From the NCBI RefSeq assembly GCF_001895005.1, contig NZ_BCXH01000006.1:62001-126000 (forward strand): 64,000 bases of DNA. Direction: 5' to 3'. The notes under the pieces are model-generated. The model saw nothing but the letters and a program-made list of their open reading frames with translations, did no database searches and was not told where the DNA came from. Position numbers and translations under genes: made by a program. Below, piece by piece: positions 1-64,000 of the stretch (its first letter is position 1; every line of letters begins with the position of its first letter). Origin of the DNA: Rhodococcus yunnanensis NBRC 103083. Lineage in GTDB: Bacteria > Actinomycetota > Actinomycetes > Mycobacteriales > Mycobacteriaceae.

Positions 1-512
1 GCTTCCGCGTCTGCCGCACCCGCACTCACAGCAGCACCAGCACCGGCACCGGCACCAGCACCATCACCCTCTCCCGGCTCGAAGCACACGATGTCGTGGA
101 TATCGCCTACCGGTTCGGGAGCCCACCGCGCATGCACCCGCATTCCCGTCGACATCGCGCCAGGGGAACCGGCGTCGACGGCATGAAGCAACGAGGTGTC
201 GGCGCCGTCGAGTCGGATGAGTGCATAGGCGAACGGGCGGTCGAGCGGCTGGCCGTCGTAGGGCCTCGGCACCCACGACCATGACACCACGGTGCCGACG
301 GACTCGACGTCGACGAACTCGGTGATGGGTTCTTTTGTGGCGGAGTCGTATTCGGGAGGCGGCACGTACACTCGTCCGTCGCTTCCGCGCCCCCCGGTTA
401 TTCGTCCGCGGCGCAGAGAAGTCAGAAACGCTCCGATTGTCGGCCCGACCGAGCGGGTGTAGTCGAAAGCGTTGTTCAGAGGTGCGCTGAGTGGTGCGTT
501 CACCGAAGTCAC
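1..512 (-). CDS. DUF35-type OB-fold protein (Rv3521-like), 3' end outside window
   Basis: I translated this frame by hand on the minus strand from a GTG at 512; about 170 codons are visible and the 3' end runs off the window. The N-terminus (APLSAPLNNAFDYTRSVGPT) and a later GTVVSWSWVPRPYDGQPLDR stretch resemble the DUF35 acyl-CoA-associated OB-fold proteins that pair with thiolases and lipid-transfer proteins. The usual rubredoxin-like zinc ribbon is degenerate: GSDGRVYVPPPEYD holds no cysteine. The visible end is an Ala/Gly-rich tail. It is divergent from the LLM oxidoreductase, as Rv3521/Rv3520c are in M. tuberculosis (from memory), with a KstR-like operator between. A partner role in steroid side-chain thiolysis is inferred. 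Confidence 0.65.
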   Translation of the reverse strand, partial: MTSVNAPLSAPLNNAFDYTRSVGPTIGAFLTSLRRGRITGGRGSDGRVYVPPPEYDSATKEPITEFVDVESVGTVVSWSWVPRPYDGQPLDRPFAYALIRLDGADTSLLHAVDAGSPGAMSTGMRVHARWAPEPVGDIHDIVCFEPGEGDGAGAGAGAGAAVSAGAADAE

Positions 513-521
513 ATTTTTCAG

Positions 522-535
522 TAGAACAGGTTCTT
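522..535. promoter_or_regulatory. KstR-like operator, divergent promoter
   Basis: TAGAACAGGTTCTT has arms AGAAC and GTTCT around a 2-nt centre. It fits the published KstR consensus TnnAACnnGTTnnA except for the last base. It lies between the divergent starts at 512 and 572, so it could repress both genes. A second copy lies at 1598-1611. Confidence 0.7.
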
Positions 536-571
536 ATTATGGAGGCAAGCATCGGACGGAAGGCATGGAAG

Positions 572-1600
572 ATGAAGCTTGGATTGCAGCTCGGCTACTG
601 GGGCGCGCAGCCCCCGTCGGGGACGGGTGAGCTCGTCGACGCGGCAGAGGCGGCCGGGTTCGACGCGGTCTTCGCGGCGGAGTCGTGGGGATCCGACGCG
701 TTCACGCCACTGGCGTGGTGGGGGTCGAGGACGTCGAACGTGCAGCTGGGCACCTCGGTCGCGCAGCTCTCTGCGCGTACTCCCACCAGCTGTGCCATGC
801 ATGCGCTGACGCTCGACCATCTCAGCGGCGGGCGCGCGATCCTGGGGCTCGGTGTGTCCGGACCGCAGGTGGTGGAGGGGTGGTACGGCCAGCCGTTTCG
901 CAAGCCGCTGGCGCGTACACGCGAGTACGTGGACATCGTGCGGCAGGTTCTCGCACGCGAAGCCCCGGTGACCAGCGCCGGGCCGCACTATCGGCTACCC
1001 GAGACGGGCACGGGTCTCGGTAAGGCGCTCAAGCCGATCACCCATCCGCTTCGCGCGGATCTGCCCATCTGGCTCGGCGCCGAAGGGCCCAAGAACGTAG
1101 CGCTGACGGCCGAGATCGCCGACGGCTGGCTCGCGATCTACTACTCACCGCGCTTGGCACCGATGTACGACGAGTGGCTCGACGAGGGATTCGCGCGGCC
1201 CGGTGCTCGCCGGAGCAGGGAGGACTTCGAGGTCGCGGCGACGTGTCAGGTGATCGTCACCGACGACCGGGCGGCGGCTCTGGAACGGCTCAAACCCACC
1301 ATTGCCCTGTATGTCGGCGGTATGGGTGCGCCCGAGTCGAACTTCCACGCTCAGGTCTACCGGCGAATGGGGTACGACAGCGAGGTCGCCGAGATCGGCC
1401 GATTGTTCCTGTCGGGCCGCAAGACCGAGGCGGCCGCGGCGGTGCCGGACGACATGGTCGCGGAGACCATGATCGTGGGGGACGCCGACCACGTGCGTGA
1501 GGAAGTGAAGCGGTGGGAGGACGCGGGCGTGACGATGCTTCTGCTCACTGCGTCGAACGCGTCGGAGGTCGGTGAGCTCGGGGCCTTGCTCAAGGGGTAG
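572..1600 (+). CDS. LLM-class F420-dependent oxidoreductase (Rv3520c-like)
   Basis: 342 aa, a luciferase-like (TIM-barrel) flavin/F420 oxidoreductase. The N-terminal MKLGLQLGYWGAQPP, FAAESWGSDAFTPLAWW and the LDHLSGGRAILGLGVSGPQV segment are typical of the actinobacterial F420 branch. I chose ATG 572 because homologues begin with MKLGLQ; an in-frame GTG at 491 and ATG at 539 would only add a poorly conserved tail, and 491 would overlap the KstR-like box. Substrate unknown. The KstR-like boxes at 522 and 1598 and the adjacent acyl-CoA ligase suggest steroid or fatty-acid catabolism (inference). Confidence 0.85.
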   Translation: MKLGLQLGYWGAQPPSGTGELVDAAEAAGFDAVFAAESWGSDAFTPLAWWGSRTSNVQLGTSVAQLSARTPTSCAMHALTLDHLSGGRAILGLGVSGPQVVEGWYGQPFRKPLARTREYVDIVRQVLAREAPVTSAGPHYRLPETGTGLGKALKPITHPLRADLPIWLGAEGPKNVALTAEIADGWLAIYYSPRLAPMYDEWLDEGFARPGARRSREDFEVAATCQVIVTDDRAAALERLKPTIALYVGGMGAPESNFHAQVYRRMGYDSEVAEIGRLFLSGRKTEAAAAVPDDMVAETMIVGDADHVREEVKRWEDAGVTMLLLTASNASEVGELGALLKG

Positions 1601-1611
1601 AACACGTTCTA
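1598..1611. promoter_or_regulatory. KstR-like operator upstream of fadD
   Basis: TAGAACACGTTCTA is a perfect match to TnnAACnnGTTnnA, with 6-bp inverted arms around AC. Its first three bases are the TAG stop of the upstream oxidoreductase, and it ends 11 nt before the ligase ATG at 1623. Confidence 0.75.
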
Positions 1612-1622
1612 GATTGAAGGTC

Positions 1623-3182
1623 ATGACGGTCGAAGGAAAGTCGAAAACTCGTACGTGTGGGCTGTGGAAGATCGCGGCAGAGGAACCGGATCGCATCGCC
1701 CTCGTCGATCCGGCAGGGGAGTCGTACAGTTACCGAGATTTGGTCTCCGATGCGAACCGATACGGACGCGGACTTCAAGCCATGGGTTTGCGGCCGGGCG
1801 ACAGCGTCGTGATGATGCTGAACAACAGCGCCGATCTCCTCGCCTTCTATTTCGCGGCGTTCCAGACCGGTCTCTACATCGTGGCCGTCAACTGGCATCT
1901 CACGGGGCCGGAAGTCGCGTACATCCTGAAGGACAGTGAAGCGAAAGCCTTTGTGGCGTCCAGTCGTTTCGCCGACGCCGCCCGTCAGGCAGCCGACGAG
2001 TCGGGCGTGGGCGGTAGATTCTCGGTCGGCGACATCGACGGTTTCACGCCCCTTCGTGATCTCGGCGATTCCGATGAGAAACCCGAAATTCGCACTGCGG
2101 GTGGGCCGATGCTGTACACGTCGGGAACGACGGGTAGGCCCAAAGGGGTCAGGCGGCCACTGACCGGTGACGACCCGGAGGAGGTACCGCGTGTTGCGAC
2201 TGGATTCTTCGGAATCTTCGGTATCGAACCGTTCGACGGCCATGTGCACATGTGCAGTTCACCGCTCTATCACACCGCAGTGTTGAACTGCGCTTCGATT
2301 TCGATACAGCTGGGCCACAAGGTTGTTCTGATGGATCGGTGGGATCCCGAGGAGATGCTCGTGCTCATCGAACGGCATCGCGTCACCCACAGCCACATGG
2401 TCCCGACGCAATTTCGCCGCCTGCTGGCGTTGCCCGAGTCGACCCGCGAGAAATACGACCTGACGTCCCTGCGGGTGATGATTCACGGCGCTGCTCCGTG
2501 CCCGCAGGAGGTGAAGCGAAAGATGTTGGCGTGGTGGGGCCCTGTCGTCACCGAGTACTACGCCGCCACCGAGGGCGGCGGGACCGTGATCTCGGGTACG
2601 GAGTGGCTTCGCAAGCCAGGATCGGTCGGCACCGCGTGGCCCAACTCCGTGGTCAAGGTCCTCGGCGACGACGGACACGAACTCCCGGCGGGCGAAACAG
2701 GGGAGATCTACATGAGAATGGGCCAGTCGAGTTTCGACTACCATCACGACAGGAAGAAGACCCTCGAATCCCGCGTCGGCGACCTGTTCACGTTGGGCGA
2801 CATCGGCTTTCTGGACGAGGACGGCTATCTGTTCCTGTGCGATCGCAAGTCCGACATGATCATCTCCGGCGGCGTCAACATCTACCCGGCCGAGATAGAA
2901 GGGGAGATCGTCACGCATCCGAAAGTCGCCGATGTTGCTGTTTTCGGTGTGCCACATGCCGATTGGGGTGAGGAGATCAAGGCCGTCGTGCAGCCGGAGG
3001 CGGGGATCGATCCCAGTGACGAGCTGACCGAGGACATCATGAACTTCGCGCGGGAGCGTCTCGCGAAGTTCAAGTTGCCGAAGTCCGTCGACTACGTCGT
3101 CGAGCTACCCCGTGACCCGAACGGAAAGCTGTACAAGCGCAGACTCCGTGACCCGTACTGGCAGGGCCGCGCGAACATCTGA
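1623..3182 (+). CDS. FadD4-like acyl-CoA synthetase
   Basis: 519 aa AMP-forming acyl-CoA ligase that would activate a carboxylic acid to its CoA thioester. The AMP-binding P-loop YTSGTTGRPKG spans residues 165-175. Later motifs are YYAATEGGG, the LGDIGFLDEDGYLFLCDRKSD core and the C-terminal PNGKLYKRRLRD carrying the catalytic lysine. Start ATG 1623 follows a GAAGG Shine-Dalgarno; the longer frame from 1572 runs back through the upstream gene. It most resembles mycobacterial FadD4-type ligases, judged by eye. The KstR-like operator just upstream argues for a steroid or bile-acid side-chain substrate (inference). Confidence 0.85.
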   Translation: MTVEGKSKTRTCGLWKIAAEEPDRIALVDPAGESYSYRDLVSDANRYGRGLQAMGLRPGDSVVMMLNNSADLLAFYFAAFQTGLYIVAVNWHLTGPEVAYILKDSEAKAFVASSRFADAARQAADESGVGGRFSVGDIDGFTPLRDLGDSDEKPEIRTAGGPMLYTSGTTGRPKGVRRPLTGDDPEEVPRVATGFFGIFGIEPFDGHVHMCSSPLYHTAVLNCASISIQLGHKVVLMDRWDPEEMLVLIERHRVTHSHMVPTQFRRLLALPESTREKYDLTSLRVMIHGAAPCPQEVKRKMLAWWGPVVTEYYAATEGGGTVISGTEWLRKPGSVGTAWPNSVVKVLGDDGHELPAGETGEIYMRMGQSSFDYHHDRKKTLESRVGDLFTLGDIGFLDEDGYLFLCDRKSDMIISGGVNIYPAEIEGEIVTHPKVADVAVFGVPHADWGEEIKAVVQPEAGIDPSDELTEDIMNFARERLAKFKLPKSVDYVVELPRDPNGKLYKRRLRDPYWQGRANI

Positions 3183-3216
3183 CGGCGGTTCTCGCGAACA
3201 TCCGACGGCGGTTCCT
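3171..3216. repeat. 23-bp tandem repeat x2 across the fadD stop
   Basis: Two adjacent 23-bp units (3171-3193 and 3194-3216) share gcgaacat(c/t)(t/c)gacggcggttc and differ at a few bases. The first unit contains the fadD stop codon and the second reaches the 3' end of the convergent flavohemoprotein gene at 3215. Confidence 0.7.
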
Positions 3217-4378
3217 ACAATGGATCGTGCTGTACGTGCTCCATGGGCGTACCCACTCTGCGTAGGGCGTAGAGCGTCGTCCTGACCATCGACGGAGATC
3301 CGCAGATCTGAATCTGCCGGTCGGCCCACGAGCCGAACTGCGTGACGACTCTTCCGATCTGCCCTTGCAGCCGATGATGCATTCCCGACGGCAGCTCGAT
3401 GGCGGGACTGGAGTGCCACCACGGGTTCTCGTACTGCTCGGTGACGGGGACGACCGTCAGCCACGGGTTGGACAGCGAGAGCTGCCACAGTGTCACCGCG
3501 TCGTACAGATCGCGCGGATAGACCCCGCTCATGAACAGGTGGACGCGTGGATTGCGGCTCCTGTGAGCCATGTCCATGATCTGTGCGCGCAGCGGTGCGA
3601 GCCCGGTCCCGCCGGCGATCATCAGCACGTCCTCGGGGATCGCGCGATCGACAGCGAGGCCGCCGAGCGGAGGGCTGACGGCCCAGCGATCGCCGACGAC
3701 CGTCTCTCCCACCATCGCCGGAGAGACCCAACCGCCGGATACGCGTCGCACATGGAACTCGATCTCGCCCTGCGGGTTGCTCGGAATCGCGGGGGAGAGG
3801 TAACGCCACAGTTTGGGACGCTGCGGGATCTGCACGCTGACGTACTGGCCGGGGAAGTACGGAATGCTCGCGTCGAGCTGTAGCCGAACGATAGCCAGAT
3901 CGTCGAGAACGCGTTGATGCTCGACGACGGTCCCGCCCCAGTACGGCGGCAACTCGTCGGAGTCCGCGGCGTCGGCCATGCTGCCGCAGACCAGATCGAG
4001 GGTGTCGTTCCACGCGGACTCCACCTCGTCCGTCCACACTTCGTTTCCGACGAAATTTCTGAAGGCGGCGATCAGCGCAGAACCACCGGCGCGGAAGTGC
4101 GACCCGTCGATGCCGTGCTTTCGATGGTCGCGCCCGAGTTGCTCGAGAAAGGGAACTACTCGTTCGTCCTTGTCGAGGTTGTCGAACACGTACGCCAGAG
4201 CCCTGACGAAGTGGTCACGCTGCTGGTCCATCGACGCGGGGAAGAAGAAACGGAACTCGGGATGTTCGACGAACAGCTGTGCGTAGAAAGATCGCGCGAG
4301 TTTCTCAGGACCGTTCTCGGCGGCCAGGACGGACTTGAAACCGGCACGAACCAGGGAGATCGTTCGCGCGTCGAGCAT
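3215..4378 (-). CDS. flavohemoprotein: globin plus FAD/NAD reductase (Rv0385-like)
   Basis: 387 aa. Residues about 1-140 form a globin domain, with a likely haem-ligand region LGRDHRKHGI near residue 88. About 155-250 is an FAD-binding barrel (PYFPGQYVSVQIP, KLWRYLSPA) and about 255-387 an NAD-binding domain (MIAGGTGLAPLRAQI, QICGSPSMV). This is flavohaemoglobin architecture, likely NO dioxygenase or another haem oxygenase/reductase activity. ATG 4378 follows GGAGGT at 6-nt spacing; a TTG one codon upstream is less likely. It is divergent from clpB, as Rv0385/clpB are in M. tuberculosis (from memory), so the HAIR element at 4533 might also influence it. Confidence 0.85.
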   Translation of the reverse strand: MLDARTISLVRAGFKSVLAAENGPEKLARSFYAQLFVEHPEFRFFFPASMDQQRDHFVRALAYVFDNLDKDERVVPFLEQLGRDHRKHGIDGSHFRAGGSALIAAFRNFVGNEVWTDEVESAWNDTLDLVCGSMADAADSDELPPYWGGTVVEHQRVLDDLAIVRLQLDASIPYFPGQYVSVQIPQRPKLWRYLSPAIPSNPQGEIEFHVRRVSGGWVSPAMVGETVVGDRWAVSPPLGGLAVDRAIPEDVLMIAGGTGLAPLRAQIMDMAHRSRNPRVHLFMSGVYPRDLYDAVTLWQLSLSNPWLTVVPVTEQYENPWWHSSPAIELPSGMHHRLQGQIGRVVTQFGSWADRQIQICGSPSMVRTTLYALRRVGTPMEHVQHDPL

Positions 4379-4532
4379 CAATCAACCTCCGCCATAGCTA
4401 GACGGTTCCGAAGTAGACCGCTCGAGGGTAGCCCGATTTTTGCTCGTCGGCTACAGAGTGGAGTGAGGCGGATCGCCGGAGGGCTGGCTTGCCTTGAAAC
4501 AACGTGCCTTGAAATAAACCGAAAAACTTGAA

Positions 4533-4553
4533 GTTGAGCGGAACAGACTCAAC
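4533..4553. promoter_or_regulatory. HAIR element (HspR operator) upstream of clpB
   Basis: The inverted repeat GTTGAG at 4533-4538 and CTCAAC at 4548-4553 has a 9-nt spacer. That is the CTTGAGT-N7-ACTCAAG geometry of HspR-associated inverted repeats, with the TTGAG/CTCAA cores intact. It lies 58 nt upstream of the clpB start, where HspR represses clpB in other actinobacteria. Confidence 0.75.
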
Positions 4554-4610
4554 CTTTGTATCGTTGTAGTCACCGACATCAGTTCTTTCCCAGCAGAAAG
4601 TAGGTGACCG

Positions 4611-7157
4611 GTGGACAGTTTCACCCCCACCACGAAAACGCAGGCAGCCCTCAGTGCTGCATTGCAAGCCGCTTCGGCGGCAGGAAACCCGGATATCCGT
4701 CCGGCACATTTGTTGGTGGCGTTGCTCGATCAGACCGACGGCATCGCCTCCCCCCTGTTGAAGGCCGTCGGCGTCGATCCAGCGACGGTACGCGGTGAAG
4801 CGCGAGCACTGGTCGATCGGCTTCCCTCTGCAACAGGGTCCACCACGACCCCGCAGCTCGGCCGCGAGGCGCTCGCCGCCATCACTACGGCGCAGAATCT
4901 CGCCACCGAACTCGACGACGAGTACGTCTCCACCGAGCACTTGACGGTCGGTCTCGCGACGGGTGACTCCGACGTCGCCAAGCTGCTCACCGGCCTCGGT
5001 GCCGGTCCCGACGAGCTGCGCGACGCCTTCCAGACGGTGCGCGGCAGCGCGCGCGTCACCAGCGCAGATCCGGAAAGTACCTATCAGGCGCTGGAGAAGT
5101 ACAGCACCGACCTCACCGCGCGTGCTCGCGCAGGTGATCTGGATCCGGTCATCGGCCGCGACACCGAGATTCGGCGTGTGGTGCAGGTGCTGTCGAGGCG
5201 CACCAAGAACAACCCGGTCCTCATCGGCGAGCCCGGCGTCGGTAAAACGGCCATCGTCGAAGGTCTCGCTCAGCGCATCATCGCCGGCGACGTGCCGGAG
5301 AGCCTGCGCGGCAAGACCGTCGTCTCGCTCGACCTCGGATCCATGGTCGCCGGTGCCAAGTACCGCGGCGAGTTCGAGGAACGGCTCAAGGCCGTGCTCG
5401 ACGACATCAAGAACTCCGCGGGGCAGGTCATCACCTTCATCGACGAGCTGCACACCATCGTCGGTGCAGGCGCCACGGGCGAGTCCGCGATGGACGCGGG
5501 CAACATGATCAAGCCGATGCTCGCCCGGGGTGAGCTCCGGCTCGTCGGCGCGACGACGCTCGAGGAGTACCGCAAGTACATCGAGAAGGACGCCGCCCTC
5601 GAACGACGCTTCCAACAGGTCTATGTCGGCGAGCCGTCGGTCGAGGACACCGTCGGAATCCTGCGTGGACTCAAGGAGCGCTACGAGGTGCACCACGGCG
5701 TTCGCATCACCGACTCGGCGCTCGTCGCCGCTGCCACCTTGAGCGATCGGTACATCACCGCGCGCTTCCTGCCGGACAAGGCCATCGACCTGGTCGACGA
5801 GGCTGCGTCGCGCCTGCGCATGGAGATCGACTCGCGTCCCGTCGAGATCGACGAGGTCGAGCGTGCTGTCCGTCGCCTCGAGATCGAGGAGATGGCACTC
5901 GAAAAGGAGACCGACGACGCGTCGAAGGCTCGGCTCGAGAAGCTGCGCGCTGAACTGGCCGACGGCCGCGAGAAGCTCAACCAACTGAGCACCCGCTGGC
6001 AGAACGAGAAGAACGCCATCGACTCGGTCCGCGTGCTCAAGGAGGAGCTGGAGAACCTTCGCGGCGAGTCGGAACGGGCGGAGCGCGACGGTGATCTCGG
6101 CAAGGCCGCCGAACTGAGGTACGGCCGCATTCCGACCCTGGAGAAGGAGCTCGCCGAGAAGACCGACGCAACTCCGACACAGGAGGACGTCATGCTGAAG
6201 GAGGAGGTCGGGCCGGACGATGTCGCCGACGTCGTCGCAGCGTGGACGGGTATCCCGGCGGGACGCATGCTCGAGGGCGAGACCGCGAAGCTGCTGCGCA
6301 TGGAAGACGAGATCGGCAGGCGCGTCGTCGGACAGAAGGACGCCGTGCAGGCGGTGTCCGACGCAGTGAGGCGAGCTCGCGCAGGCGTCGCCGATCCCAA
6401 CCGTCCGACGGGCTCGTTCCTGTTCCTCGGGCCGACCGGCGTCGGTAAGACCGAGCTGGCCAAGGCACTCGCGGACTTCCTGTTCGACGACGAGCGGGCG
6501 ATGGTCCGCATCGACATGAGCGAGTACAGCGAGAAGCACGCGGTCGCGCGGCTGGTCGGTGCTCCTCCGGGCTACGTCGGATACGAAGCAGGCGGTCAGC
6601 TCACCGAGGCCGTCCGCAGGCGCCCGTACAGCGTGATCCTGTTCGACGAGGTCGAGAAGGCACACCCGGACGTCTTCGACATCCTGCTCGCCGTGCTCGA
6701 CGAAGGCAGGTTGACCGACGGTCAGGGCCGCACCGTCGACTTCCGCAACACCATCCTGATCCTGACGTCGAACCTCGGCGCGGGCGGTACCAAGGACCAG
6801 GTGATGGAGGCGGTACGGCGCGCGTTCAAGCCCGAGTTCGTCAACCGCCTCGACGACGTCGTCGTGTTCGACGCGTTGTCGGAAGACCAGCTGGAGTCGA
6901 TCGTCGACATCCAGCTCGGGCAGCTGTCCAAGCGGCTCGCAACGCGCAGGCTCACACTCGATGTCACACCGGCAGCGAAGATGTGGCTGGCGGTTCGCGG
7001 ATACGACCCGCTTTACGGTGCTCGCCCGTTGCGCAGGTTGATCCAGCAGTCCATCGGCGATCAGCTCGCGAAGCTGTTGCTGGCGGGCAAGGTCCGCGAC
7101 GGGGACACCGTCCTGGTCGAGGTGTCACCCGACGGTGACACGTTGATCCTGGGATAG
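4611..7157 (+). CDS. clpB: ATP-dependent chaperone ClpB
   Basis: 848 aa, full length for the Hsp100 disaggregase that works with DnaK to rescue aggregated proteins. The N-domain covers about 1-145. NBD1 has Walker A GEPGVGKT at 206-213, followed by [13 protein letters not shown]. The coiled-coil M-domain is about 410-525 (Glu/Lys/Leu-rich). NBD2 has Walker A GPTGVGKT at 607-614, and [13 protein letters not shown] is the pore-loop segment. Start GTG 4611 lies after AGGTGACC. A HAIR element at 4533-4553 predicts HspR-controlled heat-shock expression. A hairpin at 7192-7222 follows the stop. Confidence 0.97.
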
Positions 7158-7191
7158 AGGATCCCGGCCTGGCAGGTCGCGCAGGGCTCGA

Positions 7192-7222
7192 CAAGGCTCA
7201 CCGGTACTCCCGGTGGGCCTTG
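7192..7222 (+). terminator. hairpin terminator after clpB
   Basis: CAAGGCTCACCGG (7192-7204) pairs with CCGGTGGGCCTTG (7210-7222), a 13-bp stem with one G-T pair and a 5-nt loop, followed by TTGTCGTC. It sits 35 nt past the clpB stop. Confidence 0.7.
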
Positions 7223-7244
7223 TTGTCGTCGTACCCTCGATGAC

Positions 7245-8216
7245 ATGACACATCCGGATGATCCGCGCGACCGGCCATGGGAGGACGGGACGGGGAACCC
7301 ACCGCCCGAGCCGCCCGATCGCGATCAGCCCACCGAGGCATGGCAGCAATATCCGGATCAACAGCAGTACCCGGATCAACAGCAGTACCCGGATCAGCCG
7401 CAGTATCCAGCGCAGCAGTACCAGCAGTACCCCGCGCAGCAGTACCCCACGCAGCAGTACCCCACGCAGCAATATCAGCAGTACCCGCCGGGCCAGCAGT
7501 ATCAGCAATATCCGGATTCGCCGCCGTATCCGGACCAGCCGACCCAGCAGTACGGCTATCCGCAGCAGACACCCCAGCAGCCGAATCCGACGCAGGCGCT
7601 TCCGCCGTACGATCCGAATCAGCAGTACGCGGCCAACCAGCAGTACACACAGCAGTACGGGCCACCGCTGAACCAGCCACCGGAGAACTCGGGACAGCCG
7701 CCGGTTCACACCGGGGGAACGCCGTACGTCACCGGGGAGTCGACACCTGGCGGCGGCTCGTCGAAGAAGTGGCTTCTTGCGCTGCTGGCGTTGGCGGCGC
7801 TGGCCGTCGTCGTGCTCGCCGGCATTCTCTTCGTGACCAACCAGCCGTCGGATTCGAACACCGCGGCGTCGCCGGGCACCACGCGCCAGCTGCCCACAAC
7901 GGTTGCGCCGACTCCGAGCACACAGCCGAGTACGCCTGCGTCGCCGTCGACCGGTCTGCTACCCGGTGGCATTCCGGAGATTCTCGGAAATTCGGGAGCC
8001 GCGATCGGAAGGATCACCGCGATCGACGGATCGACGATTTCGCTGCAAGGCTTCGACGGTGCGCCGGTGACGGTGTTGACGACGCCTCAGACGCAGGTGC
8101 TGTCGTTGTCGGGTTTCGATATCTCTGCGTTGAAGGTCGGGTCGAACATCGTCGTGAACGGCAGCCCGGCCGAGGGCGGGTCCATCACCGCCGACATCAT
8201 CATCGAGACACCGTAG
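7245..8216 (+). CDS. Pro/Gln/Tyr-rich single-pass membrane protein with DUF5666-like tail
   Basis: 323 aa. Residues about 30-135 are a low-complexity cytosolic tract of repeated QQYPDQ, QQYPAQ and QQYPTQ units encoded by near-identical 18-bp repeats. A transmembrane helix follows (KWLLALLALAALAVVVLAGI, about 168-190), then a Thr/Pro/Ser-rich linker. The external C-terminal domain (GRITAIDGSTISLQGFDGAP, then LKVGSNIVVNG) resembles DUF5666 beta-barrels. Function unknown. The start ATG 7245 lies 7 nt after a TACCCT -10-like box, so the transcript may be leaderless. Confidence 0.75.
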   Translation: MTHPDDPRDRPWEDGTGNPPPEPPDRDQPTEAWQQYPDQQQYPDQQQYPDQPQYPAQQYQQYPAQQYPTQQYPTQQYQQYPPGQQYQQYPDSPPYPDQPTQQYGYPQQTPQQPNPTQALPPYDPNQQYAANQQYTQQYGPPLNQPPENSGQPPVHTGGTPYVTGESTPGGGSSKKWLLALLALAALAVVVLAGILFVTNQPSDSNTAASPGTTRQLPTTVAPTPSTQPSTPASPSTGLLPGGIPEILGNSGAAIGRITAIDGSTISLQGFDGAPVTVLTTPQTQVLSLSGFDISALKVGSNIVVNGSPAEGGSITADIIIETP

Positions 8217-8301
8217 GGGGCCGCCGGCTTCTGACGGCCGCGCCTACTCGCATCGACACGGCGACCCGCTTCGATGCAGCCAGGCTATAAGCTGATTCGC
8301 G

Positions 8302-9249
8302 ATGACGGCTATGTGGTTCGGACTTGCAGCGATCGCCCTGGTTGGCGCGGTCGCACTCCTCTATATCGATCGGTCGCGGCGTGACCAGCTCGGACGTGTG
8401 CGCCAGTTGTGGGCGAAGGCGCAGGGGTACACCTACTCGGCAGTCGACGAGGACATCATCGGATTGTTCCGGCGTGCAGCACTCGCCAAGCCGGAGCACA
8501 CCGCCGCTCTCGACGTCGTGCGGGGCGTGCGGCGCGGCGAGAAGTTCGTACTGTTCGACGTCGAAGAAGAGACGACCATCGTCGCGGTGCAGCGGCCCGT
8601 CGGGTCCGCCGTCGACATCGATCTTCGGCTGAAGTCGACTCCGCCGCCGCGAGACCGCGACATGGAGTTGCTCGGATCGATCGGGCCACGCGTCGTGTTC
8701 GCCACCGATATCGAGATCGCCCGCCGCGTATGCGACCAGAGGATGGCGGCGTTCACCGAGACAGTGCCCTCGCATGTGTCGTTGCTGTGGAGCGAGAACG
8801 AATGGACGCTCGGGTCGTTGCCGCTCGGATCGAGCGGACGTGACTGGGATGCGGCCATCGATGCCGTCGCGCGGCTCTCCGGAATGCTGCACGTACTGCC
8901 GCCGGTCTCGCGACGCCCCGGAGCGAATCCCCGTTCGGCGCCGCCTCGGTCGCCCCAGCCCCAGCCCCGATCGCAACAGCCCCAACCGCAACAGCCCCAA
9001 CCGCAACAGCCCCAACCGCAACAGCCCAAGTCGATTCAGCCAACCCAGTCGCGTCGTCGGCCGGAACCGGAACGTTCCGATTCCCCGCGTCCGCCGATCC
9101 GTCAGTCGGGCGACCGTGATGCTCGCGGGCCGCGGCCTGTGCAGGGGCCCGCGCAGGCGCCCCGCGTCGAGCCGCCGAGACGACCGCAAGGGCAGGCTCG
9201 GCCGACACCGATCACTCGGGACTCGGACCGCCGACCCACCGACTCGTGA
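8302..9249 (+). CDS. conserved membrane-anchored protein (Rv0383c-like)
   Basis: 315 aa with an N-terminal signal anchor (MWFGLAAIALVGAVALLYID). A conserved domain runs to about residue 205, and a disordered Pro/Gln/Arg-rich tail follows with tandem QPQPQQ repeats. Position between clpB and pyrE matches the actinobacterial Rv0383c family (from memory), whose function is not known. A TATAAG box lies about 10 nt before the start. Confidence 0.7.
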   Translation: MTAMWFGLAAIALVGAVALLYIDRSRRDQLGRVRQLWAKAQGYTYSAVDEDIIGLFRRAALAKPEHTAALDVVRGVRRGEKFVLFDVEEETTIVAVQRPVGSAVDIDLRLKSTPPPRDRDMELLGSIGPRVVFATDIEIARRVCDQRMAAFTETVPSHVSLLWSENEWTLGSLPLGSSGRDWDAAIDAVARLSGMLHVLPPVSRRPGANPRSAPPRSPQPQPRSQQPQPQQPQPQQPQPQQPKSIQPTQSRRRPEPERSDSPRPPIRQSGDRDARGPRPVQGPAQAPRVEPPRRPQGQARPTPITRDSDRRPTDS

Positions 9250-9303
9250 TCGAGCTTGCGACACATGGCTACTGATTCGTGAGAAAGCTATAACCTTCTT
9301 CGC

Positions 9304-10116
9304 ATGACCGCTGAGCCGATCGAACCCGTGTCCCCCCGGAAGCTTCGTCCAGTGGCGCTCGTCACCGGTCCGACATCGGGGTTGGGCGCCGGGTATGCGC
9401 GGCATCTCGCGGCGCGCGGCTACGACCTGGTACTCGTGGCGAGGAACGAGCTGAAACTGCGTTCGCTGGCCGACGACCTACGGCTGGGATTCGGTGCGGA
9501 CTCGGAGATCATCGCTGCCGACCTGGCCACGCAGCAGGGACGGGATCTGGTGATCGACCGTCTGGGGCGCGGAGTCGAATTCCTGGTCAACAATGCGGGA
9601 TTCGGCACGTCGGGTGAATTCTGGACGGCACCGACGGAACTGCTGCAGGCGCAGCTCGACGTCAACGTGACCGCTGTGATGCAGTTGACCCGCGCAGCGC
9701 TTCCGTCGATGGTGGCTGCCGCCAAGGGCACCGTCGTCAACGTTGCCAGTGTCGCTGGACTGTTGGCAGGACGCGGCTCGACGTACTCGGCGTCGAAGGC
9801 GTACGTCGTCTCGTTCTCCGAGGGGCTCTCGGGCGGTCTGGCAGGTACGGGAGTCCAGGTGCAAGCGCTGTGCCCCGGGTTCATCAGAACCGAGTTCCAC
9901 GAGCGGGCAGGCATCGAGATGTCGACCATTCCTCGGTTCATGTGGCTGAACGTCGAGCAGGTGGTGCATGCGTCGATGAGCGATCTGAGCAAGGGGAAGG
10001 TCATCAGCGTCCCGGGTGCGCAATACAAGCTGCTCACCGCGGTCGGCACGAAAATACCGAAATCCGCAGTGCGGAAGCTGACGAACGTCGTCGGACGTGG
10101 TCGCGGGCGAACATAG
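9304..10116 (+). CDS. short-chain dehydrogenase/reductase
   Basis: 270 aa classical SDR. The NAD(P)-binding GPTSGLGAGYA sits near residue 22, NNAGFG marks the beta-4 region, and the catalytic SxnYxxxK motif appears as Ser in NVASVAG with YSASKAY. RNELKLR after beta-2 suggests NADP(H) preference. The substrate cannot be told. A TATAAC -10 box at 9289-9294 lies just upstream of the ATG. Confidence 0.85.
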   Translation: MTAEPIEPVSPRKLRPVALVTGPTSGLGAGYARHLAARGYDLVLVARNELKLRSLADDLRLGFGADSEIIAADLATQQGRDLVIDRLGRGVEFLVNNAGFGTSGEFWTAPTELLQAQLDVNVTAVMQLTRAALPSMVAAAKGTVVNVASVAGLLAGRGSTYSASKAYVVSFSEGLSGGLAGTGVQVQALCPGFIRTEFHERAGIEMSTIPRFMWLNVEQVVHASMSDLSKGKVISVPGAQYKLLTAVGTKIPKSAVRKLTNVVGRGRGRT

Positions 10117-10177
10117 TTCCGCGCGTCCGGGCGTGCCTGCGGGCGTGTCGTGGCGAACACCGATAAATTCGTACCTT

Positions 10178-10747
10178 GTGACTGTTTTCGTGATCCTGGC
10201 GATCCTCGTTCTGGTGGTCCTTGCCTACGCGGCAAGCGTCGAACGGCGGGTGCGACGCTACAGATCCCACACCGCAGCCAGCAGAGCGCTGGTCACCGTC
10301 GAACTCGAGCGCAGGTACGTCCAGCTGGAGCCGTTCATCGCCGCTGTCGATTCCTCGGGAATGGACCAGGAGAAGGTCCGCCAGCTCGTGGGGGCGCGGT
10401 CGTGGTCGAAGGCAGTGCGTGACCGCGGGCTCGGTCTCGGTGCACAGGCAGCGGCGGAGAACGCGCTGTCGGCGGCCGTCCACGCAGTGCTCGCCGAATC
10501 GCACCAGCATCCGAAGCTGAAGGCCAACTGGGCCTTTCAGGGTCCGGCCGGAGACCTCGAGACCACCGAGAAGCGGATCGTCGGTGCCGTCCGCGTCTAC
10601 AACGACAACGCGTACGCACTCTCGCTGATCCGGGCGTCGTTTCCGTCGAAAGTCGTCGCCGCGATGCTGAAGGTCACCAGCCCCGAACCGTTCGTCGAAC
10701 ACGTCGATCCCGTCGGCGACGCACAGCCCGAGGACGTCGTCGCGTAG
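10178..10747 (+). CDS. LemA family protein
   Basis: 189 aa. An N-terminal transmembrane helix (VFVILAILVLVVLAYAASVE) is followed by a helical domain with the VYNDNAYALSLIRASFPSKVVA signature of LemA proteins. The reading frame extends back to a GTG at 10097 inside the SDR gene. I prefer GTG 10178, which places the membrane helix at the N-terminus as in other LemA proteins. Role unknown, envelope-associated. Confidence 0.75.
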   Translation: MTVFVILAILVLVVLAYAASVERRVRRYRSHTAASRALVTVELERRYVQLEPFIAAVDSSGMDQEKVRQLVGARSWSKAVRDRGLGLGAQAAAENALSAAVHAVLAESHQHPKLKANWAFQGPAGDLETTEKRIVGAVRVYNDNAYALSLIRASFPSKVVAAMLKVTSPEPFVEHVDPVGDAQPEDVVA

Positions 10748-10815
10748 GTCGGCAGATCCTGCGCCGAGCACGGTCGGTAGATTCGTCTGCGGAATCGACC
10801 CGAAGGGAATCTCTC

Positions 10816-11391
10816 ATGGCCGACAGTGCCGGCAGGACTCACAGCGCCGAGCGGGCAGACTTGGCCGAGCGTGCAGAATTGGCCGGGCTCGTGCGCGACC
10901 TGGCCGTCGTGCACGGCAAGGTGACGCTGTCGTCGGGCAAGGAAGCCGACTACTACGTCGATCTTCGTCGCGCGACGCTGCATCACCGCGCCGGTGCGCT
11001 GATCGGATCGCAGATGCGCGAACTGGTCGCCGATTGGGAGTTCGACGCCGTGGGCGGCCTGACCATGGGTGCAGACCCCGTCGCGCTGGCGATCATGCAC
11101 GCGCAGGGCCGACCCATCGACGCGTTCGTGGTTCGCAAGGCCGCAAAAGCGCACGGGATGCAGCGACAGATCGAGGGGCCGGACATCGTCGGCAAGCGAG
11201 TTCTGGTCGTCGAGGACACCACGACCACGGGGAACTCCCCGCTCACCGCCGTCAAGGCACTGCGTGACGCGGGCGCAACGGTCGTCGGAGTTGCTACCGT
11301 CGTCGACCGGGCCACCGGCGCCGACGACGTCATCGCGGCCGAGGGCCTCGAGTACCGCTCGCTTCTGGGTCTGGGAGACCTGGGCCTGTAG
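10816..11391 (+). CDS. pyrE: orotate phosphoribosyltransferase
   Basis: 191 aa. Converts orotate plus PRPP to OMP in pyrimidine synthesis. The PRPP-binding loop VLVVEDTTTTGNSPLTAV and the upstream LSSGKEADYYVDLRRATLH and VGGLTMGADPVALA segments are family hallmarks. The roughly 20 N-terminal residues before ELAGLVRDLAVV are variable. It ends 12 nt before the convergent sortase gene. Confidence 0.95.
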   Translation: MADSAGRTHSAERADLAERAELAGLVRDLAVVHGKVTLSSGKEADYYVDLRRATLHHRAGALIGSQMRELVADWEFDAVGGLTMGADPVALAIMHAQGRPIDAFVVRKAAKAHGMQRQIEGPDIVGKRVLVVEDTTTTGNSPLTAVKALRDAGATVVGVATVVDRATGADDVIAAEGLEYRSLLGLGDLGL

Positions 11392-11403
11392 GACGAAGCT
11401 GCC

Positions 11404-11988
11404 TCACGTGACGTGCGCGACGACGATGTAATTGTCGTTCGTGGGTTCGCCGTTTCGCACGTCGCAGTTGGCGAGGATCAGGCGGCCCGGTACTTGGGCG
11501 CGTAAGTCGTTGTCGCTCAACAGCGAACCCTTGGGTAAGGGTCCGACGGTGTCGACGGAGTACCGCAGGACCCCGCTCGATGTTCGCAGCACTATTTCGT
11601 CTCCCGGCTGCGCCACTCCCAAGGCCTTGAACGGAGCATCGCGCTTGGAGTAGTTGTGTCCCACAACCACTACCGTCTCCTGGGTGTCGGTTCCCGGCAG
11701 TCCGCTCTCGGCCCACCACGCAGGTAGTTCGTCGACCGGGTTCAACACTTGGTCGCTGTTGCGGAACAGGCCTTCGGGGTCCACCGGACTGCTCATGTAC
11801 GTCACCGAATCGGCCGATCTCAGTTCTATCCAGTCGGGCTGGGCAGGTGCAACCGGGGCGGGTGGAGCCACGGAGATCCGTGACTCCACCGCTGACCGGT
11901 CCGGAGGAACCACTGCCGGTTCCTCTGCGGCGCAACCCGATACGAGAAGTGCCAGCCCCAGTGCGACTGCGAGTCTACGAAGACGCAT
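11404..11988 (-). CDS. sortase-like lipoprotein
   Basis: 194 aa. The N-terminal MRLRRLAVALGLALLVSGC is a lipoprotein signal with Cys19 as the lipid site. The rest looks like an actinobacterial class F-type sortase fold: His in VVVGHNY, Cys in LILANCD (the TLxTC position), a nearby Arg in DVRNG, and a final YIVVAHV strand. I chose ATG 11988; the frame continues upstream inside the next gene. It overlaps by 14 nt the 3' end of the upstream surface-protein gene, so the two are translationally coupled, and the surface protein may be its substrate (inference). Confidence 0.75.
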   Translation of the reverse strand: MRLRRLAVALGLALLVSGCAAEEPAVVPPDRSAVESRISVAPPAPVAPAQPDWIELRSADSVTYMSSPVDPEGLFRNSDQVLNPVDELPAWWAESGLPGTDTQETVVVVGHNYSKRDAPFKALGVAQPGDEIVLRTSSGVLRYSVDTVGPLPKGSLLSDNDLRAQVPGRLILANCDVRNGEPTNDNYIVVAHVT

Positions 11989-13813
11989 CTGTCGAGTTGC
12001 GACGACGCAGGTAGATGCCGCCGCCGACGGCCGCGATCGCGACGATGCCGACTCCGGCCAGGATCGCCGGGGTGGCGGACGAGCTGTCGGAGCCACCCGA
12101 CGCCGCGTCCGAGGAATCCCCGAGAGCGAGGTCCACCGCGGGCAGCTCGCCGGCGACAACGGTGACGCCGTCGTCGTTGGTGGTGAAGTAGTCCGCGACG
12201 GTGAACGAGCCGTCCTCGTTGGACACGCCGATCAATTCGACACCGGTCTCGTCGACGACGACCGACGTATCACTGACCTGCGTGACCGGGACGTCCTCCT
12301 TGACGGTGGTGCCCAGGTTGATCGTCCAGCTGAACTTCGGTCCACTGGCGGCCACTTCGGCTGCCTTTGCCACCAGATCGGCTTCCGCCTTCGTCGCTGC
12401 ATCGGCAGCTGTCTTCGCGTCCGTTGCCGCCGTCTGCGCGGCCGTCAACTCGCCTGCCTTCGCGTCGGCGTCCGCCTGGGCCGCTGTCACTGCAGCGTCG
12501 GCTTCGGTGACCTCGGCTTCGGCAGCGGCTGCGGCGGCGTTGGCGTCGTCCACTGCCTGCTGCGCGGATGTGACTGCAGCTTCGAGGGTGGCGATGTCCG
12601 CGTCCGACGGTGCTGCGGCGAGGTCGGCTTCGGCTGCGGTGGCAGCTTCGGCTGCGGCTGCGGCGGCGGCCTGAGCTGCCGTGGCGGCAGCGCGCGCGTC
12701 GTCGGCAGCCTTGTTGGCTTCTACTGCAGCCTCGGTGGAGGCGGCGGCGGTGGCTTCGAGCTCTTTGGCTCTCGCCTCGGCAGCGGTGGCCACGTCGAGT
12801 GCAGTTCGTGCTTCGATCGCTGCCGACAGGGATTCCGCTGCCCTGGCTGCAGCGGCCCGTATCGCCGCACTGACCTTCGCGATGTTGAGTGTCTTGAACG
12901 AATCCTGCACTGCTGTCAGCGAATCCTGCAACGCCTTCGCCGACGCCTCGGCATCGGCTGACGCCGTTGCAGCAAGTTCGGCCTTGGCATCCGCGTCGGC
13001 TCTCGCAGCAGTGGCGGCCGCGACGTCGGCCGGGGTACCGGCTGCCTTCGCGGTCGCTTCGAGCTCGTCTGCCAATGCCGCCGCAGCAGCTGCTTCGGCA
13101 TCGGCGTCGGTCTTCGCCTGCGCTGCGGCATCGGAAGCGGCCTGCAGATCGGCGGTGTCGGACTTGGCCTTGTTGACCGCTGCGACCGCCGCGATCCTGT
13201 CCAGCTCCGCAGCTGCGGCGACGGTGTCCGCCTGCGTGGCCTTGGCCGCAGCGTCTGCGGCAGCGAGCTCGGCCTTGGTCACCGCGGTGCTGGCAGCAGC
13301 GTCGGCGGTAGTGGCCGCGTCGAGTCGTACCTGCGCGGCGGTAGAGGCTTCGACTGCCGCCTTGCTCTTCGCTTCGGCGTCGACGAGCGCTTGCTTCTCG
13401 GCGTCGGACAGCTGCGGGACGATATCGAGGTTGATCGTCGCAGTTCCGTCCGCGTTGAACACCACTCCGCCGGTGATCTGAGGAAAGGGTCGCTCGGTGG
13501 ACGGCGCGGCGGGCGGAGGGACGGCCGCAACGGAGGCGTCGCCGGTTCCGGCGGTGGGAACCTGGGCAGGCGGCTGTAGCTCGCCGGTTGCGGTGTCGGT
13601 GCTCTCGGGTGTCGTCGCCTCAGGGCTGGTTGCCGGTGCCGACGTTTCTCCGGTCTCCACCTCTGTCGGAGCGTCGACGGCGGGTGTCTCGGCAGGCGTT
13701 TCCGGCTGTGCGCTGGCGATACCCGGTCCTGCGAGGGCGAACGACAGTGCAACTGCAGCGCCGGCTGCGGCGAGGCGGGTCTTCCGTGATCGAGTGATCG
13801 ACTTGTGCGACAT
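11975..13813 (-). CDS. Ala-rich coiled-coil surface protein with C-terminal anchor
   Basis: 612 aa. A Sec signal peptide ends near ASA (about residue 35). A Pro/Thr/Ala-rich linker runs to about 105, and a small region carries VVFNADGTATINLDIVPQ. Residues about 150-500 are extremely Ala-rich (A, D, E, K), giving predicted long alpha-helical coiled coils. A second small domain (KFSWTINLGTTVKEDVPVTQ) follows, then a Ser/Asp-rich stretch, a transmembrane helix (ILAGVGIVAIAAVGGGIYL) and an RRRNSTDASS tail. This has the shape of a sortase substrate, but no LPxTG or LAxTG motif precedes the helix. It overlaps the downstream sortase gene. Confidence 0.75.
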   Translation of the reverse strand: MSHKSITRSRKTRLAAAGAAVALSFALAGPGIASAQPETPAETPAVDAPTEVETGETSAPATSPEATTPESTDTATGELQPPAQVPTAGTGDASVAAVPPPAAPSTERPFPQITGGVVFNADGTATINLDIVPQLSDAEKQALVDAEAKSKAAVEASTAAQVRLDAATTADAAASTAVTKAELAAADAAAKATQADTVAAAAELDRIAAVAAVNKAKSDTADLQAASDAAAQAKTDADAEAAAAAALADELEATAKAAGTPADVAAATAARADADAKAELAATASADAEASAKALQDSLTAVQDSFKTLNIAKVSAAIRAAAARAAESLSAAIEARTALDVATAAEARAKELEATAAASTEAAVEANKAADDARAAATAAQAAAAAAAEAATAAEADLAAAPSDADIATLEAAVTSAQQAVDDANAAAAAAEAEVTEADAAVTAAQADADAKAGELTAAQTAATDAKTAADAATKAEADLVAKAAEVAASGPKFSWTINLGTTVKEDVPVTQVSDTSVVVDETGVELIGVSNEDGSFTVADYFTTNDDGVTVVAGELPAVDLALGDSSDAASGGSDSSSATPAILAGVGIVAIAAVGGGIYLRRRNSTDASS

Positions 13814-14109
13814 GGATCTTCTAGCCCTTCGGTCGTGGCAGCCGAGGCCGCCAACACTCCCGTCCCGATCCGGAAATGTCTTTAGTGAGGCACACGTACT
13901 AGTGCTCCAAGGACCGTAACGGACCGAAGGGTTTGTGAAGCTTTACCGGAGGATAGGTTATCGAAGTGTTACGTATGGGACTGAAGTGAAACAAGTGACT
14001 CCCGCGGTGTCACTAGTCTCCGACCGTCACCGCCTGTGCCTCGTCCACGCTGTGCGGTGCCGGGTCGTGATCGTCCACGTGGGCGAGGACCTTCGGCCGG
14101 TGGAGACCC

Positions 14110-15092
14110 GTGCCGATCCGCGCCGTGAGCGACGACCTGCGTGCCGTCGCCGGTCTCTTCGAATTCGTCGCGGCCAACCCCGCCGAGTCGCATTCCGTTC
14201 TGTGCCTGGCCCTTGGCAGCACGTGACCACCACCCACGCGGACAGCTGGTTCGGCCGAGTGACCCGAATTCCACACCATCGCGGGTTCAGCGACACCCAC
14301 TACATAGACGACCATGGGCTCAGCCAGATCACCGCAGCGCTGCCGTTGATCGGGTTGCCCCGCGATCAACAGCTCACCCTCACACGCGGGGACGGATCCG
14401 ACATAACTGTCGACGGGCTCGACGATCTGCAAGCCATGCGCATGATCCTGCTCCAAGTCCTCACGGCCGACGTTCGAGCGAGATCCGAACGTGCGATTAC
14501 GACTGTCTTTCCGCCGCCTCCGATCACAGCGCCGACGCCAACGGAACTTTGTCGAGGTTCCGCTACGCTCAGAGCAAGATCGACGTCGCACCGGACACCA
14601 TTCTCGTCGACCGTGAAGTAGCTGAAATTATTGCTGAACAACGAGATTGGCTGCACACTCACTGCCCGAATGTTGATCACCGCTTCTTGTTCGTCCAACG
14701 TAGCGGCAACCGTCGCGGCGACAAAACGTTCCATCCGGCACGTATAACTGGGTATTGCGCACGCTCAGTTCTGTGATTCAGATCAGAGATTCGCGCGGCC
14801 ACCGGTACAACTGAGTCACACTCACCGGTTTCGTCAGACCCGGCTCACCCGCCTGGCTGAACTCGGTTTACCGGTTCACGTGCTCCAACGCTATGCCGGC
14901 TATGCCACCCCGACGATGACCATGCACTACATCGCAGCCCGCGACGAACACGCCGAACAAGCATTTCTCGCGACCGCGAAGCTCCGCGCCGACGGCATCC
15001 GCATCGCATTGTCCAGCGAAGACCACGACAGCCTGCATCTATTCCGCAGTGCCGACCGAATCCTCCCGAACGGCTGTTGCATGCTTAGCTGA
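14110..15092 (+). pseudogene. decayed tyrosine recombinase/integrase
   Basis: Integrase-like peptide segments appear in order across different forward frames. They are DDLRAVAGLFEFVAANPAES (14128 on), HYIDDHGLSQITAALPLIGL (about 14300), GRRSSEIRTCDYDCL (about 14470), RYAQSKIDVAPDTILVDREV (about 14565), and THRFRQTRLTRLAELGLPVH running on to QRYAGYATPTMTMHYIAARD (about 14828-14950). At least three frame changes (near 14220, 14460 and 14750) and internal stops break it. The catalytic HxxR is altered: RFRQTR has Gln where His is expected, while the YIAARD tyrosine region remains. It marks the left edge of an apparent island. Confidence 0.7.
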
Positions 15093-15112
15093 GCCTCGTC
15101 AAAAGCGTCATC

Positions 15113-15455
15113 CAAGCCTGAAACGGTGTCGACGCCTATCGGCAACGCATGAAGAATCTGCCACTCCTCCTGCTGAGGTCTTCACTCTGCAGCGCTTCCG
15201 CTGTCCCCTCCTCGAACTGCTGATGTAGGTGCAGGAACCAGAATCCGATGCGCTTAGTGGTGTTCTGTTGAAGCATTCGACTCCCCGTCTTGTTGCGTAC
15301 GAACGTTCGAACCATTCCTCTTGGAGTCCTACAGGGCCGTGTGGATCCAGGGCATACTTAACGTCACGGTGAGTATATCTCGTGCACAATATAGTCGCAT
15401 GGTCCAGTATCTCGCATTGACGATATTAATGTCTTGGTGAGAGGTTTGTGACGTA
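15113..15455. other. gene-free region upstream of the island ABC operon
   Basis: No convincing gene is seen. The last 110 bases are clearly more AT-rich than the surroundings and hold AGTATCTCG at 15406-15414, a half-site of the MarR-type operator found at 24813, with a degraded partner arm at 15421-15429. The operon promoter is probably here. Confidence 0.55.
15406..15429. promoter_or_regulatory. degenerate MarR-type operator upstream of ABC operon
   Basis: AGTATCTCG, a 6-nt spacer, then CGATATTAA. The left arm is identical to the perfect palindrome at 24813-24836 and the spacing is the same; the right arm matches 5 of 9 positions. It lies 27 nt before the first operon start codon. Confidence 0.4.
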
Positions 15456-16466
15456 GTGAGCATCGAGGTGGCAACCGCCGTCCAGAGAAGAGACTCCGGG
15501 CACGGCCGAAGGATCGGACTTGGTCGGAGGAACACGTACGTTGCGCGACGACTCGGCTATGCGGCGTTCGTGATCTGGGCTGCATATACGTTGAGCTGGC
15601 TGCTGCTTTTCCTTCTGCCCAGCAACGCCGCCGAAATCATGCTTCGCAACATCAGTGGCGGCAGCTCGGCCGCAGACCCCGCTGCGATAGCAGCACTCGA
15701 ACAGAAATATGGACTCGATCGTCCACCGTTGGAGCAGTATTTGACGCTTCTGCTACGGGCGCTGCGAGGAGATCTAGGAACGTCGGTCGACACCGGCCTC
15801 CCAGTCACCACAGTGGTCGGACAAGCCGTCCCCAGTACATTGCAACTCGGAGCGGCTGGCCTGGTGTTGGGTACTGCCTTGGGACTGGCTATCGCAGTTG
15901 CTGCAAATCTGGTTCGTAGACCTTTTCTTCGGAACGCTCTGTTCGCTGTTCCTCCCCTGTTTTCCTCTCTACCGACGTTCTTCGTAGGGCTACTTCTGAT
16001 CCAGTTCTTTGCGTTCCGGCTCGGTTGGTTGCCCCCCATCGGAAGTGGCAGCACCAGTCAACTCGTATTGCCTGCGCTCACTCTGGCTATTCCAACGAGC
16101 GCCGGGATAGCGCAAGTGACTGCGACGAGCCTCCATGCAGGCATTCGTTCGCCCTACGGAGACTATCTACGAGCACGAGGTGTCCCACATCTGCGCATGG
16201 TGATCAGACACGCGCTACGAACTGCCATTATCCCCGCCACCACTCTGCTCGGCTTGTCAGTCGGGGGAATTCTCGCCGGCACAGTTGTGGTCGAGACCGT
16301 CTTTTCGCGTCAGGGCTTGGGCCGTCTTCTGCAGACATCGGTTATGCAGCAGGATATTCCAGTCGTACAAGGTGTCGTCATCTTCTCTGCCGTGATCTAC
16401 GCGGTGGCCAACCTGATCGTCGACATGGTCTACCCCAAGATCGACCCCAGAATCACGATTGGCTGA
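15456..16466 (+). CDS. ABC transporter permease, DppB/OppB type
   Basis: 336 aa integral membrane subunit of a dipeptide/oligopeptide/nickel-class importer. About six transmembrane helices are present, preceded by a roughly 30-residue basic N-terminus. The EAA-loop segment reads DYLRARGVPHLRMVIRHALR, and GLGRLLQTSVMQQDIPVVQG near the C-terminus is typical of DppB. Start GTG 15456. First gene of a tightly packed operon; the next permease starts 6 nt after its stop. Confidence 0.88.
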   Translation: MSIEVATAVQRRDSGHGRRIGLGRRNTYVARRLGYAAFVIWAAYTLSWLLLFLLPSNAAEIMLRNISGGSSAADPAAIAALEQKYGLDRPPLEQYLTLLLRALRGDLGTSVDTGLPVTTVVGQAVPSTLQLGAAGLVLGTALGLAIAVAANLVRRPFLRNALFAVPPLFSSLPTFFVGLLLIQFFAFRLGWLPPIGSGSTSQLVLPALTLAIPTSAGIAQVTATSLHAGIRSPYGDYLRARGVPHLRMVIRHALRTAIIPATTLLGLSVGGILAGTVVVETVFSRQGLGRLLQTSVMQQDIPVVQGVVIFSAVIYAVANLIVDMVYPKIDPRITIG

Positions 16467-16472
16467 ATCGAA

Positions 16473-17396
16473 ATGTCTGACAGAACATTGCTCGACTCCC
16501 TGGACTCCACCGTTCACGCATCAATGTCCTCGGCGATGGACAGGCAGGTCGGTGACCGCGAGCCGAGGTGGTCTCGGCGGAACCTGGCACGCGCTGTCCA
16601 CCCTCGAAAAGTGCAGCCGACTCTCGTCTTGTCCGTTCTCGTCTTGCTGGTCGTCGTACTTTTCGCGGCGTTTCCTTCGATCTTGACCGCCTACAATCCA
16701 TACGCCAGAGACTTGACCAATATTCTGGCCGAGCCATCCTTTGCGCATCCATTCGGCACGGACAGTCTCGGACGTGATCTGTTCACACGATTCGTGTTCG
16801 GGACCAGAACGACTCTGGTCGCAGCACTGCTCGCGCTGACAATCGGCGTATCCGTCAGCATCGCGATCGGCCTGCTTGCAGGTTATTTCAGAGGTCTCGT
16901 GGACGAGATTGTCGGACGTCTGATCGATGTGTTCTTGGCGGTGCCCGGACTGCTTGTCGCACTCATGCTCGTGACAGGCTTGGGCTTCGGGATCGTCAAT
17001 ATCGCTATCGCAGTCGGCGTCAGTTCCATCGCGTCACTCACCCGCGTTCTGCGTGCCGAAGTTCTTCGCGTGCGCACATCGGATTTCGTAACAGCTGCAA
17101 CGCATTCAGGGGTCAGGTGGTACCGAATTCTCCGGCGGCATGTTCTTCCTCATGCCCTAGGCCCGGTGGTCGCTCTCTCAGCGCTGGAGTTCGGGGGTGC
17201 CCTACTTGCTATCTCTGCCTTGAGCTTTCTAGGCTTCGGCGCGCAACCGCCGACACCGGAATGGGGTGCGTTGGTGTCGGACGGCCGAACGTATCTCGCA
17301 TACGCGTGGTGGCTTACCACATTGCCCGGGCTCGCCGTTGTTCTGGTGGTACTCGCAACGAACCGAATCAGCAAGTTCGTGGAGAGTGTCCGATGA
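16473..17396 (+). CDS. ABC transporter permease, DppC/OppC type
   Basis: 307 aa. Contains the DppC hallmark HPFGTDSLGRDLFTRFVFGT after the first helix, and the permease motif VTAATHSGVRWYRILRRHVL followed by SFLGFGAQPPTPEWG. Its stop overlaps the ATG of the ATPase gene (ATGA). It would pair with the preceding permease to form the membrane channel. Confidence 0.9.
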   Translation: MSDRTLLDSLDSTVHASMSSAMDRQVGDREPRWSRRNLARAVHPRKVQPTLVLSVLVLLVVVLFAAFPSILTAYNPYARDLTNILAEPSFAHPFGTDSLGRDLFTRFVFGTRTTLVAALLALTIGVSVSIAIGLLAGYFRGLVDEIVGRLIDVFLAVPGLLVALMLVTGLGFGIVNIAIAVGVSSIASLTRVLRAEVLRVRTSDFVTAATHSGVRWYRILRRHVLPHALGPVVALSALEFGGALLAISALSFLGFGAQPPTPEWGALVSDGRTYLAYAWWLTTLPGLAVVLVVLATNRISKFVESVR

Positions 17397-19135
17397 CCGA
17401 GACGGAAACCTCTTCGAACCTTCTTCTTGCTGTCCAGCATCTGAGCGTCTCGTACCACCCTAGAGGAGGCCGAATTCAGAGCGGCCCGCCCGCAACGGAA
17501 CGGATTCGCGCGGTGACAGATGTGTCCTTTCGCTTACATCGTGGTGAACGACTCTCCTTGATTGGTCAGTCGGGTTCTGGAAAGTCCACGATCGCGAATG
17601 CGCTGCTTGGGTTGTTACCTGCACATGCGACGGTCGACTCCGGGACAGGGAGTTTCCGCGATGTCGATTTATTTGCGCGCCGCACCGAAAAGGCGTGGAA
17701 CAGAATTCGGGGTGGTTCCATCGCGTATGTTCCCCAGGATCCGGACATTGCTCTGAACCCTGTGAAACGAATGGGAAGCCAGATCGATGAGACACTGAGG
17801 CTCCATGGGGGAGTTCGTGATCGAGATGAGTTGAGGAGAAGGTCGATCGCGTTGTTCGAGCAGGTTGGACTCACTGACCCTGCTCGGATACACGACGCGT
17901 TTCCGCATCAACTCAGTGGTGGCCAGCGTCAACGCGCTCTGATCGCGATTGCGCTCGCAGGGGAACCCGAGATCATCATCGCCGACGAGCCGACCTCAGG
18001 TTTAGACGTGACCGTTCAGAAACTCGTTCTCGATTTGCTGGACGATGTCGTCCGTTCACGGTCACTGTCGGTGCTGTTGATTACGCACGATCTTGCGGTG
18101 GCAAGTGAGCGAACCGATTCCATCGTCGTGCTTCACCGTGGTGATGTGGTTGAAAATGGGCCAACACACGCAGTTGTCCGCAGCCCTAGGGACCCGTACA
18201 CCCGCCGGCTGTTCGATGTGGTGCCCTCTCGTTCCTCTCGTAGGCTCCTCGCTACCTCCAACGGTCGCCTTGAAAGTTCGAGAATCGAAGTCGCGGATCG
18301 ACTGCAGCCGCAGCTGATCGCAGTAGAGAACTTGAGTAAGGCATACGCCACACGCAGCGCACGTGCAGGAACGACGGTCACTCGCGCGGTCCGGGATATC
18401 TCTTTCTCAATCCCGGAGCACAGCACCTACGGACTGGTCGGTGAGTCGGGGTCAGGCAAGTCGACCGTGGCTCGGATCATCGCTGGAATCGATCGGCCGG
18501 ACAGCGGATCACTTACGTATCGTGGACGTGATGCATTGACTACGAGCAGATCCGGTAGGCGTGAGTTCAGTCGATCCGTGCAATACATCTTTCAGAACCC
18601 GTACTCCTCGCTGGACCCGAAGATGAAGGTCTCCGATATCGTTGCCGAACCGCTCGAAGGGTTCAGAATCGGCTCCAAGCAGGAGCGCAGCGATCGCGTT
18701 CGTGAGGCATTGGCTGCTGTGGGACTTGAGCGTGAATACCTAGGACGCAAGCCGACCGAACTCTCCGGTGGGCAACGTCAGCGAGTCGCGATCGCGCGTG
18801 CAGTCGCGCTCCGTCCGGAGATGATCGTTCTCGACGAGCCGGTGTCGGCTCTGGATGTCTCGGTCCAAGCGCAGGTCCTACAGCTCCTGGTCGATTTGCA
18901 GTCCGCGTTCGGGCTGACATACCTGTTCATCTCCCACGACCTCGGGGTGATCCGGCTCGTAGCGGATCGCGTCGGAGTTCTACACCATGGCGCTCTCATA
19001 GAGGAGGCCCATGTAGACGACGTCTTCTCAAATCCGAGGCACGACTACACCCGACTTCTCATCGATTCGATTCCGAGTTTGGCGGGAATTCCCGAGCAAC
19101 TGACACGACACAGCAGAATGGGTTCGCAGACATGA
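17393..19135 (+). CDS. fused dual-ATPase subunit of peptide-type ABC importer (DppDF)
   Basis: 580 aa with two nucleotide-binding domains in tandem. NBD1 has Walker A GQSGSGKST (about 58-66), LSGGQRQR and Walker B IIIADEPTSGLD. NBD2 has GESGSGKST (about 350), LSGGQRQRVAIARA and MIVLDEPVSALD. Each domain ends in a typical oligopeptide-family tail (SPRDPYTRRLFDVVP; NPRHDYTRLLIDSIP). The real start is ATG 17393, which overlaps the permease stop; a longer in-frame extension to 17117 lies wholly inside that gene. Confidence 0.92.
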   Translation: MTETETSSNLLLAVQHLSVSYHPRGGRIQSGPPATERIRAVTDVSFRLHRGERLSLIGQSGSGKSTIANALLGLLPAHATVDSGTGSFRDVDLFARRTEKAWNRIRGGSIAYVPQDPDIALNPVKRMGSQIDETLRLHGGVRDRDELRRRSIALFEQVGLTDPARIHDAFPHQLSGGQRQRALIAIALAGEPEIIIADEPTSGLDVTVQKLVLDLLDDVVRSRSLSVLLITHDLAVASERTDSIVVLHRGDVVENGPTHAVVRSPRDPYTRRLFDVVPSRSSRRLLATSNGRLESSRIEVADRLQPQLIAVENLSKAYATRSARAGTTVTRAVRDISFSIPEHSTYGLVGESGSGKSTVARIIAGIDRPDSGSLTYRGRDALTTSRSGRREFSRSVQYIFQNPYSSLDPKMKVSDIVAEPLEGFRIGSKQERSDRVREALAAVGLEREYLGRKPTELSGGQRQRVAIARAVALRPEMIVLDEPVSALDVSVQAQVLQLLVDLQSAFGLTYLFISHDLGVIRLVADRVGVLHHGALIEEAHVDDVFSNPRHDYTRLLIDSIPSLAGIPEQLTRHSRMGSQT

Positions 19136-20772
19136 TGATACGTTCCACACGAGCCCCTAGGGCGCGACATTCGATCGCACTCGCTCTTGGGTTGGCTGCC
19201 GTGCTTACGCTCACCGCGTGCGTTGGCTCGGAGGGTCCGACACAGGCAGCCACTGACCGCGCAGACGACGGCACCCTGACCGTATATTCGGAACCGACAC
19301 CGGCATTCGACCCGCGTCAATACTATGGCTGGATCAACCGTGCCCTCAGCGATTCTCTCATCGACCGCGACCCCGACACTGGTGAATACGTACCGTGGCT
19401 GGCCACATCGTGGGAAGAGAACGAATCCGCAACCGAGTTCACGTTCCACCTTCGAGAAGGCGCAACTTTCTCCGACGGAGCCCCGATCGATGCACACGCG
19501 GTGCAAGCAAATTTTGACGGCGTGCTTGCTGACCTCGCTGCCGGGGGCGGGTGGTACTTACGAGGATTGTTCGACCACTACGTCGGAACTGATGTAATCG
19601 ACTCGGACACAGCCGTTGTGAAGTTTTCCCAACCTAATCCACCGTTTCTGACCACGGTAGCTACCAGCCAATTGGCATTGCTCTCGCCGCGATCGTTTGA
19701 TACCGACCTCATCGTGCGCCGAACTGACTTCGCCGCAAGTGGTCCGTTCGTCATAGACAGCTACGTTCCTGATGAAAGTCTGGTGCTCAAGCGGCGGCCG
19801 GACTACAACTGGGCGTCTGGCCTTGCCGAACATCAGGGACCGGCCAGCATCGATACAATCGATGTCCGTTTCGTGGCAGAAGAAGGCGTCCGGGAAGGTG
19901 CGCTGACCAGCGGTCAGATCGACATCGCGGAATCACCCACAGTCCCTGGCGCGATCGCATTGGAAAGGGCCGGAAACTCACTCCACTGGAGGGGACAGGT
20001 CGGCCTCCCGTACTACCTGGAAGCCAACTTCACCAAGCCCCTGGTTCAGGATCTGGCAGTGCGACGTGCCCTCCAACGTGCGATCGACCGCCAAGAGATC
20101 TCCGACTCGGTCACCGGTGTGACCGCGCCTCCGGCCGATAGTGTGATCACCAGCACTCTGACTGGGCATCAGAGCTTCGATAACCTGCTCGGACACGACC
20201 CCGACGAAGCTCGCAGCATTCTCGACGACGCTGGATGGAATCCCAGTAGCGATGGGATCCGTGCAAAGAACGGTGAACGACTGGAACTGAAGGTAATTGG
20301 AAAATCGAACGACACGGTAATCCGTGACTCACTGGTTCTGATCAAGGAACAGGCCAGAGAAGTCGGCATCGAGATCACGTTGCAGTTCACCGATAATGCG
20401 GGGCCGACGTGGTGGGAGTCCGGGGCAGACTATCTGTTCCAGGGCAACAAGAGTCCTGATGCGGATATTCTGCGCAAGATCTACCAGAACGAAGGCAAGC
20501 AGGCCCAGCCGTGGCTCTACACGAACAGCTCGGATGTCAGCACCCACGGTGGTCGGTTGGAAGAGGTGCTGCAACTCCAGGCAACGGAACCGGACCAGTC
20601 CGCGCGCACTGCTCTGCTGGCCGAAGCCCAGGAGATTCTGATCGAGGACGCGATCTGCATCCCGCTCATCGAAAACGAGTCAGGGTACGTCGCGGCTGGC
20701 CCCCGCGTACACGGACTGCGTCTGGACAGCTTGTCCAACCTCATCGTCTCCGACGCGTGGGTCGACAACTAA
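19132..20772 (+). CDS. ABC solute-binding lipoprotein, family 5 (DppA/OppA type)
   Basis: 546 aa. The signal peptide ends in a lipobox LTLTAC, so the protein is a membrane-tethered binding lipoprotein. The SBP_bac_5 domain shows YVPWLATSWEENESATEFTF, LREGATFSDGAPIDAHAV, DLAVRRALQRAIDRQEIS and DPDEARSILDDAGW. ATG overlaps the ATPase stop (ATGA). It delivers the unknown ligand to the two permeases. Family 5 proteins bind peptides, nickel-chelates, glutathione and other bulky ligands, so the fold alone does not name the substrate. Confidence 0.9.
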   Translation: MMIRSTRAPRARHSIALALGLAAVLTLTACVGSEGPTQAATDRADDGTLTVYSEPTPAFDPRQYYGWINRALSDSLIDRDPDTGEYVPWLATSWEENESATEFTFHLREGATFSDGAPIDAHAVQANFDGVLADLAAGGGWYLRGLFDHYVGTDVIDSDTAVVKFSQPNPPFLTTVATSQLALLSPRSFDTDLIVRRTDFAASGPFVIDSYVPDESLVLKRRPDYNWASGLAEHQGPASIDTIDVRFVAEEGVREGALTSGQIDIAESPTVPGAIALERAGNSLHWRGQVGLPYYLEANFTKPLVQDLAVRRALQRAIDRQEISDSVTGVTAPPADSVITSTLTGHQSFDNLLGHDPDEARSILDDAGWNPSSDGIRAKNGERLELKVIGKSNDTVIRDSLVLIKEQAREVGIEITLQFTDNAGPTWWESGADYLFQGNKSPDADILRKIYQNEGKQAQPWLYTNSSDVSTHGGRLEEVLQLQATEPDQSARTALLAEAQEILIEDAICIPLIENESGYVAAGPRVHGLRLDSLSNLIVSDAWVDN

Positions 20773-20814
20773 GCACTGCGAAAATATCACTACGACAAGG
20801 GAGTACGCGAATCC

Positions 20815-22158
20815 ATGACCGACCGCGAAGATCGCCAGATCCATCTCGGCCTCTGGCTCACCTTTCTCGACAGCACAGATTGGCGCAATCCAGCCAGTCG
20901 AGCTGAGGAGTTGAACTCCCTGGCACCGTATGTAGAGCTGGCTCAGATTGCTGAAGCGGCCAAATTCGACGCGCTGATACGTGGCGACGGATTTGGTGCG
21001 CCGATACCAAGCGCGACGCAGGCATACGCTGGATCGCTCGAGATCTTGCCACTGTTGGCGGCGCTCGCCGCGCGAACCGACAGAATCGGCCTCATCGGAA
21101 CAGCATCGACGACATTCTCCGAACCGTACGATCTCGCACGAACGCTGGCGACGATCGACCATCTGAGCAATGGCAGAGTGGGGTGGAACATCGTCACATC
21201 GACAGGCGGAGAGGAGAATTATGGTTACGACCGCATTCCCAGCCACGCTGAACGCTACGAGCGTGCTGACGAGTTCATCGACGTAGTCAGCAGGCTGTGG
21301 GCGAGCTGGGACGGGGACGCAGTGCAGATCGACCGCTCCAGCGGAACCTTCTTCGACCCATCCAAGATCAACCCGATCGACCATCGAGGCAAGCACTTTC
21401 AAGTCGCTGGACCACTCAATATCGCGCGCCCACCGCAGGGGCGGCCTGTGTTTGTCCAAGCAGGAGATTCCGAGGCGGGCAAGGACTTCGCAGCCCGACA
21501 CGCTGAAATAGTGTTCACCGCACAACGGGAGGTTTTCAATGCTCGAACGTTCTATGCAGATGTGAAGTCCAGGATCAAGCAGCAGGGGAGAGACGAGACT
21601 CGGGTCAGTGTTCTACCCGGCTTGGTCTTCACGATCGCCGAAACCGAGACTGACGCACTGCAACTCTCGGACGAGTTTCACCGGCGGATCGACTACGACC
21701 GAACCCGAGTGAACCTTCAGGAACTGCTCGGCGGCATCGACTTGTCCGACATCGGCTTGGACGAGCAGGTTCCGGCGGAGCGCTGGCCGAATGCGTCCAC
21801 CCTCACCCGACAGCAGGGGCGTCCTCAAATTCTCCTGAATCTCGCCGCACAGGACGGAACGACGCTTCGACAGCTCCTGCACGCACTCGGCACTGCACAC
21901 GGCCACGGCCGGATATTTGGCACTCCTGAACAGATAGCCAACCACATCGAGCTCTGGACCGAGACCAACGCCGCCGACGGATTCGCGCTCTCTCCTGCAC
22001 AAGGTATTTCAGGGGCGCGCGCTTTCGCCGACCGTGTCATCCCGATCCTTCAGGCGCGAGGTCTCTTCCGCACCGACTACACCGGATCCACGCTACGTGA
22101 GCATTTCCAACTCGAGCAGCCCGCTGGAACGATCGAATCGGTAGGAGGCCCTCGATGA
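20815..22158 (+). CDS. FMN-dependent monooxygenase, NtaA/SnaA/DszA family
   Basis: 447 aa luciferase-like flavin monooxygenase that needs reduced FMN from a separate reductase. Family features are HLGLWLTFLDSTDWRNP at the start, STTFSEPYDLARTLATIDHL, NGRVGWNIVTS, SHAERYERADEFIDVVSRLW, DHRGKHFQVAGPLN and GRPVFVQAGDSEAGKDFAAR. RBS AAGGGAG precedes ATG 20815. It is co-transcribed with the importer. Known relatives oxidise nitrilotriacetate, EDTA-type chelators, dibenzothiophene sulfone or alkyl sulfones; the substrate here is unknown. Confidence 0.9.
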   Translation: MTDREDRQIHLGLWLTFLDSTDWRNPASRAEELNSLAPYVELAQIAEAAKFDALIRGDGFGAPIPSATQAYAGSLEILPLLAALAARTDRIGLIGTASTTFSEPYDLARTLATIDHLSNGRVGWNIVTSTGGEENYGYDRIPSHAERYERADEFIDVVSRLWASWDGDAVQIDRSSGTFFDPSKINPIDHRGKHFQVAGPLNIARPPQGRPVFVQAGDSEAGKDFAARHAEIVFTAQREVFNARTFYADVKSRIKQQGRDETRVSVLPGLVFTIAETETDALQLSDEFHRRIDYDRTRVNLQELLGGIDLSDIGLDEQVPAERWPNASTLTRQQGRPQILLNLAAQDGTTLRQLLHALGTAHGHGRIFGTPEQIANHIELWTETNAADGFALSPAQGISGARAFADRVIPILQARGLFRTDYTGSTLREHFQLEQPAGTIESVGGPR

Positions 22159-23450
22159 CAGACGGACGAAAGATCCTACTGGCCTATAACCTCCGCAGCT
22201 ATGGGGTATCACCTCGGGCGTGGCTGACTGGCAATTCGTCCGGGCACGCGTTGTTCACAGCCGACTACTGGTCGGACGTAGCGCGCGAAGCTGAACGTGG
22301 CTTGTTCGACGCTGTCTTCGCCGGTGACTCATCGCAGTTTCTCGGAGCCAATCGGATCGACGTCGACGGGCTGGACAGGTTTATCGCATGGGCGTCCGTC
22401 ATTCCGAACACCGATAATATCGGAATCATCGTCACTGCCTCCACCACCTACAACGACCCCTACCGACTCGCCGAGCGACTGTTGTCGTTGGATCACCTCT
22501 CTGGCGGGAGGGTCAGCTGGAATCTCATCACCACCTTCGCTCCAGACTCAGCAGCCAACTTTGGCTTGGCAACCCATCCGGACCGCAAGCAGCGATACCG
22601 CCGCGCCGACGAGTTCGCGGATGTCGTGGTCCGCCTGTGGGACTCAGCTGGCAGCGGACCTTCCGTCGAGATTCGCAACACGAACTTCACCGTATTGGGC
22701 CAGTTACCGCTCCCACGATCGAGACAAGGCCGACCACCGATCATTCGAGCCAGTTCATCAGCCGAAGGCCGCGCTCTTGCAGGTAGGCTGGCAACCGGTG
22801 TGTTCGACTCTGCCCTGACACTGGCAGGCGGGCAGGAAGGGTATCGGCGAGTGAAATCCGACGCCGTATATGCGGGCCGTTCACCAGCCGAACTCGCATA
22901 CCTTCCCGGAATTCGAATCGTGTTGGGGAGCACCGAAAGTGAAGCCCGCGGTAGAGTCGACGAATTGTTCTTGAACGATCCGTTGACCAGCAGCGAGCAT
23001 CGCGCCTGGTTCGGCTCGCTGATCGGCACCGACATCGAGACGCTCGATTCCGAGCGACCTATTCCCGCATCGGTGCTGACCGCTGCGTTAACATCAGCCA
23101 TCGATGATCGTGACGCGGTACGTGCATCGACCCTGAAATTGTTGGGCGAGCAGGCGACATTGCCCGTGCACGAACAGCTGCGTCTCACCCGCTATGTGAG
23201 CGGAGGACACTCCACTTTTGTTGGGGCCCCTGATCAACTGGCGGATCGACTCGAAATTTGGTTCCGTGGCCGCGCCGCAGATGGTTTCGTCATCGCGCCC
23301 GACCTCACAGTCGACACATTGCCCATCCTGGTCGACGAGGTCGTTCCCCTCCTACAACGGCGAGGACTGTACAAGCATGAATACGCATCGTCGACCCTGG
23401 CCGGCCACTTCCGGGACGCAAGCGGGCTCGGAATTGAGGTGCCAGCGTGA
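22155..23450 (+). CDS. second FMN-dependent monooxygenase, NtaA/SnaA/DszA family
   Basis: 431 aa, divergent paralogue of the preceding monooxygenase. TTYNDPYRLAERLLSLDHLS, GGRVSWNLITT, DRKQRYRRADEFADVVVRLW and GRPPIIRASSSAEGRALAGR align by position with family motifs. ATG overlaps the preceding stop. Two different large monooxygenases in one operon suggest sequential oxidation of one compound or a heteromeric enzyme (inference). No flavin reductase gene is adjacent. Confidence 0.88.
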   Translation: MTDGRKILLAYNLRSYGVSPRAWLTGNSSGHALFTADYWSDVAREAERGLFDAVFAGDSSQFLGANRIDVDGLDRFIAWASVIPNTDNIGIIVTASTTYNDPYRLAERLLSLDHLSGGRVSWNLITTFAPDSAANFGLATHPDRKQRYRRADEFADVVVRLWDSAGSGPSVEIRNTNFTVLGQLPLPRSRQGRPPIIRASSSAEGRALAGRLATGVFDSALTLAGGQEGYRRVKSDAVYAGRSPAELAYLPGIRIVLGSTESEARGRVDELFLNDPLTSSEHRAWFGSLIGTDIETLDSERPIPASVLTAALTSAIDDRDAVRASTLKLLGEQATLPVHEQLRLTRYVSGGHSTFVGAPDQLADRLEIWFRGRAADGFVIAPDLTVDTLPILVDEVVPLLQRRGLYKHEYASSTLAGHFRDASGLGIEVPA

Positions 23451-24313
23451 CTCGCAGCACACGGTGGCTCCTTGCAATCACCGACCGACTAGTCAATGTT
23501 CTCCATTCCGATGGAGAACTCGCCGACCGAATCGACGACGCCGGATTCGACACAGTAATTTTCGGGATCGACCGGTTGACGCCGCACCCAGCTAATGGCG
23601 ATCACCTCGACCCGACCGCAGTTGCATCGATTCTCTCGCAGAGGATCACGAAGACTCGGATCGCAATCGCCGCCGCCAACCAACGCGAGCACCCATGGAA
23701 CCTGGCGCGTGCGGTAGCAAGCCTGCAGACCTTCGCATTGGCTGGCAGCGGTCTACTCCTCGGGCCAGTGGACCACACCGCTGGATCCGGCGAGCCAGGA
23801 ATGAGCGCCTGGGACGCTCGGGGACTTTCACAATCGGTCGACACCAGCGTCGCCGCGACCATCGATACCGGGGCGATTGCACGGACACTCTGGAATGACT
23901 ACTCATTCGATGCTGTAGTCAGTGACCGAACTAGCGGAAGATACATTGATCCTGACCGCATACGTTCAAGCAACCACCGTGGCGTGTACGAGGTGGCCGG
24001 CCCGCTGTCGGTTCCGACACGCGGTAGACCGACCCTGTCACTGTTCGCTGTTGACGACATCTTCAGTGCTCTGCCGAGCGAGTTAGTCGTCCCAGCGGCG
24101 TTCGATTCTGTCACCACGACATTGGAGTCTGCAACGGCGCGCGTAAAGGACCCAGGCTCATTCGGCGGGCGGCCGTTGATCGTTCATATCGACGATCTGA
24201 ATGCGCTCACCCATGCTCGGACACTTGATGGCAGCAACGGTCGAATTCATGGGTTACAAATCCAGGTCAGTGACAGGGGCGAACTGGAAGAGGCCCTGGC
24301 GCAGTTCCACTAA
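23447..24313 (+). CDS. short luciferase-like protein, third monooxygenase homologue
   Basis: 288 aa starting at GTG 23447, overlapping the previous stop (GTGA). It keeps pieces of the family layout: DAGFDTVIFGIDRLTPHP, TKTRIAIAAANQREHPWNLA RAVASLQTFALAGSG, and SSNHRGVYEVAGPLSVPTRG, which mirrors the DHRGKHFQVAGP segment of the first monooxygenase. It is about 150 residues shorter and lacks much of the C-terminal half. It may be a subunit or an inactive paralogue, as the ORF is intact. Its stop overlaps the convergent marR gene. Confidence 0.7.
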   Translation: MTRSTRWLLAITDRLVNVLHSDGELADRIDDAGFDTVIFGIDRLTPHPANGDHLDPTAVASILSQRITKTRIAIAAANQREHPWNLARAVASLQTFALAGSGLLLGPVDHTAGSGEPGMSAWDARGLSQSVDTSVAATIDTGAIARTLWNDYSFDAVVSDRTSGRYIDPDRIRSSNHRGVYEVAGPLSVPTRGRPTLSLFAVDDIFSALPSELVVPAAFDSVTTTLESATARVKDPGSFGGRPLIVHIDDLNALTHARTLDGSNGRIHGLQIQVSDRGELEEALAQFH

Positions 24314-24795
24314 GCGGACTGCGCCGCGAGAAAGTCTGGCGGCGTAGCGGCCGCCGACTCCGCATCTGCCAAATCACCTAAGAATTCGGCGATTACAGAC
24401 AATTGCGCATCGTCGAACCGGCCCAGGACACCCGCCAGTCGCTCCAGGCGTGCGCCATCGTTCGGGTGGACGTGCTCGGCATTCAACGACACGATCACCT
24501 TCCGACGATCCTCGGTTGAACGTGTCCGCTCGACGTACCCGGCCTTTTCGAGTCGGTCGATGACTCCTGTAGTTGTGCCGGACGATGTGACATCGGTGAG
24601 CTGCCCGAGCAACCCTGGACTGAGCGGGCCGTGCAACTGCAAAAGGTTGAAGAAGTTCGCTTCACACGTACTCAAGGTCAGCCCTGCATCGTCGGCAGAA
24701 ATCTGCTGAATGCGTGCCGACGCCGCCGCGTACCGCCGCATCGCGGCATCAATGTCCACCGCATTGGCAGACCTGTCAGGACTTGCAGTTGCCAT
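24310..24795 (-). CDS. MarR family transcriptional regulator
   Basis: 161 aa winged-helix regulator. The recognition region reads LLGQLTDVTSSGTTTGVIDR LEKAGYV, followed by the wing ERTRSTEDRRKVIVSLN. Start ATG 24795 has GGGAGG 6 nt upstream; a TTG two codons earlier is unlikely. A perfect palindrome at 24813-24836 lies between it and the divergent MFS gene, so autoregulation and control of the exporter are likely. It may also read the related site before the ABC operon at 15406. Confidence 0.88.
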   Translation of the reverse strand: MATASPDRSANAVDIDAAMRRYAAASARIQQISADDAGLTLSTCEANFFNLLQLHGPLSPGLLGQLTDVTSSGTTTGVIDRLEKAGYVERTRSTEDRRKVIVSLNAEHVHPNDGARLERLAGVLGRFDDAQLSVIAEFLGDLADAESAAATPPDFLAAQSA

Positions 24796-24812
24796 CGTCA
24801 ACCTCCCGTCAT

Positions 24813-24836
24813 AGTATCTCGCGCAGACGAGATACT
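24813..24836. promoter_or_regulatory. MarR operator palindrome
   Basis: AGTATCTCG (24813-24821) and CGAGATACT (24828-24836) are perfect 9-bp arms with a 6-nt spacer. It lies 17 nt upstream of the marR start and about 75 nt upstream of the MFS start. A weaker pair, ATCGC and GCGAT, lies near 24870-24884. Confidence 0.75.
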
Positions 24837-24911
24837 TGCATAAGCGATAAACCTAGTTGAGCGACTATATCGCGAAAAGCGATGTTACTCGCCGGAGAAG
24901 GAGCCTCGGAG

Positions 24912-26351
24912 ATGACGGCATCCACAACCTCCCCTGATGACACGGACGCACCACAGCACCCGTACCGCTGGGCAGCCATGGTCGTATTGGTCCTGGGGTT
25001 CATGCTTGATCTCTTGAACGTGACCATCGTCAACGTCGCACTCCCCGTCATTCAGATAGATCTCTCGGGCACGCCCTCCCAAATTGGTTGGATCGCCACG
25101 TCGTACCTGCTCGCCTTTGCGGTCACTCTCATCACCGCTGCCAAACTCGGTGATCTATGGGGCCGCAAGCGGGTTTTTCTGGTCGGTCTCACAGCGTTCG
25201 CGGTCACTGGCATCTGGTCAGCACTTGCACAGAGTTCAGGCGAGCTGATCGCAGCTCGGGCAGGCCAAGGCGTTGCAGCCGCAATACTGGCACCACAGGT
25301 TATGAGCACTCTGTACACCCTGTTCACCGGAAAAGAACGCGCAACGGTATTCGGATTGTTCGGCCTTGCCGCGGGTCTTGCCCAGGCAGGAGGGCTACTA
25401 CTCGGCGGCATTCTCATCTCGGCCGACATCGCGGGCCTGGGTTGGCGAACAGTCTTCTGGGTCAGCGTTCCGGCCGCTGCAATCCTTCTCGCGCTCGGCG
25501 CTTGGCTGATTCCGGAGAACCGCGCTCCAGATGCCTTCCGGCCCCGATGGCTTCCTGCCACTGTGCTCACAGCTGGCTTGATCGCAATCATCTTTCCGCT
25601 CTTGGAGGGGCGCGCTCACAATTGGGCGCCATGGACGTGGGGTGTCATGCTGGGTGGGATAGTCGCGGTTGTATCGGTGGCGTTCGGTGAACACCGAAAT
25701 GCTGCGCTCCGCGCTGGCGCACTACTTCCCCTTGGCCTTCTCAAGGAACGAATCAGCGGCGTTGCCATGGTGGTACAGCTCATTGCCTTCGCAGCATTCA
25801 GCGGCTTTCTTCTGGTATTTATCGTGTGGCTGCAGGACGGCCAGGACTACACCCCTCTGCGCGCCGGCGTAGTCACCATCGCGTTTTCAGTCGGCGGACT
25901 TGCCATGGCAGTATTCGTCGGTCGTCTCACACTCCGATTCGGCCGATACACGGTGGTTGCAGGCACCCTCATCGGTGCAGCGGGAACACTCGCGGTCCTC
26001 GCGGCCGCCGGCACAGCGACCATAGATGTCGATCCATGGCTCCTTGCCCCCGGCCTGTTCGCTATTGGAGTCGGGATGAACCTCGTCATGCCGCCGCTGA
26101 CAACAATGTTCCTCTCGACTGTCCCGGCGCGCTATGCAGGCTCAGCATCAGGCATATGGACCACCAGTCAGCAGTTCGGCGCTGCTATCGGTGTCGCCTC
26201 TCTGAGCGCGGTGTTCTTCGGTACGGCCGCTACCAGCGATTATTGGAAAGCCCTCCAATCAAGTGCGTATGCGATTGTCGCAGCGCTGATCGTCAGCGCC
26301 ATTGCATGCATTATTTTTCTTAGACCGTCCAATGAACGGTACTTAGCTTGA
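24912..26351 (+). CDS. MFS drug/metabolite exporter, DHA2 family
   Basis: 479 aa with about 14 hydrophobic helices. DHA2 signatures are MLDLLNVTIVNVALP in helix 1, KLGDLWGRKRVFLVG (motif A), ARAGQGVAAAILAPQVMSTL and GLFGLAAGLAQAGGLLLGG (motif C). ATG 24912 follows AAGGAG by 8 nt; an in-frame ATG at 24882 lacks an RBS. It is divergent from marR and likely repressed by it, exporting the MarR ligand or a by-product of the island pathway (inference). Confidence 0.9.
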   Translation: MTASTTSPDDTDAPQHPYRWAAMVVLVLGFMLDLLNVTIVNVALPVIQIDLSGTPSQIGWIATSYLLAFAVTLITAAKLGDLWGRKRVFLVGLTAFAVTGIWSALAQSSGELIAARAGQGVAAAILAPQVMSTLYTLFTGKERATVFGLFGLAAGLAQAGGLLLGGILISADIAGLGWRTVFWVSVPAAAILLALGAWLIPENRAPDAFRPRWLPATVLTAGLIAIIFPLLEGRAHNWAPWTWGVMLGGIVAVVSVAFGEHRNAALRAGALLPLGLLKERISGVAMVVQLIAFAAFSGFLLVFIVWLQDGQDYTPLRAGVVTIAFSVGGLAMAVFVGRLTLRFGRYTVVAGTLIGAAGTLAVLAAAGTATIDVDPWLLAPGLFAIGVGMNLVMPPLTTMFLSTVPARYAGSASGIWTTSQQFGAAIGVASLSAVFFGTAATSDYWKALQSSAYAIVAALIVSAIACIIFLRPSNERYLA

Positions 26352-26492
26352 ATGTACCGATGGGTTGAGCCGGTGGCCGTGAATCATGCTGTGGGGTCTC
26401 GGCGCGGTCATGGGCATGGCTGCGTGCCCGATCTCATGTATCGGGTTGTTCCACTGAGCCTTTCGCGTTGTGGGCGGGCTGGGTTCGTCTGG

Positions 26493-27115
26493 TTAGGTGC
26501 GAGATCGAGCATTCTGGCGGAAGATGTTGCCGAACAGTGCGATCCAGGCTTTCTCTCATGGCCACTTCTGCGGTAGATGCATGGTGATTTTTCGTGCGGA
26601 GTAGGCGATCCGGGTCGGGACGGTGATCAGGGTCGGGACGGTGATCAGGGTTCGCCGGATCGTCCCGGTCGTCGCTTTGACCAATTTCCGGTCACCGGTG
26701 AGTGTCGCGGCGGCGCGGGTGAGGTTGAATGCCATGACCGCACAGACCAGCCAAGCTGCGTTGGCGCAGAAGTGCGCCGAGGGTAGATGGGCGTGGGCGG
26801 AGTTCTTGATCGGCGTGGACTTGTTCGATGATCGTGTGGCGGCGGTGGATCTGATCGGCGGTCACGGTGTCGACCTCGTCGGGGTCGGTGGTGGTGAAAA
26901 ATGAGTGGAAGCGCCACACGTCGAATAGTTGGCCCTGGCCCTGGCCCTGGTGCCGGCGCCGCGGTGTCGGTGGTGACCGTGGTGATCAGCGAGTTCAGGC
27001 CTAGGATGCCGAGTAGCCGTAGCCGGATCCTTGTTTGCTGTGGCCGTGGACTTCGATGATGGAGTCGTCGAAGTCGACCATCACACGGTCGGTGTCGATG
27101 CCCGCGAGCGGTGGG
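26493..27115 (-). pseudogene. IS1380-family transposase remnant
   Basis: On the minus strand, pieces of an IS1380-type DDE transposase appear in order. They are GIDTDRVMVDFDDSIIEVHG, ILGLNSLITTVTT, DEVDTVTADQIHRRHTIIEQ VHAD, HAHLPSAHFCANAAWLVCAV MAFNLTRAA, and RIAYSARKITMHLPQKWP then stop then EKAWIALFGNIFRQN. There are at least three frameshifts, and a TGG-to-TGA nonsense change near 26565. The N-terminal part is missing: the homology begins abruptly where a truncated MFS gene ends (about 27115). An 18-bp tandem duplication lies at 26615-26655. Confidence 0.75.
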
Positions 27116-27638
27116 GAACACGGCGACACACAAAGAAGGGTCCGCGCCATGAGAATCCACCGAGCACGCCGCCGACAAGCGGGCCCGTCGCGATGCCGAT
27201 GCCGAGCGCGGCCTCGTACAGAATGATCGCGCGCGCGACGCCACCGGAGGCGGCGCCGACGATCGTCGACAGGGCAGTCGCGATGAAGAGTGCGTTGCCC
27301 AATCCCCATCCGGCGCGGAAGCCGATGATTTCACCGACCGAACCGGACAGGCCGGCGAGCGCGGCGAACACCACGATGATCGCCAGTCCCGCCAGCAGCG
27401 TGCGCTTCGGACCGAAACGACTGGACACGACGCCGGTGATCAGCATCGCGACGCCGGTGACCAGCATGTAGCTGGTGAACAGCAACGAGACCTGGGAGGG
27501 CGACGCGTCGAGCTGCTCGCCGATCGGTTTGAGGATCGGGTCGACGAGACCGATGCCCATGAAGGCGATGACGCTGGCGAATGCCACCGCCCAGACGGCT
27601 TTCGGCTGCTTCAGCAGGCTGTCCGACGTTGTGTTCAC
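27081..27638 (-). pseudogene. MFS transporter truncated by IS remnant
   Basis: From GTG 27638 the frame encodes a normal 12-helix-type MFS N-terminal half (VWAVAFASVIAFMGIGLVDP, SSRFGPKRTLLAGLAIIVVF, GFRAGWGLGNALFIATA). It stops making sense after GGFSWRGPFFV, where the sequence switches to IS1380 DNA and ends at a stop 185 codons from the start. The C-terminal half is absent from the window. It lies downstream of the marR at 27665-28111, presumably its former partner. Confidence 0.75.
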
Positions 27639-27664
27639 TGCTATTTCTTTTTGCGAATATGTCG

Positions 27665-28111
27665 CTACTGATCGGAGATCGACGTCTTGAGCATGGTGCG
27701 CAGTTCGCCCAATCCGTCGGTCAGCTTCTTCAATTGCTCCGGGTCGAGATCGGAGAGGTAGGGGACAAGCCCGTCGCCGATGAAGGCGCGTCCGTCGGCC
27801 AACCAGGCCGCGCCCTTGTCCGTCGTCTCGACGAGAACGGCGCGCGAATCCGACGGGTCGGACGTGCGTTCGACGAGCCCCTGGTCGACCAGCTTCTTCA
27901 GCAGCGCGGTCGCCGAGGGCTGTGAGCATCGGTCGATGACGGCGAACTCGCTGATGCGCAGCGGCTGATACTCCTCGAGGAGCGAGAGGGCTCGCATCCA
28001 TGCCCTGGGATGCTCGTCGCTGCCGAGCCGGGCGGCGAGGCGGGCGAATCTCGACGAGGTGGTGACCAGTTCGACCAGGAGGTCGCGCATCGAGGCGTCG
28101 GTGTCGGGCAT
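27665..28111 (-). CDS. MarR family transcriptional regulator
   Basis: 148 aa winged-helix protein. The recognition helix reads FAVIDRCSQPSATALLKKLV DQGLV, and the wing is ERTSDPSDSRAVLVETTDKG. Candidate starts are ATG 28111 and ATG 28117; neither has a Shine-Dalgarno, so a leaderless or near-leaderless transcript is possible. The palindrome TTATGT-T-ACATAA at 28117-28129 touches the start region and is a plausible autoregulatory operator. Its downstream MFS partner is broken. Confidence 0.85.
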   Translation of the reverse strand: MPDTDASMRDLLVELVTTSSRFARLAARLGSDEHPRAWMRALSLLEEYQPLRISEFAVIDRCSQPSATALLKKLVDQGLVERTSDPSDSRAVLVETTDKGAAWLADGRAFIGDGLVPYLSDLDPEQLKKLTDGLGELRTMLKTSISDQ

Positions 28112-28116
28112 GCACA

Positions 28117-28129
28117 TTATGTTACATAA
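28117..28129. promoter_or_regulatory. palindrome at marR start, likely operator
   Basis: TTATGT and ACATAA arms with a 1-nt centre, in an AT-rich patch that overlaps the first possible start codon of marR. Confidence 0.55.
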
Positions 28130-28180
28130 GCTAATTATGTATTTCGCCTCGGGCGGCAATTGGCGCGACGAACGAGTGCG

Positions 28181-28804
28181 TCAGGACGCGTTGTGTTCGT
28201 CCAGGAATTTCGTGATCGCCTTGTCCCAGTCGGCGTTGCGGCCCATGTCGAGTCGAAATTTCAGGGCCGAATAGAACCCGAACAGCACCAGTGCGACCGC
28301 GAACAGGCTGCCGATTCCGGTGAACAGGGCTGCGGCGACTGCATCGGCATTCGTGATCGGCTGTGTGGTCCGATCGCCGTTGCGATCGACCCAGATCCTG
28401 GTCTGCGTGCCCTCGGGCGTTCCGGCGGTGACCGACACGGTGCCGCTGTGCTCGGCGCCGTCGAAGGACCAGGTTGCTTCGACATTCGAAGTGGGCGTCG
28501 ACGCGAACTCGCTCGACGCGACCGGTGCTGCGATTGCCTCGGCCGTTGTCGTTGCGGTTGCCGGTTGAACGGAGACCTGCTGGTCGGCAACCCGACTCTG
28601 CTGCGCCGACAGGGAGGCCATGCCGAGCCAGACCGCGATCGGCAGCATCAGAATGAGCAGGGTGACGACGACGTTCTTCGCGGTCGCCTGAACGCGGTCG
28701 GATCGTCGAAGCAAAGGATTGTGCGACGCGAGGTACTCGACGCCGGTGGAACGAGCGTGCTCTGAATGTTTCCGGCGCATAGTCGTCCCAACGTCTCGTG
28801 TCAC
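28181..28804 (-). CDS. Rv1733c-like two-helix membrane protein
   Basis: 207 aa. A basic N-terminus (RRKHSEHARS) leads to transmembrane helix 1 (NVVVTLLILMLPIAVWLGMA). An external domain carries the TRIWVDRNGDRTTQPITNAD motif, then transmembrane helix 2 (AVAAALFTGIGSLFAVALVL FGF). This is the layout of Rv1733c-type mycobacterial membrane proteins. GTG 28804 follows GAAAGGT by 6 nt; an in-frame ATG lies at 28780 and a TTG at 28828. Function unknown. Confidence 0.75.
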   Translation of the reverse strand: MTRDVGTTMRRKHSEHARSTGVEYLASHNPLLRRSDRVQATAKNVVVTLLILMLPIAVWLGMASLSAQQSRVADQQVSVQPATATTTAEAIAAPVASSEFASTPTSNVEATWSFDGAEHSGTVSVTAGTPEGTQTRIWVDRNGDRTTQPITNADAVAAALFTGIGSLFAVALVLFGFYSALKFRLDMGRNADWDKAITKFLDEHNAS

Positions 28805-28903
28805 GTGTTTACCTTTCAACGATGACAAGCTGCGCGGTTCCGATCAAGCGATAGGGGCCAGCATCACACTTTTATTAGTTGTGCGAAGCATGGAGGAGTT
28901 CGG

Positions 28904-29581
28904 GTGATCGATCGATCCACGGTAGCGAGGGCAGTCTTCGCCTCGGCCACGGTTGCGACCGTGGTGGGGGCCGTGACGGGGAACCCGCGGTTGCACGCGG
29001 TGGCCAAACCGGCGATGATGCCTGCCCTCGCGGCGAGCGTGCGCCGTCCGTCGCCGCTGATGGGAGTGGCCCTGGCTGCCGCGACGGTGGGCGATGTGCT
29101 GCTGATCGATCCCGACGACGACTCGCGCATACTGCGCGGCGCAGGTGCTTTCGCGGTCATGCAGGCGTGCTACACAGCGATGCTGACCTCGCGAGGTGCC
29201 CGAATCACGGCGGCAGCCGCGGTCCCTCGGTTTGCAGGATGGTCGATCGCGGCGGCCTCGTTGGCCACGCGGTCTCCCGGCGTCGCGCCTGGTCTGGCGG
29301 CCTACGGGCTGTCGTTGGCCACGATGTCCACTCTCGCAGCCGACCCCGCTCTTGCGCCCGGCGCATCGGTGCGCGCGTCTCTCGTGCTGCCGACCGTCGA
29401 CGACCGCCGGACCTGGCTCGCCGCAGGAGGAATCCTGTTCACGGTGTCCGATGCGGTGATCGTCTTTCGCAGGCTCGCACTCGACGGAGAGAAGGCCAGA
29501 CGCATCTCGGAGGGTGTCATCCTCGCCACCTATGCACTTGCACAGTTACTCCTGGTCGAGGGGCTGTCCGGGGAGCAGTAG
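28904..29581 (+). CDS. lysoplasmalogenase-like membrane protein (YhhN family)
   Basis: 225 aa polytopic membrane protein of the YhhN/TMEM86 type. KPAMMPALAAS, GDVLLIDPDDDSRILRGAGAFAVMQACY and the late GGILFTVSDAVIVFRR carry the conserved acidic residues expected of the family, which hydrolyses lysoplasmalogens in animals; the bacterial role is less clear. The last 36 bp overlap the convergent gene at 29546. Confidence 0.75.
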   Translation: MIDRSTVARAVFASATVATVVGAVTGNPRLHAVAKPAMMPALAASVRRPSPLMGVALAAATVGDVLLIDPDDDSRILRGAGAFAVMQACYTAMLTSRGARITAAAAVPRFAGWSIAAASLATRSPGVAPGLAAYGLSLATMSTLAADPALAPGASVRASLVLPTVDDRRTWLAAGGILFTVSDAVIVFRRLALDGEKARRISEGVILATYALAQLLLVEGLSGEQ

Positions 29582-29998
29582 CACTCGGTGGTGGTCCGAC
29601 GGATCGACCATGATCGGTAGGGTTTGACCTGGCTCGAAGCGTGTCGCCTCGTCCGGGGGAATTCGGTACACGATGCGTCCGGCGAACGAGTCGGCTCCCG
29701 GCACGGTGAATTCGAGATGGAGTTCGGTGGATGTGTCGTCGATCTTGCGGGCGGCTTCCACCCGGGCCCACCCTTCTATGCCCTTCTTGGCCAGGGCGCG
29801 CTCTTCCGCCGTGCGGCGGTTGGCCACCATCATCGCCACGCCGAGTGCCACTGCGAACCCTGCGACGAGAGCGGTCAGCTGATAGGGCAACGTTCCGGGC
29901 TCGGTGTGCGGTCGGAGCCAGGTAGCCCACACCACCAACACGAGTACGTACCCGGCCGCCACGAAAGCGACCGCACGCAGAATCCGTTCGTGATTCAC
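29546..29998 (-). CDS. DUF3592-like membrane protein
   Basis: 150 aa from GTG 29998, with GGAG 6 nt upstream. Two transmembrane helices (ILRAVAFVAAGYVLVLVVWATW; QLTALVAGFAVALGVAMMVA) precede a soluble region (GWARVEAARKIDDTSTELHL, then PGQTLPIMVDPSDHHRVLL) resembling DUF3592 beta domains. The frame extends far upstream antisense to an SDR gene; that part is a shadow. Function unknown. Confidence 0.65.
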   Translation of the reverse strand: MNHERILRAVAFVAAGYVLVLVVWATWLRPHTEPGTLPYQLTALVAGFAVALGVAMMVANRRTAEERALAKKGIEGWARVEAARKIDDTSTELHLEFTVPGADSFAGRIVYRIPPDEATRFEPGQTLPIMVDPSDHHRVLLLPGQPLDQE

Positions 29999-30085
29999 CC
30001 AAATCTCCTCGACGACATTTCGATCGTAGTCCCGAAATCCTCCGAGTGACTTACCGATAATCCGAGTAACGCCTATCCTGTCGGA

Positions 30086-30874
30086 GTGCCCACTCAAACC
30101 GTGTTCATCACCGGCGCCGCTGCCGGAATCGGACGTTCCACAGCCCTGAAATTCGCCCGATCGGGATATCTCGTCGGCGCGTACGACATCGACGAAACCG
30201 GCCTCGCCTCCCTGAGCAAAGAAGTCGTCGCCGCAGGTGGGCGCGTGGTGACCGGAGTGCTGGACGTGACGAACCCCCAGCAGTGGGAGGAGCGATTGAA
30301 GGAGTTCGACGCCGAATCCGGCGGGCGTCTGGACATCCTGATCAACAATGCGGGCATTCTCGTCGCGGGACGTTTCGAAGAAATGCCTCTCGAGGTGCAC
30401 AAGCGCCAGATCGACATCAACGTCAACGGGGTCCTGTACGGCACCCTCGCTGCGTTCCCCTATCTGAAGGCGACTCCTGGAGCTCAGGTGGTCAACCTGT
30501 GCTCGGCGTCGGCGATCTACGGCCAGCCCGAGCTCGTCACCTACGGTGCATCCAAGTTCGCGGTCCGCGGCATCACCGAAGCTCTCGATCTCGAGTGGGC
30601 CGAACACGACATCTCGGTCAAGGCGATGTGGCCGCTGTTCGTCGACACCGCGATGACCAAGGGAGTCTCGACCGGTACCACCAACTCCCTCGGCATCAAA
30701 CTCACCCCGAACGATGTTTCCGAAGGCATCTTCAAGGCCACGCGACCGTCGAGGCGTGTGCTGCACAAGGTGCATTTCCCCGTCGGAATCCAGTCCAAGG
30801 CATTGTCGCTCGGTTCGCGTTTCTCGCCTGCGTGGCTGACACGTGAGGTCAATCGTCGGCTCAGTCACACCTAG
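30086..30874 (+). CDS. short-chain dehydrogenase/reductase
   Basis: 262 aa classical SDR: GAAAGIGRSTAL near the N-terminus, NNAGIL, Ser in NLCSASAIYG, and the YGASKFAV Tyr-Lys pair. GAYDIDETGL, with Asp after beta-2, suggests NAD(H). Start GTG 30086 is 6 nt after a TATCCT -10 box, consistent with a leaderless mRNA. Substrate unknown. Confidence 0.87.
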   Translation: MPTQTVFITGAAAGIGRSTALKFARSGYLVGAYDIDETGLASLSKEVVAAGGRVVTGVLDVTNPQQWEERLKEFDAESGGRLDILINNAGILVAGRFEEMPLEVHKRQIDINVNGVLYGTLAAFPYLKATPGAQVVNLCSASAIYGQPELVTYGASKFAVRGITEALDLEWAEHDISVKAMWPLFVDTAMTKGVSTGTTNSLGIKLTPNDVSEGIFKATRPSRRVLHKVHFPVGIQSKALSLGSRFSPAWLTREVNRRLSHT

Positions 30875-30981
30875 GGCGGTTCGGTTCGCGAAACCCCGCA
30901 CCCCGACGGCGGCGTGCCCCGATCGCCGGTAAGGTCGCTCGGGCGAGCGGGGGTCGAGCGAAAGTGGGGTCGGGTTCGAAG

Positions 30982-31587
30982 ATGGTGAACACGCGACGTG
31001 CGGTGGCAGGACTGTTCGCAGTGGCTGCGGTACTTGCAGGCTGTGGAAGTGAGTCCGGTGCGGAGGTGGCCGCCACCAGTTCGGCGCCGCCTGCGGTGAT
31101 CACCACCACAGCGGCCCCGACGACCACGGTGGCTCCTGCTCCGATCACGACGACCGAAGTGCCGCCGGCCCCCACCACCGAACCCGCCCCGATCCCGACG
31201 CCGCAGACCACGTACGCCGCGATCGGCGGGGCGTACTACTTCAGTTCCCCGGACGGGCAGTTCCAGTGCGGGATCGTTCCGCTCGCCTCTCGAACCGAGG
31301 CCGGGTGCCAGGGAACGACGGACCCGGTACCGCCTCGCCCCGAGGATTGCATGATCAGCTGGGGCAACGGAATTCGGGTCACAAATGAAGGTGAGGCGTC
31401 GTTCATGTGCGCGGGCGGAGCGGTGTACACCTCGGGCGGGGAGACCATCGATCCACCGTTGGAGATCGGTCGGTCCATCGCCGCCGACGGGTACACGTGC
31501 ACCTCCGCTGCCGACGGCATCTCCTGCGTCAACGACGCGACCGGGCACGGCTTCCGTATCGCCCCCGACAGCAACGAAACCTTTTGA
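30982..31587 (+). CDS. putative lipoprotein with Thr/Pro-rich linker
   Basis: 201 aa. The signal ends in lipobox AVLAGC. A long Thr/Ala/Pro linker (TTTAAPTTTVAPAPITTTEV and on) is followed by a Cys-containing domain beginning YYFSSPDGQFQCGIVPLASR and holding six cysteines, likely disulfide-bonded. ATG 30982 fits the signal best; a GTG at 30964 is in frame. Function unknown. The next gene starts within its stop codon. Confidence 0.7.
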   Translation: MVNTRRAVAGLFAVAAVLAGCGSESGAEVAATSSAPPAVITTTAAPTTTVAPAPITTTEVPPAPTTEPAPIPTPQTTYAAIGGAYYFSSPDGQFQCGIVPLASRTEAGCQGTTDPVPPRPEDCMISWGNGIRVTNEGEASFMCAGGAVYTSGGETIDPPLEIGRSIAADGYTCTSAADGISCVNDATGHGFRIAPDSNETF

Positions 31588-32273
31588 GCGACAAGGATTC
31601 GGCCGACGAGGTGAGCGCCGACGTCGGACCAACCGAGTGGGGTGAGAACCCCAACGGCGTCGGACCGTGGGAGGACGAGCACGACGGTCCCCGCCCGGTT
31701 GATGCTCGCTACGACCGCGACCTGCTCGATGCAGGTGACCGTCGTAATGTCGTCGACGCATATCGCTACTGGAAGCGCGAGGCGATAGTCGCCGACATCG
31801 ATGGACGTCGTCACTCGTTGCACGTGGCGATCGAGAACTTCACGAACGACGCCAACATAGGAACGGTCGTGCGTACCGCGAATGCCTTTGCGGCGCAGGC
31901 TGTTCACATCGTGGGCCGACGCCGGTGGAATCGGCGCGGTGCGATGGTCACCGACAGGTACCAGCACATCCACCATCACGCGACCGTCGCGGATCTTCTC
32001 GAATTCGCTCGTGCACAAGGGTTGACGGTCGTCGCCGTCGACAACACACCGGGTTCGGTGCCGATCGAGACCGCGGTACTGCCCGCCGAGTGCCTGCTGT
32101 TGTTCGGCCAGGAAGGGCCCGGGGTCACCGAGGAAGCGCGCGACGGCGCGTCGATGACCGTCTCGATCGCGCAGTTCGGATCGACCCGCAGCATCAACGC
32201 AGGTGTCGCTGCCGGAATTGCGATGCACTCGTGGATAAGAGAGCACGCGGACCTGTCGCGGGCGTGGACGTGA
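31584..32273 (+). CDS. TrmH/SpoU family RNA 2'-O-methyltransferase
   Basis: 229 aa SPOUT methyltransferase using SAM. It contains IENFTNDANIGTVVRTANAF (motif 1), LLLFGQEGPGVTEEAR (motif 2) and SIAQFGSTRSINAGVAAGIA (motif 3), the knotted SAM site. A TTG at 31584 overlaps the lipoprotein stop (TTGA); GTG 31611 is the alternative start, since the first 50 residues are acidic and variable. The Rv0380c position near pyrE in M. tuberculosis is recalled; here pyrE is 20 kb away. The RNA target is unknown. Confidence 0.82.
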   Translation: MSDKDSADEVSADVGPTEWGENPNGVGPWEDEHDGPRPVDARYDRDLLDAGDRRNVVDAYRYWKREAIVADIDGRRHSLHVAIENFTNDANIGTVVRTANAFAAQAVHIVGRRRWNRRGAMVTDRYQHIHHHATVADLLEFARAQGLTVVAVDNTPGSVPIETAVLPAECLLLFGQEGPGVTEEARDGASMTVSIAQFGSTRSINAGVAAGIAMHSWIREHADLSRAWT

Positions 32274-32316
32274 CACCGTCGTCGGTGCCGTGAGAGGTAA
32301 TGGCAGGATCTAGCCC

Positions 32317-33462
32317 ATGCAGGAGCTATGGTCGCAGCGAGCAGATGCTGCGGAGGGGGCCGTCGTCGCACGGCACGCACGCCGGTTGTGGGGTTTGCCC
32401 GGCACCGCGCTCGCCGTCGTCGCCTGGCCGCCGGTCCGTCGTGAACGGCTGTTCTTTCGCTGGCATTACTGGTGGCAGGCGCACTTTCTCGACTGCGCAG
32501 TCGATGCTGCCTCCCGTGAGCCGACGGCCAAACGCCGTCGCCGACTGACCAAGATCGCACGGGCACATCGTCTTCGAAACCTCACCGGGTGGACCAACGA
32601 CTACTACGACGACATGGCGTGGTTGGGGCTTTCTCTCGAACGCGCGCAGCGACTGCATGCCGTCGACAATCGAAACGGCATCCAGGCACTCGAAATGGAA
32701 CTGTTCGATGCATGGGCTCCCGATTCCGGTGGCGGAATTCCGTGGCGCAAAGGGGACAACTTCTTCAACGCTCCGGCCAACGGGCCTGCGTCGATCCTGT
32801 TGGCGCGCGGGGGAAGGCTCTGGCGTGCGCAGGCCATGGCGGACTGGATCGATGCCACCTTGCGCGACCCCGATACTGGTTTGATATTCGACGGCATCCG
32901 GACGGGCGGAACCACCCAGGCAGACAGAACTGGAGCCGGCGTTCTCGATCGTGCGGTCTACAGCTACTGCCAGGGCGTCGTGCTCGGCGTCGAGACCGAG
33001 TTGGCGGTGCGGCTGGGTGCTCCTCGGCATCGTGAGCGTGTGCACGCGCTGGTTGCCGCGGTCGATACGCATCTGTGTCGCGATCGCGTCGTCGTCGGAG
33101 GTGGCGGGGGAGACGGCGGATTGTTCGACGGGATTCTGACGCGGTATCTGGCGTTGGTCGCGACGACGCTGCCGGGGGACACCGCCGAGGACGAGGATGC
33201 ACGCGAGCTCGCGGCCGCGATCGTGCTGGCGTCCGCCGACGCCGCGTGGGAGAACCGGCTCGAGGTCGAGGATCATCCTCTGTTCGGCGCCGACTGGGAG
33301 TCGCAGGCTCGCTTGCCCGGCCCCGGACGCACGGTCGCGTCGTTCAGCGGTGGAACGGTGCGCTCGTCCTCGGTGCCGGAGCGCGATCTGGCGGTTCAGC
33401 TCAGCGCGTGGATGTTGATGGAGGCCGCGTACACGGTCGCTGCCGCCGGGTACGTGCTCTGA
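32317..33462 (+). CDS. glycoside hydrolase family 76-like protein (Rv0365c-like)
   Basis: 381 aa (alpha/alpha)6-barrel-type protein. NDYYDDMAWLGLSLERA carries the paired Asp that is catalytic in GH76 endo-alpha-1,6-mannanases, and GIPWRKGDNFFNAPANGPAS and SYCQGVVLGVETELAVR are further family segments. There is no signal peptide, so the substrate would be cytosolic or the export route unusual; mycolata make alpha-1,6-mannan lipoglycans. Enzymatic activity is inferred from motif only. Confidence 0.78.
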   Translation: MQELWSQRADAAEGAVVARHARRLWGLPGTALAVVAWPPVRRERLFFRWHYWWQAHFLDCAVDAASREPTAKRRRRLTKIARAHRLRNLTGWTNDYYDDMAWLGLSLERAQRLHAVDNRNGIQALEMELFDAWAPDSGGGIPWRKGDNFFNAPANGPASILLARGGRLWRAQAMADWIDATLRDPDTGLIFDGIRTGGTTQADRTGAGVLDRAVYSYCQGVVLGVETELAVRLGAPRHRERVHALVAAVDTHLCRDRVVVGGGGGDGGLFDGILTRYLALVATTLPGDTAEDEDARELAAAIVLASADAAWENRLEVEDHPLFGADWESQARLPGPGRTVASFSGGTVRSSSVPERDLAVQLSAWMLMEAAYTVAAAGYVL

Positions 33463-33506
33463 CGGCACAGGCGTCGCTGTCACCGTCGTTGGCTAGGGTG
33501 TCCGGC

Positions 33507-34280
33507 ATGGGGACTTCGTGGAATCCTGGCGTGTATCAGCGGTATGCGATCGAGCGGTCGCGTCCGTTCTTCGAACTCGTGCAGCGTGTCCGGCACGAGG
33601 CGCCCGCGCGCATCGTAGACCTCGGCTGTGGGACCGGTGTGCAGACCGCGACGCTCGCCGAACGGTGGCCGGACGCGCAGATCACCGGAATCGATTCCTC
33701 GGCCGACATGGTCGACAAGCAGCCGAAAGATCTCCCGTCGAACGTCTCCGTCGTACAGGGAGATATCGCCGAGTTCGACGCGTCGGGCATCGATGTCGTG
33801 ATTTCCAATGCGGCCCTGCAGTGGGTGCCGGTCCATCGCGATCTGGTGCGTCGGTGGGCGGAGCAGATCGACGTCGGGTCGACGCTCGCGTGGCAGGTGC
33901 CCGGCAATTTCGACGCGCCGTCGCACGTGCTGATGCGGGAGATGGCCGATTCGGCGGAATTCTCGCCGTTCCTGGCGGGAGTTCTCCGCGGCGGGGACAG
34001 CGTGGACACCGCGCAGCAGTACGCGTCGGAGATGATCGCTGCTGGTCTGACGGTCGACGCGTGGGAAACGACCTACATCCATGTGCTGCCTGGCGTCGAT
34101 CCGGTGTTGAACTGGGTTCGCGGTACCGGTCTGCGGCCGGTGCTCGACGCCTTGGACGACGAACAGCGGGGTCGATTCGAGGAGCAGTACGCGGCGAAGT
34201 TGCGTGCGGCATACCCGTCGACCCCGGAGGGGACGCTGTTTCCGTTCCGGCGAATCTTCGTCGTCGCGCGTAAGAGCTGA
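33507..34280 (+). CDS. tam: trans-aconitate 2-methyltransferase-like SAM methyltransferase
   Basis: 257 aa class I methyltransferase. It has RIVDLGCGTGVQTATLAERWP (SAM motif I), then GIDSSADMVDKQ, GDIAEFDASGIDVVISNAALQWVPVH, and the Tam-type WETTYIHVLPGVDPVLNWVRGTGLRPVLDAL. Tam esterifies trans-aconitate to detoxify it. ATG 33507 is 7 nt after TAGGGT, suggesting a leaderless transcript. Confidence 0.85.
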   Translation: MGTSWNPGVYQRYAIERSRPFFELVQRVRHEAPARIVDLGCGTGVQTATLAERWPDAQITGIDSSADMVDKQPKDLPSNVSVVQGDIAEFDASGIDVVISNAALQWVPVHRDLVRRWAEQIDVGSTLAWQVPGNFDAPSHVLMREMADSAEFSPFLAGVLRGGDSVDTAQQYASEMIAAGLTVDAWETTYIHVLPGVDPVLNWVRGTGLRPVLDALDDEQRGRFEEQYAAKLRAAYPSTPEGTLFPFRRIFVVARKS

Positions 34281-34281
34281 G

Positions 34282-34944
34282 TTACTCGAGTACTTCCTCG
34301 ACTTCCACGGTCTCCTCGGGCCGTGCCATCTCCTTGCGGTACTGCCAGATGCCCAGCCCGGTTCCCACGACGAGGAGTACGACCATCGCGATGAGAACTG
34401 CGGGCAGCAGCCACGGAACTTTTTCGAGGAAGCTCCCGAAGTAGAAGCCGACGAGGAGAAGTACCGGAGCCCAGATGATCGCTCCGAGAGTGCTCGCGAT
34501 GGTGTACCGGCGGTGATTCATCTTCGCTGCGCCCGCCACCATGGGGCACAGGGTGCGTACCCAGGGAATCCAGCGGGCGACCAACACAGCCCAGAATCCG
34601 TGCTTCTCGAGCAATACGTTGACCTTGTGCAGGTTCTTCGTGTTGAGATATTTGCCGTTCTTGCGCGCGACGAGTGTCGATCCGGTGCGATGGCCGATGA
34701 CGTACCCGACCTGATTTCCGGCGATGGCCGCGACCATGGCGCCGCCGGACAGAGCCCAGATGTGGCCGGTGCCCGAGGCGTGCGTGGCCATCACGATGCC
34801 CGCGGTGATGAGCATCGAGTCGCCGGGCAGAAAGAGTCCGATGATGACCGCGCACTCGATGAAGACGAATGCCACGACCACGATCCAGACCACGAGAGGT
34901 CCGGCTGTCTGCAGGGGGCCGAACTGGCCCATCGACTGAATCAT
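34282..34944 (-). CDS. DedA family membrane protein
   Basis: 220 aa with about five hydrophobic segments. The DedA motif FLPGDSMLITAGIV, the GNQVGYVIGHRTGS loop, and the HGFWAVLVARWIPWVRTLCP MVAG re-entrant region are clear. DedA proteins are implicated in undecaprenyl phosphate or phospholipid flipping. Lies 18 nt downstream of a second DedA gene in the same direction, so the two are probably co-expressed. Confidence 0.88.
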   Translation of the reverse strand: MIQSMGQFGPLQTAGPLVVWIVVVAFVFIECAVIIGLFLPGDSMLITAGIVMATHASGTGHIWALSGGAMVAAIAGNQVGYVIGHRTGSTLVARKNGKYLNTKNLHKVNVLLEKHGFWAVLVARWIPWVRTLCPMVAGAAKMNHRRYTIASTLGAIIWAPVLLLVGFYFGSFLEKVPWLLPAVLIAMVVLLVVGTGLGIWQYRKEMARPEETVEVEEVLE

Positions 34945-34961
34945 TGTGACGGCGGCACGAT

Positions 34962-35690
34962 CTAGGAGGAGGGGTCCCGCTGCGATTCGATGGCGTCGGT
35001 CGCCTCGGCCAGCGGGGTCTTACGGGCCTTGATCATGCGCTTGCCGACTTCGATGACGATCGGAAGAACCGAGACCAGGACGATGATGACGAAGATGATG
35101 TCGACGTGTTCGCGGATGAAATCGATTTGGCCGAGCAGGTAGCCGAGCATCGTCACGCCCGCACCCCACACGATGCCGCCGACGACGTTGTAGGTCAGGA
35201 ACAGGGAATAGCGCATCTTCGACGCACCTGCGACGACGGGTGCGAACGTGCGGACGATCGGAACGAAGCGCGCGAGGATGATCGTGACCGGACCGTGCTT
35301 TTCGAAGAACGCATGGGATTCGTCGATGTACTTCTTCTTGAAGAAGCGTGCGTCGTTCGACTTGAACAGTGCCGCGCCGCCCTTGGTGCCGATGAAGAAT
35401 CCGACCTGGTCGCCGAGGATTGCGGCGATGGGGATCAGGATCAGCAGCAGCCAGATCGGCGCGAACGGCTCGATGTCCGTGGATTTCGACGCGGCGATCA
35501 ATCCGGCCGTGAACAGCAGCGAATCACCGGGAAGCAGTGGAAACAGCAACCCCGATTCGATGAAGACCACGAGGAGCAACCCGACGAGCACCCACGTGCC
35601 GAACGAGTTGAGCAGGTTGACTGGATCGAGAAAGCCGGGCAACAAAGCCAGGTTCGTCGTCACGGATTCCGAGGCAGCAAGAAGACTCAC
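34962..35690 (-). CDS. DedA family membrane protein (Rv0364-like)
   Basis: 242 aa from GTG 35690. It has PLLPGDSLLFTAGLIAAS, ILGDQVGFFIGTKGG and HGPVTIILARFVPIVRTFAP VVAGASKMRY. The frame also opens with GTG 35699, but TAGTGT at 35698-35703 would be a -10 box ending 7 nt before GTG 35690, so I prefer the shorter start. It neighbours fba on the other side, as in M. tuberculosis (from memory). Confidence 0.85.
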   Translation of the reverse strand: MSLLAASESVTTNLALLPGFLDPVNLLNSFGTWVLVGLLLVVFIESGLLFPLLPGDSLLFTAGLIAASKSTDIEPFAPIWLLLILIPIAAILGDQVGFFIGTKGGAALFKSNDARFFKKKYIDESHAFFEKHGPVTIILARFVPIVRTFAPVVAGASKMRYSLFLTYNVVGGIVWGAGVTMLGYLLGQIDFIREHVDIIFVIIVLVSVLPIVIEVGKRMIKARKTPLAEATDAIESQRDPSS

Positions 35691-35906
35691 CGCGCCCACA
35701 CTACCGGCCGAACCTGGGACAACCTGAACAACAGGTGTCGATTTCCCGCGAAGACGATGTCCGATTCGTCACGATTGAGTGGTGCGGTGCCGGGTGGGTA
35801 CCGGCGACACACGGCTCGCGGCTTGCCATACTGCACTGGACACCCCGGTGCGTGCCGCGACAAGCGCCACGTCCCACTGAATCTCTTCACATGGAGGAAT
35901 GACGCC

Positions 35907-36947
35907 GTGCCGATCGCAACTCCCGAGGTCTACGCCGAGATGCTTGGCCGGGCCAAGGAACACCAATTCGCATTTCCGGCAATCAACTGCGTGGGTTCCG
36001 AGTCCATCAATGCTGCTATCAAAGGCTTCGCCGACGCAGGAAGCGACGGCATCATCCAGTTCTCGACCGGCGGTGCCGAGTTCGCCTCCGGTCTCGGAGT
36101 CAAGGACATGGTCACCGGCGCGGTGGCGCTAGCCGAGTTCGCGCACGTCATCGCCGCGAGGTACGACGTCACCATCGCTCTGCACACCGATCACTGCCCC
36201 AAGGACAAGCTCGACACCTACGTCCGCCCCCTCATCGCGATCTCTCAGGAGCGCGTCGATGCAGGACGTAACCCGCTCTTCCAGTCGCACATGTGGGACG
36301 GATCGGCAGTCCCGATCGACGAGAACCTCGAGATCGCCAAGGATCTGCTCGCGAAGGCCGCTGCGGCACGCATCATCCTCGAAATCGAGATCGGTGTCGT
36401 CGGTGGTGAAGAAGACGGCGTCGAGGCCGAGATCAACGACAAGCTCTACACCTCCAACGAGGACTTCCTCAAGACCGTCGAGGCGCTCGGTGCAGGCGAT
36501 GCGGGTTCGCGTTACCTGCTGGCGGCGACGTTCGGAAATGTGCACGGCGTCTACAAGCCGGGCAACGTCAAGCTCAAGCCTTCGGTTCTCGCCGACGGGC
36601 AGCGCGTGGCCGCGGAGAAGCTGGGTCTCGCGTCGGGTTCCAAGCCGTTCGACTTCGTCTTCCACGGCGGTTCGGGTTCGGCGAAGAGCGAGATCGAAGA
36701 GGCGCTCGACTACGGAACCGTCAAGATGAACGTCGACACCGATACCCAGTACGCGTTCAGTCGTCCGATCGCCGGGCACTTCTTCTCCAACTACGACGGC
36801 GTCCTCAAGGTCGACGGCGAGGTCGGCAACAAGAAGGCATACGACCCGCGCAGTTACCTCAAGAAGGCGGAGGCGGGTATGACGGCTCGCGTCATCGAAG
36901 CCTGCAACGACCTGAAGTCCGCAGGCCGGAGCGTCTCGGCCGGATAG
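35907..36947 (+). CDS. fba: class II fructose-bisphosphate aldolase
   Basis: 346 aa, Zn-dependent aldolase of glycolysis and gluconeogenesis. HTDHCPKDKLDTYVRPLI has a zinc ligand, EIEIGVVGGEEDGVEAE is the active-site region, and GNVHGVYKPGNVKL, FHGGSGSAKSEI and KMNVDTDTQYAF are phosphate- and zinc-site loops. Start GTG 35907 follows GGAGG by 9 nt. A strong hairpin at 36961-36994 ends the transcript. Confidence 0.96.
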   Translation: MPIATPEVYAEMLGRAKEHQFAFPAINCVGSESINAAIKGFADAGSDGIIQFSTGGAEFASGLGVKDMVTGAVALAEFAHVIAARYDVTIALHTDHCPKDKLDTYVRPLIAISQERVDAGRNPLFQSHMWDGSAVPIDENLEIAKDLLAKAAAARIILEIEIGVVGGEEDGVEAEINDKLYTSNEDFLKTVEALGAGDAGSRYLLAATFGNVHGVYKPGNVKLKPSVLADGQRVAAEKLGLASGSKPFDFVFHGGSGSAKSEIEEALDYGTVKMNVDTDTQYAFSRPIAGHFFSNYDGVLKVDGEVGNKKAYDPRSYLKKAEAGMTARVIEACNDLKSAGRSVSAG

Positions 36948-36960
36948 TTCGGCCGCCCGA

Positions 36961-36994
36961 AGCGGCACGGCCGAGGACACTCGGTCGTGCCGCT
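36961..36994. terminator. bidirectional terminator between fba and 36994 gene
   Basis: AGCGGCACGGCCGAG (36961-36975) pairs with CTCGGTCGTGCCGCT (36980-36994) around a GACA loop, a 15-bp stem with one G-T pair. It lies 14 nt after the fba stop and touches the stop of the convergent gene. There is no clear U-tract on either side. Confidence 0.65.
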
Positions 36995-37635
36995 CACGCC
37001 GGGCTGCAGACCTTCCATTCGTCCTCGTCGAGACGCAGGTCGAACGTGCGCGGTGACCGATCGTTCGGGTTCGCTGCCGTGTAGGCGATCACCTGGGCGA
37101 TCGCGGTGTCCCCGGTGATCTGGACCGCGTCGATGTTCTCGACCACGGGAATGTTGCCCTGCTCGACGGCGACGCGGTGTACGTCGGCGAACTCGGTGTC
37201 GGGGATGTCGCGGTAGAACGTCGCCAGATCGCCGCACGACGAGGTGCGCAGAGTCCCCAGGTCGCCTGTGGTCAACGCCTGGGTGAACCCACCGATCGAT
37301 TCTCTGATCCGGTTCTCCGCCGATGTGCCCGCCCCCTCGCGCGAGAGATACACGAACCCGGCGATTCCGACGGCCGCGATGACGACGAGGGCAGTCGCCA
37401 AGGCAGCTATCCACCGGCCGCCCCGTCGTCGGGTGCGCTGTGGTTCGGGGTGCGCCCCGATACGCTGCGGCTTCGCCTGCGTGACCGCCTGCCGCGTGGT
37501 GTCGGCTCGCCCTGTGCCCGGCTCGATCCGGGGCTCGATGCGTCGAGGCCCGACGGGACCGGGCTGTTGCTTCGGAATCGCCTCGGTGGCGGGTTCCTCC
37601 GCCCGAGAGCTCTTCTTGCTCTGATCGTCCGACAC
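36994..37635 (-). CDS. Rv0361-like membrane-anchored protein
   Basis: 213 aa. A long basic, Pro-rich cytosolic N-terminus leads to a transmembrane helix (WIAALATALVVIAAVGIAGFVYL) and an external alpha/beta domain ending DEDEWKVCSPA (DUF4878/SnoaL-like). Two Cys (SSCGDL, KVC) may form a disulfide. Start GTG 37635. It shares layout and motifs with the protein at 59271-59798. Rv0361 sits in the same place in M. tuberculosis (from memory). Function unknown. Confidence 0.7.
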   Translation of the reverse strand: MSDDQSKKSSRAEEPATEAIPKQQPGPVGPRRIEPRIEPGTGRADTTRQAVTQAKPQRIGAHPEPQRTRRRGGRWIAALATALVVIAAVGIAGFVYLSREGAGTSAENRIRESIGGFTQALTTGDLGTLRTSSCGDLATFYRDIPDTEFADVHRVAVEQGNIPVVENIDAVQITGDTAIAQVIAYTAANPNDRSPRTFDLRLDEDEWKVCSPA

Positions 37636-37739
37636 GCCGACTCCCCACTACCTGGAACTTGCACACTGCACGCAAGAGCCTAATAGGCAGTCCGGGTGGC
37701 CGAACGCAACCGCTCGCAGTGTCGGGGCACAATGGGCAC

Positions 37740-38156
37740 ATGACTTCATTCGGTGACTTGCTCGGACCGCAACCGACACTGCTTCCCGGGGACGACGAAG
37801 CAGAGTCCGCGTTGCTCAACCACGAGGACCCGGCGACGGTGGCCGCCGCCAACCCGACGGCGTCGATAGCCTGGGCATACCTGGCCGAGGCTGCTCTCGA
37901 CGGTGGCCAGACCATCACCGCGTATGCGTACGCACGAACCGGGTACCACCGTGGACTCGATCAGCTGCGTCGTAATGGATGGAAGGGATTCGGGCCGGTC
38001 CCGTACAGCCATGAGCCCAACCGAGGATTCCTCCGCTGCGTCGCCGTCCTCGCCAAGGCCGCGCGCGACATCGGCGAGAACGACGAGTACGCGCGATGCC
38101 TCGACCTCCTCGAAGACAGCGACCCCAAGGCAGCGGAAGCGCTCGGCCTCGGCTGA
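37740..38156 (+). CDS. DUF3151 family protein (Rv0360c-like)
   Basis: 138 aa small soluble helical protein. ATVAAANPTASIAWAYLAEA, YAYARTGYHRGLDQLRRNGW KGFGPVPYSHEPNRGFLRC and the acidic C-terminus match the actinobacterial DUF3151 family. The TPR-like helices suggest a scaffold, but function is unknown. ATG 37740 lies 6 nt after CACAAT, compatible with leaderless translation. Confidence 0.82.
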   Translation: MTSFGDLLGPQPTLLPGDDEAESALLNHEDPATVAAANPTASIAWAYLAEAALDGGQTITAYAYARTGYHRGLDQLRRNGWKGFGPVPYSHEPNRGFLRCVAVLAKAARDIGENDEYARCLDLLEDSDPKAAEALGLG

Positions 38157-38178
38157 CGGCCTGCCGTCGATTCGGCGG

Positions 38179-39309
38179 ATGCGTCCGACGGCCCGCCGGG
38201 GCGGAGCTCGTATCCGCGCGGGGCGCAAGCGGCTGCAGCTGTCGCTGCTTCCGATCATTCAGTGCGCGCTGGCAGCAGGCGTCGCATGGTTCGTCGCAAC
38301 GGACATCGTCGGTCACACGCATCCGTTCTTCGCACCGATAGCGGCCGTCGTATCGCTCGGTGTGTCGCTCGGTGCGCGGTTGCGTCGATCGGCCGAGCTC
38401 GTGGCCGGGGTGACCGTCGGAATAGGCGTCGGAGATCTGATCATCTCCGCCATCGGCAGCGGACCATGGCAGATCGCGCTCGTCGTCGTTCTCGCGATGT
38501 CCACCGCGGTATTTCTCGACGGTGGCCCGATCATCGCGATGCAGGCGGGTTCCTCTGCGGTGCTCGTCGCGACCCTCATACCGCCGGGGGATTCCGGCGG
38601 CATCGACCGGATGGTCGACGCGTTGACCGGTGGCCTGGTCGGGATCGCGATCGTGGCGCTCATTCCGACGCACCCGGTGTGGCGCGCGCGTAAGGATGCC
38701 GCGAAGGTGCTCGGGACGGCGTCGGATGTTCTGCAGAAAGTTGCGGACGGACTCGTCGCCAACGACCCGAAACCGATCGAGGATGCGCTGAAGAAGGCGC
38801 GCGCGACACAATCCGACATCGACGCGATGCGGACCAATCTCAAGGGTGGCCACGAGATCGCCAGGATCTCGCCGTTGTACTGGGGGCACCGCACTCGCCT
38901 CGCGGGTCTGGCCAAGACCGCCGACCCCATCGACAACGCGATCCGCAACATTCGCGTGCTGGCTCGTCGTTCACTGACCTTGGTCCGCGACGACGAGATC
39001 CTCGATCCGCGTCTCGTCGACGAGGTCGAGAAGCTGGGTCAGGCGGTCGAGGTGTTGCGCAGGATGATTCTCGCCGATCCAGGAGAGCAGCCCGATGCCG
39101 CCGAGGCAGCGCGCGTTCTCCGGACGGTGGCTGCGGGCGCGAAGCCGGAGTTGATATCGAATGCGGGACTGTCCGCGACGGTGGTGCTCGCACAATTGCG
39201 CTCGATCGTCGTCGACCTGCTGCAGGTTGCCGGATTGAAGCGAATATCCGCTCTTGCCACGCTCCCGCCGACCGTCGAGAAGCCGGATGTGACGCCGGAT
39301 CCGCTCTGA
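38179..39309 (+). CDS. FUSC/aromatic-acid-exporter-like membrane protein
   Basis: 376 aa. About five to six transmembrane helices lie in residues 20-165 (LLPIIQCALAAGVAWFVATD, PFFAPIAAVVSLGVSLGARL RRSAELVAGV). A cytosolic helical domain makes up the rest. This fits the FUSC/ArAE exporter family. ATG 38179 was chosen because the upstream extension lies inside the DUF3151 gene in another frame. Substrate unknown. Confidence 0.78.
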   Translation: MRPTARRGGARIRAGRKRLQLSLLPIIQCALAAGVAWFVATDIVGHTHPFFAPIAAVVSLGVSLGARLRRSAELVAGVTVGIGVGDLIISAIGSGPWQIALVVVLAMSTAVFLDGGPIIAMQAGSSAVLVATLIPPGDSGGIDRMVDALTGGLVGIAIVALIPTHPVWRARKDAAKVLGTASDVLQKVADGLVANDPKPIEDALKKARATQSDIDAMRTNLKGGHEIARISPLYWGHRTRLAGLAKTADPIDNAIRNIRVLARRSLTLVRDDEILDPRLVDEVEKLGQAVEVLRRMILADPGEQPDAAEAARVLRTVAAGAKPELISNAGLSATVVLAQLRSIVVDLLQVAGLKRISALATLPPTVEKPDVTPDPL

Positions 39310-39335
39310 TCGTGTCGGCCTCCGAGGCCATTGCA

Positions 39336-39357
39336 CATATGCGCATGTACGCATATG
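39336..39357. promoter_or_regulatory. palindromic operator upstream of CDF exporter
   Basis: CATATGCG (39336-39343) and CGCATATG (39350-39357) form perfect 8-bp arms with a 6-nt spacer. The length and ATAT-rich ends resemble ArsR/SmtB metal-sensor operators. It lies 33 nt upstream of the exporter start; no sensor gene is adjacent. Confidence 0.6.
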
Positions 39358-39390
39358 GTGAGTTCGGCATCAACCGACCGAGGGGGAGAC

Positions 39391-40329
39391 ATGGGCGCGG
39401 GGCACGGGCACAGTCACGGCATGACGGGCGGCGGGGCCTCCGGCGGCAAGAGTGGCGCACCGTCGAGCAAGCGCATCCGCAACATGGTGATCGCCCTGGT
39501 CATCCTCGTCGCCTTCCTCGTGCTGGAAGCCACCGTCGCGCTACTCATCGATTCTCTCGGCCTGCTCGCCGACGCAGGCCACATGTTGACCGACGTCCTG
39601 GGGATGTCGATGGGCCTCGTCGCGCTACTGCTCGCCAGAAAAGGCAGTGCGGTCGCGGCACGAACCTTCGGATGGCATCGCGCCGAGGTACTGACGGCCA
39701 TCGCGAATGCCGTGCTGCTGCTCGGCGTCGCGGCGTTCATCATGTACGAGGCCATCGACCGAATCGGTGACGCCCCCGACATCCCGGGGCTGGCGATGGT
39801 GCTGACGGCAACGGCGGGTCTCGCGGCAAATCTCGTCGTCATGCTGTTGATCCGCGGCGACGCCAAGGACAGCATCGCCGTACGCGGCGCGTACATGGAA
39901 GTGCTGGCCGACGCCGTCGGCAGCGTGGGCGTGCTCGTCGCCGGATTGCTGCTGTTGGTGTTCGGATGGACGTGGGCGGACATCGTCGTCGGCGTCGCGA
40001 TCTCGTTGTGGGTCATCCCGCGCGCGCTGAAGCTGGCGGGCTCAGCATTGCGGATACTCACCCAGACCAGCCCGGGCCACGTCGATGTCGAGGCCGTGGA
40101 AGCGGACCTTGCCGCGCTGCCGGGTGTCGTCGGCGTGCACGATCTTCACGTGTGGACACTGACCACCGGCATGGACGTCGCGACCGTGCATCTCGAATGC
40201 GACGGCTCGGGTTCGGTGCTGCTCCAACGTGCGAAAGCCGTCCTCGGTACGTACGGGCTCGATCACGCAACCGTCCAGGTCGAGCCTCGATCGCACGGTT
40301 CGACGTGCAAGGACGAACTCACCTGGTGA
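39391..40329 (+). CDS. cation diffusion facilitator (metal exporter)
   Basis: 312 aa. A His-rich N-terminus (GAGHGHSHGM) precedes six transmembrane helices. DSLGLLADAGHMLTDVLGMSMG carries the DxxxD/HxxxD metal site, and YMEVLADAVGSVGVLVAGLL supplies the second pair of acidic residues. The C-terminal ferredoxin-like domain (HDLHVWTLTTGMDVATVHLE) completes a ZitB/CzcD-like Zn/Co/Cd exporter. ATG 39391 follows GGGGGAG; the in-frame ATG at 39331 would run through the palindromic operator. Confidence 0.9.
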   Translation: MGAGHGHSHGMTGGGASGGKSGAPSSKRIRNMVIALVILVAFLVLEATVALLIDSLGLLADAGHMLTDVLGMSMGLVALLLARKGSAVAARTFGWHRAEVLTAIANAVLLLGVAAFIMYEAIDRIGDAPDIPGLAMVLTATAGLAANLVVMLLIRGDAKDSIAVRGAYMEVLADAVGSVGVLVAGLLLLVFGWTWADIVVGVAISLWVIPRALKLAGSALRILTQTSPGHVDVEAVEADLAALPGVVGVHDLHVWTLTTGMDVATVHLECDGSGSVLLQRAKAVLGTYGLDHATVQVEPRSHGSTCKDELTW

Positions 40330-40786
40330 AGGTTCGCACGTCGGTGCCGGGTCGCCACAATTGAATCTTCATCCGCTCGTCCACGATCGACGTCAGCACC
40401 ACTTCGGTGATGTCGAGGTCGAATACGTTGTACGGCACCAGTTCCGGTGGCGCGTCGTCGAAGATTTCTTTCAACGCGGCCGGGTCGACGATCTCGATCG
40501 CGGTACCTGCGATCTTCGCGTCACCGCCGTCCATCGAGTGATGACCGGGATTGCTGTGGATGGCGAACCGGGGATCGCGTTGCAGATCCAGCACTTTGAG
40601 CGCACCGGGCATCGATCCGAGTCTCAACGTTCCACTGCTCGGGAACTCCACCTCGGTGCCGCTGACCCGCGGTGAGCCGTCGCGTCGAAGCGTCGCGAGT
40701 ACGTGGTGTCGGTGCGCGGTCAAGCGTGCGGATACGGCCGCCGCGAGTGTCGGTGCCGCCTTCTCGAATTCTGTCCAGGTCGCCAT
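40319..40786 (-). CDS. pyridoxamine 5'-phosphate oxidase-like flavin/F420 protein
   Basis: 155 aa split-barrel protein of the PPOX/FDOR group: HHVLATLRRDGSPRVSGTEV, LRLGSMPGALKVLDLQRDPR FAIHSNPG, and a C-terminal VDERMKIQLWRPGTDVR. Binds FMN or F420 in relatives; the reaction is unknown. ATG 40786 chosen; the frame opens at 40804. It is divergent from a WYL regulator, with a perfect palindrome between them, and its 3' end overlaps the CDF gene by 11 nt. Confidence 0.8.
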   Translation of the reverse strand: MATWTEFEKAAPTLAAAVSARLTAHRHHVLATLRRDGSPRVSGTEVEFPSSGTLRLGSMPGALKVLDLQRDPRFAIHSNPGHHSMDGGDAKIAGTAIEIVDPAALKEIFDDAPPELVPYNVFDLDITEVVLTSIVDERMKIQLWRPGTDVRTFTR

Positions 40787-40807
40787 GGAAGTCAGTATCC
40801 GCATCGA

Positions 40808-40830
40808 TCACTGACACCGTGTGTCAGTGA
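40808..40830. promoter_or_regulatory. operator for the WYL regulator
   Basis: TCACTGACAC and GTGTCAGTGA are perfect 10-bp arms with a CGT centre. It lies between the divergent PPOX gene (start 40786) and the WYL regulator (start 40850), 7 nt before the TAGGAT box, so a bound regulator would block the promoter. Confidence 0.75.
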
Positions 40831-40849
40831 ATTTTCGTAGGATTCTCGC

Positions 40850-41794
40850 GTGCGATCGTCGCGGCTACTCGAACTGATGCTGATGCTGCAGCATGGGCGG
40901 TCCACGACGGCTCGGGCGCTCGCCGACGCAACGGGGGTGTCGGTCCGCACGATCTATCGCGACATCGCCGCGCTCGGCGCGGCCGGAGTTCCGCTGTGGA
41001 CCGAATCGGGTCCCGGTGGAGGTGTGCGATTGCTCGACGGGTGGCAGTCCAAGCTCACCGGCATGACCGACGTCGAGACCTCCGCTCTGATGCTGCTGGG
41101 CGTGCCGTCGATCGCAGCCGATCTTGGCCTGGCCGACGCCGCCGCGGCCGCCGAGCACAAACTCCTCGGCGCACTGCCGGTGCCGCTGCGGGACGGTGCG
41201 CGGTTGTGGCGCGAACGCCTCTACGTCGATGCGCCCGGATGGTTCGCCGCTCCCGCGTCGAACGAACATCTTTCGGTGATCAGCGCGGCAGTACTGTCCG
41301 CGCGGCAACTGGCGCTCGAGTACCGCGGAACCGTCCGGACGGTGAATCCGCTCGGTCTCGTCGCGAAGGCCTCGGTCTGGTACCTCGTGGCGGCGCGTGC
41401 GGACACGGTGTTGTCCTACCGTGTGGACCGGGTGACCGGGGTCGAGTTGTCGGCGGAGCCCGCAGTCAGGCCCGACGGTTTCGACCTGGCGTCATGGTGG
41501 TCGAACGCCGCGGCCGAGTTCGATCGCGCGCTGCTGAGGTTCGACTGCGATGTCCGCCTCGCACCTGCCGCCGTGCGCATGCTCAGCGCAGTGATCGGCC
41601 GCGAGGCCACCCCCGATCCGATGCCCGCGCCCGAGGGCGACGGCTGGACCCTGTGCCATCTACGGCTCGAGTCCGAGAGTGTTGCACTCGGCCAACTCAC
41701 ATCGCTCGGTGCCGGTGTGGAAGTGATCGAGCCCCTCTCGCTACGTCGATCCCTGTGCAGGCTTGCGCAGGACATGGTACGGCTCAACATCTGA
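40850..41794 (+). CDS. YafY-type HTH/WYL-domain transcriptional regulator
   Basis: 314 aa. The N-terminal HTH_11 (STTARALADATGVSVRTIYR DIAALGAAGVPL) is followed by a WYL domain (LALEYRGTVRTVNPLGLVAKASVWYLVAARADTV) and a WCX C-terminal region. Start GTG 40850 is 6 nt after TAGGAT, so the mRNA is probably leaderless. It likely controls the divergent PPOX gene and itself through the 40808-40830 palindrome. Confidence 0.88.
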   Translation: MRSSRLLELMLMLQHGRSTTARALADATGVSVRTIYRDIAALGAAGVPLWTESGPGGGVRLLDGWQSKLTGMTDVETSALMLLGVPSIAADLGLADAAAAAEHKLLGALPVPLRDGARLWRERLYVDAPGWFAAPASNEHLSVISAAVLSARQLALEYRGTVRTVNPLGLVAKASVWYLVAARADTVLSYRVDRVTGVELSAEPAVRPDGFDLASWWSNAAAEFDRALLRFDCDVRLAPAAVRMLSAVIGREATPDPMPAPEGDGWTLCHLRLESESVALGQLTSLGAGVEVIEPLSLRRSLCRLAQDMVRLNI

Positions 41795-41829
41795 CTTGCG
41801 CTGTAAAAAGTCAGCGTAGGGTTTACTGC

Positions 41830-42300
41830 GTGGTAGCGATGAGATTGAAGGGTGTTCTCGCGGACAGATCCGCGTGGAAGGCGACCAGGTGCTCGATCGA
41901 TCGGGCGATGGGTGTCATCGGCACGCGGTCCGCGGTCCTCATCCTTCGTGAGGCGTTCTACGGCACTACACGGTTCGACGACTTCGCCGAGCGCGTCGGC
42001 ATCACCGAGGCCGTCGCCGCCGCGAGACTGAAGGACCTGACCGCCGCCGGGGTGTTCGAGAAATCGCCCTATCGCGAGCCGGGCCAGCGCACCCGATACG
42101 AGTATCTGCTCACCGAGATGGGAAACGACCTCCTCCCGATCGTGCTCGGACTGATGCAGTGGGGGGACAAGTACCTGCAGGACGACGGTGGCCCGCTGCG
42201 CGTCACGGCCGACCGAGAGCCCGCGCGAGTCGATGTCGTCGGTCAGGACGGTCGGGTGCGCTCTGCCGAGAATCTCGAGGTCAGAGCCAGAAACGCATGA
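41830..42300 (+). CDS. HxlR family transcriptional regulator
   Basis: 156 aa winged-helix protein. CSIDRAMGVIGTRSAVLILR EAFYGTTRFDDFAERVGITE and LKDLTAAGVFEKSPYREPGQ RTRYEYLLTEMG are diagnostic. GTG 41830 has a weak TAGGG upstream; ATG 41839 is the alternative. GTAAA (41803-41807) and TTTAC (41822-41826) form a possible operator just before the start. The last 20 bp overlap the convergent M50 gene. Ligand unknown. Confidence 0.83.
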   Translation: MVAMRLKGVLADRSAWKATRCSIDRAMGVIGTRSAVLILREAFYGTTRFDDFAERVGITEAVAAARLKDLTAAGVFEKSPYREPGQRTRYEYLLTEMGNDLLPIVLGLMQWGDKYLQDDGGPLRVTADREPARVDVVGQDGRVRSAENLEVRARNA

Positions 42301-43054
42301 GGTAGTTGCCGTACTGGGCATATATCTCCGGAACGCCCGAGAGTTCGAACACCCAGTAGATCGCGTCGAAGAATGCGACGTTGATCGCCGGGACGAACAG
42401 GAACGCGACGAGGATCAGAATTCCGTACGACTTGAAGTTGGCGAGCGCGCGCCGAGTGTCGTAGGACAGGTACGGCTCGATCGCGGCGTAGCCGTCCAGG
42501 CCGGGGACCGGAAGCAGGTTCAGCACGGTAGCCATGACCTGCAGAAAAGCGAGAAAGCTCAGCCCCCACCAGAACACGAGATGATCGCCGCCCATCCCGA
42601 ACACGCGGATGACGATCAGCAGAATCACGGCAGTGATCGCATTGGCGGTCGGCCCGGCCAGAGCGATGCGGCGCTGCACCTTCGGTTCGAACATTCCGGG
42701 CCGGAGATACACCGCACCGCCGGGTAGTCCGATTCCGCCGATGGCGATGAAGACGACCGGCAGCACGACCGACAGCAGGACGTGGCTGTAGCGGAGCGGA
42801 TTCAGGGTCAAATAGCCGCGAAGCTCCACTTCACGGTCTCCCGCGCGGTAGGCCGTGTATGCATGGCCGAACTCGTGCAGGCAGACCGTCACGATCCATC
42901 CGGCCAGTACCAACACGAACACTCCGACGCGAGCGGCGACGGACGACGGCTCGGCCGTCCACGCGATCACCCCACCAGCCACCGTGGCCGCGACGACCCC
43001 GAGAAACACCGGGCTCGGCCGCACCGGGCTGCGTCTGACCGGAGTTCGATTCAC
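42281..43054 (-). CDS. site-2 protease-like M50 membrane metallopeptidase (Rv0359-like)
   Basis: 257 aa. HEFGH at residues 60-64 in a transmembrane segment and NLLPVPGLDGY near residue 190 (the NxxPxxxLDG zinc motif) are the S2P active site. About six transmembrane helices. GTG 43054 overlaps the upstream gene's stop (GTGA); the frame extends upstream within that gene. Family members cleave transmembrane anchors such as anti-sigma factors; no target is visible nearby. Confidence 0.88.
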   Translation of the reverse strand: MNRTPVRRSPVRPSPVFLGVVAATVAGGVIAWTAEPSSVAARVGVFVLVLAGWIVTVCLHEFGHAYTAYRAGDREVELRGYLTLNPLRYSHVLLSVVLPVVFIAIGGIGLPGGAVYLRPGMFEPKVQRRIALAGPTANAITAVILLIVIRVFGMGGDHLVFWWGLSFLAFLQVMATVLNLLPVPGLDGYAAIEPYLSYDTRRALANFKSYGILILVAFLFVPAINVAFFDAIYWVFELSGVPEIYAQYGNYLMRFWL

Positions 43055-43716
43055 CGGACCAGCAACCACTCCTGGTCGTGCCGGTAGAACGTCGACCGCT
43101 TGACCTCTCGGTCGCCGAGAATTCCGTCGCGGGTCAGCTGGGCTGCCGTCGCACCGAGCTGCATGGCACGACCGACGGCCCACCGGCGTCCGAGCAACAA
43201 CCTGCGTCCGGTGACACGAGCCTTGAGGCCCGGCATCTCGGGTGTCGGGACGACCTCGACACCGGGGGCCCGGCCGGAGAACAGCTGGGTGTCGTCGACG
43301 TAGGCCTCACCTTCGAGCTCGCTTCCCGACGATCCCCGAACCACCGCTCGGCCCACGACGGCTTTGCCCGCGTCGTCACGAATGAGCGGGGTCGGCGTGG
43401 CCTTCCCCGTCATGGCGACCTTGGCTGCGCGTGAGCCGGTGCCGAGTCGATAGATATGTCCTGCCGCCGTCACGGCTTCCGGTACGAACGCGAGCTCGAA
43501 GTGCAGCCGCTCGGTCCGCATGAGGCGCGTCAGCACAGCCGCGAGGGACGAGTCGTCGCCCAGGACGATGACTCGGGGGTCGGGTGCGTTGCCGACCGCC
43601 CCGAACAATTTCTCGCACTCCTCGTTCGTCGGAACGGGGGACGCCGCGGTGAGCGGAACATCGGTCAGCGAAATCGGCAACGGCGGATTTCCGCAGTGCA
43701 GGACGAAAGGTGTCAC
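43051..43716 (-). CDS. conserved actinobacterial protein (Rv0358-like)
   Basis: 221 aa soluble protein from GTG 43716. NPPLPISLTDVPLTAASPVP and PTPLIRDDAGKAVVGRAVVRGSS stand out, and the C-terminus KRSTFYRHDQEWLLVR is conserved in mycolata as I recall. No known catalytic motif. It sits between purA (divergent) and the M50 protease, with which it is translationally coupled (GTGA overlap), suggesting a shared function. Confidence 0.7.
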   Translation of the reverse strand: MTPFVLHCGNPPLPISLTDVPLTAASPVPTNEECEKLFGAVGNAPDPRVIVLGDDSSLAAVLTRLMRTERLHFELAFVPEAVTAAGHIYRLGTGSRAAKVAMTGKATPTPLIRDDAGKAVVGRAVVRGSSGSELEGEAYVDDTQLFSGRAPGVEVVPTPEMPGLKARVTGRRLLLGRRWAVGRAMQLGATAAQLTRDGILGDREVKRSTFYRHDQEWLLVR

Positions 43717-43860
43717 AGTGCTCGGCCTGTCGGCCGAGAACGTGCGCGCGTATGTCTCACAGTGCTCCCTGTATCGGCCGCGGTTTTCGAGTCCACCGTA
43801 GCGTCAAGTCCGCGCGGGGCTGGTGCCGAGCCGGGCAGAACAAGGTCTCGGCTAGACTGA

Positions 43861-45225
<1,365 letters not shown>

Positions 45226-45262
45226 AAAAGACCCCGAGTTCGAATACGACAGCCTTTTCCGG

Positions 45263-45300
45263 ACGGCACTCCACCTCGAAAAAGTGGAGTGTCGTTTTGC
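45263..45300 (+). terminator. intrinsic terminator after purA
   Basis: ACGGCACTCCAC (45263-45274) pairs with GTGGAGTGTCGT (45284-45295), 12 bp with one G-T pair and a 9-nt A-rich loop, followed by TTTTGC. Confidence 0.8.
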
Positions 45301-45362
45301 TGTTACCAAATGCGGAAAAAGGCGGATAATAGGCTTCAGAATCGCTTGGGGAGGAAAAGCCT

Positions 45363-45797
45363 ATGTCCGCGTCGTACAACGGTTTGGATGTATTCGGATA
45401 TCAATTCGATCGCTTTGCTTACGAACATCCGTGGATCGGTGAGCAAATCGGGGAGTTCATGCTCGGCCCAGCGGGCGGAGGTGTACTCGAGTACACCAAT
45501 GCCACTGTGTTCGCGTTGCCCGAGGGGGGAGCACACGAGGTGCACGGTGCCATTTTGGAGTGGTACAACGCGCACGGGGGACCGTATGGCCCCCTTGGTT
45601 ATCCGATCTGTGACGAGAAGCCGACTCCCACGGGGTACGGGCGCTACAACCTGTTCGAGAACGGTGCCGTCGGTTGGTTGCCGGAGAGCGGCGCCTTCCC
45701 GATCGGTGGGTCCTCGACCGCGGTGACCGACGAGAGCGTCGAGGAGGTCGACGTCGTCTCGGTCATCTCCGAGCCGCAGACCAGGATGTCGGCCTGA
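45363..45797 (+). CDS. LGFP-repeat-like small protein
   Basis: 144 aa. GPLGYPICDEKPTPTGYGRYNLFENGAVGWLPESGAFPIGG is one LGFP-like repeat, and an earlier GPAGGGVLEYTNATVFALPE is a degenerate one. LGFP modules usually sit on mycolata cell-wall proteins, yet no signal peptide or membrane helix is present here. RBS GGGGAGG precedes ATG 45363. Its stop codon is inside the first unit of a 17-bp tandem array. Role unknown. Confidence 0.7.
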   Translation: MSASYNGLDVFGYQFDRFAYEHPWIGEQIGEFMLGPAGGGVLEYTNATVFALPEGGAHEVHGAILEWYNAHGGPYGPLGYPICDEKPTPTGYGRYNLFENGAVGWLPESGAFPIGGSSTAVTDESVEEVDVVSVISEPQTRMSA

Positions 45798-45852
45798 GGT
45801 CGATGTCGGTCTGAAGTTGATGTCGGTCTGAAGTTGATATCGGCCTGAGGTA
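45785..45852. repeat. 17-bp tandem repeat x4 across a stop codon
   Basis: Units 45785-45801, 45802-45818, 45819-45835 and 45836-45852 follow GAT(G/A)TCGG(C/T)CTGA(G/A)GT(C/T/A). Units 2 and 3 are identical, and units 1 and 4 share the GGCCTGAGG variant. The first unit contains the TGA of the LGFP gene. Confidence 0.85.
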
Positions 45853-46196
45853 CAGGTCGAGCAGTAGCCGAGGTGTTCGGTTCCGATGAATCGAACTCTT
45901 CGGTTTCTGTCTTTCTGTTGCTATTTCAATTGAGGTGCAATTCTTTTACCGCGTGCATGATCGACAATTACGATGCCGTGGAATGGCGAAACATTTAGTG
46001 ATGCTGACGAATTGAGCGCTCGTTCAGAATTCCAGCTGCGCGCTTGTACTCGACCATCCCATTCGGATCCATCCCGTGTCCGGTGGCCAGCGCGCAGTCG
46101 ATGTTGTCTTCACACCCAAAATGATCACGCGCTGGCCGCCCCGATCAGTGCACACAGGCCGATACCAACGATCAGAAACGAACTACTGCTGAAGTG
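45853..46196. other. gene-free, partly AT-rich region
   Basis: No convincing gene. Bases 45895-45990 are markedly AT-richer than the rest of the window. A 75-codon forward frame at 45973-46200 has no RBS and non-biological composition. On the minus strand, a 22-codon hydrophobic stretch lies just past the stop of the SnoaL-like gene, with no start codon. Confidence 0.5.
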
Positions 46197-46856
46197 CTAG
46201 CCGGTTGTGCCGCGAATCGGGCATCCACCGGCGAGCGGTGAGAGCAACTCGTCGCTGTCGTAGAAGTGTTCGACCTCGGCAAGCTTCAGATCATCGCTCA
46301 ACCGCGCGATGCTGACACCGAACATCTCGATGGTCTCGCCGGTAGGCGCGTTGCCTTTGTATTCACCTTCGAACGCACCCCAGTGGCGCCATTTGAACGC
46401 TACAACTGGTGGAGGCGAAAGAATTTCGAGCACTTCCCAGAAGAATCCATTCGGAAGCGCGGCGTGGAAGACATCGTGGGAGGAGTCGAAACTCTCCTTG
46501 GTGCTGTCGTAGAACACCGATTCGCCGACGAGCACGTTATAGCTGCCGCGTTCGACGATATCGGCGCCGTCCGCCCACGGACCGCCGTTCACCCGCGTGC
46601 GAAATCGATCGGCCACGACCGAAACCCACGTTGCGGGGTCGTGCTTGTGTGAGACCTCCATCTCGAAGACTCGAACCAAGTTCTCGACGACCAGCTCCAG
46701 GGAGCCCTCCTCGAAACTGGTCGTTCTCTGCTTCGGAACCACCTCATCCGTCAGCGCGTAGTCTGGCGTCCCGCCTCGCCAATCCCCCGGATCTGCCGCC
46801 GCGACAACCGCATTGCGCCCTTCGAGCCACAATGATGTGGACACATTTTCAACCAC
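46197..46856 (-). CDS. SnoaL-like (NTF2-fold) protein
   Basis: 219 aa from GTG 46856, with GGGGGGA 8 nt upstream. The C-terminal half (VVAFKWRHWGAFEGEYKGNA PTGETIEMFGVSIARLSDD then HFYDSDELL) is a SnoaL/ester-cyclase-like domain, and an earlier VENLVRVFEMEVSHKHDPAT WVSVVADRF looks like a related cone-shaped domain. The natural ligand is unknown. The frame continues upstream into repeat-bearing DNA, which I exclude. Confidence 0.7.
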   Translation of the reverse strand: MVENVSTSLWLEGRNAVVAAADPGDWRGGTPDYALTDEVVPKQRTTSFEEGSLELVVENLVRVFEMEVSHKHDPATWVSVVADRFRTRVNGGPWADGADIVERGSYNVLVGESVFYDSTKESFDSSHDVFHAALPNGFFWEVLEILSPPPVVAFKWRHWGAFEGEYKGNAPTGETIEMFGVSIARLSDDLKLAEVEHFYDSDELLSPLAGGCPIRGTTG

Positions 46857-46956
46857 TTTCTCAATCCCCCCAGAGTTGCCGTTTAATCCGAGGCGATAAT
46901 AGGTCGAGGATCCGAAGTGTGCACACGAACCGGCGGTCCGAAGGCCCGCTGGCTGA

Positions 46957-47030
46957 GCAAATGCGTGTGCGTTTGCGTGGTTGCTGGGCGTTGATCCTGC
47001 TGTGTGCGCAAATGCGTGTGCGTTTGTGTG
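46957..47030. repeat. 23-bp direct repeats, 51 bp apart
   Basis: Copies at 46957-46979 and 47008-47030 read GCAAATGCGTGTGCGTTTG then (C/T)GTG, differing at one base. Each is partly self-complementary (CAAA ... TTTG). They lie in the 188-bp gap between the SnoaL-like and ogt genes. Confidence 0.75.
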
Positions 47031-47044
47031 AATGGCGGGCGGGC

Positions 47045-47563
47045 TCAGAACAGCGTCGGCTCTCCGAAACCGGCGACACCCTCGATCGCGAGGATCTTCT
47101 CCTTCGTGCTCGCGCCACCGGGGGCCGAGAAGCCGCCGACTTCGCGGCCTGCGCCGAGCACACGATGGCACGGGATGATCACCGGCACGGGGTTCCGGCC
47201 GAGCGCCCCACCGACGGCCTGCGCTGCGCCGGGGTGGCCGAGGCGCGCGGCGATCTCGCCGTACGTCTTCGTCGATCCCGCCGGGATGGATCGGGTGAGG
47301 GCGTAGACCGATGCGTCGAAGTCGGAGACGTCGAGGACGACGGGCACCGTCGTCAGATCAGCTTGCTTGCCGTCGAGCAGTGCGGTGATCTTGTCGATGG
47401 CCGAGGCGGCCACAGCGTCGGGAACTCCGAGTTCTGCCTCGAAGCCCTGCAGATAGTCCGCCAGTGCGTCGTCGGGCTCGGGAAGTCCGACTGCGAGGAC
47501 GCCAGCGTCTGTCCACGCGAGGCCGCAGTGGCCGATGGCGGTGTCGAACAGTACGTAGGGCAC
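47045..47563 (-). CDS. ogt: methylated-DNA-[protein]-cysteine S-methyltransferase
   Basis: 172 aa suicide DNA-repair enzyme that takes alkyl groups from O6-alkylguanine. The active-site motif IPCHRVLGA and upstream IPAGSTKTYGEIAARLGHPG AAQAVGGALGRNPVPVI (helix-turn-helix) are complete. GTG 47563 chosen because the conserved N-terminus begins VPYVLFDTAIG; the frame opens at 47593. Confidence 0.92.
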   Translation of the reverse strand: MPYVLFDTAIGHCGLAWTDAGVLAVGLPEPDDALADYLQGFEAELGVPDAVAASAIDKITALLDGKQADLTTVPVVLDVSDFDASVYALTRSIPAGSTKTYGEIAARLGHPGAAQAVGGALGRNPVPVIIPCHRVLGAGREVGGFSAPGGASTKEKILAIEGVAGFGEPTLF

Positions 47564-47653
47564 GCGGTCAGTATGAACCCGTGGTACGACCAACAGTCCA
47601 CTCGATGAAAATTGGATTTGATCCAGCAGTCCAGTGGGCGAATACTGGGAGCC

Positions 47654-49132
47654 ATGGCCACCCGAGTGCTCAACGCAACGTCACTGGCTCGCGATCTGGG
47701 CCGATGGCGCACCGATGCGGACGGGGCACCTGGACGTCGACGCACCTCGCGTCCCACCTACCGCGCGCTGGCCGACGGGGTGCGGCTGCTCATTCACGAC
47801 GGGCGGATCCCGCTCGGAGCAGGTCTTCCGAGTGAGCGCGACCTGTCGGCGGCACTGGACCTCAGTCGCACGACCATCACCTCCTCGTACGCCGTTCTGC
47901 GCGAGGAGGGGTATCTGATCAGTAAACAGGGCGCCCGCAGTACCGTCGCACTTCCCGACATGGCACGGCCGAATGGGTTGCTGGTGCAGACGCGAGATGC
48001 GGCAGGCCCCGTCATCGATCTCAGCCATGCCGCGATGGCGGCGCCGACGGAGTCCATGATGTCGGCGTACACGTCTGCGCTGCAGGCACTCCCGTCGTAT
48101 CTGTCGACGCACGGGATGGAACCCATAGGGCTCGCGGTGCTGCGTGAGGCCATCGCTCGACGGTTCGTCGAACGTGGGCTACCCACGACGCCCGATCAGA
48201 TCATGGTGACATCCGGTGCGCAGCAAGCGGTTCGGCTGCTGCTGGGTACGTTGACCTCACCGGGGGACCGTATTCTGATCGATCACCCCACCTACCCGAA
48301 TGCGCTGGAGGCGATCCGGCGCGTGGGGGCACGCCCGGTTCCGGTTCCGATCGGACCCGACGACTCGGGCTGGGATCTGGAGGCAATTGCGGGCGCGGCG
48401 CGCCAGACGGCGTCGAAAGTCGCCTACATGATCCCGGATTTCCACAATCCGACCGGGCGATGTCTGCACGCGGAAGGCCGTGCGGAACTGGCCCGTATCG
48501 CACGCGATACGTCGATGACACTGATCGTCGACGAGACCATGGTCGATCTGTGGCTCGATGCGCCCCCGCCGCCGCCCGTGGCCTCGTTCGGGCGAGTATC
48601 GGGAACCGACATCGTCACCATCGGCTCGGCATCGAAATCGTATTGGGGCGGTCTGCGGATCGGCTGGATTCGCGCCAATCCGTCGTTGATCAGCCGACTC
48701 GCCGGATCACGGGCCGCGCACGACCTCGGCACGTCCGTCATGGATCAACTCGCCGCAGGGTTTCTGCTCGAGGATGCAGACAGCATCCTGGGCGCCAGGC
48801 GCAGGCAACTTCGGGAGCGAAGGGCTGTGCTGGAAGCTGCACTCGCCGAACATCTTCCGGACTGGAGCTACCGGCGTTCGACGGGTGGGATGTCCCTGTG
48901 GCTGGAACTGCCGACTCCGGTGTCGAGTGCTCTGGCCGCGACCGCGCCGTCGTTCGGTGCGGTGCTGGCAGCAGGGCCGAGATTCGGTGTCGAGGGTGCG
49001 TTCGAACGTTTTCTCAGGCTGCCGTACACCCGCGAGCCGGCCGAGCTCGCGGCAGCGGTTGCAGCCACCGCTGCCGCCTATCGTGCTCTGGCGCCCAATG
49101 CTGCGACGCGTGAGCCGGTCCTGGTTTTCTAG
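47654..49132 (+). CDS. MocR-type PLP-dependent GntR regulator
   Basis: 492 aa. The N-terminal GntR winged helix (LGAGLPSERDLSAALDLSRT TITSSYAVLREEGYL) is joined to a fold-type I aminotransferase-like domain (MVTSGAQQAVRLLLG, DHPTYPNALEAI, PDFHNPTGRCLH, PLP lysine in GSASKSYWGGLRIGW). ATG 47654 is 7 nt after AATACT. Direct copies of CAGTCCA near 47595 and 47627, upstream of the start, may be operator half-sites, since MocR proteins often bind direct repeats. Confidence 0.88.
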   Translation: MATRVLNATSLARDLGRWRTDADGAPGRRRTSRPTYRALADGVRLLIHDGRIPLGAGLPSERDLSAALDLSRTTITSSYAVLREEGYLISKQGARSTVALPDMARPNGLLVQTRDAAGPVIDLSHAAMAAPTESMMSAYTSALQALPSYLSTHGMEPIGLAVLREAIARRFVERGLPTTPDQIMVTSGAQQAVRLLLGTLTSPGDRILIDHPTYPNALEAIRRVGARPVPVPIGPDDSGWDLEAIAGAARQTASKVAYMIPDFHNPTGRCLHAEGRAELARIARDTSMTLIVDETMVDLWLDAPPPPPVASFGRVSGTDIVTIGSASKSYWGGLRIGWIRANPSLISRLAGSRAAHDLGTSVMDQLAAGFLLEDADSILGARRRQLRERRAVLEAALAEHLPDWSYRRSTGGMSLWLELPTPVSSALAATAPSFGAVLAAGPRFGVEGAFERFLRLPYTREPAELAAAVAATAAAYRALAPNAATREPVLVF

Positions 49133-49142
49133 CCCGACGCGG

Positions 49143-50207
49143 TCAGCGCCATATGGTGTCGGCGTCCACCGCGGAAGACGGTGGCGGCGTGGGTATTCCA
49201 TTGGGGGTGCGGGAGAAGCGCGGCGCCGGACGGTGTTGAGTGACACCGTCGACCTCGATGAGCGTGCCGCGGGCCTGCAGATGCGGCTGCTCGGGCGCTT
49301 CGCCGAACGTCAGAACCGGTGAGACACATGCGTCGGTGCCGTCGAAGATCGCGGCCCACTCGTCGCGCGTCTTGGACTCGAACTTCGCGGTGAGGATCTC
49401 ACGCATCTCGGGCCACCGGTCGCGGTCGCCCTGCCCCGGCGTCGTAGTGGGGTCGAGTTCGAGCAGTCGGAGGAGTTCGGCGAAGAACTGCGGCTCCAGC
49501 GCGCCGACGGCCATGTACTTTCCGTCGGAGGTCTCGTAGGTGTCGTAGTACGGCCAACCGGTGTCGAGCATGTTGACTCCACGCTCGTCGGACCAGGCTC
49601 CGACTCCGCGCATAGCCCAAATCATATGCGCGAGGGACGAGGTGCCGTCGACCATCGCGGCGTCGACGACCTGACCCTGACCCGACGTCTGACGCTCGAA
49701 CAAGGCAGCCAGAATCCCGAACACGAGATACATCGATCCGCCGCCGAAGTCGCCGACCATGTTCAGCGGCGGCACCGGCCGCTCGCCCGTACGACCGATG
49801 GCATGCAGGACGCCGGTGATCGAGATGTAGTTGATGTCGTGACCCGCCGCGGACGCCCATGGGCCTTCCTGACCCCACCCCGTCATACGGCCGTAGATCA
49901 GGCGCGGGTTGCGGGCGTGCGCGTCCTCCGGTCCGAGTCCGAGCCGCTCGGTGACGCCGGGACGAAATCCCTCGATGAGAACGTCCGCGCGTTCGATCAG
50001 GCCGAGGACACGCTCGACGTCGGCTGGATCCTTGAGGTTGGCCTCGACGAGAGTTCGGCTTCGAAGCTGTTGATCGTGCTCGGAGATCTGACCTGCGCGT
50101 TGGACTCGGATGACGTCGGCACCGAGATCCGCCAGCAGAAGTGCCGCGTGCGGACCCGGGCCGAGGCCTGCGAGTTCGACTACACGAAGTCCGGCGAGCG
50201 GACCCAT
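49143..50207 (-). CDS. CoA-transferase family III, alpha-methylacyl-CoA racemase-like
   Basis: 354 aa. [35 protein letters not shown] is the Mcr/AMACR N-terminus; [19 protein letters not shown] and [20 protein letters not shown] carry the His and Asp pair used for 2-methylacyl-CoA epimerisation. Length matches the family. ATG 50207 chosen; the frame continues far upstream antisense to purT. Likely role: racemising branched or steroid side-chain acyl-CoAs. Convergent with the MocR gene. Confidence 0.9.
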
Positions 50208-50321
50208 TTTCGATGAATCTTGTTCCGACACGCATCCTCGTTCCAGTGGAGGGGTAGCAGGGTGAACCGAGGCTAACTTATGTGCGGGTGCCGAAGTGGT
50301 CGGGGTGTGGATAATGGGCGG

Positions 50322-51521
50322 GTGAGCCCGCGAGAAGATGCTGCCCGAATCGGTACCCCGCTGACGCCAGGAGCCACGAGAGTGATGCTGTTGGGCGCAG
50401 GGGAGCTCGGCAAGGAAGTGATCATCGCGTTCCAGCGTCTCGGTGTCGAAGTTGTTGCCGTCGACCGCTACGAGAACGCGCCAGGGCATCAGGTCGCTCA
50501 TCACGCCTACACGATCGACATGAGCGATCCGGTCGAGTTGGTCAAGCTCATCGACGCCGAGCAACCCGATTTTGTCGTCCCCGAGATCGAGGCCATCGCC
50601 ACCGACGCACTCGCCGAGGTGGAGAAGCGCGGTCGCAGCGTTGTGATCCCGACCGCCCGTGCGACACAACTGACGATGAACCGCGAAGGAATCCGCAGAC
50701 TGGCAGCCGAGGAGTTGGGTCTGCCGACCTCGCCGTACGCGTTCGCCGGATCCCTCGCCGAGGTCGAGAAGGCACTGGCGACCATCGGCTTTCCCGCCGT
50801 CGTCAAGCCCGTCATGTCGTCTTCGGGCAAGGGGCAGTCGGTGGTGCGCGGGCCGGAGGACGTGAGCGCGGCGTGGGAGTACGCGTTGGCAGGTGGCCGT
50901 GTGGACCTGGGCCGAGTCATCGTCGAGGGATTCGTCGATTTCGATTACGAGATAACGCTTCTCACCGTCCGGTCGGAGTCCGGCACGGACTTCTGCGAGC
51001 CGATCGGGCACCTGCAGGAATCGGGTGACTACATCGAGTCATGGCAGCCGCAGCCGATGTCGGATACCGCCATCGCGGCCGCACGGGATGTCGCTGCCAA
51101 GATCACCGACGCGCTCGGGGGCCGCGGCCTGTTCGGTGTCGAATTGTTCGTCAAGGGTGATGACGTCTACTTCTCCGAAGTCAGCCCACGGCCGCACGAC
51201 ACCGGGCTCGTCACGCTACGGACACAACGGTTCTCGGAATTCGAACTGCACGCCCGCGCCATCCTCGGTCTGCCCGTCGACGTCACGCTCGTCTCGCCCG
51301 GAGCATCGGCGGTGATCTACGGCGGTGTCGACGCGAAGGGAATCGCATTCGACGGCGTCGCCGACGCATTGTCCGTGCCCGAGACCGACATCCGGCTGTT
51401 CGGCAAGCCGGAAAGCTTCGTGCGACGACGCATGGGCGTCGCGGTCTCGACGGCGGGGGACATCGCCACCGCGCGTGCACGAGCGACCGACGCTGCGGGC
51501 AAGGTTCGTCCCGTCACGTGA
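50322..51521 (+). CDS. purT: formate-dependent phosphoribosylglycinamide formyltransferase
   Basis: 399 aa ATP-grasp enzyme of purine synthesis using formate instead of formyl-THF. It has [71 protein letters not shown] and [17 protein letters not shown]-type C-terminal motifs (here [13 protein letters not shown]). GTG 50322 lies 6 nt after GATAAT, suggesting leaderless translation. Overlaps the DUF456 gene (GTGA). Confidence 0.95.
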
Positions 51522-52033
51522 ACGCGGGTGGGGAGGTTCTGGTCGCTCTCGCAATTGCCGTCGGGCTCGTCGGGATCGTGGTGCCGATACTGCCCGGCAC
51601 GATCCTGATCTTCGCCGCAATCACGGTGTGGGCCATCGCTTCCGGGGGGTCGGTGGCGTGGACGACGTTCGCCGTGGCGACGTTCCTGCTCGTCACCAGT
51701 GGGGTGGTCAAGTACACGTGGCCGGGGCGACGGATGAAGGACGCGGGGATACCGACTCGATCGCTCGTCGTCGGTGGGCTCGTCGGAATAGTCGGGTTTT
51801 TCGTGATCCCGATCGTCGGGCTCTTCATCGGTTTTGTCCTCGGTACCTACCTCGCGGAGCTACCACGGCACAGGAGCGTGGTCGGGGGATCGACCAGAAT
51901 GCGCGACAGTCATTCTGCGGCATGGAGATCGACGGTGCACGCGACCAAAGCTGCGGGGCTGTCGATCCTCGTCGAACTGCTCGGCGCGTTGCTCGCCAGC
52001 GGGGTCTGGCTCGCGGCAGTCCTATTCACGTGA
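51518..52033 (+). CDS. DUF456 membrane protein
   Basis: 171 aa with about four transmembrane helices: [62 protein letters not shown] and a terminal helix. Matches DUF456. Start GTG 51518 overlaps the purT stop. Its own stop lies in the first unit of a 17-bp repeat array. Function unknown. Confidence 0.78.
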
Positions 52034-52092
52034 CGTGCTTGTTCACCTGACGCGCCTGTTCACATCCCGCGCCTGTTCACGTGACGCGATAC
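52025..52092. repeat. 17-bp tandem repeat x4 between convergent genes
   Basis: Units TTCACGTGACGTGCTTG (52025-52041), TTCACCTGACGCGCCTG, TTCACATCCCGCGCCTG and TTCACGTGACGCGATAC (52076-52092). Unit 1 holds the DUF456 stop and unit 4 supplies the stop of the convergent amidohydrolase. Confidence 0.85.
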
Positions 52093-52811
52093 CAGGCACG
52101 CGCATTGCCGCCGAGCACGGCGGGCAGATCACCGCCGACGGCCTCGGCGATGAGGTCGATGTCGGACTCGTCGAATCGTCGTGGTCCCCTCGTGCCAGGA
52201 AGGTCGGTGCCGAACATCAGCGCCGCCGGATTGACCGCGTGGATCTGCCTCATCGTGTCGACGATGTCCATGTCGGTGCGGCCGAAACCGGATGCTTTCA
52301 CACGGGCGCCGCGGTCGACGAGGTCGAGTAGGTAGGGCAGACCCTGGGACGACATCCCGAGGTGGTCGATGCTCACGGCGGGCAGTTTCGACAGGATCGG
52401 TTCGAGCGAGAGCAGCATCGCCGCTTCCACGTAGAGCTCCGCGTGCCAGCCGACGAGCTCGTTCGCCTGCCGTGCCTGCGCGGTCAGCGTCTGCACGTCC
52501 GTCGCGCCGCGCTTGAGGTTGAGGCGGATCGCTCGAACGCCCGCTGTGTCGAGCTCGACGATGTCCTCGTCCGTGGCCTCCGGATCGAGCTGTGTCACAC
52601 CCACCCAGCCGTGTCCCAGAGTGTCCAGCGACGAGACGAGGAAACTCTGATCGGTGCCGTGGAACGACGCACTGATCACCGCGCCGCCCGTGATGCCGAG
52701 CCCGTCGGTGTCCTTGTCGTACTCGGCGATCGTGTACGGCTCCGGTTGGTACCCCTGATTCTCGACCAGCGGAAACCGAGGATCGAGGATGTAGCGGTGG
52801 GCGTCGAACAC
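52077..52811 (-). CDS. amidohydrolase family 2-like TIM-barrel protein
   Basis: 244 aa from GTG 52811. FDAHRYILDPRFPLVENQGYQPEPYTIAEY near the start, GVRAIRLNLKRG, AVSIDHLGM, ALMFGTDLPG and the terminal GGNARAWYRV are typical of metal-dependent TIM-barrel hydrolases acting on small carboxylates or lactones. The canonical HxH is reduced to a single His. It is divergent from an SMP-30 lactonase-like gene, so a sugar-lactone pathway is possible (inference). Confidence 0.8.
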   Translation of the reverse strand: MFDAHRYILDPRFPLVENQGYQPEPYTIAEYDKDTDGLGITGGAVISASFHGTDQSFLVSSLDTLGHGWVGVTQLDPEATDEDIVELDTAGVRAIRLNLKRGATDVQTLTAQARQANELVGWHAELYVEAAMLLSLEPILSKLPAVSIDHLGMSSQGLPYLLDLVDRGARVKASGFGRTDMDIVDTMRQIHAVNPAALMFGTDLPGTRGPRRFDESDIDLIAEAVGGDLPAVLGGNARAWYRVT

Positions 52812-52877
52812 CCCAACAGCATGCCAGCTCCGTCATTTCCACTCGACGAGACCCGGACCGGTGCTTGAATGCGATCC

Positions 52878-53750
52878 ATGAAACCCGACTTCACAGTCGT
52901 CCTCGACGGCTACACCTACTTCGAGTGTCCACGCTGGCACGGCGGTCGTATATGGGTCTCGGACTTCTACAGTCATCGAGTGCTGTCGGCCAACGCGGAC
53001 GGCTCCGACGTGCGGGTGGAAGCAGAGGTACCGCAGCAGCCGTCGGGGCTCGGCTGGCTACCGGACGGCCGTCTGCTCGTGGTGTCGATGCGCGATCACA
53101 CGATCCTGCGCCGGGAAGACGACGGATCGCTCGTCGTGCATGCCGATTTGTCGTCGTATGTCGATGCGAACCTCAACGACATGCTCGTCGACGACCGGGG
53201 CCGTGCCTACGTCGGCAACTTCGGGTTCGATCTGATGAACCTCGCGACGCCCGACACGGCGGATCTCATTCGAGTCGATCCCGACGGGTCAGCACACGTC
53301 GTGGCGAAGGATCTCTACTTCCCGAACGGCATGGCGCTGACGCCGAACGGCGAACTCCTCGTCGACGAAACCGTCGGCAATCGGGTGAGCGTGTTCGCGG
53401 TGCATCCCGACGGGACCCTCGGTGAGCGCCGCGACTGGGCGAAGTTCGCCGAACTGCCCGACATGAGCGATATGACGACTGCGCTGGGGCAACTGGTCGT
53501 CGCGGCCGACGGGTGCTGCATCGACACCGACGGTTCGTTGTGGGCGGCCGATGCACTCGGCCAGAGGATCGTGCACATCGTGGAGGGCAAAGGCATCGTC
53601 GAGCAACTCGAGTTCGACACGGGCGTGTTCGCCTGCGGGCTCGGCGGGGACGACGGGCGGACGCTGTTCGTGTGTGCGGCGCCCGACTTCAACGAGCACC
53701 AGCGCAAGGTCGAGACGGAAGGAAAGCTGCTGGCAGTGACGCTGCCCTGA
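52878..53750 (+). CDS. SMP-30/gluconolactonase-like protein
   Basis: 290 aa six-bladed beta-propeller. It contains VLDGYTYFECPRWHGGRIWVSDFYSHRVLS (the Glu metal ligand), NLNDMLVDDRGRAYVGNFGF, YFPNGMALTPNGELLVDETVGNRV and DTDGSLWAADALG. These supply the Glu/Asn/Asp divalent-metal site of SMP-30 lactonases. ATG 52878 preferred over 52869. The substrate lactone is unknown. Confidence 0.87.
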   Translation: MKPDFTVVLDGYTYFECPRWHGGRIWVSDFYSHRVLSANADGSDVRVEAEVPQQPSGLGWLPDGRLLVVSMRDHTILRREDDGSLVVHADLSSYVDANLNDMLVDDRGRAYVGNFGFDLMNLATPDTADLIRVDPDGSAHVVAKDLYFPNGMALTPNGELLVDETVGNRVSVFAVHPDGTLGERRDWAKFAELPDMSDMTTALGQLVVAADGCCIDTDGSLWAADALGQRIVHIVEGKGIVEQLEFDTGVFACGLGGDDGRTLFVCAAPDFNEHQRKVETEGKLLAVTLP

Positions 53751-53759
53751 TCCCCCTGT

Positions 53760-53786
53760 GGGCGCAGTGACGACGTCACTGCGCCC
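53760..53786. terminator. 27-nt perfect palindrome between convergent genes
   Basis: GGGCGCAGTGACG (53760-53772) and CGTCACTGCGCCC (53774-53786) are perfect 13-bp arms around a single A, starting 9 nt past the SMP-30 stop and followed by ATTTGATG. It is a likely bidirectional terminator, with the central bases forming the loop. Confidence 0.7.
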
Positions 53787-53792
53787 ATTTGA

Positions 53793-53881
53793 TGCAGGAG
53801 TGGAGCCTGCGGAACGACCCGTTCGGTGCAGGAGTGGAGCCTGCGGAACGACCCGTTCGGTGCAGGAGTGGAGCCTGCGGA
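53793..53881. repeat. 34-bp tandem repeat x2.6
   Basis: Copies 53793-53826 and 53827-53860 are identical; 53861-53881 is a partial third. Each unit contains two small hairpins: GCAGG ... CCTGC with a 7-nt loop and GAACG-ACC-CGTTC. The array ends 6 nt from the fprA stop. Confidence 0.85.
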
Positions 53882-53886
53882 GCCGC

Positions 53887-55257
53887 TCAGGCTTTGTCGG
53901 GCTCGGAGGCTTTGAGCATGTCGTGACGCTCGACGACCTTGACGCGTTCGCGGCCTTCGGGTTCGCCGAGGGAGCGCTCGTGGGCGTCGAGGCGGTACCA
54001 GCCGTCCCAGGTGGTGAAAGGGACCTTCTTGTCTTCGAGGAACTTGGTGACGGCGTCGAGGTCGGGTTCGGTGGCGCCGGTGAAGTTCGGTGCGTCTTCG
54101 AGCAGGCACGCCACTGTCTCGTTGGCGTCGCCCTTGGTGTGGCCGATGAGGCCGACGGGTCCGCGCTTGATCCAGCCGGTGACGTAGGTGGCGGGGACGG
54201 TCGTCGTCGACGAGGGTCCTTCGACCACGCGGCCTGCTTCGTTGGGGATGGTGCCTGCCTGGTCGTCGAACGGCAGCTGGCTGATGTTCTGCGAGAGGTA
54301 GCCGACGGCGCGGTAGATGGCGCTGACATCCCAGTCGTTGTACTTGCCGGTGCCGCGGACGTTGCCGGTGCCGTCGAGCTCGGTGCGCTCGGTGCGCAGG
54401 CCGACGACCTTGCCGTCTTCGCCGAGGATTTCGGTGGGCGATTCGAAGAAGTGCAGGAACAGCTTGTGCGGCCGGTTGCCGACGTCGCGGATGGCCCAGT
54501 CCTGGAGTGTGTTGGCGACCATGTCGACCTGCTTGGAGGACCGGCGGGCGGTTTCGGAGCCTTCGTCGTAGTCGATGTCCTCGGGGGCGACGATGACCTC
54601 GATGGTCGGCGAGTGGTCGAGTTCGCGGAGTTCGAGGGGCGTGAACTTGGCCTGGGCCGGTCCGCGGCGTCCGAAGACGTGGACTTCGACGGCCTTGTTG
54701 GCCTTGAGGCCCTCGTAGACGTTGGCGGGGATCTCGGTGGGGAGCAGTTCGTCGCCGGTCTTGGCGAGAACGCGTGCGACGTCGAGTGCAACGTTGCCGA
54801 CGCCGAGGACGGCGACCTTCTCGGCGTCGAGGGGCCAGGTGCGGGGGACGTCGGGGTGGCCGTCGTACCAGGAGACGAAGTCCGCGGCGCCGTAGCTGCC
54901 CTCGAGGTCGATGCCGGGGATCTTCAGATCGCGGTCGGCGTTGGCGCCGGTGGAGAAGATGACGGCGTCGTAGAAGCGGCGCAGATCGTCGAGGGTGATG
55001 TCGGTGCCGTAGTCGATGTTGCCGAGGAGTCTGACCTGCGGCTTGTCCAGCACCTTGTGCAGGGCGGTGATGATGCCCTTGATGCGGGGGTGGTCGGGTG
55101 CGACGCCGTAGCGAATCAGTCCGAAGGGTGCGGGCATGCGCTCGTACAGGTCGATGCTCACATCTGTATCGGACTTCATGAGCGCGTCGGCGGCATAGAT
55201 ACCGGCGGGGCCTGCGCCGACGATGGCGACGCGGAGTGGACGAGTCTGATCAGTCAT
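53887..55257 (-). CDS. fprA: NADPH-ferredoxin reductase FprA
   Basis: 456 aa flavoprotein that passes electrons from NADPH to ferredoxins. RVAIVGAGPAGIYAADALMK is the FAD Rossmann motif; GLIRYGVAPDHPRIKGI and VLGVGNVALDVARVLA (NADPH site), VFGRRGPAQAKFT and GWIKRGPVGLIGHTKGDANE TV complete the adrenodoxin-reductase-like family. ATG 55257 chosen to match the family N-terminus; the frame opens at 55314. It could feed the ferredoxin-dependent P450s and oxygenases of steroid breakdown. Confidence 0.95.
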   Translation of the reverse strand: MTDQTRPLRVAIVGAGPAGIYAADALMKSDTDVSIDLYERMPAPFGLIRYGVAPDHPRIKGIITALHKVLDKPQVRLLGNIDYGTDITLDDLRRFYDAVIFSTGANADRDLKIPGIDLEGSYGAADFVSWYDGHPDVPRTWPLDAEKVAVLGVGNVALDVARVLAKTGDELLPTEIPANVYEGLKANKAVEVHVFGRRGPAQAKFTPLELRELDHSPTIEVIVAPEDIDYDEGSETARRSSKQVDMVANTLQDWAIRDVGNRPHKLFLHFFESPTEILGEDGKVVGLRTERTELDGTGNVRGTGKYNDWDVSAIYRAVGYLSQNISQLPFDDQAGTIPNEAGRVVEGPSSTTTVPATYVTGWIKRGPVGLIGHTKGDANETVACLLEDAPNFTGATEPDLDAVTKFLEDKKVPFTTWDGWYRLDAHERSLGEPEGRERVKVVERHDMLKASEPDKA

Positions 55258-55421
55258 GTGCAGCGAACTACCTTCGTCGACGGAAGTACGGACAACCCAG
55301 CATAAATTAAGCATTACCTGATCTGGGCTGCTGGTCCGCCCTCCAGGCTACTTGGCACGATCTGCAGTCTCCACAGACTCCGGACTTGAGCTATTTCCCT
55401 GTTTCAGGTAGGAATTGCATC

Positions 55422-55496
55422 ATGCAGACGACATTCCTGGTCCGGCGGCTTGCCGTCGACTTCTGTCGTACCTGCACGACCATGTGTTGTCGGTGA
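55422..55496 (+). CDS. Cys-rich leader peptide of the sulfonate operon
   Basis: 24 codons: MQTTFLVRRLAVD then FCRTCTTMCCR and TGA, with Cys at 15, 18, 22 and 23. AGGA lies about 9 nt before the ATG. Actinobacterial leader peptides with clustered Cys codons, often with an RRAVD-like motif and ending CCR or CR, are reported upstream of cysteine and sulfur-assimilation operons, where slow Cys translation relieves attenuation. It sits 149 nt upstream of the tauC-like gene, in an otherwise gene-free leader. I see no strong terminator hairpin, so control may be by translational coupling or Rho. Confidence 0.7.
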   Translation: MQTTFLVRRLAVDFCRTCTTMCCR

Positions 55497-55645
55497 CCAC
55501 ACCCGACGCCAGGGCCTGATCTTCTTCTCTCCTCTGTGCAGCTCTGCATCTCTCCCTCTCTCTTCGGTCCGCTCTACAGCACCCCCTCTCTTCAGCCCTG
55601 CTGCGCTGTGCGCATGGCTGCTTACTTCGGCACGAAAGTGACCTC

Positions 55646-56515
55646 ATGTCGACATCCGTCGAGATACCTCCGGACGATCCCGTCCGATCCTCGGCAGCGG
55701 CTCCGGTACGGGACAGAACCCGTCGCGGTCGTGGCTACCTGACCACCATCGGTCTCCCGATTCTCTCCCTCGTCGTCTTCGTCGGGCTGTGGCAGCTCGC
55801 CGCATCGAGCGGTATATGGAACGAGACGTTCGTTCCGTACCCGAGCACGGTGTGGTCGGCATTCGTGGACTTCTCGACAACGCACGACGGTGTGCGCGGC
55901 TACCAGGGCTACCTGCTCTGGGAGCACCTCTACATGACGCTGCGACGGGTATTCGCGGGCGTGATCATCGGAATCGCGCTCGGTGTCGCGCTCGGTCTTG
56001 CCATGGGCACCATCTCCTGGGTGCGGGCCGTGCTCGAACCGTGGTTGACGTTCCTGCGTGCATTGCCGCCGCTGGCCTACTTCTTCCTTCTCGTCATCTG
56101 GCTCGGAATCGACGAGGCACCGAAGGTCACGTTGCTCGCGCTTGCGGCGCTGCCACCGGCCGCGGTTGCGACGACGGCAGCAGTCCTTGCGGCTCCGGTC
56201 GGCCTCGTCGAGGCCGCTCGTGCGCTCGGCGCGAAGCGGCGAGATGTCATTCGCGACGTCGTCATCCCATCGGCACTTCCCGAAACATTCACCGGCATAA
56301 GGCTTTCGGTAGGAATCGCGTATTCTTCGGTCGTCGCTGCCGAGCTGTTCAACGGTCTTCCCGGCATCGGCGGCGCAGTCAAGGATGCCAGCAACTACAA
56401 CAACACCCCGGTCGTGCTCGTCGGCATCTTTGCCATCGGCATCTCGGGTTTGATCATCGACGGCCTGTTGCGATCACTGGAACGCCGTGTCGTTCCGTGG
56501 CGTGGAAAGATCTGA
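55646..56515 (+). CDS. sulfonate/taurine-type ABC transporter permease
   Basis: 289 aa, six transmembrane helices, SsuC/TauC family: SSGIWNETFVPYPSTVWSAF near the start, WVRAVLEPWLTFLRALPPLAYF, EAARALGAKRRDVIRDVVIPSALPETF (EAA loop) and AAELFNGLPGIGGAVKDASNYNNTP. First structural gene of the operon, behind the Cys-rich leader peptide. The ATG follows AAAGTGACCTC, a weak RBS. Confidence 0.9.
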   Translation: MSTSVEIPPDDPVRSSAAAPVRDRTRRGRGYLTTIGLPILSLVVFVGLWQLAASSGIWNETFVPYPSTVWSAFVDFSTTHDGVRGYQGYLLWEHLYMTLRRVFAGVIIGIALGVALGLAMGTISWVRAVLEPWLTFLRALPPLAYFFLLVIWLGIDEAPKVTLLALAALPPAAVATTAAVLAAPVGLVEAARALGAKRRDVIRDVVIPSALPETFTGIRLSVGIAYSSVVAAELFNGLPGIGGAVKDASNYNNTPVVLVGIFAIGISGLIIDGLLRSLERRVVPWRGKI

Positions 56516-56522
56516 GGAAGAC

Positions 56523-57551
56523 ATGAAACTCACCAAAGCTGTTGTCGCGCTTGCCGTAGGGGCGCTCGCACTCACCGGCTGCGCCGTCGACAACTCCGAC
56601 AACGACGACAGCAAGCCCACCATCCGTATCGCGTACCAGTCGTTTCCCAGTGGCGACCTCGTCGTCAAGAACAACGGCTGGCTCGAAGAAGCGTTGCCGG
56701 ACTACAACATCAAGTGGACCAAGTTCGACTCTGGCGCAGACATCAACACGGCGTTCATCGCGGGTGAACTCGATTTCGGTGCCATCGGCTCCAGCCCGGT
56801 GGCGCGTGGATTGTCTGCGCCGCTGAACATTCCGTACCAGGTGGCGTTCGTTCTCGACGTCGCCGGTGACAACGAGGCATTGGTCGCGCGCAACGACACC
56901 GGAATCGAGTCGGTCGCCGATCTGCGCGGCAAACGCGTCGGGACGGCATTCGCATCGACAGCCCACTACAGTTTGCTCGCCGCCCTCGAGCAGGCCGGGC
57001 TGAGCGCGTCGGATGTCGATCTCATCGATCTGCAGCCGCAGGCCTCGCTCGCTGCGTGGGAACGCGGAGACGTCGACGCCGTCTACACCTGGCTGCCGAC
57101 GCTGGACGAGCTGCGCAAGACCGGCAAGACACTCGTCGCCAGTCGTGAGCTCGCCACCGCAGGAAAGCCGACGCTGGATCTCGGTGTCGTCTCGACATCG
57201 TTCGCCGACGAGCATTCGGAGGCCGTCGACGCGTGGCGCCAGGTCGAGACCCGCGCACTCAACACCATCGCCGACGACCCCGATGCAGCTGCGAAAGCCG
57301 TTGCGGCAGAGATCGGAATCACGCAGGACGAGGCCGCGAACCAGCTGAGTCAGGGCGTCTTCCTGACGCCGGAGGAACTGACGTCGTCCGAGTGGCTCGG
57401 AACCGAAGGCTCGGTCGGCAACATCGCCGTGAACCTGCAGAGTGCATCGGAGTTCCTGGCTGCGCAGAATCAGATCGACGCTGCGGCGCCGCTGTCGACG
57501 TTCCAGGACGCGATCTACGTGAAGGGGCTTCCCGGTGTCCTCACAGACTGA
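56523..57551 (+). CDS. sulfonate/taurine-type ABC solute-binding lipoprotein
   Basis: 342 aa. Lipobox ALALTGC; mature NMT1/TauA-type domain: TIRIAYQSFPSGDLVVKNNGWLEEALP, FDSGADINTAFIAGELDFGA IGSSPVARGL, DLRGKRVGTAFASTAHYSLLAAL and YTWLPTLDELRKTGKTLV. ATG 56523 follows GAGGAAG. The 3' end overlaps the ATPase gene by 17 nt. Ligand likely taurine or another aliphatic sulfonate, given the TauD neighbour. Confidence 0.9.
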   Translation: MKLTKAVVALAVGALALTGCAVDNSDNDDSKPTIRIAYQSFPSGDLVVKNNGWLEEALPDYNIKWTKFDSGADINTAFIAGELDFGAIGSSPVARGLSAPLNIPYQVAFVLDVAGDNEALVARNDTGIESVADLRGKRVGTAFASTAHYSLLAALEQAGLSASDVDLIDLQPQASLAAWERGDVDAVYTWLPTLDELRKTGKTLVASRELATAGKPTLDLGVVSTSFADEHSEAVDAWRQVETRALNTIADDPDAAAKAVAAEIGITQDEAANQLSQGVFLTPEELTSSEWLGTEGSVGNIAVNLQSASEFLAAQNQIDAAAPLSTFQDAIYVKGLPGVLTD

Positions 57552-58362
57552 CACGTCCCGCATCGGCGCTCCGAACGCCGGTGACCGGACTCTGGACGGG
57601 TCGATCCGCATCGACAACGTCTCGCACATCTACGGCAAGGGAACCGATCGAGTCACCGCGCTCGGTCCCGTCGACCTGACCGTCCCGCCGGGGGAGTTCC
57701 TCGTGCTCGTCGGTGCTTCGGGTTGCGGCAAGAGCACGCTCCTACGGCTGATCGCCGGCTTCGAGAGTGCCACGGAAGGGTCGGTTCAGGTCTCGGGTAC
57801 AACGCCGACGCCAGGGCTGACGTCCGGTGTGGTCTTCCAGCAGCCGCGTCTGTTCCCGTGGAAGACCGTCGGCGGAAACGTCGATCTCGCATTGAAGTAC
57901 GCGGGAATCAGCAAGGGGGCGAGAGTCGCTCGCCGTGACCAACTGCTGGCCCGTGTAGGACTGGAAGGGACGGCGGATCGCAAGATCTGGGAGATCTCCG
58001 GCGGCCAGCAGCAACGTGTGGCGATCGCGCGGGCATTGGCGGCGGATACGTCGTTGCTCCTGCTCGACGAGCCGTTCGCCGCGCTGGACGCACTTACTCG
58101 TGAGAGGCTTCAGGAAGACTTGCGTCAGGTCAGTGCCGAGTCCGGCCGCACGAGCGTGTTCGTGACGCACAGTGCCGACGAAGCGGCCTTTCTCGGTTCG
58201 AGGATCGTCGTCCTGACCACCCGCCCTGGGCAGGTCGCTCTCGACATTCCGGTCGATCTCCCACGAAGCGGTGTCGACGCAGACGAGCTCAGAGGCTCAC
58301 CGGAATTCGCCGCGCTGCGTGCCGAAGTCGGACACGCGGTCAAAACCGCAGCAGCTGCATAG
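57535..58362 (+). CDS. sulfonate/taurine-type ABC transporter ATPase
   Basis: 275 aa. Walker A GASGCGKST at 60-68, Q-loop VVFQQPRLFPWKTVGGNV, signature ISGGQQQRVAIARAL, Walker B LLLLDEPFAALD, H-loop FVTHSADEA. The order permease, binding protein, ATPase, dioxygenase and the close spacing support one transcript. GTG 57535 lies inside the end of the binding-protein gene. Confidence 0.93.
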   Translation: MSSQTDTSRIGAPNAGDRTLDGSIRIDNVSHIYGKGTDRVTALGPVDLTVPPGEFLVLVGASGCGKSTLLRLIAGFESATEGSVQVSGTTPTPGLTSGVVFQQPRLFPWKTVGGNVDLALKYAGISKGARVARRDQLLARVGLEGTADRKIWEISGGQQQRVAIARALAADTSLLLLDEPFAALDALTRERLQEDLRQVSAESGRTSVFVTHSADEAAFLGSRIVVLTTRPGQVALDIPVDLPRSGVDADELRGSPEFAALRAEVGHAVKTAAAA

Positions 58363-58374
58363 AAGGAGGAGAAC

Positions 58375-59241
58375 ATGACCACTGTCGAAACCGCAGTGTC
58401 CTTGACGCTCGACAAGTTCGGGCCGAGGTTCGGCGCCGAGGTGATCGGACTCGACGTCGCGTCGGCGTCCGATGCCGAGGTGCTCGCGATTCGTGAGGCG
58501 CTCGTCGAGCACAAGGTTCTCGTGCTCCGCGGGCAGTCGCTCGACGACGAGGGGCAGATCGACTTCGGTCGGCGCCTCGGCGAGCTGACCGCAGGGCATC
58601 CCGTGCACGACAGTGGTCATGTGGCTGCCGAGGTGTACGCCCTCGACAGTCAGGACAACGGCTTCGCCGACATCTGGCACACCGACGTGACGTTCATGGA
58701 GCGTCCGCCGATGGGTTCGATCCTGCGACCCGTCGTCCTGCCTCCGCACGGCGGCGACACCAACTGGGCCGACAGTCAGCTCGCGTACGAGTCGCTGTCG
58801 GCTCCGGTTCGGCAGATGATCGACCAGCTCACCGCCGTACACGACGGCAACCGCGAGTTCGGGTACTACCTCGCGAGCAAGCGCGGCGGCAAGGGCAACG
58901 TGTGGGACGGCAAGGAGGTGACCGCGCTGGTACCCGTCGAACATCCGGTGGTTCGGGTCCATCCCGAGACCGGACGCAAGGGGATCTTCGTCAACCCCGG
59001 TTTCACCTCGCACATCGCCGGGGTGTCGGAGGCGGAGAGCCGCGGCATCCTCGACTTCCTCTACGCGCACCTGACGAAGCCGGAGCATGTCGTGCGGCAC
59101 CGGTGGCGCCTGGGCGACCTGGTGCTGTGGGACAACCGGAGCACCTCGCACTACGCGAACCGTGATTACGGCACCGAGCATCGCGTCATGCACAGGATCA
59201 CGCTGCGTGGGGATATTCCGGTCGGACCCCGGCAGCCGTAA
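58375..59241 (+). CDS. tauD: TauD-type 2-oxoglutarate/Fe(II) dioxygenase
   Basis: 288 aa. Oxidises taurine or an alkyl sulfonate (or sulfate ester) to release sulfite for sulfur assimilation. The facial triad is visible: H102 and D104 in IWHTDVTF, H259 in STSHYANRDYG, and the 2-oxoglutarate Arg in MHRITLRGD (R274). A strong GAAGGAGGAG RBS precedes ATG 58375, 13 nt after the ATPase stop. Its placement in a sulfonate importer operon supports the role; the exact sulfonate is unknown. Confidence 0.93.
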   Translation: MTTVETAVSLTLDKFGPRFGAEVIGLDVASASDAEVLAIREALVEHKVLVLRGQSLDDEGQIDFGRRLGELTAGHPVHDSGHVAAEVYALDSQDNGFADIWHTDVTFMERPPMGSILRPVVLPPHGGDTNWADSQLAYESLSAPVRQMIDQLTAVHDGNREFGYYLASKRGGKGNVWDGKEVTALVPVEHPVVRVHPETGRKGIFVNPGFTSHIAGVSEAESRGILDFLYAHLTKPEHVVRHRWRLGDLVLWDNRSTSHYANRDYGTEHRVMHRITLRGDIPVGPRQP

Positions 59242-59270
59242 GCGAAGGTCCTGCGAGGAAGATTGCAGGT

Positions 59271-59798
59271 ATGGCGTCGTGGCGTGAACGTAGACAGTTG
59301 TGGGTCGAGAGCCGTGAGGAAGCCGCGAACAATGCTTCGAGGGTGGCTGCCGAGACGGGTGAGCGACGTCCGGCGAGTGCATGGCCGTTCCTGCTCGCGG
59401 TCGGCATCGTCGTGGTGATTCTGGGCGGGATCTTCCTCGCGGCGCAGTTCGCGCCCGCGGAGAAGAACATCACTCAGGCGCAGTTGATGACCGACGCCAT
59501 CACCGAGTTCGTCGATGCGCAGAACGCCGGCGATGTCACGGCGCTACGCGCGACGACGTGTCAGGACCAGCTCGCGCAGATCGTGACCGGAAGCGACGAG
59601 CAGTACCGGCAGGCGAGAGCCGCCGACGTCGCCGACAACGGCAAAACCGTCGTCGACGGTGCCCCGACCGGTTACGAGGTCAACGGTGACCGCGGCGTCG
59701 CGACCGTGCCGATCAAGCAGGAGAAGTCCGGTTCGACGTCGAACGACGAGTGGAAGTTCGTTCGTGTCGACGGCAACTGGTTGGTGTGCAATGTTTGA
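59271..59798 (+). CDS. membrane-anchored DUF4878-like protein
   Basis: 175 aa. A charged N-terminus leads to a transmembrane helix (AWPFLLAVGIVVVILGGIFLAA) and an external alpha/beta domain (AITEFVDAQNAGDVTALRATTCQDQ, then DEWKFVRVDGNWLVCNV). Two Cys probably pair. Organised like the protein at 36994-37635, so the two are paralogues. Function unknown. Located between tauD and the rhodanese gene with short gaps. Confidence 0.7.
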   Translation: MASWRERRQLWVESREEAANNASRVAAETGERRPASAWPFLLAVGIVVVILGGIFLAAQFAPAEKNITQAQLMTDAITEFVDAQNAGDVTALRATTCQDQLAQIVTGSDEQYRQARAADVADNGKTVVDGAPTGYEVNGDRGVATVPIKQEKSGSTSNDEWKFVRVDGNWLVCNV

Positions 59799-59828
59799 GT
59801 CGAAACCTCTCTGTGGAAGGCTGAACCC

Positions 59829-60242
59829 GTGAGCTACGCAGGCGATATAACCCCGCAGGCAGCGTGGGAGCTGCTACGTGACGACCCCGACGCGGTCCTG
59901 GTGGACGTGCGCACGCACGCCGAATGGCAGTACGTGGGTGTGCCGGATCTGTCGTCGATCGATCGGCCCGCTCATCTCATCGAGTGGGTCAGCTATCCGA
60001 ACGGCGCGCGCAACGAGAATTTCGTCGATCAGTTGAAGGACGCAGGCGTCGACGGTCGACGCCCGGTGGTGTTCCTGTGCCGGTCCGGCCAGCGTTCGAT
60101 CGGCGCGGCCGAGGCTGCGACGGCGGCGGGCATCGGCCCGTCGTACAACGTGCTGGACGGATTCGAAGGTGCGACGGACGCCGAAGGCCATCGCGGCGCT
60201 GTGGGCTGGCGCGCGGTCGGACTTCCGTGGAGGCAGGGATGA
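59829..60242 (+). CDS. rhodanese-like sulfurtransferase (Rv0390-like)
   Basis: 137 aa single rhodanese domain. VLVDVRTHAEWQYVGVPDLSS is the CH2A motif, and FLCRSGQRSIGAAEAA contains the catalytic Cys in a CRSGQRS loop. Start GTG 59829. Its TGA overlaps the metZ ATG (ATGA), so it is translationally coupled and probably delivers or handles sulfane sulfur for MetZ. Confidence 0.92.
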   Translation: MSYAGDITPQAAWELLRDDPDAVLVDVRTHAEWQYVGVPDLSSIDRPAHLIEWVSYPNGARNENFVDQLKDAGVDGRRPVVFLCRSGQRSIGAAEAATAAGIGPSYNVLDGFEGATDAEGHRGAVGWRAVGLPWRQG

Positions 60243-61510
60243 GCGAGTCGGGGAATGGCTCCGGCGGGCAGGAGCGAAGCGACTCGGGGAATCGGGTGCC
60301 GAAGGGTGGGGGATTTTCGAAGCCGCTGCCGGCTGGTGTGGGCCAAGGCACGCTCGGAGTTCGGGGCGGACTGATGCGGTCCGGCTTCGACGAGAACGCC
60401 GAGGCGCTCTATCTGTCCTCCGGGTTCGTCTACGAGAGTGCCGGGGCCGCCGAGCAGGCGTTCACCGGTGAGATCGATCATTTCGTCTACTCCCGTTACG
60501 GCAATCCGACGGTGAAGATGTTCGAGGAGCGTCTGCGCCTGATCGAGGGTGCCGAGGCGTGCTTCGGCACGTCGAGCGGTATGTCGGCGGTGTTCACGGC
60601 GCTCGGTGCGCTGCTGAAGGCCGGTGACCGACTGGTGGCGGCGCGCAGCCTGTTCGGCTCGTGCTTCGTCGTGTGCAACGAGATTCTGCCGCGGTGGGGC
60701 GTGGAGACGGTGTTCGTCGACGGCGAGGACAACGCGCAGTGGGAGGAAGCACTGTCGGTTCCGACGACGGCGGTGTTCTTCGAGACACCGTCGAATCCGA
60801 TGCAGTCGCTCGTCGACGTCGAGCGAGTGTCCGAATTGGCGCATGCTGCAGGCGCAACCGTGGTGCTGGACAATGTTTTCGCGACGCCACTGCTGCAGCG
60901 AAGCCTCGAGCTCGGGGCCGACGTCGTCGTGTACTCCGGGACCAAGCACATCGACGGGCAGGGCCGTGTGCTCGGCGGCGCCATTCTGGGCAGCAAGGAG
61001 TACATCGACGGACCGGTGCAGACGTTGATGCGGCACACCGGGCCTGCGCTGAGCCCGTTCAACGCGTGGACGCTGCTCAAGGGTCTCGAGACGATGCCGG
61101 TGCGCGTGCGCCACTCCACGCAGTCTGCGCTCGAGATCGCGAGGTTCCTCGAGGGTCACAAGGCGGTGTCGTGGGTCAAGTACCCGTACCTCGAGTCGCA
61201 CCCGCAGCACGAGTTGGCCAAGAAGCAGATGAGCGGCGGCGGGACCGTCGTGACGTTCGAGTTGGATGCACCCGGCGGTGAGGGCAAGAAGCGCGCGTTC
61301 GAGCTGCTCGACGCTCTGAAGGTCGTCGACATCTCGAACAATCTCGGCGACGCCAAATCGCTCGTCACGCATCCGGCGACGACGACGCACCGTGCCATGG
61401 GCCCGGAGGGTCGCGCAGCGGTCGGCATCACCGACGGTGTTGTGCGTATTTCGATCGGTCTGGAGGACACTGCCGATCTGATCGCCGATCTCGACCAAGC
61501 ACTGAGCTGA
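60239..61510 (+). CDS. metZ: O-succinylhomoserine sulfhydrylase
   Basis: 423 aa Cys/Met-metabolism PLP enzyme making homocysteine from O-succinylhomoserine and sulfide. It has YLSSGFVYESAGAAEQAF, HFVYSRYGNPTVKMFEERLR LIEGAEACFGTSSGMSAVF, VVLDNVFATPLLQRSLELGA, and the PLP lysine in VVYSGTKHIDGQGRVLGG. ATG 60239 overlaps the rhodanese stop. The N-terminal 30 residues are Gly/Ser-rich and variable. Confidence 0.94.
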   Translation: MSESGNGSGGQERSDSGNRVPKGGGFSKPLPAGVGQGTLGVRGGLMRSGFDENAEALYLSSGFVYESAGAAEQAFTGEIDHFVYSRYGNPTVKMFEERLRLIEGAEACFGTSSGMSAVFTALGALLKAGDRLVAARSLFGSCFVVCNEILPRWGVETVFVDGEDNAQWEEALSVPTTAVFFETPSNPMQSLVDVERVSELAHAAGATVVLDNVFATPLLQRSLELGADVVVYSGTKHIDGQGRVLGGAILGSKEYIDGPVQTLMRHTGPALSPFNAWTLLKGLETMPVRVRHSTQSALEIARFLEGHKAVSWVKYPYLESHPQHELAKKQMSGGGTVVTFELDAPGGEGKKRAFELLDALKVVDISNNLGDAKSLVTHPATTTHRAMGPEGRAAVGITDGVVRISIGLEDTADLIADLDQALS

Positions 61511-61511
61511 T

Positions 61512-62594
61512 CTACGCGAGCCCGAGTGCGGCGAGAACCGTGCGGAACTTCGCCGTCGTTTCGGCGAGTTCCGCATCGGGATCGGACGCTTCGACGATGC
61601 CTCCGCCCGCTGTCGCCAGGGCCGAGCGGCCGTCGGCGGCGAGCACGAGGCATCTGATGGCGACCATCCATTCGCCGTCGCCGGAGCCGTCCGTCCACCC
61701 GACGGCACCGGCGTAGAAGCCGCGCGGTCCTTCGATCCGTGAGATCGCCGCCATTGCAGCCATCCGCGGAACGCCCGCGACGGCGGCCGTGGGGTGCAAC
61801 GCGAGCGCGAGGTCGAGCGCGGTGGTTCCCGGGTCCCGAAGCACACCGGTGATCGGTGAGCTCAGATGCCACAGTTGAGGTGTGCTGCTGAGCTGAGGCG
61901 TGGCCGGCACCTCGATGTCGGTGCACAGCGGTTCGAGCGCGGCTTTGATCTCGTCGACGACAAATCTGTGTTCGGCTTGATCCTTCGCACTCGCAGCGAG
62001 CTGCTCGGCGATGACCGCGTCGATAGCCGGGTCGGCGCTGCGCGCGGCCGTCCCGGCAAACGGATGGCAGCTCACGATCGAGCCATGACGACGCACCAAC
62101 AGCTCGGGGCTGGAGCCCACGAGATATCTGCCCGTGTGCTCGCCGCCTGCCGCCGACAGATCCACGGCGTAACCGTTGCCGAGCGGGTCGGCGCCGACCA
62201 ATGCGTCGAGGAGCGCCAGCGGCGCGATCGCGGCATCTGCCTGCAACCGGAGCGAGCGGGCCAGCACCACTTTCTGTGCGGTTCCGCGGCGGAGCGAGTC
62301 GACGAGCGCTCGAACCCGTTCGACGTGCATGTCCGACGCCGGGACCTGTTCTCCGATATGCACTTCGGGAAGCTGGGTTCTCTCTTCGGCCCTCCAGGGG
62401 CCGTCGGTCCTGACGAGCGACGTCGGTTCGACGAGGGCCACGGGATCGGTGACGTCGAACGGTAGTGCCCCGACGACGGTGCTCCCGGATCGTACTGCGG
62501 CGACGGCGTCGGTCAGAGACGAGAAGGTGCGTTGGACTCCGCCGGCCTCGACGTTGTAACCGCGACGGGACAGAACGAAAGGTGACGTCGGCAT
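61512..62594 (-). CDS. isochorismate synthase (MenF/EntC type)
   Basis: 360 aa chorismate-using enzyme. QKVVLARSLRLQADAAIAPL, RYLVGSSPELLVRRHGSIVS CHPFAGTA, SSTPQLWHLSSPITGVLRDP, HPTAAVAGVPRMAAMAAISR IEGPRGFYAGAVGW and the terminal GGGIVEASDPDAELAET are the conserved blocks. Product isochorismate feeds menaquinone or siderophore/salicylate synthesis; no other gene of either pathway is nearby. ATG overlaps the upstream HAD stop (62594). Convergent with metZ. Confidence 0.9.
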   Translation of the reverse strand: MPTSPFVLSRRGYNVEAGGVQRTFSSLTDAVAAVRSGSTVVGALPFDVTDPVALVEPTSLVRTDGPWRAEERTQLPEVHIGEQVPASDMHVERVRALVDSLRRGTAQKVVLARSLRLQADAAIAPLALLDALVGADPLGNGYAVDLSAAGGEHTGRYLVGSSPELLVRRHGSIVSCHPFAGTAARSADPAIDAVIAEQLAASAKDQAEHRFVVDEIKAALEPLCTDIEVPATPQLSSTPQLWHLSSPITGVLRDPGTTALDLALALHPTAAVAGVPRMAAMAAISRIEGPRGFYAGAVGWTDGSGDGEWMVAIRCLVLAADGRSALATAGGGIVEASDPDAELAETTAKFRTVLAALGLA

Positions 62595-63400
62595 CAGAAC
62601 GGAGACTGTGTGCGCCCGACGAGGTCGGCGACCGAGTTGATCACCTTCGTCGGCCGGTACGGATAGTTTTCCACCGACGCCGTCGTCGAGATACCGGTGA
62701 GGACGAGGATGGTCTGCAATCCGGCTTCGAGTCCCGACAGCACATCGGTGTCCATGCGGTCGCCGATCATCAGTGTGCTCTCGGAGTGTCCACCGATCGC
62801 GCGCAGAGCCGAGCGCATCATCAGCGCGTTCGGTTTACCGACGTAGTACGGCTCGCGGCCGGTGGCCTTGGTGATCAGTGCGGCGACGGACCCGGTGGCG
62901 GGCAACGAACCCTCGCGGGACGGTCCGGTGGCATCGGGGTTGGTCGCGATGAACCGGGCACCCTTCTCGACGAGCCGGATCGCGGTGGTGATCGCCTCGA
63001 ACGAGTACGTGCGAGTCTCGCCGAGCACGACGTAATCGGGATTGGAATCGGTCAGGACGTACCCGATGTCGTGCAGGGCCGTCGTCAGCCCCGACTCGCC
63101 GACGACGTACGCACTGCCCCCTGGACGTTGGTTGCCGAGGAAGTCGGCGGTGGCGAGTGCCGAAGTCCAGATCGTGCTCTCCGGGATGTCCAGTCCTGTT
63201 CGTTCGAGCCGTGCCCGCAGGTCGCGGGGTGTCCGGATCGAATTGTTGGTCAGCACGATGAACGGAATCTCGTTGGCCTGCAGCTCCGCGACGAACGCGT
63301 CGGCGCCCGGTATGAGGTGATCCTCGTGGACGAGCACGCCGTCCATATCCATCAGATAGGTCCAACGCTGCGGTGCATCAGGTGAGCTCACCTCACCCAT
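62594..63400 (-). CDS. HAD-IIA (NagD-like) phosphatase
   Basis: 268 aa. HAD motif I DMDGVLVHED, motif II FIVLTNNSIRTPRDLRARL, cap with GYVLTDSNPDYVVLGETRTY, motif III YVGKPNALMMRSAL and motif IV IGDRMDTDVLSGLEAGLQTI LVLTG. Sugar or nucleotide phosphate substrate not predictable. It overlaps the isochorismate synthase start, so the two are co-expressed. Confidence 0.9.
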   Translation of the reverse strand: MGEVSSPDAPQRWTYLMDMDGVLVHEDHLIPGADAFVAELQANEIPFIVLTNNSIRTPRDLRARLERTGLDIPESTIWTSALATADFLGNQRPGGSAYVVGESGLTTALHDIGYVLTDSNPDYVVLGETRTYSFEAITTAIRLVEKGARFIATNPDATGPSREGSLPATGSVAALITKATGREPYYVGKPNALMMRSALRAIGGHSESTLMIGDRMDTDVLSGLEAGLQTILVLTGISTTASVENYPYRPTKVINSVADLVGRTQSPF

Positions 63401-63443
63401 TGTGCGCTACGGGCCATCTGCGCTACATGCGCTGGGCCCTGCG

Positions 63444-63710
63444 CTACCCCGCCTTCCGCTCTGCGGTACGCCGTAGAGCGCGTTCGCGGGCGGTCATTCC
63501 GCCCCAGACTCCGAAGGGTTCGTTGGCGGCAAGGGCGAACCGTCGGCACTGCGAGATGACCGGGCATTGTCCACACAGGACTTTTGCCTGATCCTCGCGT
63601 TGCCGCCGAGCCGTCCGACCTTCGCCCGAGGGGGAGAAGAAGATGTCGGAACTGCTGCCGCGGCAGACCGCGTCGAGCTGCCACTGCCACGCTGCTGTTG
63701 TGGGTGCCAT
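63444..63710 (-). CDS. WhiB3-like iron-sulfur transcription regulator
   Basis: 88 aa. Cys16, Cys46, Cys49 and Cys55 form the C-x29-C-x2-C-x5-C cluster site; FGVWGGMTARER is the beta-turn, followed by a basic DNA-binding tail (RRTAERKAG). WQWQLDAVCRG, then FFSPSGEGRTARRQREDQAK, closely resembles WhiB3 (from memory). ATG 63710 has no obvious RBS; the frame continues upstream as poorly composed sequence. WhiB3 senses redox/NO and tunes lipid metabolism in mycobacteria. Confidence 0.85.
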   Translation of the reverse strand: MAPTTAAWQWQLDAVCRGSSSDIFFSPSGEGRTARRQREDQAKVLCGQCPVISQCRRFALAANEPFGVWGGMTARERALRRTAERKAG

Positions 63711-64000
63711 ACAGCGATGATGTCGGTCGAAAAGGCTGGTGGGAAGGTTTCGAATCATCCAGCGTCTAATGGTTCGGTGAACTTTCAGGGCGTGCTCGCC
63801 CGCGAGGGAAGCCGCGGGGACAGGCGTGTTCTCCAGCTGGCGTGAGCGGCTGTCGACAATTGAATCAGCCTGATTCGATTGTGACCGGAGTTCACCGAAC
63901 ATGCTGGTGCACAGTCGATCAGGGCGTCGTGATCGATGTTCGGGCAGTCGAGTTGCAGACCCACGCGCGCCCACCCCGTCCTATCGTGTGTCGCAGTCGC
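63711..64000. other. upstream region of the whiB3-like gene
   Basis: No gene recognised in 290 bp. It holds a near-perfect 25-nt palindrome at 63857-63881 (core GAATCAG-C-CTGATTC with CAAT/ATTG ends) and two copies of GTTCGGTGAAC in opposite orientation (63772-63782 and 63890-63900). A long regulated leader is typical of whiB genes. Confidence 0.5.

Follow-up and report, generated by a model that had tools for sequence, protein, structure and literature searches.

Upstream of the tauCABD-like genes in the window (the whole 64,000-nt stretch of DNA analysed here) lies a very short open reading frame (ORF) that ends in a cluster of cysteine codons. Does this ORF sense cysteine on behalf of the operon behind it and, if so, by which route does the signal reach the genes? 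The preliminary description of the locus proposed a 24-codon ORF ending in FCRTCTTMCCR, with four Cys codons among its last ten, directly upstream of tauC-A-B-D. It was found exactly so:

55422–55496, + strand: Cys-rich leader peptide ORF, MQTTFLVRRLAVDFCRTCTTMCCR; 24 codons plus TGA (75 nt), with probably leaderless translation
55464–55466, + strand: Cys15 codon TGT; invariant, Cys in 25 of 25 diverse leaders
55473–55475, + strand: Cys18 codon TGC; Cys in 14 of 25 diverse leaders
55485–55490, + strand: tandem Cys22-Cys23 codons TGTTGT (TGT at 55485 and at 55488); Cys in 25 and 23, respectively, of 25 diverse leaders
55646–56515, + strand: tauC, sulfonate/taurine ABC permease (Pfam/NCBIfam)
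56520–57551, + strand: tauA, substrate-binding protein (Pfam/NCBIfam)
57535–58362, + strand: tauB, ABC ATPase (Pfam/NCBIfam)
58375–59241, + strand: tauD, 2-oxoglutarate-dependent taurine dioxygenase family (Pfam/NCBIfam)

The TauC, TauA, TauB and TauD assignments are those of the best-matching Pfam/NCBIfam models, with scores below the curated equivalog cut-offs. The leader ORF is separated from the tauC ATG (55646) by a spacer of 149 nt. Downstream of tauD lie genes for an Rv0361-type membrane protein, a rhodanese-domain protein and an O-succinylhomoserine sulfhydrylase, and the region is therefore a sulfur cluster. The divergent gene at 53887–55257 is homologous to the gene found behind the leader in other rhodococci, and on this ground its product is taken to be an FprA-like flavoprotein.

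A short, Cys-rich ORF in a 5' UTR may be there by chance. At least four Cys codons among the last ten are found in 2 of the 620 short ORFs of the 64-kb window, and in 2 of 5545 short ORFs from Markov-shuffled sequence. The rarity of such an ORF is by itself a weak argument; conservation is decisive. When 301 genomes of the family were searched with the peptide, 107 contained a relative at an E-value of 1 or lower; where inspected, the better matches were all leaders, and many of the weak ones are chance matches. TauD is present in 28 of 37 Rhodococcoides genomes, and all 28 carry the leader: 25 have it directly before tauD, and the other three (the window's own genome, G006 and G007) have it ahead of the operon's tauC gene. 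The short ORF, the conservation of which had been named as a check, is thus retained in every TauD-bearing Rhodococcoides genome. Among the nine genomes of this genus that lack TauD, one (G020) retains an orphan leader. This leader (L014) and L128 are both tau leaders without a TauD gene. In G012 (L005), where the 24-codon leader is missing, a 7-codon ORF (MRTRCRR*) lies just upstream of tauC, immediately preceded by a −10-like GATACT.

In an independent scan, VRRx[AT]VD[LF]CR was written as a degenerate DNA pattern and run against 84,980 genomes, each from a different species; it matched at 48 sites. At all but about four of these, the next gene—within a few hundred bases—is tauD, tauC or fprA. 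The exceptions are (i) a gammaproteobacterial reading-frame match (L105), (ii) the orphan leader L128, (iii) a leader in Pseudonocardia that none of the reference genes follows (L127), and (iv) L135, for which the sequence covered ends almost directly after the leader. The L135 record is titled Kitasatospora arboriphila and bears a Williamsia-type leader; it is probably mislabelled or contaminated. The genera represented are Rhodococcoides (R. kyotonense, R. fascians and others), Rhodococcus, Williamsia, Antrihabitans and Pseudonocardia, and across genera nearly all tau and fprA leaders are exactly 24 codons long. Conservation in five genera, with a coding-type substitution pattern, already contradicts a chance origin; despite the rate at which such ORFs arise in shuffled sequence, we give this explanation practically no weight.

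Alignment of 25 diverse leaders is gapless over the 24 codons and stop. Identity to the majority at codon positions 1, 2 and 3 is 0.80, 0.91 and 0.67; since the third position varies most, the leader is selected as a peptide. L6, R8, R9, V12, D13, C15, R16 and C22 are invariant, and a few tauD leaders (L025, L069, L071) have lost one Cys of the tandem pair to Arg, which leaves Cys-Arg or Arg-Cys. Conservation that extends past the Cys codons, into the RR..VD[LF]CR segment, would also suit a functional small protein—a thiol- or metal-binding peptide, for example—in place of a regulator. Such a protein would not account for the fixed position right before sulfur genes, for Cys codons at the extreme end of the ORF, or for identically arranged paralogues in front of various sulfur operons; there is, moreover, a known regulatory precedent. 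We therefore consider a small-protein function very improbable.

The codons of the conserved segment also lie within a predicted RNA structure:

55422–55477, + strand: predicted RNA hairpin that includes the start codon; the RR and VD codons make up the inner stem

In the window leader this hairpin is more stable than in synonymous recodings of the ORF (z −2.2). Many Rhodococcoides tau leaders show z values of about −2 to −4, the effect is weak in both R. kyotonense leaders, and the hairpin of fprA leaders is no more stable than that of their synonymous recodings. A conserved RNA hairpin was rejected as the cause of the RR..VD motif, given the fprA result and little covariation, and the structure is not put forward as a conserved RNA family. 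Codon choice is biased at two places. Firstly, Arg8 is CGA or CGG in 25 of 25 leaders, against 30% of Arg codons in the window gene set. Secondly, TGT makes up 43 of 48 Cys22-23 codons, against 22% of the 23 Cys codons of window genes. The leader sequences are related, and neither count is a set of independent observations. RNA pairing or slow decoding are possible causes of the bias at Arg8-Arg9 (55443–55448) and Cys22-23 (55485–55490).

Leaders of this general kind have been described before. Runs of Cys codons were predicted in 2005 in leaders of cys operons of Actinobacteria, including Mycobacterium (PMC1262725), and in 2015 a Cys-rich, Cys-ended uORF was reported before cysA2, with ribosomes seen to occupy the uORF at the M. 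smegmatis orthologue (PMC4633059). Cysteine-responsive attenuation by such leaderless ORFs in M. smegmatis is credited to Canestrari et al. 2020 (PMID 32181921) by later papers (PMC9031893, PMC9094748 and PMC13236596). The window ORF shares with actinobacterial polycysteine leaders the clustered and tandem Cys codons that end a short ORF, and a conserved place upstream of sulfur/cysteine genes. Like the mycobacterial Ms5788A/Ms4527A type, it precedes sulfur genes, carries its Cys codons at the stop, is probably leaderless and has an RR.x[VI]D[LF]CR core; unlike that type, its group is found on tauCABD, tauD and fprA, is exactly 24 codons long and scores below the curated model cut-offs. With the leaders predicted in 2005 it has in common the Cys run near the stop, the lack of a terminator and the pyrimidine-rich spacer, but it differs in operon and genus, and in that sequestration of the Shine-Dalgarno (SD) sequence is predicted in its sister loci.

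The RRLAVD segment, in which a resemblance to known leaders had been suspected, lies within a motif common to the catalogued Cys leaders NF042934 and NF042933. The window peptide can be aligned to NF042934 (cis_reg_atten, putative leader peptide) over residues 5–22, and scores 17.8 bits, below the curated cut-off of 27. NF042933 (the Ms5788A family, cut-off 45 bits) gave no hit with the window peptide up to an E-value of 10, and relatives reach up to 30.3 bits. Pfam gave no match to the leader peptide, and Rfam no meaningful one. The literature searched, in which Canestrari 2020 figures at second hand, yielded no description of a Cys leader ahead of tau genes; this agrees with the preliminary description, to which a leader on a TauD-type operon had looked uncatalogued. 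The leader is unannotated and forms its own orthologous group on sulfonate genes; its kind is already known. Because it is short, unannotated and under the model cut-offs, similar switches have probably been missed.

How the leader is translated depends on where its transcript starts. The elements predicted upstream are:

55386–55391, + strand: predicted −35 element TTGAGC; TTG at a 17–18-nt spacer from a conserved TA in 23 of 28 upstream regions
55409–55414, + strand: predicted −10 element TAGGAA; 7 nt before the leader start, overlapping AGGA

The promoter layout in the window is TTGAGC-N17-TAGGAA-N7-ATG. Among 28 non-redundant homologous upstream regions, a TA is located 12–14 nt before the leader start codon in all 28, including those without AGGA, and a TTG begins 23–24 nt before this TA in 23. 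Leaders of Williamsia, Antrihabitans and some Rhodococcus retain the TA and have no AGGA; the start codon across relatives is ATG or GTG. The sixth base of TAGGAA is A, versus T in the consensus, and some relatives have TACTGT or TAGGGT; a generic sigma-70 promoter scan did not report the predicted −10 TAGGAA. Because the TTG-N17/18-TA geometry persists where AGGA is lost, the transcript is probably leaderless, and the AGGA that was initially read as a ribosome-binding site is probably part of the −10 box. That reading of the AGGA is not upheld: it sits inside TAGGAA, and relatives hold the promoter pattern while losing it. A −10 box just before the start codon, as in polycysteine leaders, is indicated here by comparative promoter geometry only.

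The observations made directly on the leader are the ORF, the conservation of its peptide, its Cys codons, its fixed length, its link to tau and fprA genes, and the promoter geometry. In our judgement the 75-nt ORF is likely to serve the tauCABD operon as its attenuator sensor: a leader peptide that senses cysteine and is translated from a leaderless transcript. The cysteine-sensor role is well supported. From these observations we infer translation, stalling and the direction of control: very probably, the leader turns the operon on under cysteine shortage. The transcript would start at or next to the leader ATG, where ribosomes would load directly. With Cys-tRNA scarce, ribosomes would pause at Cys15, at Cys18 and at the tandem pair Cys22-Cys23, and thereby keep the 3' end of the leader from folding back or from being read as free RNA. 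Expression of tau would then rise, leading to import of taurine-type sulfonates and release of sulfite for cysteine synthesis. When cysteine suffices, the ribosome would complete the leader and the operon would stay low. In severe starvation the first stall would fall at Cys15, and the tandem Cys tract may stay uncovered; the response may, on this argument, be graded instead of on/off. Weighing against the sensor reading are this possible gap in coverage, the lost Cys in the tandem pair of a few tauD leaders, a peptide score under every curated leader cut-off, and the modelled stall, described below, that makes no difference at the tauC start of the window. In R. qingshengii IGTS8, Tau proteins rise when dibenzothiophene is supplied instead of sulfate (PMC8557817), which fits sulfur control of these genes and is no test of the leader.

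The second part of the question is how a stalled ribosome would change operon output. A trp-type attenuator with an intrinsic terminator was rejected: there is no GC hairpin with a U-run between the leader and tauC, and the spacer contains no terminator-like site. The only such site lies within the leader ORF (55465–55480). The R. kyotonense leader-tauC spacers (L004, L003) contain a hairpin of the GGCCTGA..CAGGCC type, without a U-run, the 3' arm of which is absent from the window spacer. The spacer itself stands out by its composition:

55497–55645, + strand: pyrimidine-rich 149-nt spacer, a candidate Rho-loading stretch by composition; densest at 55521–55598

Two routes from sensor to output were weighed. 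The first is translation attenuation, in which the SD and AUG of the first gene are tied up in base pairs with the leader's Cys tract and stop region unless a stalled ribosome covers that part of the leader. M. smegmatis Cys leaders have been described in these terms (PMC13236596). In most R. fascians-type tauD loci, CAUGUGUUGUC (the Met-Cys-Cys codons) is predicted to pair with GAGGACACAUG (the tauD SD and start), and in a Rhodococcus tauC clade (L040, L043, L044, L080 and L082) UGCUGUUGCUGUUGAUUCCU is predicted to pair with AGGAAGAAACAGCGAUG; between L040 and L044 there is one compensated change in this pairing. The stalled ribosome was modelled by masking the leader end, with the cost of opening the start region as readout. 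Masking cuts this cost by about 1.3–3.9 kcal/mol in most R. fascians-type tauD loci (no change in L016 and L017 of this clade) and by 0.7–6.3 kcal/mol in the Rhodococcus tauC clade. In most of the tauD and tauC sister loci that show the effect, it is larger with the native tail than with shuffled tails. Translation attenuation is, in these models, likely in the sister loci.

The window locus behaves differently. Modelled stalling leaves the accessibility of the tauC start unchanged (5.2 vs 5.5 kcal/mol), and the masking effect is absent here and in two R. kyotonense tauC relatives (−0.2, 0.2, −0.3), as well as in nearly all of the tested fprA loci. SD sequestration at the window locus, for which the evidence consists of folding predictions, is thus unsupported by the model, and pairing is likewise not predicted in most Williamsia loci. 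For the window operon, we rate the translational route at somewhat less than an even chance.

The second route is Rho-dependent transcription attenuation, in which the C-rich spacer would load Rho after the leader ribosome has passed, and stalling would prevent this. The spacer is 68.5% pyrimidine; when stretches of this length were taken from both strands of the window, 0.06% were as rich. Its best 78 nt (55521–55598) contain 37 C and 9 G. This C-rich, G-poor composition is as expected for Rho-dependent attenuation, with Rho dependence itself putative. The window spacer is also the most pyrimidine-rich of the homologous spacers compared, and neither an intrinsic terminator nor SD sequestration is predicted to do the work in its place. 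Set against this, the densest stretch starts about 25 nt past the leader stop, farther than a ribosome stalled at Cys22/23 would cover; the switch is therefore not explained by a plain Rho model. Furthermore, the spacers of the two closest tauC homologues are less extreme (pyrimidine fraction 0.61–0.62), and the Rho proposal for mycobacterial cys leaders was termed weak by its own authors (PMC1262725). We consider the Rho route a tentative possibility, with about one chance in three; translational control via another fold and Rho termination in the spacer are about equally likely as the output of the window operon. The preliminary description, which favoured Rho over an intrinsic hairpin, was right about the pyrimidine-rich, C/U-biased spacer and the missing terminator; Rho itself is one option, alongside the SD/AUG pairing predicted in sister loci.

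A single cysteine-sensing leader might also be coupled to different outputs—SD/AUG pairing before tauD and some tauC genes, and perhaps Rho before tauCABD—which we regard as rather unlikely. If true, the sensor would be a portable cassette, the readout of which is rewired when the first gene changes. Since SD pairing is predicted in some sister loci and not in others, swaps between them make the output mechanism directly testable.

Leaders with the same core are found beyond this operon. Elsewhere they precede fprA (R. ruber/zopfii group), tauCAB and tauD, and also genes for beta-carbonic anhydrase-cysQ, O-acetylhomoserine sulfhydrylase and rhodanese-type sulfurtransferase. The window's own genome contains about 7–8 further leader candidates with a VD[LF]xR motif (NCBIfam general leader model). 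These candidates (L173–L180, at C2:155047, C21:54820, C29:7197, C5:181247, C18:76626, C6:133579, C6:144611 and C3:363517) are short ORFs that have Cys close to the stop and a core resembling VD[LF]xR. They are followed by sulfite-reductase-like, DUF4395-like, carbonic anhydrase-cysQ, LysR, symporter and ABC transporter genes. The gene names given here for both sets of leaders derive from sequence reading and homology, and were checked against family models in part. Together the candidates form an apparent cysteine-leader regulon, with about eight members in this single Rhodococcoides genome. Cysteine-leader control apparently extends to sulfonate scavenging (taurine import and cleavage) and to the ferredoxin reductase FprA.
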